A stretch of DNA of 64,000 nucleotides from Galerina marginata (lineage: Eukaryota > Basidiomycota > Agaricomycetes > Agaricales > Galerinaceae). The translations under genes were made by a program, and so were the position numbers. The notes beneath the pieces are model-generated. The model had not been told where the DNA came from. It did no database searches and was given only the letters and a program-made list of their open reading frames with translations. Below, piece by piece: positions 1-64,000 of this stretch. The stretch is taken from positions 2,728,001 through 2,792,000 of the forward strand of contig JAECYW010000007.1 of assembly GCA_023014335.1 (NCBI GenBank), read 5' to 3'. Numbering within the stretch: position 1 is the first letter of the stretch; each line of letters opens with the position of its first letter.

Positions 1-2251
1 GACTGGAGTCTAGAGGTCGGTTGTTTTATGAGAGTAGTATGAACGTCGGGTGATGTTCGGCTGGTAATTGGTAGGAGGTGGGAGGTAGTTGGTATGTGGT
101 ATGTGGTAGTGGGCGATGATACTGGCTCATCTTCAGCTTCGCGTGCTGTATTTATACGCCTTGAAAACACCCGCGTTGGCTCCAGGAATCAGGATAGCAA
201 ATAATTCGAACTTCGAAAGTACGGCACAACGGGAAGCCCGATTTAGGTATAGGTATTGATTTGACAGATCTTTGAAGTTTGAGGGCGCGTTCACTTCTGA
301 GTCTTCTCGAGCATGAGTTGACCTGAATTTAATCGTCATTACGACCGGTCGCAGCGACTTTCCCTACCCTGTCGGCCTCCCACACTGCTACTGGGTCCCT
401 GCGGTGGCAGAAACGTTTCAAACTGGGGTGCGACCATACGACTGGCACACGACTACGAAGCGGCGATCCTTATGTGGAAATGTGTTTGTCCCGATATGGC
501 AATCCGTTTGTCCAGAGGCCTATCGCGGACTCGATTGTCGACATCAATTCGCGACAGATTCTGTAGGAGCGTGATATCCACTGACAACTGAAGTCTGATA
601 GATTGCTTTACTGACGACATTGATTCAATGCCACACTGACACAGTTTCTGTGGGTATGTGGAACCATACATTGACTTACGACACCGAGAAATGCGGAGAG
701 AATAATGGCGAGACGAATCTACCGAAGTGATTCAATAGTCGGCCATATCGAAGAGTTCTCCAGCTACCGAACGGGTAGCATACCTCCTCCAAAATATGCG
801 AGAACTCAAATTTGCCCGCGTCAATGACGTTGTCCAGGTACGCACCAGGCACAGGCACTGGTGCAGAGGATCCAACCGTATATGGTCTGACAAAATCCTT
901 TTCGAGAAGCCCTTAAATTAAATGTCGATGAATTTGGAAGTTTGTTTTGCAGACAGAATTGGGCAGGATTTCAAGGAATGAAAACCCTTCCGATTTTCAG
1001 TTTCTGTCATTGGTGAGGTTCGAAACGACAACCCTATGGTTTCAAGAAACTGGTCTGCATTTAATTCACATCGTCGTAGCGGGGAAAAGGACGAAACGGC
1101 ATTTCAGGGTTGCTGTCAATGAACCGAAGGGGAAAGTTCTGTGAGCGAAACGCAGAACTGGAGGTAAAACTGAACTGACTCTGTCGGAATGGCCATTTCT
1201 GCGTTCGTGTGCAAGTAAGCGCTAGATAGACATAGAACAACCACGGAAAAGCACATAGATAAAGCGAGCGAGAGATGTGATTTCCCTCAGACTGATTCCA
1301 AAATGGATATATCGAGCAAGCGAGGACAGTGGCATTTGCTCGTCCAGAACTGAAGCTACGACAGCAGAGCGTCTCGCGCTAAGGGATATAATACCAGTGG
1401 AAAAACCACAGTGGTGCCCCAAAATGCCACCCAAATACGGAAATCCGTTTGTCCTGCGTGGACTCGCCAAGCAACAGCTTTGAAGACTTTACATTCATCC
1501 AATCCTCTTAATAGAAAGCAGTTCCACCGTATCTGAATATTGAGATCCTGCGAAAATGAATATGTTGAGGCAGCCACAACCAAAAAGGAAGAAAACTGAT
1601 TAGAAGGTCCATGTTCAACTGTAAAATCTGGAAGGAGACTCTTATGAGAGGCATAAACACTCTTCAAAAAGGATACGAGTCGTCGCTAACTGCCACGAAT
1701 TTCAGAACGGACCCGAATGGCCTGGGAGCGCTCACAGGCCATATGTGAGCGTCAATATCAATTATGACAGCATCGAATCAGGTACCAATCTGACAGGCAC
1801 AGGATTGACCTCATCCCACTCAGGAAGTTGGAGAAACTTGGAGTAGAACTAGGCCGAATGGAGGAGGTTGTTTCGCAAATACAAGTATAGAGTTCACGTA
1901 GAACTCACTACATACCTCAAAGCCTGTTCTAGCGTTAAGCTTCTTGGGATGAAAGCTGCCAGGACTCGCTCATATCCAATCGCGACCCTCAGGCACCTGC
2001 TTTTCGATCACTAGGTTAAAGCTGACGGGGACCGATTGGGTAATGGTTACGATGTGATAGTGCGAAGATGGATCGCTAAAGCCAATGCTGGGTCTCGGGG
2101 TGACTGTGAGTTGGAAAGGAGAAAAGAAAGTTTCAAACATTACTGTCTAAATTTTTCCCGGACTTTGTCTTCAGATAAAGTCGACGATTCTGCATAAATT
2201 TCGAGTCTAAGTATAATAAGACGCTCAACTTCGGCATGGGGCAAGACGATT
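1..2251. other. No supported gene; left-edge intergenic or decayed sequence
   Basis: No open frame longer than about 105 codons and no recognisable domain was found here. Two short stretches, near 490-525 and 1435-1470, share the string AATCCGTTTGTCC with similar flanks, so a decayed duplicated segment is possible. A short Leu/Glu-rich plus-strand frame near 1800-1890 resembles the C-terminal text of F-box proteins, but no splice structure could be built around it. Treated as non-coding or decayed. Confidence 0.4.
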
Positions 2252-3586
2252 CTACGGCGTGGAGCCTAGGAGATCGACCTCGAGCTTGCGACGAAGTGCC
2301 ATTGCAGAAAATGCGGGCGGTCGTGGAATAAGGACAGCAATCCGCAGCCTTTGGAGGGCAGGGAGTAGTGTAAATTGCTGTTTTACTACGTCCCATTGCC
2401 CCATTTCTTCGATGAACTTGTTATAAAACTGGTGTCGCCGATCACACCTGATGGCTCTATCACCACCGTCAGATACGTTGTCTAATTTTATCGTAAGCGA
2501 CAAGAGTTGCGGGAGTAGCCTGAGCGAGTCCAGCAACTCTAGGGAAGTGCCGCCACAGATCTTGATAGTGAAATCTTGGATTTGGCAGGCAGAACATGCG
2601 AGGAAGGACGAAACATCGGCGTGTACCCAATCAATACTCGAGGTTTCCAAGGCGAGTGAAGTCAAGGCAGGTGTGTTAAGGTATAGAAGAAAAGGAATAA
2701 GGCAAGTGGAGGGATATGTGGTAACCAATTTGAGATGTCGAAGAACTGGCAGCTTGAGAGGTTTGCGGTTCTTTGTGCGCGTTTTGTCCAAGGAAAACTT
2801 GCATAACCGAACAACACAGCGAACCAGGTTCGTTGACTTGGAGAGAAGATAAAAGAGCTGATATGCTGGTGTGTAAAGGCTGATGTCGATAGATGTAAGT
2901 TGACCGAAAGGAATTTGGAGTACGCCGGCCATGTGGCCGTAGTCGAGGAACCAACGATCGAAAAAGGGGTTGAAATGAGCGAACACTACGATTCTGAGGT
3001 CGGGAGATCGCGTCCATATCTTTGAAATACTAGGATTAATGGAAGACATGGTTGGCCCCATCTTCAGTGTGAGTTTTTGAAGCAGAGGCAGGGCAGCCGG
3101 GAGCACGCAGTCCAGCAACGAACCCTGAGGAAATTGTGGCATTCTGCAGTTGAAAATATACGTGCCAATCTCGAGATCATTTGCACGATGGAAATTCCGG
3201 CATAGTAACTCTATCATGCCACAAGTCTCGCGAGAAAGGCTATGGTCGCCCTTGGGGCGTACGGGATACACGTCCACCATTAGAGAAATCTTGAGTGGCG
3301 AGCTCCCTGAGCGTTGGAGGTGTAGATCCAGCAACTCTGGGCCAAGCGAGCGTTTTCCAAGTTCGTTGACGTGCAACTGTATCCTATTCCAGAGCTCCGG
3401 CGCGTTTATCGCTACCTTCCTCCAGCGGGAGCAAACCTGGCTTGATAAGATGTGGATTTGGTGTCCGAACCGCGTAAGCCTCGACTCGTAGTGAACGACG
3501 CATAGTTTGAAGATCGTCCTCCAGATATCGTCTGCTAGATGCGCGATAATCCAGTTTTTTGGCCTTGGATTGTAATTGGGATGCAT
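2252..3586 (-). CDS. F-box domain protein (agaricomycete type)
   Basis: A single-exon frame of 444 residues, read from the first ATG (3586-3584); the frame stays open upstream but only with non-ATG codons. Residues about 10-65 form an F-box: a DDIWRTIFKLC helix, then QVCSRWRKVAI and PELWNRI. The rest is leucine-rich, with repeated short motifs (LPLLQKLTL, LPVLRHLKL, PALTSLALE) like the irregular LRR-type solenoid of agaric F-box proteins. Family knowledge: the F-box binds Skp1 and the solenoid recruits a substrate to an SCF ubiquitin ligase; the substrate is unknown. It is related to the F-box gene at 8160-9599 and the pseudogene at 21473-22978. Its C-terminus ends soon after the last LRR-like strand and lacks the LRLL..R.GL.VELDP tail of those two, so it may be slightly truncated or diverged. 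Confidence 0.85.
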   Translation of the reverse strand: MHPNYNPRPKNWIIAHLADDIWRTIFKLCVVHYESRLTRFGHQIHILSSQVCSRWRKVAINAPELWNRIQLHVNELGKRSLGPELLDLHLQRSGSSPLKISLMVDVYPVRPKGDHSLSRETCGMIELLCRNFHRANDLEIGTYIFNCRMPQFPQGSLLDCVLPAALPLLQKLTLKMGPTMSSINPSISKIWTRSPDLRIVVFAHFNPFFDRWFLDYGHMAGVLQIPFGQLTSIDISLYTPAYQLFYLLSKSTNLVRCVVRLCKFSLDKTRTKNRKPLKLPVLRHLKLVTTYPSTCLIPFLLYLNTPALTSLALETSSIDWVHADVSSFLACSACQIQDFTIKICGGTSLELLDSLRLLPQLLSLTIKLDNVSDGGDRAIRCDRRHQFYNKFIEEMGQWDVVKQQFTLLPALQRLRIAVLIPRPPAFSAMALRRKLEVDLLGSTP

Positions 3587-3664
3587 GCTGAAGTGAGTGC
3601 GGTGTTCAGAAAGGAGAAAACATGATGGATGTTTCGGAAGTTCAGCCGTCCTGAAATCAGTCAC

Positions 3665-4005
3665 GAGGTTGCATGACGATAGGGTGAAGCTGGTCCTTCT
3701 TTCCCCTGTCTCTGATGACCGTTAGCCTAACACGTTTGAGCATGTTCATAGCCTGTAACCGCAGGATGAACTTGGGATGAGCCTTTCAGTCATGTCCAGC
3801 TCAAATCGTTTCACCAGTCAATGGCCCTACCAGAATATAACTGGTGCTGTCCTGCCAAGGTGCTGCAGATAGTTGTGGTCACTGCCGCGACGGTAGTAAG
3901 CAAGTAGTAAGCACAAGAATCTCGTCGTCGTCATCGTCGTCGGAACGATGCATGACGGAACGGTACAACTGCTTACATGCATTTGCCATGATCGGAATCG
4001 CCAAC
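3665..4005. other. Intergenic spacer before foldback element
   Basis: No gene is seen. It holds a short GTCGTC-type triplet run near 3925-3950. It ends at the 7-bp target duplication of the foldback element. Confidence 0.4.
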
Positions 4006-4012
4006 CAACTTC
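4006..4012. repeat. Left target-site duplication CAACTTC of the foldback element
   Basis: CAACTTC directly abuts the outer end of the left arm. The same 7 bases follow the right arm at 6753-6759. Extending the match one base either way fails, so the duplication reads as exactly 7 bp. Confidence 0.85.
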
Positions 4013-6752
4013 CACCTTAGGTTCCCACACCTTGACTGCCATCAGACGACAGGAAATGATGTCATCCTGTCATCAGATTGGTATCGAAAATGCCAGTTTC
4101 TCTTACACGTCGATATTCCGGTCGGTATGTATGCCCACCGCCTCTAAGTCCCAATGAGATAAGCCGAGATAAGATAGCATAGGTATGTGCAATGCTGACA
4201 CATGTCCCTGGGCACGCGCCGCGCCATCAACCATTGATGCCGACGTTCCGGGAGATCCCCGGACCCTTTGTGCTCGCTGTTGGGCACAGTGAGCACGCAT
4301 ATTTCACCATTCCCGCCCCGTTCTTTCCACTTTCTTTGCACACCCATCATTATATGTATTAATAAGGATTTATTGTCGCTTTTATTGAATATTATATGTG
4401 TATATAAAGGTGATAAGCAAGGTACTTCTCCTAGGTACTCTCTAGGTAGTTTCCTCTATATATATGTACTATCTGGGGCTGAAGTATGGCCTATAATTAT
4501 TTAGTAAACTAGTTTGAACCTACAGATGGGTCTAAGAGGGTACATGGATAGTACAGGAGAATATATAAGGCAACTAGGCTAGGGGGAGGAGGAGGACATG
4601 CCTCTCCTCGCTTTTTTGAAAGCCCAGTGCATACATTTATACTGTATAAATATATACTGTGCCTATTAGGATAAATGTGAAGAATTTTAGGGCAAAGGGA
4701 CGACCTTGGGGGGAATGGTAAGGGCATTAGTAGGGCAGGAGAAGGTGTGATGAAATATATACATCCCAGCCTTTGTAGGGCTCTCTTTACTCTCTAAATC
4801 CGTTTATTATACTCATTTAATGTCAAAATCCCAGTGTTTTAAGGCGCTCGCAGGGGAGATCAGCCTGTATATGTGTATGAGTGTGGGGGGAGATACCCAT
4901 TCTATTCAATATCCAGGGCACCTAGACCAAAAATTCCTTCGCGTTTGTATTTTCCCATTGTATATATAAGTAGCAACGATGTTACACAGAGAGCGCCGAA
5001 GGGTTAACATGAAGAAATGACGATGGGTATACCCCCCTCCCATGTACCAAAAATGGCAATGTTGCGCCACATAAATTGTGTATGTAGCTGCACAGCAATA
5101 TTTTATAAACCAACTAACTTATATATACGCATTTAGCGCGCTTAAATCGCCGGAATTCGAAGCCTAATTGAAGATATGGCTTACATATCGCAAAATGTAT
5201 GTATTTCGAGCTTTGTACAACGAATATTGATGCTAAAATTATTATAAAGACACGGGTAGAATACTACTTACGACAGGAGTACACTCCAAAAAACCGATTG
5301 AGATTTGAAGCATTCTATGAAAAGATATGCAGTAATATGTTCGGAGATTACGAACGTTGAGTAATGCCATTTATAGCACATAATTATGGCTTTTGTGTGA
5401 CGCGATCAATCTCCATGTTTCGGACACAAATCCTGCCATAACTTTCCATAGAATACTTCAAATCTCAATCGGTTTTTTGGAGTGTACTCCTGTCGTAAGT
5501 AGTAATCTACCCATGTCTTTATAATAATTTTAGCATCAATATTCGTCGTATAAAGTCCGAAATACATAGATTTTTCGATATATGAGCCACATCTCTAATT
5601 GAGCCTCGTATTACGGTGATATAAGTGTACAAAGTGAATGGATTTAAGCCAGTAGGTTTGTACAATATTTCTGAGCTGCTAAATACGGAATTTACGTGGC
5701 GCACTACTGCCATTTTTAGTACATGGGAGGGGGGTACACCCATCGTCATTTCTCCATGTTAATCCTTCGGCGCTCTCAATTTAGCATCGTCCCCACTTAG
5801 ATGTACATTGGGAAGATACAATCGCGAAGGAATCTTTTGTCTAGGTGCCCTGGATATTGAATAGAATGAGTATCTCCCCCTAGACTCATACACACATACA
5901 GGCTGATCTCCCCTGTAAGCGCCTTGGAATACTAGGCTTTTGACATTAACTGAGTATACTAAACAGATTTATAGAGCACAGATAGCCCCACAAAGGCTGG
6001 GATGTATATATTTCATCACACCTTCCCCTACCCTACTAATGCCCTTACCATTCTCCTCAAGGTTGTTCCCTTGCCCTAAAATTCATTATATTTACCCAAT
6101 ATGCACAGTATATATTTCTAAAGTATAAATGTATGCACTGGGCTTTCAAAAAAGCGAAGAGAGGCATGTCCTCCTCCTCCCCCTAGCCTAGTTGCCTTAT
6201 ATATTCTCCTATACTATCCATGTACCCTCTTAGACCCATCTGTAGGTTTAAACTAGTTTACTAAATAATTATAGGCCATACTTTAGCCCCAGATAGTACA
6301 TATATATAGAGGAAACCACCTAAAGAGTACCTAGGAGAAGTACCTTGCTTATCACCTTTATATACGCATGTAATATTCAATAAAAGCGACAATAAATCCT
6401 TATTAATACATATAATGATGGGTGTGCAAAGAAAGTGGGGGAAACGGGGCGGGAATGGTGAAATATGCGTGCTCACTGTGCCCAACAGCGAGCACAAAGG
6501 GTCCGGGGATCTCCCGGAACGTCGGCATCAATGGTTGATGGCGCGGCGCGTGCCCAGGGACATGTGTCAGCATTGCACATACCTATGCTATCTTATCTCG
6601 GCTTATCTCATTGGGACTTAGAGGCGGTGGGCATACATACCGACCGGAATATCGACGTGTGAGAGAAACTGACATTTTCGATACCAATCTGATGACAGGA
6701 TGACATCATTTCCTGTCGTCTGATGGCAGTCAAAGTGTGGGAACCTAAGGTG
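4013..6752. mobile_element. Foldback DNA transposon with arms of about 1.3 kb, non-autonomous
   Basis: A 2.74-kb inverted repeat. The left end begins CACCTTAGGTTCCCACAC and the right end is its reverse complement. The arms (about 4013-5325 and 5441-6752) match throughout with scattered substitutions and small indels; the loop is about 115 bp. The same short frames therefore appear on opposite strands (for example 4103-4300 minus and 6465-6662 plus) and are not genes. No transposase-like frame is present. A 7-bp direct repeat flanks it. Long terminal inverted repeats recall foldback or Mutator-like elements, but 7 bp is shorter than the usual 8-11 bp MULE duplication, so the superfamily is left open. 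A transcript crossing it would fold into a hairpin of more than 1 kb. Confidence 0.9.
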
Positions 6753-6759
6753 CAACTTC
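6753..6759. repeat. Right target-site duplication CAACTTC of the foldback element
   Basis: Second copy of the 7-bp direct repeat, immediately after the right arm. It pairs with 4006-4012. Confidence 0.85.
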
Positions 6760-6837
6760 AAGAGCAAGAAAGAGGTTATGACTCACATGACCGGACCGGT
6801 CGAAGTAACCGGACCCCCATCGCGTCCAACCACCACT

Positions 6838-7068
6838 CACTGGACGCAATAGTCACTTTTCTGGAGACAAAAAGGTGATTCTCAACCAATAAAAAATTAT
6901 GATTGTTATAACTCCATAAAAGTATTACCGTATGGAGTACCGAAAAAATATATGGAGTACCGTCGGTACTCCATAAGGTAATGGTTTTTTCAGTTTGAAA
7001 CACTCATAATTTTTGAATAGTTGAGAATCACATTTTCCGAGTTCAAAAAATAGCTTTTGCGCCCAGTG
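6838..7068. mobile_element. CACTA-like MITE with 3-bp ACT duplication
   Basis: A 231-bp near-palindrome. The left end reads CACTGGACGCAA and the right end is the reverse complement of CACTGGGCGCAA. Matching inner blocks follow (GTGATTCTCAAC, then an AT-rich block, then GGAGTACC next to the centre). The trinucleotide ACT flanks both ends (6835-6837 and 7069-7071). CACT[A/G] termini with 3-bp duplications are the signature of the CACTA (CMC) superfamily; the element is too short to encode a transposase. It ends 24 bp upstream of the start codon at 7093, so it probably lies in that gene's promoter or 5' UTR. Confidence 0.75.
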
Positions 7069-7092
7069 ACTGTTGGCTGTTGATAACCTCGA

Positions 7093-7851
7093 ATGACCGA
7101 CTTATTTGACCTTTGTCATTCTCGCTGGGCCTTGGCCTCCCTGGTCGTAGCCAATGTCTCCCAGGACACCCTTGATACCGTCAAAACGAGGTATAATCGT
7201 GGCCGTATATCACCCACAAACATTCACCTCGAGACAGTCCAAGCGCCAGAGCTCCTTTCACAAGAACCAGAAAGGGCAAAGAACTACGTTCGCGAGCATT
7301 TTTCCCATCCCGACTCTCCCTTCATCCCGTGTTTTTACACCGTGATCGATGAGCGTACCGCCCAGGATGGTTCGATTCTCTATGTTCAACAAGACTGGTC
7401 TGGAGAACCCGACAACTCCGTCCGCACTATGCCTGAACACGCCCACTTCCTCACCACTGGGTTTCTTATGGGCGACGACGACTGGGAGCGAGTCCGAGAA
7501 GAAGACCACAACGACAATAACATGCCCGACCTCTACAACCCGAGTCCCCCAGACCCCGCAGCACCGATGATCACGGCCATCGTGCGTATCCCTGCTTCGC
7601 TCGCCAACCTCTCCGGTCAAGATAACGACGATGTCAGATCGTACGATCTAGAGCCTCAGGCGGCAGAACAGCTGGGGCTGACTCCAGGAGATAGGGCGAG
7701 AACGGTGAAACAAGTTCGCAGGGATGACGGCACATTTGGAGACAACCTCTACCTGGAAGTTCGCCAGCGCGATATCGTTTCTCCATCGGATGACTTAAGG
7801 GTTTGGGGCACGGCGGACTTTTTCAGGTGGGGAGTGGATTCAGCCTTGTAA
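7093..7851 (+). CDS. Hypothetical protein, 252 aa, weak DUF6924-like resemblance
   Basis: Single-exon frame opening at an ATG, rich in acidic residues, with no signal peptide or membrane segment. The middle (residues about 80-140) has a VIDERT strand, an ILYVQQ strand, then VRTMPEHA and a GDDDWERV helix. This order recalls the DUF6924 pattern (an x-D-R-T strand, a V-L-V-V strand, an R-V-[IV]-P strand, then an acidic helix). I recognise this only loosely and assign no function. A CACTA-like MITE ends 24 bp upstream and the foldback element lies 340 bp upstream, so its promoter may have been rearranged. The long intact frame supports a real gene; a cryptic 3' intron cannot be excluded. Confidence 0.65.
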   Translation: MTDLFDLCHSRWALASLVVANVSQDTLDTVKTRYNRGRISPTNIHLETVQAPELLSQEPERAKNYVREHFSHPDSPFIPCFYTVIDERTAQDGSILYVQQDWSGEPDNSVRTMPEHAHFLTTGFLMGDDDWERVREEDHNDNNMPDLYNPSPPDPAAPMITAIVRIPASLANLSGQDNDDVRSYDLEPQAAEQLGLTPGDRARTVKQVRRDDGTFGDNLYLEVRQRDIVSPSDDLRVWGTADFFRWGVDSAL

Positions 7852-8159
7852 AGGTAAATGTTTTCCATTTTGTAATATTTGAAGAAACAAAAAACGCCAA
7901 CGAACATTTCAGACCTAAGCTGTAAATGGTGCTTGAGGGCGTTGCATCTTGTAGCAGCCATAACACCGCCTATTGATAAAATGTGCGAAACGGAGCTTGC
8001 AAGAGTAGATGCAGAATATATCCCAAGCAAAAATCCCCCCCCCCAATAACCTCTAGCCCAACCGTCGTAAGGAGCTGACTGTTATAAGTAGTAAATCATG
8101 GACCTTGTCAACAAATACTGCTCTATCACCAATGGAAAAAAAAAAAAAACTTACATTGA
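7852..8159. other. Intergenic spacer between convergent genes
   Basis: Holds a C-run near 8036 and an A-run near 8138. No gene is seen. It separates the convergent genes at 7093 (plus) and 8160 (minus) and presumably contains both 3' ends. Confidence 0.4.
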
Positions 8160-9599
8160 TTAACCGCGAGGTCGGCGCCGCGGACGAAATACTTCGATTT
8201 CTATGGTGGGTACTGGATCTAATTCCACATCAAGTCCATCTCTTTTCAAGATTAATAGACGAAGGATTTCATTCGGCGCCCATTTGAAGAGAGATTCCTC
8301 GTCGACGGAGTAGTCCTCTGGCAAATTTGTGACTTTTGTTCTTATCCATCGATCTTCGACCATGTTAGCGAACAGCATTGTATCAGCGCCATAGCCAAGG
8401 ATTTCATAGTCTATTTCGATTTGCTGAAGATGAGGGAGAACAGAAAATTCGCGCTTTGATCGATCCCATTTTCCTAATTCTTCAATGAGGTAGTAGTGAA
8501 AATCGTAGCCGGTCCCTGTGTCCTTCAAGTTGATGTCGCTTTTGTATACTGTCAAGGATGTGAGGTCTGGGAAAAGGTAGAAGCAGTCGAGCTTTTCTTT
8601 CTCATTGGTATCGAGGACGGTGATGCCGAAATGTTTGAGGGAACAGCGAGATTTTGCGATGAAGGAAGTAAAGACTCCAGGTTGCCAGTCTCCTCCTGAG
8701 TCTTGCATGTCCAGCACAGTCAAAGCTGGAGTTTCGAGGTGGCGGATGAAGTTTATGGTGTTCCATTTAGCGGTCAGGCGGAAACACCGAAGGTTTGGAA
8801 GGAAAATCTCGTGAGTGATGAGGCCGTGGGCCAAATCACCGATAGTGCACTCAACGATGTTTTTGAATTTAGAAAAGAGCAAGTGGAGGTCATTTACTCC
8901 GACGCGAGCCAGGATATGGAGAGCTGTCAATTGGGCCAGTGGAATCTGGAGAGTATTAACGACGTGGAGCCGGTCGAAAGTGATTGAACGGTGAAAAACC
9001 ACTTTCGTTAATTTCGGAGATAGGGTCCACAGCTTCGAAATGCACGCATCGGGTTTTGACTTTTTCGACGCCAGTAGTACAAGGGTTTGAAGGGATGGAA
9101 GGCCTTCCGACAGGATCTCGTCAAGCCGTTGGGGACCCCAGCGAAACGTGATTATATCCTGCAGAAGGTTAATTTCGACTGCGATATAGTCCGCGCGATA
9201 GAAATTGTGCAGTAAGAGATCGACGACGCCCTCGGCGGCGTCCGAAAGAATTGGAGAGGAAGTGTCCAGGGTAATCTTGAGTGGGAGGGTTCCAGCACGC
9301 TCGAGGAACAACTCGAGAATTTTACGGGTTAGCGATGAATTTCCGACAAAGTCGATGCAGACGTGCACCTTATTCCAGAGTTCTGGGGCGTTTGTTGCGA
9401 TCGTTCTCCAGACTGAGCAAACCCGACACAAGAAGACAGGGGAACGATCAGCAATTGACGGCAGGTGCCAGTGATACCTTAGGTCAGGATTCATGTCTCG
9501 AGAGGCGCACAACTTGAAAATTTCCCGCCAGACGTCCGCCGGCACTGTTGAAAGGAGAGCCTGAGAAGGCGCAAGTACTTCAGGTTTATCAGGGGACAT
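8160..9599 (-). CDS. F-box domain protein with LRR-like region
   Basis: Single-exon frame of 479 residues starting at an ATG (9599-9597). The F-box spans residues about 15-75: PADVWREIFKLC, then RVCSVWRTIATNAPELWNKV. Leucine-rich strands follow, such as LPSLQTLVLL, LPNLRCFRLT, TPALTVLDMQ and LPHLQQIEID. The C-terminus has the segment EILRLLILKRDGLDVELDP, also found in the frameshifted paralogue at 21473-22978. Predicted role, from the family: substrate adaptor of a Skp1-Cullin-F-box ligase, cytosolic or nuclear. It is the most complete of the three F-box loci in the window and serves as the reference for judging the other two. Confidence 0.88.
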   Translation of the reverse strand: MSPDKPEVLAPSQALLSTVPADVWREIFKLCASRDMNPDLRYHWHLPSIADRSPVFLCRVCSVWRTIATNAPELWNKVHVCIDFVGNSSLTRKILELFLERAGTLPLKITLDTSSPILSDAAEGVVDLLLHNFYRADYIAVEINLLQDIITFRWGPQRLDEILSEGLPSLQTLVLLASKKSKPDACISKLWTLSPKLTKVVFHRSITFDRLHVVNTLQIPLAQLTALHILARVGVNDLHLLFSKFKNIVECTIGDLAHGLITHEIFLPNLRCFRLTAKWNTINFIRHLETPALTVLDMQDSGGDWQPGVFTSFIAKSRCSLKHFGITVLDTNEKEKLDCFYLFPDLTSLTVYKSDINLKDTGTGYDFHYYLIEELGKWDRSKREFSVLPHLQQIEIDYEILGYGADTMLFANMVEDRWIRTKVTNLPEDYSVDEESLFKWAPNEILRLLILKRDGLDVELDPVPTIEIEVFRPRRRPRG

Positions 9600-10099
9600 G
9601 ATGGGTCGAGTTTGAGGTTGGAAAGTTGAGTTCGAAAATTTCTTACGTCACCTTATCTAATCAAGAGCGGCCTCCTTTCACTCTGCTTGGAAAATTCACC
9701 CGTCGAATCAAAGTGGCAGCGATCTTGGGAGGTGGTCATATGCCGCAGAACCCAGGTTAGGACTAATGCATGGTCATTTAGATTGCATGTAGATATGTTC
9801 AAGATATGTTTGTATGATACAAGTTGAACAACTCGGACTTGCGGTTGAGCCAACGAATTTCTTAAATGGCAATCTCAGAATGGTCGTCGAAACAAATTTA
9901 CTCCCAAGGCAAATCAGTTTGCGTATAATAGGATTGAGTTTGGGGGAGTCGCCATGTTTCTACCCAAAACCGCCAATCATGCGCCGAAGAACACCTGCGA
10001 GTTTGCGCAAGTTTACGAGTAGTAATTTTATTCAAAGACAAATCCGACCGACGTAGATGGTTATTTACAACAGAAGTTTCCAAGCAGGGAGCTGTTCTT
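9600..10099. other. Intergenic, no gene seen
   Basis: About 500 bp upstream of the F-box gene and downstream of the kelch gene. Short frames only, with no domain or splice structure. It presumably holds the F-box promoter. Confidence 0.4.
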
Positions 10100-11203
10100 T
10101 CAATCTTCGACTTTGAGAATCCAAGCATCGCCGATCCTCTCATTCTTTTCATTTAACCCACCTTGCACAACAATTTCGCCGTTCTCAGTCACATCAGCAG
10201 CAAACCAACCCCTCTCCTGTGGTACATCCTCATCCTTAACCACCGCCCTTTCCCAACTCCACTCTCCATTCGCACCATATTTCAATCCCCACACGTCGGA
10301 TCGGAAAAAACCAGCACCATCATGCCCGAGCTCCGCAGGTGCGGGATCGCGCTCGCCGCCGAACATGACAGCAACAAGGTCAGACCCTTTTTTCTTTGGA
10401 ACACCAAGCAACGCATGCACTGATCGTGCAGGCGGTGCCTCAGTGCCGGAAGGAGTGACGGATGCCCACTCGTCCTTAGCGATGTCGTATACGTCCAAGG
10501 GCCCGCCGAGCTCGTGTCCTGCAAAACCGCCGAAGCGGACGAGAGATCCTGCAGATCCGATGTATGGGATGGAAGCCGAGCACGGTCCCACCCCGTGCGG
10601 GTTCTGGAGCAGATTTGAGGGTGCGCCAAGGTCAGACCTATCGAGATCGAGCGAGTGTAAGGTCGAGAGACGCCTGGATGGTGGGCAGCCAGCGTGGAGG
10701 TAGAGAGTGCCGCTAGTGACGATGAGTTAGAAGCTATGAATTGTCATACGGACTATTGACGAAAGACGCACTGGAGGGACACCGGTCAATACATGGTAGC
10801 TCCTTTCCTCAGGCTGGTCACCCTTGGTTGAGAGTTTCTCCCAACGGCCATCCTTCGGGTTTCCAAGATTGAATTTCCACAGTTCCCCACTGAGCGGCTT
10901 CATCTCTTTGCCACCTCTCCCACCCCAGAGATACAAAGCATTGCCTACTTTGGCTAGCGCTGTCCCAACACGGGGGGCGGGTCCCACCGCTGCGGTCTGA
11001 GTCGCTGGATCGATGGAGCTGTGCTGGCCCGAGGATAAGTCGATCGTGTGTAGTACCCCGTCGACAGGCGTGCGTGGCTTCAGTTCGCCGCCAAATATAT
11101 AGGCTTTCCCGCTATGTGCGATAAGCGCATGCGAAGACCTTGTGAGAGTCTGAGAAACGCCAGGTGCAGGAGTAAGCGCGGTCCAGGAAGCTGTGAGCGG
11201 CAT
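10100..11203 (-). CDS. Kelch-repeat (galactose-oxidase-like beta-propeller) protein
   Basis: Two exons: 11203-10761 and 10712-10100, 351 residues in total. The start is the first ATG of the frame (MPLTASWTALTPAPG); the open frame upstream has no ATG. The 48-nt intron (10760-10713) has a weak GTCAAT donor, an internal TTCTAAC branch site and a CTAG acceptor. It was chosen because it is the donor found here that restores the kelch frame. Kelch units are visible as AYIFGGE, LYLWGGRGG, SYHVLTG..LYLHAG, LVRFGGFAG, VMFGGE and IVVQGGLN, about six blades. There is no signal peptide, so it is probably intracellular. The fold is a protein-interaction propeller; partner and function are unknown. Long Gly/Pro loops are usual for fungal kelch proteins of this size. 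Confidence 0.85.
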
Positions 11204-11841
11204 GGTGGTGACGAGTCTGCTGGGAATCTTAGAGTAGACCGGTGGAAGTCGTGTCTTAGCCAGAAGTTCACTGGAGTGAGAGATCACTGACAAATTACAC
11301 AAATATGGTCGTCTCTTGAGGCAGAGGCCGGTGATGGTGTTAAATTTGGAGGGCTTATCTTATCCCATCGCTGCAAGTTGACAGGTCAGGCCATTAAAAC
11401 AATCAGTGAACTTTAAACTACCTTAATTATAGCCCGTACTCATTAACGCCGACTTTCTACCCGCGAATTAGATATCAGAGAGTATAGGTGGTTGGTAGAA
11501 GAGAACAGGTTGAGAGGCAGAATCGGAACTTTCGGCTCCGCAAAACTGCCGTATCACATGACTATCCCCGTCCGCGACTCTGAGGATAACTGATTCGGAC
11601 AACTCGGACCACTCACCTCCTAATCTACCGTAGATCAACGTTGTCGAATCTCAACAGTTAATTGTTATAAGGTGCTTCAACTCTCACTAATTCAATTATT
11701 TGCATCCAAACACCACACAGTATCGTTTATTGTCAAGCAATACGAATACATAACAAGTAGTCAGTTGTTAATGAGTGTTCGGTTCGAATGAAGTTGCAAA
11801 TATGCTGGACACTGTACGCGCTGTTCATCAGGCAAGAATCA
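11204..11841. other. Intergenic, no gene seen
   Basis: AT-rich, with short frames only. It lies between the kelch promoter side and the 3' end of the secreted repeat gene. Confidence 0.4.
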
Positions 11842-12986
11842 TTAGAGCTTCTTGCCCGCTGCGTTGATGTGATTGAGGTAGGTTGGGTCGACGGGCTGGT
11901 GGTCAGCATAGACGTGGACGAGTTTGCCATTCTTTTCATTTGGCGGGGTTCCATAGGTGACTTTCATCCTCTTGTCGCTCGCGTCCCAAAAGCCAGCGGT
12001 GACATGGAGCCTGGGATCAGTAGACCCTTCGATGTGCGCCAAGTGACTGACGAGAAGAATTAGCAACTCAATTACGACGAGGGATTATTCGAATTAGCAC
12101 TTACACAACTTGCGCAGTGGTGGCACCGTTCTTTGCCATTTCACCCGCAACGAGCTTCCTGTGGTAGTCCTTCACTTGCTTGCGTTCGGCGCTGCCCTTA
12201 GCAAGACCTAGGTTAGTCATGTGTGCTTTAGCCGCGCCGCTGAATTTGATTGGGTTGTTGTTCTTTCCCGGCTCGCGAACTTCAAGGTCCCTAGAAGTGG
12301 AGGAAAGGTATTTAAGCGACGAGAACACGCCAGAGAAGAACGAAACATACTCAAAGTAGGGCAGTGACCTTCGAAGCGTTTTCCCGGCAGCATGAACGTG
12401 ACTGAGGTATATTGGGTCGACAGGATGGTGGTCAGCATAGACGTGGTGGAGCTGACCAGTCTTAGGCGGTGTTCCGTAGGTGCTCTTCATCCTCTTGTCA
12501 CTTGCGTCCCAGAAGCCGGCAGTGACGTGCAACTTGGGATCAACTGACCCTTTCAAGTGCACCAAGTGACTAGCCAAACACATAAAAAGATACATAAAAG
12601 GTTGAAATGAAAAACTGGAAGTGGTATTACTTACCGGACTTGGGCAGAGTCAGCACCATTCTTCGCCATCTCTTCGGCGACAATTTTCCTGTGGTAGGCC
12701 TTTACTTGTTTGCGTTCCGCGCTTCCTTTAGCAAGGCCTAAGTTGTCCATGTGTGCTTTTGCCCCACTGTGGAACTTAATCTTGTTGGGAATGATATTCT
12801 TTCCAGGCTCACGGGCCTCGAGCACACTGCAGGGAAACAATGAGCAATGAGAGTAAACAGTATCAAGACAGGATTAATTCCAACATACTCGATGGAGTCC
12901 AAATCGGACCGCTTGACGGGCACGGTGAGGGCGGAAACACCTCCAAGGATAGCGGTGGCAAGTGTGAAGAGAGAGAAAAGACGCAT
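11842..12986 (-). CDS. Secreted two-unit tandem-repeat protein, family not recognised (copy A)
   Basis: Five exons: 12986-12889, 12826-12635, 12569-12351, 12290-12105 and 12046-11842, giving 299 residues. Exon 1 encodes a signal peptide (MRLFSLFTLATAILGGVSA) followed by LTVPVKR, a possible Kex2 site. Exons 2 and 4 encode an alpha-type module (REPGKN...IKF, AKAH, GLAKGSAERKQVK, YHRK, EMAKNGA, AQV). Exons 3 and 5 encode a beta-type module (HL.H..GS.DP.LHVTAGFWDASDKRMK, YGTPP, HVYADH.PVDP, AAGK). The protein is thus signal plus two alpha-beta units. Every intron interrupts a codon after its second base, so all internal exons are symmetric. I do not recognise the family. A paralogue lies 5.9 kb away at 17760-18884. 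Hydrophilic, no cysteine-rich pattern; function unknown. Confidence 0.85.
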
Positions 12987-13042
12987 ATTGTTTGAAGGAT
13001 ACGTTTAGACGTTTAGATGTATGTGGATTTGAGGTTGAGAAG

Positions 13043-13118
13043 TGACCAGCACTAATCAAGTGTGAATGAGGGAGCGCAGCTGAAGACTTTCCGTCGAGTG
13101 CGTCCTCCTTTTATAAGA
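13043..13118 (-). promoter_or_regulatory. Upstream block and TATA box of repeat-protein gene A
   Basis: The block GTGACCAGCAC..AATCAAG, then GAGCGCAGCTGAAGA, upstream of the start codon is nearly identical to the block upstream of copy B (18937-19007). In the direction of transcription, TATAAAA lies at about 13118-13109, some 125 bp upstream of the ATG. Conservation between paralogues suggests a retained core promoter or 5' UTR, though recent duplication alone could explain it. Confidence 0.55.
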
Positions 13119-13119
13119 A

Positions 13120-15330
13120 AGTCTCCGTTGTATGGGGTGGCCCAGGCCTGGTCGGATTCATGTCGATCCTTCAACAAAGTCTATCCGCTTATGGTTGGTC
13201 AGCGGGCAATGCGCCACATTCCGAAGTCGAGTTTGCGTCGACTAGAGAGCTCCGTTAAGCTCGGAATGGCAAGATTCTTAAAATATCTTAAAACGGACCT
13301 GGAGCAGTTCATCTGTAGAAGCTGAATCGAGCATACTGTACTGCCTTTTGGATTTGAGGTTGAGCTGTCAGGAGCCTAACTTGAAGATTAAAATATTGCT
13401 GGATGAAAGAGACAGGCTAGCGCCTGGAAAGTTCGTTGAGCCCAAGGCACATGGTGGCAGTACAGACAGCGCCTCTTGAGCGGGGTCCGGAACAATTGGA
13501 CTGTCCGTTCAAAATCCGTTGCATCACGCAACAGTTTCAAGTCACGGAAGTATATCTCACCGGATCTGAGAGTAGGCGAGAATGTTCCAACGACGATGCC
13601 AGAAACCTTCCGCGGGTTGGAATCTTACTAGTAATCATCTGCACGAGTCAAAGGGCAGGCTGTTATTGGTTCAATTCTCGTTTGCCGCGGATGGAGGAAA
13701 CAACGCAGGGAGTGAAAACGCTGAAATACACTCTCGCAAACGCAAATCTCTTTTGAAACCGCAAGCTACCCTAGAAGTTTCACCGAGATTTCAAAGCATC
13801 GGAGAGGAACAAGGCTTAAGGTAACCGCTTAGGTCTCGACGTCAAACCTCCATTGCGATTGAAACGCACCAAGGCACCAAGTGGTACGCATTGTCACATT
13901 GACACATCTAGAACTATTATCAAAGGTCGAGAATTCCAACGAATGGATGAGACGACAGAGAATAGACGTCAAGAAGACCCATGACAGAAAAATTAAAACA
14001 CACCGACGATCCAAAATGGACTGACTAATCCCTCGTGCTTCTCGAGCATGAACATCGTTGATGGGGGTGCAAAAATTCCAATACACAACCAACATCCACT
14101 GAGTTCCATCGCATTTCAGTCAAGCCATGGCGTTGGCGGTCGCTTCAGCAATGTAGGCCAAGTTGACCGAAGGCTCCAGAGTCCTCCATATGGGGGTTCC
14201 TGTCAGCAGGGACTCAAAAAGGCCGAATCTTGAATGTACCCGTGGTTATTCACCTGATGACACTCATAGCTCAATGCGTGGGCCTACAGGCGGTGGATGG
14301 GGGAGAGTAATACCTTAGTAGACGACGGTGGTGAGTATGTCTTTTCTCAATTTTTATTTGTACGTGATTTCATCGGGGCTCGGCCAAAACGAGACAAGCG
14401 CTACTGATGCTTGCATTGATTGTCTTTTCTTTGCCCACTATCTCTCAGGATAAGTTCTACGGTGAACGAGGCATCCTCTTAATCAGCCAGCATTTTTTGT
14501 GAGCGGTTCACTCTCTAACTTTAGTTTACTCAGCATATTTAAATAGTGCCCATCCATATGGTACATAACCCATCATATTCCTGTGATCTCCCTCGAAACC
14601 GGTCTTCGTCTTCGTCATTCGATACACAAGGAGTTTGAAAAGTTCAAAGTAATAGAGCTAGATTCCGATCTGGTCAGTGATTGGATATCTAAATTAAATT
14701 AAAGCGTACTGCGCTCCTCGAATTCTCAATGCGTTGAGAACAAGAAGTCCCAAATAGTTAATTCACTCTGTGTGCAAGAAATCGATCATGAGGGAGAATG
14801 CTTTTCATTTCTGAGATATTTGAAGAATCATTTTTCTCTAGCCGCCAATCATTGACATGTAGCAATCCACCTAACTCTCGTCCGATCAGTTCCTGTGAGA
14901 CGACATGGTCAACATCTTCCTCGTCAACCGACACGAAGCCGTGCTGCTTTTCAGCAGTTTAAATGAAAGAGCCTGCCAGGTCAATTATTGAGGCAGTTCT
15001 ACAATCCATGTCGACCGGACAAATAGCTAACTTAAATTATTTTGTACTTTACTGTACAAGCCGCTGGTATCCATGTCTTCAGCGATGTTGAATGGACTGG
15101 CTCATCACTGAGGATCCTGAGCACGCTCTGTTGCCTTCATATGAATTTGACCGATAGAAAACCCAGGCCGCAGGTGACTATACGTCGGTTATATAATGAA
15201 ATCGGACTTCGACAGAATCCTTTCTAGGAACTACGATGTCAAATAGTACATCTAACGATTTGACGAATCTGCATATGGAAACCAGACTGGGGGAAACGTG
15301 GGGATATTTTGCACATCGCCGAACTTTCAC
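13120..15330. other. 2.2-kb stretch without supported gene
   Basis: Short frames only. Intron-like borders appear near 14330 (GTGAGTATGT) and 14450 (TCTCTCAG), but no long frame joins them, so a decayed gene is possible. No transposon ends were found. Confidence 0.35.
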
Positions 15331-15712
15331 TCAAATACATCCAACTTGGAATCCGAAGGATTCTGTTCCCGGGGCCTTGATGCACGAGTTTCCTCCGGGA
15401 CAACCGACGGGTACAGTCCACTCGTTGTGGTCGCATTGACCATGCGCCTAAAAAATTGACGTTAATAGGTACCTATTGTTAAGAACGGATGGTTCTTACC
15501 CATGTATGAATCATGGCGTTATTCAATGAAGTAATGCGAATACTGTTCACACCACTTTGAGTGATGCAGCCGTTGGTAGCAAATGTGCCACTATCCTCGG
15601 CCAATAAGTCATTGCAATTCGAGTCGGACTATAGCTGAATGCTGTAAGAACTCCCGTTAACGCCGAGGACGGTGAGGAGGACAGAGAGGGAGAGAAGGAT
15701 GTAACTCTGCAT
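15331..15712 (-). pseudogene. Small secreted protein gene with in-frame TAG
   Basis: Two exons, 15712-15500 and 15447-15331, joined in phase 0 by a 52-nt intron with perfect GTAAGA and TTTTTTAG borders. The frame encodes a clear signal peptide (MQSYILLSLSVLLTVLGVNG), then a mature domain of about 88 codons with Cys in the pattern SNCND, NGCITQ, GQCDHNEW, VGCPGGNSCIKAP and QVGCI. Total coding length is 330 nt, in frame from start to stop except for one TAG at 15631-15629, eight codons after the signal peptide. Cysteine spacing, splice sites and the reading frame after the TAG are all preserved, so the lesion is recent, a polymorphism or a sequencing error. No family recognised; a cysteine-containing effector-like or cell-wall protein is a reasonable guess. 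Confidence 0.65.
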
Positions 15713-15749
15713 CGGATACTTGATTGCAACTGGGTGCTGCTGCGATCTG

Positions 15750-16260
15750 ACTTCATCCCCTACCACTGCCCTTTTATACCTTGAGGAGGCTGTTTTAAAG
15801 TTTGGGTAATATATGGGTCAATCGGTATTGAACTATCAATCGCAAGTAGTTTAGTTGGTTTATTGAATAATGGCCAGGAATGTTGCACCGTTCCCAGAAA
15901 TTCTTTTTTTATTCTGCTTCTAGCGAAGAGTGATGGAAACTCTTTACGTTGAACATACATACTTCACTTACGGTCTCCGATCAGATAGTACTTTTCAATG
16001 GCTCGGACATAAAATTTTGAGAGAAGTAGTTGACTGATGCTTACAGCCATAAATGGAAAAGATCTTTACCTTTATGTATTCCTTCGGATATTCCTTGCCG
16101 AAGTTCCTGCAAAAATTAGAATCGATGAGCTTCTCATCGGAAAAGGTGATGGTCAGATGTACAAATGTATGATACACCAACTCGGCATGACAGCATATTT
16201 TGTTCGCTGATTATTACGAGTCAGAAGAAGACAACGCGTTTATTTCTTCTCTGGTTATAA
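15750..16260. other. Intergenic, no gene seen
   Basis: AT-rich region upstream of the small secreted gene. Short frames only. Confidence 0.35.
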
Positions 16261-17691
16261 TCAAGCTTCAGTCAGCGGCGACTGCGGCGCGACGCCAGAG
16301 AAGCCGATCCCTCCTGCACCTGTAAGTAAATAGCCGCGTTCCGGCCACATCGGGCTCATGCACCAATTGCCTTCCACATATTTCCAACTCTTTCCTCGAA
16401 ACGTCCGCGAGAAATTCAGTATATAAACTAATTTTACGGTCGTGCTGTTCGTCAGGTGCTGTATGCCATGTGCAAGTGGTTCCGTTCTTTTTACAGACGG
16501 AATAAGCTGAAGGGCTCTGGAGAATTTGAGCTTGAGGGTAAAATTAAAGACGTCCAGCCATCCAGATGAATACGAAGGTTTTCGCATGTAATTCCCAAGC
16601 CAATGACAGCTATAAGGTGGATGAAATGTAGAAATGGCAAGGGTAAATGGTTAACTCTAGATGAGAGAGATCGTCTGATTTATTATACAGTTTCAAGTAA
16701 GTTAGGAAACATGCTCGGTAGCAGCCATATCTGGCTAAAGGAGAGGGTGAACCTCGAAATCGGAAGAGAATGCACATCCAGGCGCAAAGACGAGATGATC
16801 CAAGCATAAATATAGGCAGGAACTCTTTTCCCAGTTTCGGTATCAAGCCGAGAAAGGTGGGGCAGAGTAAATGCGCCAAGCTGGGGAATAGCTTGATCGC
16901 CGTCGTTCCAGATCATTCGTCCTTCAAGGAAAAGCGTGCTGGAGAGTCAAGTAGCTGACGAGCGGAAATGAACGTAAGATGATGTAGAATGCGGCATTGC
17001 GATAGCCAGGTAGCTCGTGGGTTGATTTTGACATTTATTGCTGAGAACGAGGTAAGGCGCTTGGCTATTGAATATGAGAGATTTGATGGCTGAGTGGTCT
17101 TCTTTGAAGCAGACACAGAAATAGTTCCAGCTGAGGCGTTGGTCTTTCGAAGGAGACAATTGACTGTCATTTATGTTCGTGGCTGGACCGTGCGTCCCGA
17201 GGGAGGTCTAGGTGGCGTATTTTGGTCCAACTTTTCATGAAGTCTATACATGTCGATTTCCTCGCAGTAGACCCCCCGATAAAGAGGGCTGGACGACCTA
17301 TACAGTGCATGATTACTGACTTCGTTTCTGCACGAGCGGGTTTCCTGGTCACGGCTTCCAAGTTCCAAAGTAGATAAGTAACATGTCCCTCCAAGGATAG
17401 TTATAGCCCGTATCTTAATGCTGAGCTCGAAAGGGTAAATATCAGCAGAGATCACTGTATACGGCTTTCCAGTGGCATTCAGTAGTCTGAAAGTCGGAGG
17501 TTCGATGAAATCGAATAAAATGACATAGTAGCAGAGCTCAAGCCCGAAACGAAGGTCATGAATCGGAAGTGCAAATTTAAACCACACGTGATGTAGACGC
17601 GTCGCGTCGAAGGCCAAATCAAGGCAAATATCGTAGACCTGCACAAACGAATACGAGCCGAATTATGGTTGACACTTGGTTGGGTTTTCAA
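16261..17691 (-). other. Possible degenerate multi-exon gene, function unknown
   Basis: Several minus-strand frames follow one another: 17644-17171 (157 codons, beginning just after a CAG acceptor-like site), 17159-16947, 16916-16683 (same frame as the previous one, separated by a single TGA) and 16587-16261 (opens with an ATG and ends with GGIGFSGVAP). Their order, shared strand and non-repetitive protein text suggest an old gene of about 400 residues with introns and at least one stop. I could not assemble a convincing transcript or recognise a domain; the text is not enough to call an F-box or WD protein. Low-confidence placeholder. Confidence 0.25.
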
Positions 17692-17759
17692 TTCAAACTC
17701 GAACGATTCATCATGTCCAAAAATTATTGAATTAATCTAAACTACGCTCAAGCAATACA

Positions 17760-18884
17760 TTACAAGGTCTTTCCTGCTTTCGTGACGTGGTGGAGGTAGG
17801 TAGGGTCGACGGGGTGGTGCTCAGCGTAGACGTGGTGCAGCTGACCGGTCTTGGGTGGGGTTCCGTAGTGGCTCTTCATCCTCTTGTCATCCTTGTCCCA
17901 GAAACCAGCGGTGACGTGCAATTTGGGGTCGACGGATCCTTGCTTGTGCGAGAGGTGACTAGTACATAAAAGGTTAAACTAAAATATGGTGGACGTGTCG
18001 AAAGGTTACATTACACAACTTGAGCGGAGTGAGCACCGTTCTTAGCCATCTCCTCGCCGACGATCTTCCTGTGGTACTCCTTGACTGCCTTGCGCTCAGC
18101 ACTTCCCTTGACGAGACCGAGGCTGTCCATGTGTGCTTTCGCACCTCCGCTGAATTTAATCTTGTTGGGGACGGCGTTCTTAGCACGGGCCTCGAGTTCT
18201 CTAGGAAAAACAAGCATACACTCAGCAAATGGAATTTGATTGTGAATTAAAAACGTACTCGAAGTCGTCGAATGAGCGTCTGAGAGTTTTGCCCGCAGCA
18301 TGGACGTGGTGAAGGTAAGGTCGGGTCGACGGGGTGGTGTTCAGCGTAGACGTGGTGGAGCTGGCCGGTCTTGGGTGGTGTTCCGTAGTGGACTCTTCAT
18401 TCTCTTGTCATCCTTGTCCCAGAAGCCGGCGGTAACGTGCAACTTCGGGTCAACAGATCCCTGCTTGTGCGAAAGGTGACTAAATAGAATAAGGAGGTTG
18501 AACAGAATGTTTTGCGGACATGTTCGAGCAGGTACTTACACAACTTGAGCAGAGTGAGCACCGTTCTTGGCCATCTCCTCGCCGACGATCTTCCTGTGGT
18601 ACTCCTTCACCGCCTTGCGCTCAGCACTTCCCTTGACGAGACCGAGGCTGTCCATGTGCGCTTTGGCCCCTCCGCTGAATTTAATCTTGTTGGGGACGGC
18701 GTTCTTTGCAGGTTCACGGACCTCGAGCACACTAGAAGAATAATAAGCATTGAGACGGAATGACAGAAAATACACTCTGAACGCACTCGATGGAGTCAAA
18801 TTCGCCCCGTTTGACGGGCACAGTCAGGGCGGAGACGCCTCCGAGGATAGCTGTGGCAAACGTAAAGAGAGAGAAAGCACGCAT
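17760..18884 (-). pseudogene. Secreted tandem-repeat protein, copy B, with two +1 insertions in exon 3
   Basis: Same five-exon structure as copy A (11842-12986): 18884-18787, 18731-18540, 18479-18259, 18200-18015 and 17958-17760. Exons 1, 2 and 4 have exactly the same lengths as in copy A (98, 192 and 186 nt). Exon 3 is 221 nt instead of 219: one extra base near 18392 and one near 18317, seen by comparison with exon 5 and with copy A. Both break the frame and bring a TGA into the shifted part. Exons 4 and 5 are intact. Because all introns lie after the second codon base, leaving out exon 3 would keep the frame and give signal, alpha, alpha, beta. So this is either a pseudogene, a gene using exon skipping, or an assembly error. 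Function unknown; MRAFSLFTFATAILGGVSA is a signal peptide. Confidence 0.75.
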
Positions 18885-18936
18885 AATGATCGTTCAAGAG
18901 TTTGATAAGTTTAGATGAGTGGACGTGGGCTTGAAA

Positions 18937-19007
18937 AGTGACCAGCACGAATCAAGAGGGAGAGCGCAGCTGAAGATTTTCTGTCGTGGGGCATCGTGTC
19001 TTTATAC
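18937..19007 (-). promoter_or_regulatory. Upstream block and TATA box of repeat-protein gene B
   Basis: GTGACCAGCACGAATCAAG plus GAGCGCAGCTGAAGA, then TATAAAG in the transcribed direction at about 19007-19001, roughly 120 bp before the ATG. It is the counterpart of 13043-13118. Confidence 0.5.
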
Positions 19008-19009
19008 GA

Positions 19010-19843
19010 TTTTCCATCAAATTACCTAAGCTGCAACTTGATGAGTACCTCGTGTCCATGCTCCACGCGTTGGCGAAGCTTCTTCCGACGTCCGTGTCGA
19101 CCAGCCAAAATTAATCCGCTCTAGACACGGTAAACAGGCTACAGCTGTCAGGGAAGTACCAGAGACTGATAATCAGTATTTCTACGAAACGCGAGTAAAG
19201 TCTTGTACAGTCATGGTACTTGCTGGTTTCTCCTCGCTCAGAGATGCTCTGCTTGCCTTAGCTCCACCGCTGATCACGGATCTTCCGCCTTCATTAGCGC
19301 AAGAATCACACGAGTGTTGGGTTGATGGGAATCTGCGAAGCAGCCGCAGTCCAGTCCAGTGGGCTGTAATTATTTTAGGGCCTTTCGTCTCTCTAGTAGT
19401 TAGTTGAATATTCGACCATCCCGTTCGACAAGAAACGAGAAATAACCACCACCAGCATCCTTTCTTGAAAGCTGTTGTAAGGACCTATATATTTAGCTGC
19501 GCAATGGCGGTCCTTGGCGCCTATACAGTGCGCTACCGGCTATGAACATCTGGACAGCAACAGTGTCCGTTGCCCAAGGAGCTTCGGATCGAGGTGGTGC
19601 TGAAGGAAGCGATCGAAACGTGAAACGTCCAACTTGATAGCATATGTCCATGCCAATCGTCGTAAAATTGAGTTAGCTCGTGAGATTCATCATTTTGAGG
19701 CAGTCCACCTGGCTACGATCGGTTTTTGTGTTACAGCTTCCTTCTGTTCATAAACGAGCTAAGATTAACAACAATCCATACCACAGACAAGACCCAGACA
19801 GCTCTATTCAACTTTATCCTGAACGATCTAAACCTCCATTACC
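19010..19843. other. Intergenic between divergent loci
   Basis: No gene is seen. It holds the upstream regions of the repeat gene B (minus) and of the kinase-like gene (plus). Confidence 0.35.
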
Positions 19844-20934
19844 ATGGCATCTTTTTCTGAAGAAAAACTCGACTCCTCCGCCGGATATTTTGCCGGAGAA
19901 CCAGGAGCGACTCTACACAACGGCGAATGGACTATTATCCGCAAACTAGGATGGGGCTCACGCTCGTCTACCTGGCTCGTAGTTAATTCCAAGGATCCCA
20001 ACAACTTTGAAGCGATCAAAATATTTACCGTGGACGCAACTCAAGACCGGGGTTCGGCTAACGAGCTTGATCTCCTGCAGGGACCCCTCAAGGACGACTT
20101 CCAAACTCTTCCCTCTCTTCGCTCCAGTTTCTACGTAGAAAGTGCCAAAGGAAAACACCTTGCGCTTATTCTGCACGTCCTCGGCGGCTCTCTAGAATCT
20201 TCCGCCTCCAACATGGGGGTTCTTTACCTTTGGTAGCAGCTGTTAAGAAAATCGTCGCCGATGTTCTGGAATCGCTAGGCCGTTCTGCAAAAAAAGAAAA
20301 TCGTCCACTGGTTGTACGTATTACTTCTTTACCTATTAATCACTGCACTTACTGATTCGTTCTTCAGCCTGTCAACGCTGAAAATATTCTATTTTCTGGA
20401 CCACAACAGGGCTCTGATATCATTGCAGCCGTCGCCGCGTCACCCAACGCCCAAGCTGAGCAAGTTACCGACGCCCAAGGCACCGTGTATAAGGTCGCCA
20501 AGTCTCAGCCATTTTTACCCGAATCTGTGGACGACATTTCGGGTGAGGCACTTTACTTGTCAAATTTCGGCCATGGTAGGTGTTGGTTTCTCCATTTCTA
20601 CCAGGCAATTGGCTGACTGTGTTTCTGTAGCCGGTCCAGAACAAGGTGACGTTTCTAGCAAGTCTGATATTCTGGCTCTCGGAAAAACTGTTAGTTTTTC
20701 TTCTTTCGCTCTGGACGACAGTCATTCTAACATTAATTATAGGTCCATCTCTTGTTGACTGGATCCCAGTCCTCAGGCACTCCTGAAGCTATCGAACAAT
20801 CGTTGACCTCGAGTGGAAAGTTGGCCGGTGACGAAATTTCTGCTACTGCAGTATTCCTAGGATCACTACTTGCGACCAACCCTGCGCAAAGACCAAGCGC
20901 AATTGATCTCCTTGGGAATAACTGGTTGCAGTGA
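19844..20934 (+). pseudogene. SRPK-like pseudokinase, frameshifted
   Basis: Four exons: 19844-20313, 20368-20575, 20631-20689 and 20743-20934. The N-lobe has a Gly-rich loop (RKLGWGSRSSTWLV) and a beta-3 lysine (FEAIKIF), typical of fungal SRPK-like kinases. The catalytic loop, normally H-x-D-x-K-x-x-N, reads PVNAENILF, so the Asp and Lys are gone. The metal-binding DFG is NFG (LYLSNFGHA). The activation-segment region (GPEQGDVSSKSDILALGKTVHLLLTG) and the C-terminal NPAQRPSAIDLL..NWL motif are kept. Catalysis is therefore unlikely. Exon 1 also has a frameshift at a five-G run (20215-20219): the frame before it is kinase N-lobe, and the frame after it continues SLPLVAAVKKIVADVL. Exon 1 is 470 nt, one short of a multiple of three, while exons 2-4 sum to 459. 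The missing base could be real or a homopolymer error. Confidence 0.78.
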
Positions 20935-21472
20935 TTGCGTCGTCATCTGAATAGTAGGCGGCTGCCATAGAAAATCAAGCATTGTGTAAAGCACTGACTG
21001 TATCATGCATGTACCGAAATATCCTAGTAGTCCCTGTAACCTTGGAATCGTGAGTTTGGTTTGTATGATAAATGATACTTGAGAACGCCATACCTACTAC
21101 TCCAGGTTCGTTCAGCTGCGAAGGAAATGATGAAACATCATCACTTGGGAGCAACTTCGGGAGCAAGTCGGGAGCAAGCTTTATGAAATGGAGCGTAAGT
21201 ATTCATTTTGGCGAGGATAGATAGAGTAGTAGCATCATAGAATATCCGTGATTCTGTGGATTTCGATGATTGACACCAATATGTGAAAAAGCAGTGGAGG
21301 AGCATCAGCCTATATCACCAGCCGGTCCGAGTCGGGTACGATCGGTCGATCACATGGTTAGCCAATAACCGCGCGATTTGAAATTGAGATAATTAGTGCC
21401 GTCTTGCGACAAAAGAACTACAAAAGCTCGGACTCTGATGGTTCCTTGCTTTCCCCCCTTGCTTCACTCCAA
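20935..21472. other. Intergenic, no gene seen
   Basis: Spacer between the kinase-like gene and the F-box pseudogene. No features found apart from short frames. Confidence 0.35.
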
Positions 21473-22978
21473 ATGGCATCGCCGTGCTCGCCCCAGAATC
21501 CCGCTGTCAACCATGTACCATACGACATTTGGAGAGCCGTGTTCGGTGTATACATCTCCGACTCAGCAAAGTCCTCAATAAAGTTCGATCCAAAGAGAGG
21601 CCCTCTTTTACTGAGTCAGATTTGTTCGGTTTGGAGGAGAATAGCGGTCGAGTCACCTGAGTTATGGTGCAATATTGAAGTGACCGTTGACGAAGATTGT
21701 CATGGGTTCCCAGATAAGAAGCTCCTCGAGCTAGCCCTAGAACGTGCCAGAAGATCGCCGCTTAGGCTTGCGCTATGTGGCGGGAAGACGGCGCCTCCAG
21801 CATCAAAAACTCGCCCCGAGACTGTGGATATGGTGGATATTTTATTGACCAACGTTTCTCGTGCAGTTCATCTTGAAGTCGACCTTCGGATCATTCACTC
21901 TACCCTCCTTGACCGTCCTCGTGGCCCACAACGATTTCACAAATTTATTGGCCCAGGTATGCCTTGGTTGAAGCGATTGAAGATCTCAGGACGGCCTTCC
22001 TCATTCCCGCCGTATTTTTATGAAGACGAGCAAGGACCACCCATCAACCCCATCATAGCAAAGCTCTGGACACCAGCCCCTAAGCTATGGAGGCTGGATT
22101 TATGTGGCTACATCCACTTTCAGAATTTATCGATAATGGAGTCGCTTGGGCCCTCTCTCGGTCCCCTCAGCCTTTTAAATATGGCAAGTCCGATATCTTC
22201 AAAAGACTTTCTTTCTATTCTTTCTGCAACCAAACAGCTTGCACAATGCACCGTCCAACAACTTATCGGGGCGCTCCCTGTCTACGACATATCGCAACAT
22301 CCGATCCAGCTCCAATTTCTTTCCCATCTCGACATAAAAGGATCAGGCGAGGATTCAGGAGGCGACGAACGAAGCCCACCGCTAACCGAAGTCGTCAAGT
22401 ATATTCGAGCACCATCGTTGACCTTCGCTTCATCTGCGACGTGACCGAGGGTGGTCCCAATCATCGTTCTCCGCATTTCTCCAGAACTCGTCCTGCGCTA
22501 TTCGTCATCTGACCCTCGATATCGAAGATTCAGACGAACCCGACAAGTTGGAATGCCTCGAGCTGCTTCCTTCTCTGATGACACTCAACATGAGCTCGGG
22601 AAATCGGTATACTAGGGAAAGCGACAGCCCAGATTTCCTCACTGAAACTTTTACGAATGCTCTAAAAGAGCGAGACTTTTCACGAAGAGGTGCTACCGTT
22701 TAGGATCTGTCCCTTTTTAGAGCACTTCGAGTTCGACTACGACGCTCTAGGACGACCATGCTTCGATGAGAACAGTGTTTGCGAAGATGATCGAAGAGCG
22801 GTTGCTACAGTCGACCCATTTTCGATCAGTGTGTATTCGGGAAGTGAAGGACGGCCAGTCACGCTACGAAAATTATGGATATGTATCGTTTGAGATTCTT
22901 AGGCTCCTTGCGCTTAGGAGATATGGGTTGAAGGTAGAGTTGGATCCAGAACCATGTTGGGCTGTTCTCCTCGAGTAA
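21473..22978 (+). pseudogene. F-box protein pseudogene with three frameshifts
   Basis: The first ATG is at 21473; the upstream open frame has no ATG. The first frame (to 22444) encodes an F-box (YDIWRAVFGVY, then QICSVWRRIAVESPELWCNI) and LRR-like strands up to PSLTFASSAT. The family text then continues in other frames. From about 22465: FSAFLQNSSCAIRHLTLDIED to LKERDFSRRG. From about 22690: LPFRICPFLEHFEFDYDAL. From about 22765: TVFAKMIEERL to EILRLLALRRYGLKVELDP, ending at 22978. Each block aligns in order with the intact paralogue at 8160-9599 (for example SFIAKSRCSLKHFGITVLD, HLQQIEIDYEIL and EILRLLILKRDGLDVELDP), so three indels, not introns, separate them. Probably recently inactivated. 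Confidence 0.85.
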
Positions 22979-24954
22979 GTCGTTGCCCCGTCATTTTGTT
23001 TCTAGTCTTTAAATGCCTGGGCTCTAAGTGTGATAATCTAGAAATTTACTTTAGCACTGACCATGAAATCTTCGGCTAATGATCCAGATTGATAAAGAGA
23101 CCCAAATTTATAAAGCAAGGCAACAAGATGCCGAACTATCTGTTATTTCAAGAAACACTGATTTGGAAAAAGCATTAACGAACGGTGGCCCATGCCGGAT
23201 TTGCGGCGTCGACTCCGGCTTCATGCTCAAGCAAGAACAAATACGTTAAACGTTAAAATACTTACTAAGTATAAGTAAACATCAACCACAACGACCGCCG
23301 CGCTGCTTCATCGATGCTTCATCATTTATACCCGAGTCAGTGTCAGTTAGAGAAGATTCCCGTCCAGTTTCACTGCCGACTGGTTGTAATTTTTGTGGAA
23401 ATCTTGGACCTGCTCGATGCCGGAGTCAGCTCGAATTATATTCAACCTGACGGCGGTGTTCGCGGTTGCTCTTGAGGACACGTCATCGCCAGCTAGCGCA
23501 GGATGAATTTGAGCTTCAAAGTGGTAATTTGCTGGGAGATGTCCCACTTGGGCTTCTAGTACGTGTGATCGCTCATATGCTCGGAATTAATAATGCTAAC
23601 CGAGTGGTGCATGTAGCTCTTTGCTTTCGCCACAGCACCACTCATACACTTGGCTAGCATCAGGACAAGCACGGGCAGCGCGGTTATTTCGCGGATTGCC
23701 TACCGTGCCCTGTGTTGATCAAGGTGATACTGGCAACTTTGAGCCCGTCGCCGCGCCATCATTCCTTCAAGATTCCCTGAAGATGTGACCGAAACGCTGA
23801 AGAGTCGCCATCGCGGAACATATTCGCGCCAGATTTAACTGACGTGGACCTGGCAACGGAAATTGACACTGTCGTTGGTTAAAGTCAAAGAAGAGAATTC
23901 AAGGTGTTCAAGGTTCGGTCACATACTATCTTCTGTAATAGGATATGCTGTGCGTACAACACCGTATGGCAGTTCTTTCTTAGGTGGAACTGGTGGAGAC
24001 TTCCGTGCGTTCCACTGTCAATATTCAGTTTGGTCGTTTCATCCGAATTTCACCATTCTCCACAGCCTGGACACCGTACTTTCAACTTGGCGAATCCACA
24101 ATAGCGGCTGCGTCTGCAGTATGAGGCGGTGACAATACGATTTCCATCAGCTTTATGCTTACCGTCCTTCATCTGGGTCCCCACCTTCGTCAATCCCACC
24201 CGCACGTGCACCAACACAAATATTTCTTGAACGCGATCTTTCTGACATGCCTCGCTTGTTCTGGCTTTATACTTTATTTCTAGAGCTCAGCCTGAGATGG
24301 CGGGGATGGAGGGCGTCAGGACGGATGTCTATCACCCGATCGCGCCTATCGATAGCCTCGAACTGGAAGGATGATCTCAATTCCAACCTTTGCCCCAGTT
24401 TCAATGGTGGTTACGGATCTCGATATATTCGCCTACCTCGGAATCCGCATCATCCATCATTGCCGTCGTTCTTCATGTCCTCACGGACTCTGCAACTGCA
24501 CCTGCCTGATCACTGAGGCCGGAGCACCGGCACGGACGGCACGTGCCATGCTTTTTTCCTGTGCCCAGCGAAAACTAACAGGCTGAAAGCGAAGCCGAAA
24601 ATGACAGGCCATGCCAGGAGCCTGAGGTCTGTTTGGACATGTCCGGGTTTCTATGCATGTGTGATTTGCTGCGCATACACCACCGACCAGGCAGTTTGTT
24701 TTTCCATCCCGAGAGAAAAAGTGGACCAATCTGAATGACTTACTAAAATATTGGAAGTACACGAAGTTTTCAAGATACCTGCTGACCGGTATGGGAGTGA
24801 ACTTTCATTCCCCTGCATCGAAGAGGGAAGCTTTTTCAAATGGAAGAAAGGAAGCCAAACATATTCGTAACACAGAATCACGCCTTGATGACTTAAATAT
24901 GACTCAACACGCTTCAAGTCGTCAGTACCCATATCTTGTTCCCTCATCTCGACA
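22979..24954. other. 2-kb stretch without supported gene
   Basis: Both strands show only short frames. A Gly-rich plus frame near 23940-24010 (TPYGSSFLGGTGGDF) vaguely recalls lectin text but has no supporting context. No transposon ends were found. Probably decayed sequence. Confidence 0.35.
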
Positions 24955-26025
24955 ATGAAATTCCCAGTCTTATCATGTCTAGGCCTTGGGCTGTTTTCGT
25001 TGGTAAACGGAATCATGCTTCATTCGAGCGATGGCATAGATATTTTTGCTGATGCAATAGGCAACCCGAGAAATCCACCCATCGTTTTCGTTCATGGGTT
25101 CACCTTGAGCGCCTTGGTTTTTAAAGATCTCTTCCAAGATAAACGGCTGCTGGACCACTTTTATTTGGTATGCAAAATATTTTTCGCACAAATTTGTATG
25201 AAGAATTCAACGCCATAAATATGTATCCCCAGGTATCATACGACTTGAGAGGTCATGGAAGAAGTGGAAAGCCTAACACAACGGAAGCCTACGCCTCAAA
25301 CTTGTTTGCTGACGACTTTGCGGCTGTAATAAAAGCTTTCAATGTCAAATCTCCGCTCTTCGTTGGATGGTGTGTACTCGAGTTATTAACTTTGTACTGG
25401 ACTGACAGAATGTTTTTTTTTCGTATAGGAGCTATGGCGGTAAGCGATGCTTGGTACATCGAAACAACCTAGTTACTTATATGGCTCGACACTTCCAGGG
25501 ACTGTTGTCTCCGATATCTTTGCACATCTTCCGCCTCGAACAATCTCTGGAATTGTCGCAGTAGCCGCTCGACCAACAACCGCAATCGCCATTAACACCC
25601 CAGCTATTGCCGCCCTCTTACCGGGGTTCAGCGTAACTGATGATGTCGCAGTGGATATTAACACCAAATCTACGTTCATCGACGCATGCTTTAACGACCC
25701 GTCAAATATTGCTATCGATATCATATGGTCCTGGATCGGGTCAGCCGCCATCCAGCTTCCACCTATCTCTGACCTGGTCCGCACGCGTGCGCAAGATACA
25801 ACGAAGTTGTTCGAGGCCGGCGCTAAAGGATTTCCTTATCTCGTGATCAGTGGTACGGCGGACAAAATCGTGTTGAATGATAACGTCACAGCGGAGATTG
25901 AGCCTCATTTCACAAATTTCGAGGTTATCAGGATCCAGGGTGGGGCGCATGCCGTGTTCATTGAAAAAGAGGATGAGTTTGTTCAGGCTCTGGTTCCGTT
26001 TGCAAATAAAATTTTAGTGTCGTGA
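24955..26025 (+). CDS. Secreted alpha/beta hydrolase
   Basis: Four exons: 24955-25167, 25233-25369, 25429-25439 (only 11 nt) and 25499-26025, giving 295 residues. The N-terminus MKFPVLSCLGLGLFSLVNG is a signal peptide. Core motifs of the alpha/beta hydrolase fold are all present: oxyanion HGF (residues 47-49), a YDLRGHGRS loop, nucleophile elbow G-W-S-Y-G with Ser118, acid Asp242 in VISGTADK, and His271 in GGAHAVF. Gly, Ser and Tyr of the elbow straddle the 11-nt exon: TG|G AGC TAT GGC G|GG. All introns have GT-AG borders (GTATGC, GTGTGT, GTAAGC). Family role: ester, epoxide or related hydrolysis; substrate unknown. Similar to non-haem peroxidase or epoxide-hydrolase-like fungal enzymes in overall motif order. 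Confidence 0.88.
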
Positions 26026-27889
26026 AGAGCGGGGGAGATAGAATTGACAGCGCTTGATGTGATCGCATGTACGGTTCAATCACGCTCTCGCAATGCTTGG
26101 ATATATATTTTACAGCTGCACTTTCTGGTTTTATTCTACAGTTCTTATGTTAAAGAGCCGATGAAACCTAGTTGATAAGTCCTGCATATGTAGAAGATTA
26201 ACCGCAGGCTAATGAAATTCGAATGACGCGGAGTCGGAGAGACTTTCGCAAACGACGAGAACGCCGATGCCAGCGTGACCCATTCCGAGAAAAATGCCGA
26301 GGAGTGAGCACCGAGCCTAATCATCCTGGGCTTAATACTGAGAAACCTGGGTTACACACTCAGACTTGCATGGCAGACAAATAAAATGACTATGTATCAG
26401 TGTCAACTTAGGCACGATCGGCGCAGAGCAGACGGTGTCGTTTCGCTCTCGGTGGGCTACAGGTGGTGGAATATTTAGCGCCATGAGCATCGGTGCATAG
26501 CTTAGGAATGGCCTGTTGTTAATTAAATTATAACCACCGTCGGCAGGCTGTTCGGCATGGCAGATGGACCATAGTAACTCCACGCGTCTGTGCCTGGCGA
26601 ATTTCGTCACTCTTTGGAGCTGCCATCTTCTTCCTCATAACTCGTATCCGTTTCCTTCTCATCGACCTGAAGGGGTCCTTCTACTCCATGCAGCCAGTCG
26701 ACAATGAAATTTTATAGAATATTCCTCAAATTTAAACCTCAACGCACAATAGTCCTGTTCAGCCGGCGTCTTGGAGCTGGTAAAATAGCACTCCTTCCTC
26801 TTCTTATACTTACTTCCTGAGTTGTCGTTTCCACCTGGTTAGCTCTCTTCACGATCGTTGACTCCCTAAGCCGGTTTCCATGGACGTTATGCCAAATGAA
26901 CTCGCCAAAGTCCTTGCAAACATCCATAAAGAACGATACGTGGCGGACGTATACTAAGATTCGCCGCTAACTTTATCCCCCTACGTTCTCTGACACTTGG
27001 GGACTGTTCACGTTCCACTCACCGATACTCAAGTATACCGACTCCCTGTTCTCGGTGCATTCAAGGAGACCTCTTCAAGGACTTTCAAATACTTGATCGT
27101 CGTCATCAACCTTATCTCCTCGGACAGGTTCTATAAAGCTCCAAATGCAGCAGATTCGCCTCATGTGGGTCTACTGGTGACCGATTTTTGTAATTCTAGC
27201 AGGCTCGGTCCTTACTTCATGTGACCGTCTGCTAAATAGAGTATGTGCACGACGGGTCTCTGGCAATCTGCGTTGTCCTCCGTCTCCTACCGTCTCTGAA
27301 TCTGGGAGCTCGGGTCTCACTCTCTAGACGAATGTATTTCTCGCCTGGTGGGTCTATTCATGAATCATGGCAGCCGAAGAACACGAAAGTGTGTGTACTC
27401 GAATAACCTCGATATTGTCCCATCTAGGATACGCTCTCCACTGCCCCACTGTGCTATTTACGGTCCCGCCACAATCACCATCGTGGAGACAGTGCGTCTG
27501 GTTTCATAGTGACAATTGATCAAAGTGTGATCGTTGAGCCTCCCTGCCTTGCCAAAGATGATTGAATCCCCATCCCAAACTTCTAACTAGGCCCTGTTAT
27601 CGGTACTGTCCAATAAGAGTCCAATCCCCCTTTCAGAAGGATATCGCCATCATTTGTACCGATACTTGTAGGATCATTGATGTGGTTGAACCAGGTAGAA
27701 TGGGCCTTGGGCCGCATATCCTTTGGGTATATTAAGGCCTGACGGACGTAATCTTTCGTCTCCCAGAGGGCTCCTGCACTGGTCGCGCTCCTGTCAGATC
27801 TGTAACTCGCATCCCTTAAAGTCGACTGTTTGCTCACAAAGTCTTCCTCCTCTTTTCAAGAGCGCCTATACTCTGTTTTCTCACTACCT
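26026..27889. other. Intergenic with degenerate repeat remnants
   Basis: No intact gene. At 26395-26480 the text GGCGCAGAGC, then CGCTCTCGGTGGGCTAC, matches the core of the roughly 200-bp repeat family at 29.8-34.2 kb. At 26690-26770, GACAATGAAATT, then CAACGCACAAT, matches the start of the 2-kb family at 47.6 and 57.9 kb. A plus-strand frame at 26880-26955 (MDVMPNELAKVLANIHKERY) recalls an F-box start but stops quickly. Confidence 0.4.
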
Positions 27890-29406
27890 ATGGCACCAGC
27901 TCCTTTAACCCCTGCCGATCTTGGTAAAATGTAGGTTCTTAATGTTTTTCATCGGTTGAAAGCCACTATTGAAATTCTCCCGATGTTGACCAGCGCAGGG
28001 CCACTGGTAAGTAACCGCAATTAGCTACTCCGTGATATGAAGAATAAAGTGACACAGCTCATCGCATACCTTCTGAATTGGGGACTTTTTGGTGTCTTGT
28101 CCATGCAAGTCTGTAAGTCCATGTACATTCATTCTGTTGACCTGCCTTTTTTCATTGAATTCGAATTCGCAGATTTATACCATCTGGCATTCCCAGGTGA
28201 TCGTGCGGGTTTTAAAGTCTTAGTATATGGAACCTATTTATGGGAAGCGGTCCAAACATTCCTCCTCACAACGAGTGCATTTATGACTTTCGCAACTGGG
28301 TTCACAAACCCCATGGCGCTGGATACAATTGGGACTATATGGTTTTCTGTTCCTATTATGGTCGGATTTGGTCAGTTCTTAAGCTACTCCTGCCGCAAGT
28401 GTTCAGTATTGACTGTTTTGTAGTTGCATTTGTGTCGCAGGTCTTCTATGCGTACCGAATCATCATTCTCTCCCAAAACCGATATATTGTTGGCATCATA
28501 TTATTGGTACGACAAAAATATCGGTACTTGCAACCCTCTCCTTGACGCTTTAAATGCAGTTGTCGTGTCTTTCGTTTTCCGCTTCCATTGCGCTGGGCGT
28601 GGAAACGAAGAATGCAGTTTTGTTCAGCCACTACCTAAAGAAAAAAAATCTCATAACGTCAGGGGTAGCTATTGAATTTTTTCATATCAGCTTGGTCGAA
28701 GTTAACGCTTGACAGATATGGGAAGGCGGAAGTGCAGGCTGCGACGTCATGATTGCAGCTTCCATGACCTACCTTGTCCGTTTAATTTACGCTTTATACG
28801 ACTGCCATAACTAATATCTTACGTCGTTTAGTTAAAGCGTCATGACACCAGAGTTAAGCCGACTCAGGTTCTCCTTAAAAGGATCATTCGACTGACCATC
28901 GAAACTGGCTCATTGACAGGTAGGTCATTATTAGCGTAAGGTTGATTTAAGCGCCAAATTCATGGATCTACCCACAGCTGCTGTCGCAATCCTCTCTCAT
29001 ATACTGGGACTCTTACCGGGTAAACTGACTTACTATCAGACAAGTGTCGCAGTGTTGGGAAAATTGTACTCCAATTCCATGATGGTCTCACTGAATAGCC
29101 GCATGCAAGTTAGGCCTTCCAGCGATACGTCCGTATCTGCTTTCGAAAGCGAGTTCCCAGTCGTATTCAATAGTACGAAGAAGGACCTCGGCATTGAAGT
29201 TGAATTGGGTAATCGTTCGGTGGAAGGAAGAATTTTGATTACTCGCGAAGAAGTTTCATTCCCCCAGTCAAATAAGATGTCAGAGGTACGTCCATCCTCC
29301 CTACTGTTCAAGTTGTGTTCTGGTTGTTAATACGGAGTAGGACAAAAGGAAAGACCTGGACGATCTTTCCCAGGTAGCCCAGCCAAACAAGCTGCCCACC
29401 TGGTAA
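27890..29406 (+). CDS. DUF6534 family multi-pass membrane protein (copy 1)
   Basis: Ten exons: 27890-27930, 27994-28006, 28058-28112, 28173-28370, 28424-28506, 28560-28664, 28716-28775, 28832-28919, 28978-29285 and 29341-29406, for 338 residues. The protein reads IAGPLLIAYLLNWGLFGVLSMQVY, YHLAFPGDRAGFKVLVYGTYL, VEAFVSQVFYAYRI-type segments, GGSAGCDVMIAASM, RIIRLTIETGSLTAAVAIL and YSNSMMVSLNSRM. These are the hallmark blocks of the agaricomycete DUF6534 family (about 320-340 residues, seven predicted membrane helices). Role unknown; often compared with receptor-like 7TM proteins, without proof. The tail after TREEVSFP is hydrophilic. All introns are 50-65 nt and exon 2 is a 13-nt micro-exon encoding AGPL. 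Intact reading frame with normal splice borders; probably functional. Confidence 0.9.
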
Positions 29407-29789
29407 ATTATGCACATTTTCAGATCCCCCCTAGTGTTTCTCTGGCTGATAAAGTAGTCACTAAATATACCTGGGAAGGAACGCAGTGAAATTACCTTTT
29501 GCAGGCTACACCTCCAGCGGGACTCCTGCAGACGCGTTAAAATTGTCTCGTGTTCAAGTACCTAATGTAGAAATTTGATCCACTCACGAATGTACTCGGT
29601 ATTAGTGGCAGAACCTCAAAAGGAAGGAACGTTCTAACGTTTTGACTCTTGAAAAGCGCACTCCCTCCGAGTCAATTTCAAGCTAAATAGAGGAAGGGTC
29701 ATTTGTGTTAATACTCCATGGGGCGATTTTATAGGCATTTGAATGTCGATGTCTGCAGGTAAAGAACAGCCAGGTAATATGTATGATCG

Positions 29790-32700
29790 CTGGCGGACAA
29801 GTATGCAGGTAGTATCCTGCCAGCGGTGTAGGGTTCAGCGCATGGAGAGAGTGGATGACGTCACAGCTAAAAAATGACTCTAGCATCTGAGTCGACGGTC
29901 GTACGCCACGGATGATAGTAGTCATTAAGACAGGCAGAGACATCCACACTCTCGGTAACCTAGTACTACCAGTAGAAGACTTTCGACGATTTATCCAATT
30001 TCCCGGACTGAGTTGAGAACAAACGGCTGGGATGAATCCTCGTCGCCTGGACATCATACACCATTCGCGTCTGTAATTTGTCTAACATGCTTAATTATGA
30101 ATCCCCTTGATAAATCATTATGCTCCACAGAAGTCGCAGCGGAGAGGCTAAGTAGGCGGCGTATGGCGTGCGGCGTAGAACTCAGCGCACGGAGGGCATG
30201 GAGAGTTCCGGAGGCCCAATAAATGGCTCTGTCATTCATGCGTAGTGGGACATGAAATGTCCAGAGTCATTGTAAAAGGAGAAAGCCCGCATGCCCTGGG
30301 AGAGCTGTAAATCGGAAACGCCATTCGCTGCATGTCCTGTGTACTTGATTATTATCAGATGGTGCATCGAAACTTTTGTGTGACTTACCTGTCGGGGAGA
30401 CCCATTTGAGCAACACACTAGCATAATGGACCAAAAATTGTCAATTGCACTGACAGATCACCAGTCTCACAGAAGTGAAAGTGGGAGAGAAATTTGGCGG
30501 TATCCAGCCTGGGGTAGAGGACTCAGCGCACGGAGAGCGGCGATGACTGCCTACTTACGCACTCATGACTCCGACATCCGAGTCGAGTACAATGTACTCT
30601 ATAACACGGATAGACAATAGTCATTGAGACAAGGGAAGACATCGTCTCGCGCTCGGTGGGTGAAAACGTCGGTGGGCGGCGGAGACCACATTTTTTGCCA
30701 GCGGCCAACACAGTGAAGTACTAAGCAGACACGGAGAGTATAAAGGGCTTATAGCATAGCCGCCTAAATGACTTTTGACATCGACGCCAGGTAGGGCACG
30801 GACGAAGTGCAAGAAGTCAATGTGATAACGGAATACAGCGTTCACGCTCTCGATTGACTACCAGTCCAAGATGTGGACGACGGAGCTGGTTATCAACTTG
30901 TCAGGACTGATTAACATAGAGTGGACACATAGAAATCCCATATTACTCGCCTACCTCAGACATTCCGGTGAGGCAAAAGTAGAGCGACTTCACGCTAGCA
31001 CAATGGATTAGTCACGACCAAAAGGTCGTCGATCTGGCTGATTGATTCTCTGTTGCATAGAATCTAGGCTAGGAGAAGACCTTGGCCGTGTCCCAGTCAG
31101 CGGTGTATAGCGTAGGACTCATAAGACACCCAGAGAGCGCGAGCCTTCGACCGTTTGCCTCTGACCACCAATCACCTGACTCGAATCCGTGGAAGGGCAC
31201 GGATGAGAAGAGACAGTGTGATGATAGAGTCATGGCGATCATCGCTCTCTGTGGGCTACGAGTTGCAGATGTGCCAGGACGACGGCAGGCTTGGTGTGGG
31301 CGGGAGTAACGTGCATTGTTATGATTGAGATAAGATGATCTGGCAGTGATCGGCATTCTTTCGGCCGGGCTGCACTCAAGAATGACATCACAGGCTGATG
31401 ATCCGCTGATCCGTGATACTCCTTGAAAGTTGATTTTGAGCGATTTGCATGTCTATCCTCATATTTAACTTTTAGTCGGCTAAAAGCCATCAGAACATTA
31501 ATCGCTTCAATACAGCCAGTACCAAACGATCAGATTTGCAGTCCGAGCCAAGATACACTCAGATCTTGGTACCCAAATACATAAAATACCAAACACCCTG
31601 GTGCCTTGCAATCCTCCCGATTTAGTTGGATTGGTTTCAAGCGGACGTACGGTGCACTAAATAGAAATCTCACCTTCTTCTCCCCACCACAACCATTATG
31701 CCAGACGTAACCGTTCGCAACGAGACTCAGAACAACCTCAACATCGCCTTTCGGTTTGTTGCGCCAACCAACTGGACAAATACCCTCATCGCAGGAGAAT
31801 CCTGGACAACGCATCTTGCATCAACGCCTTATAAAGTCGAGGCTCGTCTCGATCACGAAAACAATCGATTTTCGGCGGATAATTCATTGGCAGTAGCCAC
31901 CGATATTAGCGCAGGGTGCCTTGCTGGTGCCGCCAGTGTAACCTTGGGAGCGCTCTCTGTGGGTGGCGTAACAAGCGGAGCTGGCCTTGCTGCCGCGGGA
32001 CCTTTGATGCAACACGCAGGTCAAGGTTCGTTTATCGCTTGGATCTTCCATATGTCATGACGGATTTGTATCTCCAGCTGGAGAAAGATTCGCCCAAAGT
32101 GCGGATGGAATGGTGATCAGTGTTGGCGTTTGCATTCCCTTCAATAATAATCTAAAAACGTATGCGATTCGCTTCGAGGAAACTTCCGGGTATAGTCTAT
32201 GGGATGTCGACAACAACGCTAAATTGTAAGCTCGAACCTAAGAGGTAAGCCAAGTTTCGTGGCTGTGACTCGGTTTCCTTATAGTTGATGGCTTTTAAGT
32301 AGACGTCTGTCGGGTGTAGGAGAATTTAACGTGATACATGGGTGTCGAGGAAAGTATAGGCGAGCTGGCCGTACAGAAAGATAGATTTGAGCCTAATAGT
32401 TGGTATTAAACCCAGCAGGCATGCAAATGGCTGTTTTGTACATTTGAAAATGACCTAACCTCGAATCCACATGCTCTCGGCGCGCTGATGCAAGTCCAAA
32501 ATAAGATGCAGGAAAGATGATGGAGATTGGGATTGACTATTATATCTAGCTATTAGGAAGCTGTTAGTATTATAATACGATCTGGAATAATATTAATCAC
32601 TTTGGGGTCCTTCAAAGTAGAGCGAGCTAAGTGCCGTGGCCGTCTTCGCTTGAAATCAATATCGGGCAGTGCGTCGTAAGACTCGATACACGGAGAGATT

Positions 32701-34230
32701 ATCAATCTCCCAAATTATAACTCTGACTCCGACTCTGGGTTGGGCAGCGAGCAGGAGTCAGAGCTATACCAGAAGATGTCAGGAACTCTCCGCGGAGGGC
32801 AAGTCGAGAGGGACGACGAGCCCATAGAGTCACGGAAAGGGTATCTGACTAATTATCGAGCTGTTGAGACCAAGCTCCAGAGTAAGAGGATAAAGTGATC
32901 CACGTATTTAATACTGAGATCCAGAGGGGGAAGATCGTTGCGTATCTTGTGTGGTAAAGCAGCATTTAATTGGGGCAGAACGTCTGTGTGCCCACGCTTA
33001 CCTTTGCCTTTCGGCGAGACTCAAATGGGAACGAAGTATCTGTAGCTGTAGGGAGTGTTTGTTCGAAAGTTGTTGATTGCACTTATCCATCCAGTAGCTC
33101 CTTCGTTCCATGGGGCCGAAAGGCAGGAATGGAAGTAGGCTATGTCAAGTTAGTGATGTAGGGCTCAGCGCACTGGGTGTAGAGGTAGATAGAACGTGTT
33201 CAAAAACGAATAGATGTCGGAGGCAGGGTAGGGCAGGAAGTCCATAAAGCGTGATTGCTTACGAAACACTACAACAACTCTGGCACTGGCACCGATGCCT
33301 GGCATGGCGCGACGTACATAATTGTTTGAGATTATCGAAGACGACCTCACGCTCTGGTGGCTGCAAGTCGAAGATACAGCTAGGACGATGGAGGAGGAGG
33401 ATGTAACCGATTATCAAGCTGCTGGGACTGGCCTTGTAATGTAATTTATGTCGATAACTGGGAGAAAAATCCCCCTCAAATCTGCAGAACAAATAGCAGC
33501 TCCAGATCCACAGGTGGAGAAGGAGAGGAGGGTATGTAATCAGTGTTCAGCCCGTGGAGGACTCGGCGCACCGAGAGCGATGCGGCCATCTTTCAGGGAA
33601 CGACTCTGACATCAGTCGAATGCGTAGCATTGCATGAATGAGTCAAAGTTGTTGTACAGAAATGCATCCGTCTCGCTCTCGGTAAGCTTCAGTCTCGGGC
33701 TAGACGCCGGGAGGACGATGAAGAAATCGATAAAACTGTGTATCCAAATGCGGCGAACTCGACACCGAGGTCCTAGGCTAAGAAATAGCTCCACTGAGCA
33801 TTACGCAGCCTGGTTTTCTAATTATGATTATCCTTGATGATCAAAAGGAAATTGTGTCGTTTACTTACCAGTTCAGATTGTGAGAGTCAGAATACTAATC
33901 CGAATGACATAATCCTCGTCGATGTGGTTGATCCCAGCAGATCAGCGTGTAACAGACGATAAAAACTCCTCATTTCGGTTGGTCAAGCCAGCGCTCCAGA
34001 GATATCTGGAAGAATGAGAAGTGAGCGGCGTACAGCGATCGATATACCATATTGGACTCGGTGGTCGATACCATTATCGGAGAGCGTCAACGGTGAAAAC
34101 AGCTCCAGACACTGCGGCTCTGCTTCCTCATACCGCGCTAGGACACGTAGTGAGAGGGGACATTGCAATAATAGTTCCAAGTATCATCCGCCGCTCTCTG
34201 TGCGACACGAGTCGAGATACGGTGAGGACG
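29790..34230. repeat. Cluster of degenerate units of about 200 bp
   Basis: A recurring order of short blocks is seen: GGACTCAGCGCACGGAGAGCG, then ATGACTCYGACATC..GAGTCGA, then a CATTGAGACA/GACATC block, then CGCTCTCGGTGGGCTAC. Recognisable copies start near 29810, 30165, 30505, 30720, 31095, 32665, 33160, 33545 and 34020. Further copies lie at 26395 and 44150. Copies are diverged and often partial. Spacing is irregular (about 200-1500 bp), so this is not a clean tandem array. No ORF or terminal repeat was found. The unnamed gene at 31698-32229 sits inside the cluster. Confidence 0.6.
31698..32229 (+). pseudogene. Unnamed protein gene with central hydrophobic segment, two apparent frameshifts
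   Basis: The first frame opens at an ATG (31698) and gives MPDVTVRNETQNNLNIAFRF, then W..TLIAGESW, TPYKVEARLDHENNRFSADN and a small-residue hydrophobic segment (about residues 70-105). It stops at 32060. Continuation in a second frame (about 32056-32110) reads DLYLQLEKDSPKVRM, and in a third frame (32113-32229) VISVGVCIPFNNNLKTYAIRF to SLWDVDNNAKL. These pieces have the order of an unnamed basidiomycete protein type I have seen but cannot name. No intron explains either join, so two indels are likely. No signal peptide. I assign no function. Confidence 0.5.
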
Positions 34231-34249
34231 GCAGCGAGTGGCTTGGTGG

Positions 34250-37200
34250 TTTCGGGTAAGGTGAGTGTTATCTCTTAGATAAGATCGAATCAACTTCATC
34301 AAGGACCCTGGGGAGATCATCGGCATTGACATTTGGCAAGGCGTGGGTGAAATTAATTCCAAAATTGATCCCTGATGTTTTCCTCCATGTCGGACCATTT
34401 TCCATGCGTCTTGTCCTTTTCCGTTGGCCGCTCATGGCTCTTCTGCCATCTTCCACGTACTGTCGCGTATCAAGCTCGTGCGGTCTCTCAGTGCTGCCTG
34501 TACCTAGCCGCTTTTTATGATATCGCCCCAAGAGGAGGACAAACTTGAACTCGGCTTCCACCCTGATGTATAACCTTGGCCATTAAGTCAATTCGAATTT
34601 CGATAGGATGACTGTAGTATTCTGTGAGTTGTCGTCTTCTACGGTGTTGGATTTACGTTGGTTATTTCTCTTGGCTTACCCCGCGTTTTAACCTTAGGAA
34701 GCTGCTGCTCGTTCTTATAAAATCTACGAAACGAACTTGTTTATGTCCCTGCCGATCCTGACAGAACGACTCCAGGCGAGTTCAAGTTACGATCTCCTGC
34801 AACATGTGGCATATCTTGTCCTTTTGGTAAGCTTGTTCTCGCTCTCGCTCTGGAATTCGTTTTGGATGCTTGTTTGTTTGACCTACGCCGAAACAGGCTA
34901 ACATTCCTTCTATTCAGTTTATTCGACGATCGTGGTCACCAACGTTAGCCGCTCCAAACCTCAAATGCGAACCTCGAGACTCAAAATGAAGTTATGGCTC
35001 CAGCCGTTTGCCTCGTTGGCAGGATTCCGCGGCCCTTCGTCACACCAACGACCAACATTCAACATACAATCTTCAACTTTATTGGCTTTCATATCGATTA
35101 AAAAGCAGGGCGGTGTCATTTAGCCCACTACTGTCAATGCCACATCAAACTTTCTGGCCCGTTCGTGCTCGAGTCATTCAGATGCCAGCACCTAGCCCCG
35201 CCATACCTCTTCGCGAACAACTCCATCCGCATCTCCTGCTCCCATATTCCCAGTATCAAGCCTTGCCAGCCATATAATCTCGGGCTTCTCCTGCCTCAGA
35301 CCCCTCGATTCAAACGACCTACTCGTCGCCAGCACGTCCGTCGAATCAATATCATCGCTGACTATCAAGACATCACGACGACGCGTGCATCCCCGGGACC
35401 CAGGAAGAAATATGAAAACATCAGCATCGATAATTTCATTCAATCTCCTCTAACCACGCCTACATCGACCTTGGTGGTCTGAGGAAGGCGGCTGGATGAA
35501 CTGGACGCAGGACGAGAACGTCGAACGGTGGTGGGTGGAGGCGGATACTCAAAGTCTTGGTATCGGTCGAGAAGCGCTACTTGAGCAACGTCACGAACCA
35601 GGAATTGAAGAGGAAGGACGAAGCTGGATGGAGGGAAGCCCCCGGTTGCGACGTGTCGATTTTGGCATCGGTCTTCAGCTCGGAGTTTGGAGCTGGGGGG
35701 TAGTTGCTTGCGTTGTGTTTCGACGGGTTCAAGAGGGAAGCTGGAGGCATGAGCGGGTGAGGGAGATGTCAGCGAGCCGGAGAAGGAGAAGAAGGAAAAT
35801 GACAACACCTATGCCAGCTCTTGTTGGGAACCACCAACGCCTAAGGTTACAGACACCCACATCCCACATCCCGACGTGTCGTGCATCGGTTCTTCATGCT
35901 TAACTCGAGCCCATCCCCATCCTTCCTGCTGTTGATACCAAGCTGGCACACACCACCGCCGATGTTAAAGCACCAACTCAACTACTATGGGCGGGTGTAA
36001 GCGGTGCCTACTTACGCTTCTCTTGACCCGTCGCCAGCTGCGTTGCTTCATACGACACTTTGAAGGCGCCAGTAGCGGGGTCTGAATCTCGAGCACCAAG
36101 CACGTTTGTAGAATTCTATGAACGTTCAGGGTCTTCCACAGGCGCAGTCAGCCGACTCTTTTCGTTGTTTGGGCTCAATTGAAGCCTTGCCTTCGATGCA
36201 ACATGACCAGTATCGTGACTTGCCGCCTCAGCACTGGCTTGATATCACCTACGTTTTTGGCGTTGGCGTTGGCGTTCTGGGAAGTGGGGGTTGGAGTGGA
36301 ATTTCGGGCTGCAATGGTGAAAGGCGGAGGATAGAGGAGAGCCGACTTTGTGGAGCTGGGAAATGACGAGCAGGAGAGTTCAAAGAACAGCCCGTCGTCT
36401 GTCCTGGTCATCGTCGATGCAACACCATGTCGAATCACGACCGCGCATATACATCACCCAGCTGCCTCGCCGGACGACCCCGATGTTGAACGTTGAACAA
36501 CAACCTTTGCATCTTGGCCCTCATCACATAACCCACCGTCGACGGAGCTGCTTCCCGCTTTTTTCAAGACACCTTGGCTTAGGGTGGACTTATGTCAATC
36601 CACCATCCTGAAATTGGCCTGGCTCTTCTCTCTCAGAAGTATTACTGGCACCGACACCGTCGGTTTTACCAAGTCAACTAAATTCCTCTCCTCCTCCTCC
36701 TCCTCCTCCTCCTCCTCCTTTCGTCAGCCAGTCTTGCGGTTGATATCATTTCGCATATCGTGGGTTCAAGTCTGCCCCCTCACATATACTCAGCGCATAT
36801 ACTGAGCCTCTAACCTCCGCAACGAGCTTTTGTAGGAATGCGAACGGGCTGAGGAGAGATTGCTTGAACTTGACGGTTTTGGGTGCTCTGGAGGCTGGTT
36901 TGGTTCGATGAGAAGTACGGAGAACGGAACGTGCTGGTGGTTCAGTGGAAGCATGAAACGCTCGTGTTTGCATTGGGAGGAAGAGGAGTCGACCTGCGTG
37001 CGGCCGGGCTGGACCAAAAAGTTGACTGTCGGTGCCACGTCAGCGTCATCGTTGGAGGGTCGAACCAGAATTTCGAGGAATTCTTGGCTTCGGGAGAAAT
37101 TCTTGTTGGTTTGACTGTCAACTTCCGACCACGACCACGACCTCTACCTCGACTTTTTGCCCTATGCCAATGACAGTCCATCATCTTTCACGATATCCAC

Positions 37201-39600
37201 TCTGGCTTCGACTCCAATTTCAACCCCATACACTGGTCAATAGCCTGGGCCAGCTAGCGAAGAGCTCGACGTCTCGAACCTGGCCAATCTTCCGCCCACT
37301 TCAAGTAGTCGCTTTCCCGGATTAGACAACCTGGCTTCGAGTCGCCATGGCGCATATACTCGGTCTCATACCTGGATATGGCTTCTATAGAGATGCTGAC
37401 CATCCTGAGGAGGGCGGGGTGGCAAGGAAAAGGAGACATGGTCCAGCTGGCGGGATTGCTGGACGAGTTTGGTTGTCGACGACGTCGCCAGCCAAGGATA
37501 GATCGTCAAACTTCAAATTTCTATGACCTGGTCATGCTTCTACGTGGCTATACTACAACTTCCAAGCCTCCTGCTCCACCTCCTTACGAGTTTTCTCAAA
37601 CACATATACTCGGCCTTAAGCTTTCTTAGACGTGGCTTTTCCTAGACTCAATGGATGATGAAATTGGCTTGCAATGTCCCGAAGATTGATTTCTACTTAT
37701 CCAGAACCAGGTCCCATCTTTTGATCGCCACTTCCAACCTCGACACACATCAACCGACAGCAGTAACGGTTGAGCTTCATCGATCATCTTCAGCTCCCAA
37801 TGTTCGTCCTCAATTCTCGTCTTCTTCCGGTGGTGCCGCCGTAGTGGAACGTTCTCAGTGGCATCATCTCAACTGGGAATGCACTGGAATGCAGCTCCGA
37901 CGCCGACCCATATACTCAGCAAATTTCAAGGTAAGCCCTCTCAGATTTTGAACGTCAATCTTCGACTCAACTCAGTCCAGTAATCATTTAGGACTGTACT
38001 CCTTCAGTCTTGATCTCGACTGCGTGTCCGCCGAGGTCTATGTGTTAACACCACCGCCATGTCGCGGCCTGATGATTGATTTGACCACCACGAAAATGCG
38101 CCGGAGTGTGGTTGCTTCTCTTCCAGTATCGAATTTCAAGCGTCTAGCTTCGGGTTACTTTGAACCATTACTCACCACTTCTATACCTCTTGCCCCTCCA
38201 CAACCGTCACCGGGAGCAATAGTTAAACGAGCTTACGTCTCCTCGCTCCGAACGTCCCTCCTGCACTTGTTTACCAATTGTGATCCAAACAGCACTCCCA
38301 TTGCTTCAACAGGCCACGACGTGTCAGCTGAAGTTGGGTGTTGCCCATCAGGACCAGAAGGAGTCACTGCGACAACGAAGTCTTACCTTGATTTCGTTCG
38401 CCGCTGATTGTTCGTCGCTGTCACTAGGAGGCGGAACGCTGGGGATGTTGTGTAATTCTCCGAAGACGAAGACTCCAGTAGCGCACCACGAATCTGAACA
38501 GTGGCTTGTGCGTTGGCTCACGTAGGCCGGGGCCTACGATGATGTGGAGAACGGAGAATCAGGGTGCAGCGCGTCGCTAGGAGTTCGAGTCTCTGATGCA
38601 TGGGTGCATTCCAAAAGGAGGAAAACGGAAAATCGCACCGCCTATGCTGGAGCCTGAGGTGTTGATCTAGCTTCCATGAGCTCGAGCATCGTTGGCATTG
38701 TCCCAAACGGCGCAGCCGTTTTTCCTTGTTGAAGCCTTCCGCTCTTCTGCCTGGACTTTTCAAGCTACGAAGCTCACCCGACGTCGCCCTCCGTCCGTCC
38801 AACTGGAGTTATAGTGCAAACACACCATCTTCTCTATGTCGTCGGCTACCTCGCGTCCCATTTACGCCTCTGGAGGTCCTCCTTTATGCGTGTATTTTCT
38901 GTTTTCTCTCTGATACGTTTCTAGAACGATGTTGGCCATCCAAATGTAACTTGGCTCGGGGCTGATGGAGTAGTGGCAGTCGGAGTCGTCGGCTTTTCTA
39001 TGAGGATCATCTTAGCCTCGTCATTTTGCTTGTTCTTCCTGTGCTAATGTGACAAACGCGCAATCTATTCCAGTTATATGAATGAACCTTGCTTCGTCGT
39101 CCCTGCAGATGAACCTGATTGACTGGTATCTTGCTTTTAACAAATCTCAGATGAGGTGTTCGGCTAGAAGTGCAATCAAAATATCATATTTTCGTTCCTT
39201 TTGCACGATTCTCGCCCTCCACGGTCAACACTATTCTGGAAGAGATTCTCTGCTGAGCTATCTACAATCCCACTTATCTCTATTTCCAAGGTCATGCATC
39301 ATGACAAAGTCAGTACCAATGCCGGATTCTGGGCCTGACTATTTCTGACTCCCACCAAATTCCCTTCGGACTTCCTATGAATACGACGCGACGCCATTCG
39401 GAACTCCAGAAAGACTGGAGCCGTCGCAGTCGGAACAGGACCCGTTGTATCAATGCTATCAATTGCAAACTCAGCCCTTTTGCGGTACTTAGCTAGCGGT
39501 GACTGCACGAGAAATCCGAATTTGCAGCAACGATTTGCGGCGTAAGCGCGATTGTGCTTTATCTGTTTTGGAAGGCTTTGGTGAATGTGTTTTTTTTCAA
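34250..39600. repeat. Decayed repeat region, 2-kb family (copy 1 and sub-copies)
   Basis: Starts with text that matches the other copies: TTATTC(A)GT.TATTCGAC, then TTAGCCGCTC and FNIQSS-like codons near 34920-35080, as at 48120-48280 and 58370-58530. Further on, the string CATATACTC[AG]G recurs near 36785, 37353, 37603 and 37910; it also occurs at 49537, 59720 and 60454. GC-rich short frames on both strands reflect the low-complexity sequence and do not support genes. Confidence 0.5.
36688..36719. repeat. (CTC)n microsatellite
   Basis: About ten perfect CTC/TCC triplets in a row. It lies inside the decayed repeat region and codes for a poly-Ser run in one frame, but there is no gene around it. 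Confidence 0.85.
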
Positions 39601-39660
39601 GTTCACGCGCAGCTTGCAAGCATCTAAAAAGAATGGTTTATGGTTATGTATGCTGATTTA

Positions 39661-40673
39661 CTACCCGCTACTTGTTGCAGCCTGTACTGCCCTCTCTCTT
39701 ATGATTTTCTTATCGAATTCGCCCAATGGGCATCTGAATTTTTTCGAAATAGCAGCTTCCAAGAAACTGGCTAGAGTGATTCCCCTAACCGCAAGCAAGT
39801 TAATGTCCAAAACAAACTTTCTCGGTAAGCAAATAACGCACATTAAACCACGGTTCTCCTCCGCTGTTGTTCGCTGGGTGTTTTTTTTGCGTCTATTATT
39901 CTTAACCTCAAGGAGGTTACGTTTGTGCACAAGGATAGGAAGGAAATAAAAGTCCATGTCCCTGTAGCCGAACCGCACGAGGACGACATGGTCATCTTTG
40001 AAGCCCGTCCGGTTCATTTTGTCACGATAGGTTTGCCATAGCCGATGCCAGCATTGTTCTAAAGGGAACTTGTCTAAGTCTGAGTAATCCCCGAGGTCGC
40101 AGATTGCCAGCATGCCGTCAATGTCCTTCTCCAGCAGCGGCTCAAGCGGAACATCAAGCGAATCCAACGCATCCATGTCCTCGGGATTGTACGGAACGAG
40201 ACAGAGTTGGAGAGCTGCAACCCACATCCTCTGGGGGTTTGGCGTTGTCGTGAACGTTTTGTGGAATTCCTCGGCGAGTGCGAGACTGAGGGACTCGAGA
40301 AAATCGTCGTCGTTGTTCATTCGCATGGCGTATTTGAGAATAAAGCTGAGCTGCTTGTCCTCATCACCGCACCACTGCTTGTGGTCTTGCCTAGAAAGTC
40401 GGTTTTAGCATGGACCAAGGACAGGCTGGTGCCGACAAACCAATCATCCTTTTGACACTAGACAGCTAGTTAATCGCCTTGCTGTGATTTTAGCTCGGTG
40501 ATAACATACCTGGCGAGAACAATATAGCTGAAATTTACACTGGTCATGGTGCGTCTATTGTTAAAAGAATTTGTTGACTTGACAGTTATGAAACGTCACT
40601 TACTCTGGCACATTTCGACAAACGCGTGTTCAGATCTGGAAGCTTTCCACAATAACTACATTGAGTCGACATT
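39661..40673 (-). CDS. MYND-type zinc-finger protein, degenerate finger
   Basis: Begins ATG at 40673 with MSTQCSYCGKLPDLNTRLSKCAR, then a GTAAGT donor at about 40613. A short middle exon ends LYCSR before GTATGT (about 40510). The main exon starts about 40391 with DHKQWCGDEDKQLSF and runs open to 39661 for about 240 residues (ALAEEFHKTF, MWVAALQLCL, FKDDHVVLVRFGYRD). C-x2-C, K-C, LYCSR and H-x3-C are the parts of a MYND finger, which mediates protein interaction. The join from LYCSR to DHKQWC does not stay in frame with the obvious splice sites, and the second C-x2-C lacks its last Cys. The finger is probably damaged or uses a splice I cannot see. The downstream domain resembles the C-terminal part of agaric MYND proteins. 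Confidence 0.6.
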
Positions 40674-41968
40674 TTCTTCTGGATAGTTACTTGTAATAAT
40701 GGCTGACGGGTTGTGAGCTACGAGAAATTGAAGGTTAACAGTTGTCAATGTAAACCGTTTTCGAGCGATTTCGTCACGGTCTGCACGTGATCGTCGTGAT
40801 GACCATCAAACTGACGTCATGTGCCTTTGTAGACCGGAAAAATCTAAATTTTATAGCCTGCCCATTCGATAACGACACTCCCACTGACGATACGTCTCAG
40901 CATCATCCACGCGTTAGTGGCTTTATCGACATCGACGTCGGTGATAGCCACTGCCTGTCGGTCGACGTTGTCGACGTTGTCGCGACTCGCAAGGCCGTCC
41001 TTCCAATTAGGACCAGATCCAACCTGCAAGGTTCAACAAGAAGGATTCATTTCAACGCCTTACGACCGTGCATCTCTTCTGATTTGGTGCGGCCAAGAAT
41101 CACACACATTCGTTTCTGACCTCGAGAGCCTATTTCAAATTTAGTTGCCCTTTTTCTGGGTTTAAGGACCGTGTCTTGGTGGACAATTTTTCAGCAGGTC
41201 AACTACGCTGCGTGTGTGGCCCTAAGTCTGCATCGATGCATCATCTGTCGACTCGCATGCCAATGTCTTCCGGTCGTTCGTTCTCACCTTATATTTTTCC
41301 GATTTCATCTTTCACCGTTTTCGCTGATCTTGACTCATCATTCTCAGAAGACTTTCTGTACCGGGACCTAAGTTACGCATCTCCACCGGCGGTGTTGTGG
41401 ACATGATTGTCCTGTCTTCTCTCCACGAAATAATTATTTTGCAACTTGAGCCTAATCTCTAGTGCGTCAATCGCTATTTTGTCGTCGAACTCAAAAGTTA
41501 ACATGCAAAACGAGTAAATGGGCAACCTTTGACGATCTATGACTCTTTCGAGTCACCTTCATCCACAACACAACAGCTGAATATGCCACGTCGAATATGG
41601 ATATGGGCGGGCAACCTTTAACATTGGTTAGGCGTCATTGAACCTCGATATCATTCCGGGTCCCACAAAGCCGTTTATTTTGTCAGTGAGTCAAAAAAAA
41701 CACCCGATTGAGAAAAAGATTGACTTCAATCTGACAAGGTTTCTCTCTTTCCGTCAGTTTATTAATAGACCTCTGTGAGGCAATGCTCCTCAGGCGCGTT
41801 AATGGATGTGAGTCATCTGCCTCTGGGTGCATTGATCAGCGCCGACTTCAGAACCGTTATTATTGATGTGCAATGGAGAAGAACAGGGCATAAATGTCAA
41901 GAGTTATACACGTTGTTTTTACCCCCCCAACCGTCTCTCCCTCATTCTACGCTCATCCCAAGCTGCCG
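40674..41968. other. Intergenic, no gene seen
   Basis: About 1.3 kb. Contains GTCGACGTTGTCGACGTTGTCG, a short direct repeat of GTCGACGTT, near 40960-40981, and an A-run near 41693. The right part must hold the promoter of the DUF6534 gene at 41969. Confidence 0.35.
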
Positions 41969-43420
41969 ATGGATACAAAAGTTTTGACCCCCACGGAGCT
42001 CGAGAAAATGTAGCTTTATATTGCGGTTGAAAAAACGTTACTAACTTTGCTACCGGTTATATATAGCGCAGGACCTTTGGTGAGATCTGTGGCGCTGGCT
42101 GATGAGACGCTGATAACGGGATAGCTCATTGCATACCTCCTGAATTGGGGACTATTCGGTGTGTTATCGTTGCAAGTTTGTGAGTACTGATAATCATCAA
42201 ATAAGCCTTATACTAAGTAAACCTGGCTCCCCAGATCTGTACTATTTGGCCTTCCCAAACGACCGGATCGGTTTCAAGGTTATTGTATACGGAACGTACC
42301 TTTTGGATGCCACTCAAACGTTCCTCTTTACGAGGAGTGCATTTCGGACTTTCGCCTCGGGGTTTGGGGATCCTGCGGTGTTGGATGAGGTCGACATTTT
42401 GTGGTTTTCTCCAATTCTTAGCGGCCTAGGTAATGTCTACATGCCAGCTATCGAAACTGTCGCCTAACATTTACTAGTTGGATTCATCTCGCAGGCTCTC
42501 TACGCATATCGAATCGCCATATTTTCTCAAAAACAAATTCTTGCGGGGCTGATATTGCTGGTCAGGTGCAACGATCAGGAGTTTTCCTATTTTTATTCAT
42601 GCTCCTATGATGCAGCTGGCTGTCCCTTCATTCGGTGGTTCAATTGCAATTGGTGTGGAGACAAAGTCTATCGCTCTATTCAGTCACTTCGTCAGCACCA
42701 AATCCCTTATTACTGCAGGGGTAAGTACCTGGTGAAAACTTTAGCACGGCTTTTGCTAAATCTTCGAAGATCTGGGAGGGAGGTAGTGCTCTTTGTGATG
42801 TACTGATCGCAGCTTCGATGACCTACTATGTGGGTTTACTAGTATGCTATGCACTTTCATATATACTGACTTTAACTGTCCAGCTAAAACGCCAAGACAG
42901 CGAATTCAAGCGAACGCGGGTACTTCTATCCAGTATTATTAGGTTGACCATCGAAACGGGTTCGCTCACCGGTAGGCCCTAGTTGAATTTGTCTAATCAC
43001 ACTACTTCATGTGATTTCTTTCAGCTGCAATCGCCATTCTCTCTCTCATCTTGGTATTTTTACCTGGAAAGCCAACTTACTATCAGACGAGTGTAGCGGT
43101 GCTAGGAAAGGTGTACTCGAACTCAATGATGGTTCTGTTGAACAGTCGCATGAGGATTAGAGGTTCGAACAACCCATCCATCTCAACCTTTGAGGTCCCC
43201 ATAATATCCAATGGCGCAACGATGCGATTTAGTGTAGATGTAGAACGGCCCGATTGTTCTCTGCAAGGAGGAATATTAATAACTCGGGAAGAAGTTTCAT
43301 TCCCACCTTCGAAGAAAATGTCAAGGGTATGTGTCCTTCAAATTTAATTTCTACTACATATCTGACACTAAATAGGAAGCGATAAATGGCCCCACGGATT
43401 ATCCTGACGATCCCGTATAA
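41969..43420 (+). CDS. DUF6534 family multi-pass membrane protein (copy 2)
   Basis: Ten exons: 41969-42009, 42067-42079, 42125-42179, 42235-42429, 42478-42560, 42616-42720, 42770-42829, 42884-42971, 43025-43326 and 43376-43420, for 328 residues. Key blocks are LIAYLLNWGLFGVLSLQVY, YYLAFPNDRIGFKVIVYGTY, DEVDILWFSPILSGL, ALYAYRIAIFSQKQ, GGSIAIGVETK, ALCDVLIAASMTYY, SIIRLTIETGSLTAAIAILS and KVYSNSMMVLLNSRMRI. One codon is missing in the FSVP motif (WFSPILS) compared with copies 1, 3 and 4. Exon sizes 41, 13, 55, 83, 105, 60 and 88 equal those of copy 1. The exon-7 acceptor is a less common GAAG. Seven membrane helices are expected from the family. Frame intact. Confidence 0.9.
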
Positions 43421-44847
43421 ACTTAGGCCAAAAACCGCAATGTTGGTCGGCCTAGTTATTGTCGAAGGAAGTAGGGCTGAACAACTGCCGAATACAGGAG
43501 ACGTCCTGAATCACAGCCAAAGACTTTAAAATAAAATCTGTGGTATTCAATATTAATCTGTATCAGCCAAACGTGATGTATGATTAGCATTTCGTTAAAT
43601 TTCAAGTCCTCATTTTGATACCCAGAGGGATGAATGCAATACGAAGTGGGAAATTAGATCCCTGCAATATAACACTCCGATCAGGAATGACTTCCAGTAC
43701 GTATGGGCTGTCCATATCCTGGGACTACCTCGCACGTTGGTATTGCTGAGAATGAAAGAACGTGGCGCCGGAACTCACCTGTGAGCATAATCTGCATCTT
43801 CAAGCACAGCAACCTCGATACGAAACACCATTATTGTTCATCACTTTTAATTTACATCATCGAGGAGCTGATAATAGATTTACATCGCAGGACTGAGCAG
43901 CAAACACCACATGGGAAACTTCTTGCAATGAGGACACTGTGAAGCGGCGACAAATATACGGGCACATGGCCGGGACAGCTGTGAGATTGGATTATTTGGG
44001 GAAACTTCGATGAGGTGGCTACGCTGTGACGAATTTGGGTCAACGCCTCAAGGCATCAAAAGGAGTAGTGGAGTTTGAAGAAGTAACGGAGAAGCGTTGA
44101 AGAAAATATACAGAAATCAAATAAAGGACAATCGTGAGAGGGCGCCTGCGATGGACGGGCGCCAGGCTCCAGCACACGGAGAGCTTGGTTATAACCTCAG
44201 GAAGGAAAAAAAAAGACTCCGACATTTACGCATGAGGGGGGTGCCGAAGTCATTGCAAAAAGAGCGTCGGCGCGCTTGGTGGCTACAAGATAAGACACTG
44301 CAGTCAGTGCAGATGTCCCGTCCCACTTTTGGCGTGGGTTCTCCAAGGGTTCTCATATATTCCGATCAAGCAGTAGACTATTTTTACCTACCAATTCATC
44401 AAGGATTTCTGATTCGCAGCGCCTCGCCCTCTCGTTGTATTTTCATCTGTTCCGGGATCCCCATCTGACTGTATGCTCTCCATAGTCTCCACTAAGCTGT
44501 ATAACTGGTCACCTGTAATTAAAATATTTTTAGTCAAAACCCGATGTATCTAATAACCGTCATCCAACGCCCTATGAGGAATTCTATGGTCCTGATTTAG
44601 ACAAGATCACTGGAAGGGGTAGAAAATGCGATGACAGGAAATGGGCGTCACGGTGAAGAAGATGTTGTTGAAACATGATCATATCTGCGTTCATTATAAG
44701 CCTCTTCCGTCCGCCGACTCAATGAAATTTCCCTTCAGATCGGCCCAAGTGATCGTGCATATAACTGTGGGCAGCACGTGCGATATATTTCCAGCCTCAT
44801 AAGAAGTACCATCGTCTTTTATCAGAGCCACCTTATCATCCTCACCA
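43421..44847. other. Intergenic; repeat copy and start of a segmental duplication
   Basis: A copy of the roughly 200-bp repeat lies at 44150-44290 (CCAGCACACGGAGAGC, then GACTCCGACAT, then CGCTTGGTGGCTAC). From about 44315 (CGTCCCACTTTTGGCGTG) the text matches 50460 onward (CGTCCCACTTTCGGCGTG), including TTTCTGATTC near 44407 and 50577. It is therefore the upstream part of a duplication that includes DUF6534 copies 3 and 4. Confidence 0.5.
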
Positions 44848-46902
44848 ATGGCATCAATTGTGTTGACCCCCGACGAGCTTGGGACAATGTAGGTTCCTTG
44901 CAGTATAGAGCGAGCTCTGAAGTTGTTGTTGACGCCATACAGTGCAGGGCCTCTGGCAAGTACCGGCGACTACTTCTCCATCAGGCCAAGTCTAAAACGG
45001 CCTTAGCTTATAGGATACCTTCTGAACTGGGGCCTCTTTGGCGCTTTGTCAATGCAAGTCTGTGAGTACGGTCAATCAGTGAATGTGACCAACATCGATT
45101 TAAATGCATTCACCTTCAAAGACCTATATTATCTGGCCTTCCCAAATGATCGTGTGGGCTTCAAGGCAGCAGTATATGCGGCCTATCTGTTGGAGATGAC
45201 TCAAACGATCCTGTTCACGAGGAGCTCATTTCAGGCTTTCGCAACTGGATTCGGCAACCCCACGATACTGGACAAAATTGATTTCTTGTGGTTTTCTGTT
45301 CCCGTGATAAGTGGGCTAGGTAACACTCTATTTTATTGTGGCTCTCATCCTCCGACATCTGACTTTTTGCAGTCGCGTTTGTTGCACACTCCTTCTACGC
45401 CTATCGGATCGTGGTATTTTCCCAAAAGAAATACCTCCCAGGGTGTGTAATTCTGGTGCGGCATCCCGTTTATTCTGGGTACATTTTGTTCTCATGCATT
45501 TTTGATGCAGCTTGCTTGTCTTTCCTTTTCTGCTTCTATTGCTGTCGGCGTAGAAATGAAGGACGCTGAGTTCTTCACTCATTTTGTGAAGAAGGATTCC
45601 CTTGTCACTGTAGGAGTATGTTTTGCTTGATTATTTTATCTCGACGGATTACTCACAGTTTACTTGTGTTTTACAGATCTGGCAAGCCGGAAGCGCTGCT
45701 TGCGACGTGCTAATTGCAGCTTCCATGACACTCAGTAAAAACGGAAATTTTGCATTAGTCATGTAGTAGTCAGCGCAGTCAGGTAAAACTCATTTTCGAA
45801 AGTCAGCTTTTGTGCAGTGCTTGACTACAGCAGGACCATTGCCTCACTAGGCCTAACCGACAGTCGCGCCAAAGTCGCGCTTAAGTTGGGTAAGAAAAGT
45901 CAACTTTCCCACCAACCCCAATTTCAGGCACACTGGATTCCCAAGGAACGACAGGTGTGTGAACGCGTAGAGGATTTGCCTGACTAGCGCTGAATTTTGA
46001 ATGACTTCGACCGTCACAAGCAGTTTCAGGACCAGTTTTGAATTGCCAGATAGCTCAGCGAGGAGAAGGGCTATGACCTCCAATTTTTCGAAGATTGGAG
46101 CTAGGGATATCTTCTTGAATTTGGTATTTTTTCTGCATTGAAATAAAACCTGGGGAGTTCACTTTTTATCACATTTTTCTGCTTGCACAAAGTCTGACTT
46201 TTGGTCCTGACCGTAGCAAGACTAACGTGCGACTCTGTGACTTTCGCACGACTAATGCAAAATTTCTCTTTTTACTGAGCATGACATATTACGTCCGTGT
46301 CAACTTTCTAATGGTTCTGCGAAATACTTATTTTAGGCTCATTTAGCTAAAGTGCCATGACACTGAAATTCCAGAAACACAAGACCTCCTCACGAGAATC
46401 ATTCGATTGACTATAGAAACTGGATCCTTGACTGGTAAGCTTGTTCCCGATGGCTGTATAAACATTCCAAATTTCACTGCCTATGCTTACAGCTACTATC
46501 GCGATCATTACTCTTACCCTCACTTTCTTGACTGGTAAAAATTACTACCAAGCAAGTGTTGCAGTGCTAGGAAAGATGTATTCAAACTCGATGATGGTCG
46601 CATTCAATAGTCGTATGAGGATTAACAACGGGTCTAGCACGTCTTTCACGTTTCCAATTGCTTCTCAAGGCACACCAACACGCTTTGACATGGATCTTGA
46701 GCTGAATGGTCGGTCACTGGCGAAAGGGGTACTAATAACTCGTGAAGAGATTTCATTCCCGTCTCCGAGTGGGAGTTTGCAGGTAGGTTCATTATCTTTG
46801 ATCTCAAATACGGATTGTAGTTCTCACAGAAAGTAGGACAAGAAAAAAAATACTGAGGATGTTTACTGGACGGACCCATCTGACCAACTGTCTACCAAGT
46901 AA
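44848..46902 (+). pseudogene. DUF6534 membrane protein (copy 3), exon 7 cut by a MITE
   Basis: Exons: 44848-44888, 44943-44955, 45007-45061, 45122-45319, 45373-45455, 45511-45615, 45677-45730 | insertion | 46287-46292, 46347-46434, 46493-46782 and 46837-46902. Leaving out the element and one target copy gives 999 nt (332 residues) with the usual blocks (LLNWGLFGALSMQV, YYLAFPNDRVGFKAAVYAAYL, GSAACDVLIAASMT, IIRLTIETGSLT, KMYSNSMMVAFNSRM). The 549-bp MITE enters after ...AASMT and adds a TAG 14 codons later, so the protein would lose the last membrane helices. Exon 8 has KCHD where copies 1 and 5 have KRHD/KRRD. Intron 2 uses a GC donor (GCAAGT), as in copy 4. Otherwise all splice sites are intact, so the insertion is probably young. 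Confidence 0.85.
45731..46279. mobile_element. 549-bp MITE inserted in DUF6534 exon 7
   Basis: The ends are imperfect 30-bp inverted repeats: the left begins CTCAGTAAAAACGGAAATTT and the right is the reverse complement of CTCAGTAAAAAGAGAAATTT; both continue to GCATTAGTC. CATGACA lies on both sides (45724-45730 and 46280-46286), a 7-bp duplication of exon sequence. No transposase frame. Its termini differ from the foldback element at 4013-6752, although the duplication length is the same. Superfamily not assigned. Confidence 0.9.
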
Positions 46903-47599
46903 TAAGCTACATATGCATCCGTCTCTGGATCCTGTTCAGAGCTTGTAAATCTGTACCTATCTGTAACTTACACCTACCCGGGGATCTCTCAAATAGAAAA
47001 ATATTAATTGTAGCGGCTTAACACTGCGGGCATTGGCGCGCTTAAGTCTCAGCTATTTTTCGAAAATGTCAGCAGTTCTTTAAATTAGCAGGGAAGCTTT
47101 CAGCAGACTCGACTACTGGCGGTACATTAATAGGCTGAGCCTATCAAATTTAAGTAGACAATATGATGTTGGGACATAGTGTGACGCTGTTAACTTACTC
47201 AGGCGCGCTTAGACGCTGGCGAGCTGTTACACGGCGATTCAAGTTGGTTCAATTTTACCGGAAAATTGAGAGAAAAGGGATTGAAATCTAAGAGGCCTCG
47301 TGCAGGAGTTTAACATCTTAAATTCGTATTCGTTGAGAAAAACCTAATAACCGTAACTGCAGATCGAAATCTTGTTATTTAATACTACGCAACTGACTGC
47401 AGTCTGCAGCTGACCGCTCGTATTTGTCGTTTCGGACAGGTATTTAGGCGGCGTAATATTGAGCCCTGCCGTTGAATTTGCTGACGCTTGAAGTTGTAAA
47501 GCCTCAAAGTTGTTACCGTGATTGTGGAGGAGATTGAAATGATCGATCATGTGATCCCGCCTGTCAGAAAATTTACGTAACTGCTTGTCCATTCTGGGA
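46903..47599. other. Intergenic, no gene seen
   Basis: AT-rich spacer between DUF6534 copy 3 and a 2-kb repeat copy. A minus-strand frame at 47344-47661 has no recognisable domain. Confidence 0.35.
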
Positions 47600-49745
47600 T
47601 CCCCAATCCTCAACTCCTTTTTTGATCCTTTTGTAGCTGCTCGGCGAATGCTGTAGAACAACGAAACAACGAAACTCCATACTCATCAAGCTCAAAGTGA
47701 AAACTTCAAGTCCTCGACGCACAATGTTTTTGTTCAATCGGCGAATTCGAGTCAAAGGACGTCTCCACTTGGTATTCCCTGGTGAGTCGTCGACGTTGTT
47801 AGCTCTCCTTTCGTTAGTTTTTCTGACCCTCCGTTACTAGCTCCAGAATGAGTTGCGCGATCGATATTTCTCACATTTCTCATACAACCTATGTGTTGAT
47901 TTCTATTCCTTGCCAACTTCCTAAGCGGACGACATCGATTCGCAAAGAACTTATGCTGAGATTTTCTGCATGTTTTTGTATGGCTTGTCGCCCGGGTAGG
48001 CTCGCTTCTTCTTACTTTCCCCTCCACTTTTTATTATCTCCTTTCTTGCCGCTCAATTCTGATTCTTTTATGTTTGTTTCTTCAATCACTTCCCGACAAA
48101 ACTGGCTAACATCCCTTCTATCCAGTCTATCCGACCCTCTCTGGACACTCTAGCCAATGGTAGCCGCTACCCGCCCCCATCAGGAGCAAAACGAAGTGTT
48201 CCTTCCACTCGTCCACCTCTTTGTCAAGATTTTGCGGCGGATTTATCCTCATCGTTCAACATCCAATCCTCGTCCGTGAATGTATCACTTTCGATATCGA
48301 TTCTCTGATGTCATCCCCTCATCATGCGCACCAGCAGCACGTCGAACCTCTGGACACGTTTATGATCAAGCCATATAGATGCTGCTTTATACTCGACATT
48401 CCTTTCCCCTTTCCAATCAACTTTACCCTGCCTACATTCGCAGTATGCAATCCCTCTAACGACGAAGAAGTACGGGAAGAGGGAAACAGAGAGGAAGGAC
48501 AACTACCCATCAACTTTCCATGCGCCGCACTTTGCGAGCATTCGCTCCAGGGCCTACCTCGCTTGGGGTTTGGGTTGGCATTTCGTTCTTTTCGTTTCGA
48601 GAACGACAACTTCAACCTCGACTTTAACCTTTCACCCACACTCCTCCAGCTCAACGAACATGGCCCACGCCGCCGCCAACTTGAACGTGGATCGTTTTGT
48701 CCACCACGAGCGCAAATAATGTCTTGTTCCGACCCATACAGCCCACACCGCCAGCGGAGTGGTTTTTCTTCTTAGAGTTTCGTCCGGGCTTCCGACTATG
48801 GCCTCTTTGACCCGCTGGTGACGTGTTCGTCTTTGAGGCATACGAACACACCCCGCAGCCTCATGCTCAAGGCTTACCTGCCTCTGGAACATTCAACTCG
48901 GCTTATTGGGTCTACGTCGCCTACTTCTTGATGTTGGTCTGGAGAGAGCGGGTTTTGAACGACATGTCGGATGATGAGGATGAAAGGCAGGAGGCCGAGG
49001 GGTGAGGGCGACGATGGAAGGCAAAAGACCGTGACGGTGGCAGACGTTTTGACCTCAAAACTTGGAGTTCTGCGGCACCGGCAGGTGGGGAAGCCTGCGT
49101 GGAAGTGACCTCGTCATCGCCGTCCTAGGTCCCTTCAAACATTCGACGTTGAACAATTTCGTCGCGGACTCCGCCAGCAAACACATTGCCGATGAATTAT
49201 CAACTCCCTTACCGTGAATCATACCCCATCGTTCAAACCCACCAGTAGTGGCTCGATTTCTCACATGTTCGTAATAGACGAACGGAATAGGAACGTCAAT
49301 AAACGTCGTTTCGTTCATTCGATTACATCCTTCCCATCTCCATGTTTGCGATACCTTACCTCAGCTGCACTTTCCGCCTTGTCAACGTCCTGACCTTCAT
49401 TCGATCCGAACCCGGTGTTGATCCAAATGCTGCACTGAGACCGCCAGCCTTCACCCTCCGCATTCCTTTCGCTCCTGGTTATTAGGCGTCGCAACTAGAA
49501 TGACAGAACATGTCGTTCCAAATTTTCTCAAACGCATATACTCAGCGTCTGGCCTCCTTGGTGGCTTTTGTGGGGAGAGGTTTCTTTGATAGCGCGGGAA
49601 AGCTCGAAGGTCGTGGATTGGGTGGATGAGAAGGGCGGAAAGCGAAGAGGTTGGGGTGCTCTTGGCCGTGGAGGTGGCTGAACGTGAAAAGGAGGAGGAG
49701 GAGGCGAAGGAGGAGACAGACGGGTTGGCTGGCTGGCTAAAGCGT
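47600..49745. repeat. 2-kb decayed repeat family, copy 2
   Basis: Matches copies at 53.1 and 57.9 kb in order: GCTGTAGA..GAAACTCCATACTCATCAA near 47645, an intron-like GTGAGT...CTCCAG, CAAAACTGGCTAACATCC, CTATCCGACCCTCTCTGGAC near 48125, GCCAATGGTAGCCGCTAC near 48153, GGACACGTTTATGATCAAG near 48353, GGTTCGAT-like text near 49240 with CGACGAACGGAATA-type sequence near 49270, and CATATACTCAGCGTCTGG near 49537. Reading frames differ between copies and are broken, so it is called a decayed repeat, perhaps from an old gene or retroelement. Confidence 0.55.
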
Positions 49746-50089
49746 CTTCGTAGCTGGGAAGATGTATTCAAATTCCATGATGGCCTCGTTTAACAGCCAC
49801 ATGGAGATTGGACCGCACACTATTACCCTGATATCAAGGTCTTATGAGTTCCGGAGCGCAGTCAAGTTCTATGGACTGACGGCCCTTCCTGACCTGGACG
49901 TCGGATCGAGTCGCTCAGCGCACGAACGAGTGCAGAAAACTGGTTATGAGGTTTCGTTACCGCCGACGAGTGATATCACAGGTGTGTTTTTGAGTACCCC
50001 CATTCTAGTCTGCATTTCGAATGACACCTTGAACGAGGACTAGATACATACATAGTCTCACAGATTCTTGTCCCGAAATCAACTAGTCG
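49746..50089 (+). pseudogene. 3' fragment of a DUF6534 gene (copy fragment)
   Basis: From TAGCTGGGAAGATGTATTC onward, the sequence matches the 3' end of DUF6534 copy 5 at about 63298-63632: AGKMYSNSMMASFNSHMEIG, EFRSAVKFYG, RSAHERVQKTGYEVSLPPTS, then the last intron and a last-exon counterpart ending in CAACTAG at about 50087. Everything upstream of AGKMYSN (exons 1-8 and part of 9) is missing. The left border abuts the 2-kb repeat copy. A dead fragment carried here by duplication or recombination. Confidence 0.85.
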
Positions 50090-51122
50090 GTCTTCTGGAT
50101 TTGAACGGGGAGTGTTGGCTGTCTAATGCTATGGCTATGGAGTTGGAAAAAAATCGGGATGTAATTGTAAAATTTAGAACCTCGTTTTCATTGTTTTTGT
50201 TTCCTTTTCAAAGTGCCAAATCGAGAATGCCAGGCTGGCCATTTTCCACCGCGTTTTGCTTCTTAGATCACGACCGCACTCTCCCACTGAATCAATCACA
50301 CCTAAACCGGCCAATGCGTCCTTCCATTCAGGACAATGGTGGGGGCAGCCAACCGAAGATTGAATTAGAAGGAGTAGATCACCTCACTGGTTGTGCGTGA
50401 CCCCTAGGACTTCTGTGCAATTCGCATAGTTTAAGCCAGTCGCACTGAACAAGACTAGGACGGCGTCCCACTTTCGGCGTGCGTTATTGCAACTTTTTAC
50501 AAATCTCCAAAGAGACTTGACGAGAGTGGACGAAATTTCGTAACTAGAATCTTTATGTACCAATTCCAGCATCAATTTCTGATTCATGGTGCTTCGCGCT
50601 CGCTATTTTCGATTGTTCATGGGATGACCCATTTGATATGCTCCACCAACCCCTATAAAAACCTTTAATGATCGTTGATAGAACATCGAGTACAGTTTCG
50701 TAGTGTTCTATTTGAGAATACCTCGCCATTTGCAATCGCTAAGTAGTTGAATTGAGGATTTCCTGAAGGTCTGTATAATACTCTTTTGTTCTGGTGTCAT
50801 TTGTATTTTTAGGCAAATCTCGGTATGTCTTGTCTAGCCAAGCCTCCGAGGTTTGATGACGAATTTCTATGTAAAACGCCCAATTTGGACAAGATCATGA
50901 CGGCGCTAAATATACTTACCATGATGAGAAGGGAATATGCCCTTGAAACGCGCTGATATCTGTGTTCAATGTGAAGCTTCTATCTTTGCCCACTCAAGGG
51001 CCAGTTCCCGTCAGATCAGCTGAAGTGATTCTGACAGCGTGTATAGCCCAAGGCTAGTACTTAAAGCTGTCCGCGTAAGAAGTACCATAGTACTCTATCA
51101 AGTTACCTTATCATCCCCGCCA
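50090..51122. other. Intergenic; upstream part of the segmental duplication
   Basis: From about 50460 the text corresponds to 44315 onward, including TACCAATTC, then TTTCTGATTC and a GGGAT.CCC block. No gene. It includes the promoter of DUF6534 copy 4. Confidence 0.45.
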
Positions 51123-52606
51123 ATGACACCAACAGCGTTGAATCCCACCGAGCCTGGGACAATGTGGGTTCCTTGCAATTCAGAGAAAGCTCGCTGAAGT
51201 TATCGGCGTCATACAGTGCGGGTCCTTTGGCAAGTAACCACGACCACTTCTCCATAAAATCAAGACTAAAATGACCTTAGCTCGTCGGATACTTTCTGAA
51301 CTGGGGCCTTTTTGGCGTTTTGTCAATGCAAGTCTGTGAGTACAACCATTCAATAAATGTGTCCGACGTCGATTACGCTCATATTCATAGACTTATATTA
51401 TCTGGCTTTCCCAAACGATCGTGTGGGATTCAAGGCGATCGTATATGCAGCCTACTTGTTGGAGATGACTCAGACGACCCTTTTCACGAGGAGCTCATTT
51501 CGGATTTTCGCAACTGGATTTGGTAACCCCGCGATACTGGACGACATCGACATCCTGTGGTTTTCTGTTCCTATGCTAAGTGGGCTTGGTAACATTTTAT
51601 TTAACCGTGGCCGTTGCCCATCATTATCTGACCATTTCGTAGTCGCATTTGGTGTACATACTCTCTATACATATCGAATCGCTGTTATTTCCAAAAGAAA
51701 GTTTCTCCCCGGATGTGTATTTCTGGTGCGATATCCTTTTAATTTGGGTATATTGTTTTCACGCTTTCACGTAGCTTGCTTGTCTTGCCTTTTCTGCTTC
51801 TATTGCTGTCGGCGTAGAAATGAAGGATGCTAGATTTTTTAGTCATTTCGTGGACAAAGATTCCCTTATCACTGTAGGGGTATGTTTTTCTTGTTTTTTG
51901 TTTTTATCTCATCGTGGTCGCACTTCACTTGTATTTCACAGATATGGGAAGCGGGCAGCGCTGCCTGCGATGTGCTGATTGCAGCTTCTATGACTTATTA
52001 CGTCCGTTAATTCCCTAGGGGTATACCTAAGTACTCACCTTTAAACCAATTAGCTAAAGCACCAGGACACCGAAATCCAGGAGACGCAAGTCCTCCTCAC
52101 GAGAATCATTCGATTGACCATAGAGACCGGGTCCTTGACTGGTAAGGCTACTCCCAATGGCTGCAAAAACATTCTGAAATTGCTGTCTGTTTGTACAGCT
52201 GCTATCGTCATAATTTCTCTTACCCTCGCTTTCTTGCCTGGCAAAATTTATTATCCGACAAGTGTTTCAGTGCTAGGGAAGATGTATTCAAACTCGATGA
52301 TGGTCGCGTTCAATAGTCGCATGAGGATCAGTAACGGGTCCAACTCGGATTTCACACCTCCAATTGTTTCTCAGTGTCCACCGACGCGACTTGACCTGGA
52401 TATCGAGCTAAATGGTCGTTCTCTGGCAAAAGGGGTGTTAATAACTCGTGAAAGAATTTCGTTCCGGCCGGCAAGCGAGATTTCTGAGGTAGGTTTATCA
52501 TCTCTGAACTCAGATGTGGACCGTGGTTCTCACACAAGAGTAGGATAAGAAAATCTCCGAGGATAGTCACCGGGAAGACTTATTTAACCAGAGGTCTGCT
52601 AGGTAG
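51123..52606 (+). CDS. DUF6534 family multi-pass membrane protein (copy 4)
   Basis: Ten exons: 51123-51163, 51217-51229, 51281-51335, 51391-51588, 51643-51725, 51775-51879, 51942-52001, 52054-52141, 52199-52488 and 52544-52606, for 331 residues. Blocks: YFLNWGLFGVLSMQVY, YYLAFPNDRVGFKAIVYAAYLLEMTQTTLFTRSSF, DDIDILWFSVPMLSGLV, TYRIAVISKRK, ACLAFSASIAVGVEMKD, EAGSAACDVLIAASMTYY, RIIRLTIETGSLTAAIVI and KMYSNSMMVAFNSRMRI. It is the closest relative of copy 3: same exon sizes, same GC donor (GCAAGTAACC) at intron 2, and shared upstream sequence. Copy 4 has no MITE, so it is the intact partner of the duplicated pair. Function unknown beyond the family's predicted seven membrane helices. Confidence 0.9.
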
Positions 52607-53149
52607 CTACACTACTAGGTATGCAAGATTTTGGCAGCGGTCAAATTGGAGGCGCGCCGTTTGTATTTTGAATGTACCTTTTGCCGTCATTTATCAGGGC
52701 CCGGATTTCCGTTCACAGTTTGAAATTCTATACCCATTTGTAAATTGCGCCCGTCCTAGTAGCCTCGGAACGTCTGTAGCAATGGCATAAAATTTAACAT
52801 TAGCCTGGAAGGTTTGATATTTATGCACTGAATACAAAGGGGCAGTGAGAGCAGAGTGCCGGAGAGTCACTTCAAGTTGAAGCCGCGAGGCGTCCGTAAC
52901 GGTCATATTACACCATGACTGTCCTAAACAGTGTAGGTTATTTCCACAGGCAGATCGCCCTAAATTACAGCATTATTTGGCATGCATTACACGCATACTT
53001 AAGTGCCAGTCCTCATAAATTCACGTTCAACAATGGGAGGCGCGCCATTACCATATATGGTAGAGTATTTGGTGTCTCGTGACTTGGGGACCCGCGTCAC
53101 GTTAAATGAAAATCACGCCGGCCTATTTCCCGTTAACTTAACCGTTAAC
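52607..53149. other. Intergenic, no gene seen
   Basis: About 540 bp. The string GGAGGCGCGCCGTT/GGAGGCGCGCCATT occurs twice, near 52649 and 53036. Otherwise featureless. Confidence 0.35.
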
Positions 53150-55060
53150 ACCTCACTTCACCAAGGTTTTGCGGACACCCTCTTGTGTGACTGCTCAGCG
53201 AACAATTGCACGTGGCTTCACCTAGTAAGTGGTAGAAAACTTCGACGTTATTAACTCTCATTTCTTTAGTTTTTTCTCGCTAATTCTGCGTTTCTGGCTC
53301 CAGGATGAGTTGCGCTGTATGCGTTGTTCAGCAATGATCTACCAACACACCCGTCGAAGTCAATGCCGACCTTTAGGTGGACGATTTGCGGTTGACTCAT
53401 GCCAAGATTTGCTGCACATTGGTGCATGCTTGTTCGCCTGGTATGCTTTCTTCTCCTTAACTGCTCCTCTTCTTTTGGATCGTCTCGTTTTTTCTCCATT
53501 TTTTTACTTTATTCTCTTTTTTTTTTTTCGATCCCATCCCCGACATAACTGGCTAACACCGATTTCATCTAGTCTAATATCCGGCCCCTTACTGGACACT
53601 ACTGCCTGGTAGTCGTTATCTGCCCCCATCAACCGTGGAATCGGATATTCCTCCCACTCATCATGCCTCTTCGGCCGGATTTCGTGGCAGCTTTATCCTC
53701 AAAGTTCAACGTTCAGCATCCAACCTCGTCCATAACCTCATCACTTTCAATGTCAACTACCGCGCTACTATCCCCTCATTTGGCGCACGAGCAGAGCGTC
53801 GATCCTTTTTGGACACGTTCACGCTCAAATCATGTAACCCTACGACCTGTAGTTGCAGCCCTACCTTCTCCTGGACCGACTCCAACGCCGAGGAAGATCG
53901 CGAAGAGGGAAGAGAGAGGAAGGACGACGACCAATAGGCGCACCTCGCAACCACTGACATGCCCTCTACATCCGATGTCGTGATTTCGGGGTCGACTTTC
54001 GAAACGTCCAAGAGTTCATCGTTCAACCTCAATTTCAACCTTTCATCTAAGCTCGCCCAGCTGGAAGTCGAAGACCATGGCCCACGCCGCTGCCGACATG
54101 CATTGATTTGTCCACCACATACCACAAGCGCAAGCGATGTCGACGTCCGAACCATGCAGTCCACACCGCCAGCGGAACGACTTTGCTGCTTAGAGTCTCG
54201 TCCTGGCTTCCGACTTCGGCGTCTTTGACCCGCTGGTGACGTGTTCGTCATTGACGCATACGGACACACCTCACAGCCTCATGCCCAAGGCTCTCAAACG
54301 TCCAACTCGCCACTTCCCTATTGGTCGACGTTGTCTGCCTCTTGACGTTGCAATTGGTTTGGAGAGAGTGGGTTTGAGACGACACGTCGGACGATGAGGA
54401 TGAATGACAGAAGTCTGAGGGCGGAGGGCGGAGGCGACGATGGAAGGCAGAAGGCGGAGGGCAGACGTTTTTGACCTCAAAAGGGAACTGGGAGTTTTAA
54501 GGCAGCGGCGGATGGGGAAGCCCGGGTTGGCGTGAACTCGTCATCACCGTTCTAGGTCCCTTCAAACATTCGATGACATTGACCACAGTTTCGTGGCAGG
54601 CGCTGCCAGCAACGCATTACTAACAAATCATCAACTCCTTTACCGCGAATCATAGCCCATCGTTCATGCACACCAGCAGTGGTTCGATTTCTTATATGTT
54701 CATAATCGACGAACGGAATATGGACACCAATACGCTTCATTTCATTCGACTCGATCACACCCTTCCCATCTTCATTTTAGCGATATCATGTCTCAACTGC
54801 GGCGTCGAGTTCAAACCTTCCCTGCCCTCATGCATCGTCACTATGTGCATGTAGTGTCACCAACTCGACACGAACACTCGTCAAGGCACTTTTGGCCTGT
54901 CAACATCTTGACCTTCATCCGAATTCAACCCTCTGTCGACTCAGCCTCCTGCCTAAGACTGACTGCTTTGGCCAAGGCTTCTGCATTCCTTATCCTTATC
55001 CCTCCTGCCTCCTGGAGTGGGATATTGCTCGCAAGCTTTAATTTCTGGAGGGATAACCAA
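53150..55060. repeat. 2-kb decayed repeat family, copy 3
   Basis: Same order of blocks as copies 2 and 4: CTCAGCGAACAATTGC near 53193, GGCTCCAGGATGAGTTGCGC near 53300, CATAACTGGCTAACACC, TCTAGTCTAATATCCGG near 53568, ATCCTCAAAGTTCAACGTT, GGACACGTTCACGCTCAAATC near 53815 and TTATATGTTCATAATCGACG near 54690. A plus frame at 53635-53937 (LITFNVNY, DTFTLKS, TTC, SWTD) aligns loosely with one at 58456-58785 (LITFSVDY, DTFTLKS, TTC, SWAD). An ancestral coding exon is therefore possible. A MITE is inserted at its right end. Confidence 0.55.
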
Positions 55061-55065
55061 CATTA

Positions 55066-55595
55066 GGTGCCGTCAGAGTTGAGCTGCAGAATCTGCAGTT
55101 TCTGCAGTTTCGAGCTGCAGCTGCAGTTTGTGATTCGTCACAAATCATCACACCGCGTGAAAAGACGCGGCGTTTCGCTCGCCTCCCAGATTGGGCTGTG
55201 CCGTGGTCGGCTGACCCGCCTCAACATCCGAGATGTCGTCGGCGCTGTTTTCAGCGTCGTTGACCACAACTTTTCCCTTCTTCGTGTGTCCCTCTACGTA
55301 GGCCCTCTTGCAATTAAAAATGACAAAATATCTTATTTCCTTGCTATAAACCCTGACCCTTAAATGTGCTGAATCCACACTTCTTTTCGAGAAGATAGTG
55401 AAGCTCATCGTTGAGAACAGCGAGCGCGAACCCTAGGACTGGCGATGAGCTGGCACGACAGGTTTGGCAACGGTAACCAAACCCTACGCAGGTTTTTTTT
55501 GGGCGACACGTGCACAGCTTAGGTCATGTCACTTCTGCAGCTGCAGCTGAAAACTGCAGAAACTGCAGATTCTGCAGCTCAACTCTGACGGCACC
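55066..55595. mobile_element. Tc1/mariner-type MITE with PstI-site-rich inverted repeats
   Basis: A 530-bp element. The left end starts GGTGCCGTCAGAGTTGAGCT and continues with repeated CTGCAG; the right end is its reverse complement. At least 45 bp match perfectly at the tips. The dinucleotide TA flanks both sides (55064-55065 and 55596-55597), as expected for Tc1/mariner integration. No transposase frame. Each inverted repeat contains several CTGCAG palindromes (CTGCAGAATCTGCAG, TTTCTGCAGTTT, GCTGCAGCTGCAG). Confidence 0.88.
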
Positions 55596-55597
55596 TA

Positions 55598-56040
55598 TTG
55601 TCGTGCTCTTTTTTTTTCGCGAAGGTAGCATTTGTAATATCTGCAGTTGAGCTTGGGCTTGATTTCTTGGACGTCCATTCCCACCAAGAATCAGTGGTAC
55701 GTGGGTTCTCAAGTTTGATTTGAGCAACGAGCCAGACTCCCCAATACGCAGTTGCCTTTATTTTTCGACCATGCGGCATCAAATGAATTACCTGAATATA
55801 CGTTCTCATTCCATAATTCAAGAGTCAGTGTGACAAAAAAACTGTTTTACGCTCCAAGGATATTGCAATTATCCACCAATCCATTTATTGACACAGCTGA
55901 GTGGTAAAGCTGTTGTTTAATCTTAAAACTGGGTCGTACTAGAACTACCAAAAAAGAGTTCCACAACTGAAGCGTGAACTAGACCTGGAAGCAACTCAAC
56001 GGCTGGGTACAAAGATAAATCTATGGAACGTGTAAATATA
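55598..56040. other. Short spacer, possible minus-strand exon remnant
   Basis: A minus-strand frame from about 55805 to 55580 reads YIQVIHLMPHGRKIKATAYWGVWLVAQI. It looks protein-like, but it has no clear start and runs into the MITE. Possibly an exon truncated by the insertion. Confidence 0.25.
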
Positions 56041-56664
56041 CTAAACCGGAAGGATATAGGCAGCGACTCCTTCATCGTTGTAATTGAGTCTCTCGATTGC
56101 ACTGTCCCTTTCGGTCGCCACCTGGGTGTAAAAATGGTCGACAACTATCGAGTTGTACATGCGGTAAAGTGGGATTCCTCCACAGGTGCTGTCGGTATAG
56201 ACATACCCCGAAATTCCTTCATATGTGTATCCATCGCCGATGGCCGCCTTTACCTCGGGCGCGGAAGTGGTGTAAAAATGATCCCCGGCGGCAGCCTTGT
56301 TAAGACGGTAGAGGGGCACGGTGAGAGATCCTTGAACAGGGAAGATATTGCCAATGATACTCTCTAGGTCGTATCCAAGCCCATTCATCGCATTCACCAT
56401 TTCAGTGACGTTGGTGGTGTAGAAATGGTCTGTGGCATTTGCACTGAAGGCACGCAGGAAGGCAAAGACAGTGCTCGGGTCTCCACAGGTGCGTTGAAAT
56501 AGCTAGGAGGATTGTAACTATATTAAAACATGGTGAAATGGTAATGGTGTAAACTGACATACCTCATTATTATCGCTGGCATCGGCAGGTACGACTACTA
56601 CGCCGGCAACGAAGGTAGTAATGCCAATGAAGAGAGAAGAAACGAAGGACAGTTTGAACTGCAT
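56041..56664 (-). CDS. Secreted DUF5648 repeat protein
   Basis: Two exons, 56664-56563 and 56502-56041, joined in phase 0 (GTATGT donor, CTAG acceptor), 187 residues. Exon 1 is almost only a signal peptide (MQFKLSFVSSLFIGITTFVA). Exon 2 holds about three DUF5648-type units, each with an aromatic/Arg strand and a DHFYTT motif: FLRAFSANATDHFYTT, VPLYRLNKAAAGDHFYTT and IPLYRMYNSIVVDHFYTQ, followed by GYTYEGISGYVY and YNDEGVAAYIL. DUF5648 occurs in secreted fungal and bacterial proteins as an accessory repeat of unknown, possibly binding, function. The protein has no catalytic domain. Cys residues in TCGDPS and STCGG may pair. Confidence 0.9.
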
Positions 56665-57790
56665 TGCAATGAGGTATAGGTTTCTGACCAAACAGTTCGT
56701 GTACTCCCTCGTTTTATACTTGAACAATCAGTTGGACTAAATGTCCCTGCCCTTCGGCTCGTATCTGTGTATTCCGTAGGTACTGGCCATGTAACTCATC
56801 TCAATCCATCATTTCCCCCGTCGTGTCTCGTTTCCGCGCTCCTGTCAATACAATCGTTGGGTATTGAGACAAACAACTGTTAGACAAAACACCAAAAATA
56901 TGAAGTATCCGATCAGGAAGCCGTCAAAACCGGGTTGATTATCTTGATCCGTAGGCACATCCCACAATATCAAGGGGGTCCAGGAATTGTAAAAATGAGG
57001 CCCCTTCCTCCCCTCCAATAAAGGTATGTTTCCGTCCTAATTAGGTATGTACGTTTTGATGAGACAAACACGTCGTCAAATTCTGGACAACCTCGAGTCC
57101 GTAAATTTTTATAACTTTTAGTCAAGGGGGCACCAAGATTCAAACAACGACACGGGGTCGATTTTTGTCTTTAAGGTCCCGCCAACCCCCTCCCCCTCCC
57201 CCGCCCATATCGGGTATGTTTTCCGTCCAAAAGCGGTATGTTTTGCCCACATTTGGGGATCCGCTTGACTCTGACTTGAGTTGCCCGTGCTGGGGCTGCA
57301 AAAATGGCTGGAAATGACTTTCTCGGACTGTATGATACGCATCAAATATATGATACTGCGCTGTTTAACTTATTTTTGAAGTCTCGCTTTGCCTCTCAGT
57401 TATCAAAAATTTGCCCCGCCGGAGGCAAATGTGGACCAGCGATCAAGAATGAGTCTTTTCCGTGTCATAAAAAAGTCCCAGAGAAGAAATTATTATGTGG
57501 TACACTGTAGGCAAGTACTTATGCACAAAATTTGAAGTTTGGCGCCCTGAAAATAAAAATTTTCTAAGCCTCCGGCACCCCACCCCCCCCCCCTACCCGG
57601 GTCACGGGCTCGAATCCCGGTGCCCCTTGCTTTTAGTAGATTAAAAAAAAGTTATGTCATTAAAAATTACGGGAAAAGTTGATCTAACGGTAGATATTAG
57701 GCGTCTACACCATGATATCGATTTTTATCTACGCGTTTTCTCTTTGAGTCTTTCAATATTGATGGAGGTGTGAGGGAGGCCTCCGGGCAA
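56665..57790. other. Intergenic with short direct repeats
   Basis: Two similar blocks occur: AAAGGTATGTTTCCGTCC..AATTAGGTATGTACG near 57020 and TCGGGTATGTTTTCCGTCCAAAAGCGGTATGTT near 57210. No gene is seen. It may be a fragment of an unclassified transposon. Confidence 0.4.
57598..57626 (+). other. tRNA T-arm-like sequence (B-box), incomplete
   Basis: ACGGGCTCGAATCCCGGTGCCCC resembles the T arm and acceptor 3' strand of a tRNA, including a Pol III B-box-like GGCTCGAATCC. No D arm, anticodon arm or matching 5' acceptor strand is found upstream; a C-run lies there instead. More likely a tRNA-derived fragment or SINE remnant than a gene. Confidence 0.4.
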
Positions 57791-60700
57791 GCACCAGCGA
57801 TCAAATTGGTAAGCAAAGTTCCGTCATCGGTCGCCACGAAAAATCCGTTACTCACAACTTGTCACTTTTCTAATTCTTTTCTGCTTGTCTCTATCCTTTT
57901 CAAATCCTTTTATGACTGCTCAGCGAACGCTGTAGACAATGAAATTCCATACTCATCAACTTCAAAGCGCAAATGTCAAGTCCTTAACGCACAGTATTCT
58001 TGTTTAGTCAACGAATCGCCTCCACTTGACCTCACTTCGTAAGTTGTCCTTTTGGCGAGGTTATTTTCCTCGCTGACCTTGCATTTCTGGTTCCAGGATG
58101 AGATGCGCGGTTGACGGTTTTCATCCATGATCCATGAAGCGCAGCATTCGATGTCTTTGCCGACATCCTAACTGGACGATTTGCGGCGGGCTCATGCCAA
58201 GATGTTCTGCAGGGTTTTATATGGTTCGTCGCCCCTGTAAGTTACTAAGTTGCACTGTAAGCCTGCTTCTCCTTACTTCCTCTTCCACTTTTGAGTTGTT
58301 TCCTTTCTTGCTACTCGATTCTGATTCTTTCTTTGTGTTTCTTCGATCGAAACTGGCTAACCTCTCTTCTCTCTAGTCTATCCGACCCTCTCTGGACAAT
58401 ATAGCCAATGGTAGCCGCTACTCGCCCGCTTTGCTCTTAAGAGCAAAGCGAAGTCTTGCTCATATTGGCCGGCCTCATCGGCTGGATTTTCGCGGGAACT
58501 TTGTCCTCGACGTTCGATATTCAATCTCGTCCACAACTTATCACTTTCAGTGTCGATTACAGCTGCTGCCGTACCCTTATTCTGCAGACCGGCGGGGGCG
58601 TCGAGCCTTCGGACACGTTTACTCTCAAGTCATACAAAATCCCTACCACCTGTGGCCGCAGCCTTATCTCCTCCTGGGCCGACACCAACGACGACGAAGA
58701 GGAAACAGAGAAGGAGGACCGCACATCAATTTTCCATGCCCCCCACTTCGCGAGCATCGCCAGATTCGAGATCCTTGGGGTATAGGGTCGGTATTTCGTT
58801 TCAAGAAGACCAAAACTTTAGTCCAATCTCAACTTTTTGCCCCAAGCTCCTCCAGCTCCACAAAACACGATCCACGCCACCGCCCTAGTGGACCGTTTTG
58901 TCCGTCACCCACCACGAGTGCATGAAGTGGCTACATGCGAATCATGCAGCCCACACCGCTAGCTGCCAGCACTTTGGACTTTCTGCTAGCGTGTTCATGG
59001 TCGAGGGTCTATACACAAACAACTTACCCCGCTCAGGCTCTTCCTCTTCTCCTTCCTGGATCCATGGTCGCGATGACATGCCCCAGCCCCAGTCTCGTGT
59101 CCAAGCTTACCTGCCTCTCAACCGTTCAGTTCAGCTGGCCTCCTTTGTGACGTTGACTCATTGGAAAGAGCGGGATTAGGATGACACGTCGGACGATGAG
59201 GATGGAAGGCAGCTGGCAAAGGACGGAGAGATGACAATGACGATGGAACGCAGAAGGCAGAGGATAGACGATTTCAGACCTCAAAGCTTGGAGTTCCTGG
59301 GTATCAGCGGGTGGGGAAGCGTACTTGGAAGTGAACACCTCATCACTGCCCCAAGCCACTTCAAACAATTGACGTGGACCACAGCTTCGTCGCGGGCTCC
59401 GCCAGCTATGATGGCCAACGCATTACTGAGGAATTATCAACTCCTATGCCCCAACGATCATCTGCAACCGCATACAACGCCGTCGGCCCATCCGGTTTCC
59501 ACGTCCCCAACGAAGTCGTTCGAAAGGAGCTTGTCTCTATTGCCATGAATCATAGCCCATCTTTTGCATCACCAGCAGAGTGTCAATTTTCCACCAGATC
59601 GTAATCGACGAATACGAATCTACTTCATTTCAACTCGACCACACTCTTCCAATCTCCAAGTCCGCAATATCGTACCTTGGCTAGGGCCGTAGAGCACCTC
59701 GTCCGAGTTTTTCCGAGCGCATATACTCAGTCTCCGGCCTACCTCCGGGTTGATTGGGTTCGATATTCATGGATTGGGTGAACGAGAAAGGAGGGTAGCG
59801 AAAAGTGGAGGCGTTTTTGGAAGTGAACCTGGACGTGGCCGGAAGTCTGGAGGAGGAGGAGCAGGAGGAACGGGCGGGCAGGCTGGACGAGAAGATTGGC
59901 CGCCAATGCCACAGGGCCTGAACTTCGGCAAAGAAGCATGTCAGGCGAGCTGGACGAGGTCGTAGATGCAACTCAAACTTCCCATTCGGCTCTTCAAGCT
60001 TCAAAATGCAGTCAGCACGTCGACGTTGGTGTTTGTTGCCAAACACGAACCGTTTGAGAGCTGACATCGAGTAGGAAGGGAGAGGAAAAGGAGTGCAACG
60101 ATTCATCGTTTGGCCTTCGACTTCGCCTCGCCCCAAGCTTCTAGCACGAAACGGCACCGATGAATCATCAACATCCAACTCCACTACCCCCATCTCTATC
60201 TCCATGTTCGAGATATTGAGATATCATGCACCAGCTGCGGCGTCAGGCTTATCTCCTGCATGACCCTTAGGCGCGTCGCGTGATGTCACTAACTCGAGGG
60301 TCGACACGAACCCCATCATGGAACTTTCTTGTCCTGGCGACGTCTTCGCCTTCATCTGATTTCATCGCAGTGTCAACTCCAATTTTTTCACCGAAACTGC
60401 TTGCTGCTGTGGCAAGAAGGATAAAGCACTTCGCTCCGAGTTTTAAGAGCGGATATACTCAGTCTCCGCCTCCTCCAAGGTGGCTGGACGTTAGGAGGAG
60501 GCGGAGGAAAGGACACGTGGGTTAACCGGATGAGGGGATTGACTGTCGATGCCACGGAGGACGATTTTCGGCCTGGAGGCAGGACAGGAGAGCTGGACGA
60601 GAGGTTTGCCTTTGATGCTGAAAGAAGAAGGCTCTGGTGTGATTCAAACGAGGGATTCGTCGTCCTTGGGTACGTTCTTCCTTTCCATCGTGATGATTAC

Positions 60701-61800
60701 GATTTCTTAGTGATGTTCAATTGTATCTCTTCTCCAGCTCTGACTTTGTCCAAGGCTCCTGCCCTGTGGAAGTCAAACTTCTCATTCGGCTTGAGACGTA
60801 GTCTGGAAGTCGACATTATTGCTTGTTGCCAAACTCGACCAGTTCGGAGGCTAGTACTAATATTTCGACCTCCTCCAGCATTTCGTCGTTGGGCCTTCAG
60901 TTTCAACTTCCGCTCGAGCTCATCTTCGTTAAGAGTGGGGTTCACATTGCTACCAAGGCTGAAACTTGAAGTATCAATCTTCCTACAACGCGAGCGGGAC
61001 ACATCGGCGCCGGCGTCCAGTACGACCTTCTCTCCTTTTCCTGCCCTTTCGTCCTTGAGCTTTCGATGTTCATCGAACATGACGATCATCTGTCCTCCGA
61101 TCAGCTGCCTACGTCTGCTCATAACCTGTTCTATGCCTCCCTTCCTTCATTCTTCCACCCTCCTTCTACGCTACCTTATTCCTGTCATTCGTGTTTTCAG
61201 CGAGTTACGACGCTTACGACGCTTTCGACCCGGTTCAGCCCAAGAAGAGCATTCCTCGGCCCCAACCGGATTATAGTATGATGACAACCCAGCAGCGACA
61301 GTCCTCAGTCTTGCTCGTCGTCTTCGCCTGCAATGAACTTCCTCGCATGTTGGCCCAAGAATCTTCCCAGGCCTTGGAGATGAAGATGGAGCCCATCTTG
61401 GTCGCCACCTCGGGTTGATATGGGAGTGTAAATTGTTGTCAGTCGCTGCGGTTTGGAAGATGCGTAGGATTTGGTCGGGTCACTGGGCGATATGGACCCA
61501 AGTTGTAGTGGCGAAGTAGTTGAGGAACACAGTACTATCCCCACCGCCGAGCGTCCATCCTAGCAGCCTCCACGCAGAAGCTCATCCTCGTTACTCCTTC
61601 GTCGGTGTCGTCTTATTTTTACTCATGTTTCTTCATCAAGTGGTCCCTTTTCGTCGGTTCTTTCTCGTTGGAGCCCGATCCCGGCATTATCTTCCCTTCT
61701 CGGCATCGTTTCCTCCACGGGCTCGTGACGTATTGCAAGTTGTTTCAATGTCGTCCCATCAATGCTGTTCTGGTATACTCCGTTCGCTGTTTTGTTATAC
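57791..61800. repeat. 2-kb decayed repeat family, copies 4 and 5
   Basis: Copy 4: CTCAGCGAACGCTGTAGA near 57937, GGTTCCAGGATGAG near 58090, CTATCCGACCCTCTCTGGAC near 58378, GCCAATGGTAGCCGCTAC near 58405, GGACACGTTTACTCTCAAGTC near 58613 and CATATACTCAGTCTCCGG near 59720. A second, partial copy follows: TCGACACGAACC near 60302 and ATATACTCAGTCTCCGCC near 60456. The long frames here (for example 60530-61276 plus, 60205-59681 minus) are Arg/Ser/Pro-rich, overlap frames on the other strand and lack domains, so they are not called as genes. Confidence 0.5.
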
Positions 61801-62004
61801 TCCAACTGCTGCTTAGATCACCATCGAGGAGTGATATCTGATTTCATGGTCGAGCATCATCACAAAAGCTGCCCAAATAGTGTCTTCTGCATCCAACCTG
61901 AGAACTTCGAAACTTCCACAAGCCATGAATAGTGACAAGTTGTTCTGCTTTGTACAGTGGACGCCGTCCACCCCTCGACAAAGACCGAGTCTTATCCGTT
62001 GTGG

Positions 62005-62012
62005 TATATATA
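62005..62012 (+). promoter_or_regulatory. TATA box of DUF6534 copy 5
   Basis: TATATATA about 116 bp upstream of the ATG at 62128, at a plausible distance for a 5' UTR of 80-90 nt. The assignment rests on position and motif only. Confidence 0.45.
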
Positions 62013-62127
62013 GGACTATTTTGGCGAAAATTCAAAGCACAGACTCAAGCTGCCCTTCGTCCTGTCCCGCAAGTCGAACTGGATCCCAGAAGTTGCCCGT
62101 TCTCTGCTTCATCCCGCCAAGTAACAT

Positions 62128-63632
62128 CAATGCCGTTGACCCCGATTGAACTTGGGAAGATGTGGGTCCTTTTGCAATTCAGGGAGAGGGATAGTTACTT
62201 AACTTCTCATCATTATTATTCAGCGCTGGTCCTCTGGTGAGCACCCCCTCCGCCGCCCCATACAAACTTATGAGATAAAATATAAAATTTCTCAGCTCCT
62301 CGGAAACCTTCTGAATTGGGGGTTGTTCGGCGTCTTGTCCATGCAAGTTTGTGAGTAAGAATTTTCCGCCTTACATCCAACCATTAAAAATCTCTCCAAA
62401 GACATGTACTATCTCGCATTCCCGAATGATCGCGTCGGTAACAAAGCCCTGGTGTATACGGTCTATTTCTTGGACGCTGCCCATACGTTCCTCTTAACGG
62501 CAAATGCATTTCGAACCTACGCCCTGGGGTTTGGCGACTTCGAAGCGTTGGACAAGGTGGACATACTCTGGGTTTCTGATATTCCGACCGGACTAAGTAC
62601 GTTTTTGCAGTACTTATATCTGCCGTCACTACCCTCATGTAACCTTCCGACCCTGTAGTCGCGTTTCTCACTCAGGCCTTTTACGCGTATCGGATCGCAG
62701 TGCTCTCCCAAAAAAAAAGCCTCTCGGTGTTGATAATGCTGGTGCTGTAAAACGATTGGCTTTCTACCTAGCTGTGTTTTGCTCATACTCTCTTACTCAA
62801 TCCAGCTCGCTTTTCTTTCGCTTGGTGGTGCCATTGCGACTGGGGTCGAAACAGAGTTCGCAGGTCAGTTCAGCCGCTTGTTGACGAAGCGCTTTTTGAT
62901 CCCAGCGGGGGTAAGTCGTGTCTATTTCGGTCGCTAGGCGAGACCATATGCCAACGCTTCACAGATATGGGGTGGAGGGAACGCCGCTTGCGACGTGCTT
63001 ATCGCAGCTTCCATGACCTATTATGTGTGTCAATCTCCGTGTATAGTGACGTTCGCTCAATTTCGAACCTTCCAGCTGAAACGCCGTGACTCTGGGCTTG
63101 GAAAGACCCACGTTCTCCTCACACGAATCATTCGGCTGACCATTGAGACTGGTTCGGCCACAGGTACGCCTTTCATCTTTATCGACCAGGTCCAATGCGA
63201 GCTCAGCTGGTGGGTACCTGCAGCTGCTGTCGCAATCCTTTCTGTCATACTCCTGTTCTTGCCTGGGCACCCAAGCTGCTACCAAACAGGCGTCGCCATA
63301 GCTGGGAAAATGTATTCAAATTCTATGATGGCCTCGTTTAACAGCCGCATGAAGATTGGACCTTCCAATGGTACCATGGTATCCAAGTCTTGTGAGTTCC
63401 GGAGCGCACTCAAATTCTATGGACCACCGGCACTTTCTAACATGGATGTTGATTGGAGTCATTCGGCGCACGGTCGAGTGCAGAAAACCGGTGATGAGGT
63501 TTCGTTACCGCCCACGAGTAAGATATTGCAGGTGTGTCTCTGAGTATCCCCGTTCGGGTCTGAATTTCGAATGACGCCTTGAAGGAGGACTAGAAACATA
63601 GTTTTGGAGGTTCTTGTCCTTCAACCAACTAG
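62128..63632 (+). CDS. DUF6534 family multi-pass membrane protein (copy 5)
   Basis: Ten exons: 62128-62159, 62224-62236, 62296-62350, 62402-62596, 62659-62741, 62806-62910, 62965-63024, 63076-63163, 63224-63531 and 63594-63632, for 325 residues. Exon 1 is 9 nt shorter than in the other copies; exons 2, 3 and 5-8 have the standard lengths. Blocks: LLGNLLNWGLFGVLSMQVY, YYLAFPNDRVGNKALVYTVYFLD, DKVDILWVSDIPTGL, AFYAYRIAVLSQKK, LGGAIATGVETE, GGNAACDVLIAASMTYY, RIIRLTIETGSATAAVAILS and KMYSNSMMASFNSRMKIG. VSDIP replaces the usual FSVP. The exon-4 donor follows an A instead of a G. It is the source-like relative of the fragment at 49746-50089. The tail ends FGGSCPSTN. Family of unknown role with about seven membrane helices. 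Confidence 0.88.
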
Positions 63633-64000
63633 TCACCATCGATACAACGATCCAAAACTACTTATTACATCCTCCATTTTGAGACGGCATTGGCTTCTGC
63701 GCATATCTCCGCTTACAAGTTGCCACGGAGGGATGTGAATCACTCGCGCAAAGATCCTTCCCTACCTTCGCGCCTTCGAGCGAGATACCTTTTGGTTCAA
63801 CTTGAATTATGAATAGGCTGCAACACGGCGTCTAATGCGATTTAAGACCAGAAGGTAGTAAACTCCCAGAACTTCTATGCTGCAGATCCTTTTCAAAAGA
63901 ACATAACTTGTAAACTATTTCCATCGTATACTACATCATTTAAGAAGGATCAAGAACACTTCGAAAGCGAAAGAAATGTATCGGTTGTGTTTACCGGCTA
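63633..64000. other. Right edge, no gene seen
   Basis: AT-rich 3' flank of DUF6534 copy 5. No frame or repeat was recognised. Confidence 0.4.

Follow-up and report, generated by a model that had tools for sequence, protein, structure and literature searches.

The arms of the Drosophila Foldback (FB) elements are built of short tandem repeats. Galileo, a Drosophila transposon of the P superfamily, has long arms, non-coding two-arm copies and, in most copies, 7-bp target duplications; arm recombination and chimeric copies, some of them combining the ends of one subfamily with the centre of another, are also described (PMC3573991). Tm1 of root-knot nematodes is reported as a Mutator/Foldback element (PMC3169594). 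Foldbacks are already known, then, from the P class, with Galileo, and from the Mutator class, with Tm1. Among the matches listed from the open-access literature, none assigned a foldback to the KDZ (Kyakuja-Dileera-Zisupton) transposons. Two Laccaria Kyakuja families are described with 7-bp duplications, CA..TG ends and no terminal inverted repeats, and 8-bp duplications are given for Zisupton and for a Dileera-assigned family of rusts (PMC12730594). For Cryptococcus KDZ1-3, terminal repeats of 241, 139 and 169 bp are reported, with duplications of 8 bp for KDZ1 and 4-8 bp for KDZ2-3 (PMC12810828). KDZ transposons are large and numerous in the genome studied here, and little is known of the end sequences that their transposases need.

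The foldback described below resembles each of these systems in part. It is nearly all inverted repeat, as are the FB elements, but unlike them has just two weak tandem rows (period 11, about two copies each). With Galileo it has in common long arms, non-coding two-arm copies, 7-bp duplications, chimeras and arm recombination; the transposase superfamily is a different one, its full-length relative C34 having a KDZ domain. As with Tm1, a foldback is given to a named transposase superfamily, which for Tm1 is the Mutator class. It is like the fungal KDZ elements in its 7-8-bp duplications, its CA..TG ends and its tips, which are homologous to those of an element encoding PF18758; unlike them, it is a foldback without a transposase, and its arms measure 1.3 kb. 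It also has long terminal inverted repeats, unlike the Laccaria Kyakuja families, which are said to be without them (PMC12730594).

Structure and ends of the foldback

The window, that is, the whole 64,000-nucleotide stretch of Galerina marginata DNA that was analysed, contains a foldback of 2,740 bp at positions 4013-6752 (Table 1). Its ends could be read directly to the base: the left end, from 4013, is CACCTTAGG, and the right end, with its last base at 6752, is CCTAAGGTG. Since identical 7-mer pairs were obtained in just 13 of 200,000 random draws from the window, the CAACTTC pair found at these independently fixed ends is not due to chance. In an inverted-repeat search, the outer 664 nt of the arms were 97% complementary and the inner 661 nt 85%. 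The original prediction of a foldback with ~1.3-kb arms and an exact 7-bp duplication was confirmed by direct reading and the repeat search, as was its claim that CAACTTC, at 4006-4012 and 6753-6759, fixes both ends to the base. The predicted absence of coding capacity held as well: the longest frame between stops within the element is 103 aa, which leaves it without a KDZ transposase gene of its own. As the prediction further proposed, transcription through the element might yield a long hairpin RNA, a putative source of small-RNA silencing. An Rfam scan of 3900-7100 gave 0 matches.

Table 1. Features of the foldback in the window
Feature	Position	Strand	Basis
Left target-site duplication, CAACTTC	4006..4012	.	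Read directly; exact repeat of 6753-6759
Left foldback arm	4013..5329	+	Inverted-repeat pairs, outer and inner
Left KDZ-like tip	4013..4176	+	Aligned to C34 terminal inverted repeat
Left core arm common to C41:472.4-475.0 kb and C13:249.1-264.6 kb	4218..5329	+	85-88%
Subterminal box	4268..4343	+	C4-tipped-family profile; left arm E=3.5e-4, right arm E=2.2e-5
Dyad GTGCTCGCTGT-TGGGC-ACAGTGAGCAC in box, left arm	4270..4296	+	Pairing, covariation and folding analysis
Loop, 107 bp	5330..5436	.	Between inner arms (repeat search)
Right foldback arm	5437..6752	-	Inverted-repeat pairs, outer and inner
Right core arm common to C41:472.4-475.0 kb and C13:249.1-264.6 kb	5437..6547	-	
Dyad, right arm copy	6469..6495	-	Pairing analysis
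Right KDZ-like tip, mirror of left	6589..6752	-	Outer 118 bp matched directly by C34 repeat, E=2.8e-16
Right target-site duplication, CAACTTC	6753..6759	.	Read directly

Aligned arm against arm, over a stretch that takes in part of the loop, the element is identical at 1,225 of 1,372 columns. With roughly one site in nine unlike between the arms, a hairpin artefact of assembly is unlikely.

The genome searched comprised 69.3 Mb in 43 contigs. A sister foldback on C43 (2637275 to 2645109) carries the window's tips, the right one reduced to a few tens of bases, and is flanked by TTGGAATC, an 8-bp duplication. Its arm is interrupted by a ~3-kb poly-A-ended element, present there as two copies in opposite orientation (L014 793-3963 and L023 262-3342). 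The window's loop has counterparts in C43 (93%) and in C13 and C41:473.6 kb (75% each). Other copies had been expected to share the window's ends; this holds for C43 but not for C41 (472.4-475.0 kb) and C13 (249.1-264.6 kb), where the core arms lie within other ends. A genome search with the joined flanks, representing an empty site, found no unoccupied paralogue; it matched only both flanks and two fragments of a neighbouring repeat.

The low copy number, with core arms at four loci in the genome, would in itself also suit a palindrome formed by inverted duplication of host DNA. We regard this origin as extremely improbable and reject it in view of the exact duplication at the ends and of the second locus, C43, where the same ends, arms and loop are found with a duplication of their own.

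Tips homologous to those of a KDZ transposon

A genome search with the outer 300 bp of the foldback returned both window ends, the C43 copy, the two loci with related arms (C41, C13) and each end of a 10,286-bp (~10.3 kb) element at C34:1036795-1047080. The C34 element has terminal repeats of ~570 bp that are 98.6% identical. Its ends are CACCTTAGG, as in the window, and TCGAGGA is present on both sides as an exact 7-bp duplication. The main frame of C34 carries the KDZ transposase domain PF18758 (E=2.2e-58), and a frame adjoining it has a KDZ match under the cut-off (E=2.3e-4); the 10 frames scanned gave no Pfam match besides the KDZ domain. Further long frames lie on the same strand beyond the transposase (L009 1411-4790), four of which were scanned with no Pfam match. 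In the genome as a whole, the KDZ domain gave 135 exon-level matches, 128 of them above the Pfam cut-off, an abundance that would suit a mushroom-type basidiomycete.

The window tip aligned to the C34 terminal repeat over ~165 bp with a local score of 137, compared to 34 for the best of 200 shuffles, and in the genome search the left tip matched C34 over 118 bp at 76% identity (E=7.7e-17). Just the outer ~165 bp of the ~570-bp C34 repeat are common to the window, with 76-79% identity in the first ~115 bp, so the element supplying the transposase would not have to be C34 itself. A search with the tip pattern gave 30 matches at up to two mismatches. As the backwards control gave more (65), only the six exact matches are informative, and all of these lie at the known window, C34 and C43 elements. 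One lone 16-bp tip match, with one mismatch, lies outside the known elements at C34:2677990-2678005.

The homology of the tips to those of a PF18758-encoding element of the same genome settles the class as KDZ, and, judged from ends, tips and duplications, the window element fits this class. The ends CACC..GGTG, which have the 5'-CA..TG-3' form of KDZ elements, were found in the window, C43 and C34 elements, in a further KDZ element, C4, and in three foldbacks with C4 tips. Long inverted repeats are present in the elements with the window's tips, and the duplications are 7 bp in two of these three (window and C34) and 8 bp in one (C43), so the staggered cut is not of one fixed length; the duplication of C4 is also 8 bp. 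The original prediction had held that the element does not fit the usual classes neatly. This was not supported, since duplications of 7-8 bp are typical of KDZ and the KDZ-encoding C34 element has homologous tips and a 7-bp duplication.

Collectively, these data favor the window element being a non-autonomous foldback that would be recognized and moved, by cut-and-paste, by a KDZ transposase supplied in trans, a reading to which we give a probability of about 0.83. We also considered another superfamily that combines 7-bp duplications with long-armed foldbacks, either P/Galileo-like or hAT7-like. Galileo is long-armed and most of its copies have 7-bp duplications (PMC3573991), and rust-fungus hAT families with 7-bp duplications are described (PMC12730594). 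However, both the tip homology and the ends point to the KDZ-transposase-encoding C34 element, in whose 10 scanned frames the KDZ domain is the only Pfam match, and such an origin is very unlikely.

A second KDZ transposon and its foldbacks

The KDZ protein of this genome that is closest to that of C34 is encoded on C4 (46% over 123 aa). This element spans 1978972-1987742, has repeats of ~491 bp (99%) and ends in CACCTCGTCATCAC (CACC..GGTG), with 8-bp duplications GGGTGCCT. A protein search with the frame before its KDZ domain gave 4 matches, one a hypothetical protein and the rest unnamed. Through its outer ~115 bp, the C4 repeat also matched three elements of 2.45 kb at each of their ends; two are on C23 and C5 (83-85%) and one is on C1 (75%). 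Each is a foldback, with arms of ~1.1 kb and a loop of 230-239 bp, and the C4 tip is common to them in the outer ~115-160 bp alone. Two are flanked by exact 8-bp duplications (AGGTCGTG and CTTCTTAC); at C23, 6 of 8 bases match, both misses being C/T. The C23 and C5 foldbacks are 97.8% identical overall, and C23, the one of the three that was scanned for frames, has a longest frame of 135 aa.

The arms of these foldbacks gave no BLAST match to the window arms at E<=1e-4, and the window tip scored 26 against the C4 repeat, compared to up to 37 for shuffles, so that no similarity is seen. To judge from these alignments, the foldback design recurs: a second KDZ element, C4, has foldbacks sharing just its outer tip. 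Two sets of foldback satellites sharing the outer ~115-165 bp with KDZ elements would mark the ends that the transposases need, and such satellites would give small natural substrates for testing the enzymes.

Core arms under other tips

In the C41 and C13 relatives, the core arms are like those of the window from 4218 inward, and the tips are TATGGCAACAGGG. By inspection, their duplications are AATTTA and AATAAA, respectively, 6 bp each, and CACC..GGTG ends are not present. No full-size element with these tips was found in the genome. Compared with the C34 and C4 repeats, the C41/C13 tips gave scores of 22 and 20, no better than shuffles; bases 113-210 of the window arm scored 20 against them, with shuffles reaching 26. 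Between the arms of the C13 foldback (L011/L012) lie a Copia-like frame of 1080 aa and a Gypsy-like integrase frame, so named by the look of the sequence only.

The same core arms under TATGGCAACAGGG tips, with 6-bp duplications AATTTA and AATAAA, could also mean that the KDZ-like tips were gained by recombination with a KDZ element while something else moved the foldback. This is unlikely, because the duplications sit exactly at the CACCTTAGG tips in both foldback copies that have them, window and C43, so that these tips define the cut ends. Duplications are at the tips in two of the three C4-tipped foldbacks as well (the third matching at 6 of 8 bases).

A subterminal box with a dyad

In local alignment, the arms of the window family and those of the C4-tipped family scored 71, whereas shuffles in 4-base blocks did not exceed 54. 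Profiles built from the arms of either family found the other family at a single place of ~80 bp, on the same strand. Measured from the tip, this box is at ~255-330 bp in the window copy and in the C4-tipped copies; in the C41 copy, which has a shorter tip, it is at ~175-255 bp. Box profile E-values ranged from 7.7e-6 to 0.007, the C4-family profile matching 6 of 7 window-family arms and the window-family profile 3 of 6 C4-family arms. A background of 61 kb of the window, six KDZ-gene loci and the C34 and C4 elements gave no match except the expected C4 tips, and the box itself was not found in the C34 or C4 KDZ element. Core arms under other tips, together with a box common to both KDZ-tipped families, suggest that cores persist while tips change. 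Such exchanges of tips on a common core would illustrate how a transposon's parasite can move on to another transposon.

The box contains a dyad that is present in all 13 arms, with 11 of 11 pairs (G-T allowed) in the 7 window-family arms and 9-10 of 11 in the 6 C4-family arms. Covariation was analysed with 500 shuffles on 7 of the 13 arms, which gave 6 distinct rows that are related to one another. Pairing was seen in 92.4% of cells and the covariation score was 0.309, a result reached by none of the 500 shuffles; slid registers gave at most 0.109. Three pairs had changed on both sides, a number reached by 73 of 500 shuffles, and there were five further pair types, reached by 453 of 500. Two of the eleven positions were unpaired in two or three C4-family rows. 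Because the rows are related, the paired changes represent few events, one of which separates C23 and C5. The folding energy of the dyad as DNA was -8.0 to -11.1 kcal/mol (z -2.8 to -4.4, four arms). Near-palindromes with 9 of 11 strict pairs and a 5-6-base loop occurred at 23 places in the 61-kb background. The C34 terminal repeats contained no hairpin at 8 of 11 pairs, and the C4 repeats had seven overlapping weaker hairpins of unrelated sequence, the best with 9 of 11.

Conservation of a dyad through paired change may point to the binding site of a dimer or to a hairpin. Templated correction within the palindrome could be another source of the paired changes. Taken together with the changing tips, the box raises the possibility, which we advance tentatively and consider rather doubtful, that an old non-coding foldback lineage lives off several KDZ transposases, swapping tips and keeping the box with its covarying dyad, with arm-to-arm conversion copying each new tip to both arms. 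If this were true, the box would act in cis for the foldbacks themselves, for instance as a site where a dimer binds or as a DNA hairpin that extrudes.

Arm history and a proposed mechanism

Differences in the window arms were counted at sites also present in the left arm of C43. Between the two window arms there were 15 differences in 590 outer sites and 95 in 654 inner sites. Compared to C43, the left window arm had 42 differences in the 590 outer sites and 50 in the 654 inner sites, and the right arm 117 in the 654 inner sites. From these counts it follows that the outer half has been copied from arm to arm since the window and C43 split, and that the arms themselves are older than the split. 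The pattern of alike outer and diverged inner arms is clear in five of the six foldbacks having both arms. Between the C13 arms there are 0 differences in 780 outer sites and 22 in 292 inner sites. Read in steps of 100 columns, arm identity in C23 and C5 is 91-100% for the outer 500 columns and 80-90% deeper inside; in C1 it is 98-100% for the outer 700 columns and 83-91% beyond them. In C41 the pattern is weak, with 92-93% at the extreme tip, 99-100% over 200-400 and 87-95% inside. One finding runs counter to a simple history: set against C23, C1 diverges most in its outer 200 bp (71-76%), as though its tip had drifted or been renewed.

A cut-and-paste element functions through its tips, and outer identity might reflect selection on transposase-binding tips. 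However, the arms differ from each other nearly six times less outside, whereas outer and inner parts are about equally far from the sister copy (42/590 and 50/654). Moreover, the 0 of 780 differences between the C13 arms cover sequence outside the tip, which is itself 46-50 sites away from the C41 arms. We consider selection in place of conversion improbable and reject it for the flat distance to the sister copy. Outer arms that are alike, at a flat distance to a sister copy, are, as read from these counts, the mark of gene conversion. The arm pattern would be a clean natural record of conversion favoring transposon ends.

We propose that a KDZ transposase made elsewhere would bind the outer ~115-165 bp of the foldback, excise it and insert it with a 7-8-bp staggered cut. 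Gene conversion, acting most strongly towards the ends, would keep the arms alike; it plausibly takes place as breaks at the element's ends are repaired. After cutting, repair started at an end may take the opposite arm as template, leaving identity highest outside, and by this route one newly gained tip could spread to the opposite end. The dyad, which both families keep and which in the window copy lies ~255-280 bp inside the end, would probably serve as a protein-binding or hairpin site.

Sequences beside the foldback

A small palindromic repeat with 74-nt arms (80%) lies at 6837-7068 of the window, ~80 bp to the right of the foldback. At least 19 other near full-length copies are present in the genome (79-96%), one of them ~0.5 kb to the left of the C43 foldback. 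The window also contains three similar-looking long frames (2252-3664, 8160-9599 and 21404-22444), two of which flank the foldback on either side. In Pfam scans, frame 8160-9599 gave no match and frame 2252-3664 an F-box-like match below threshold (E=0.0063).
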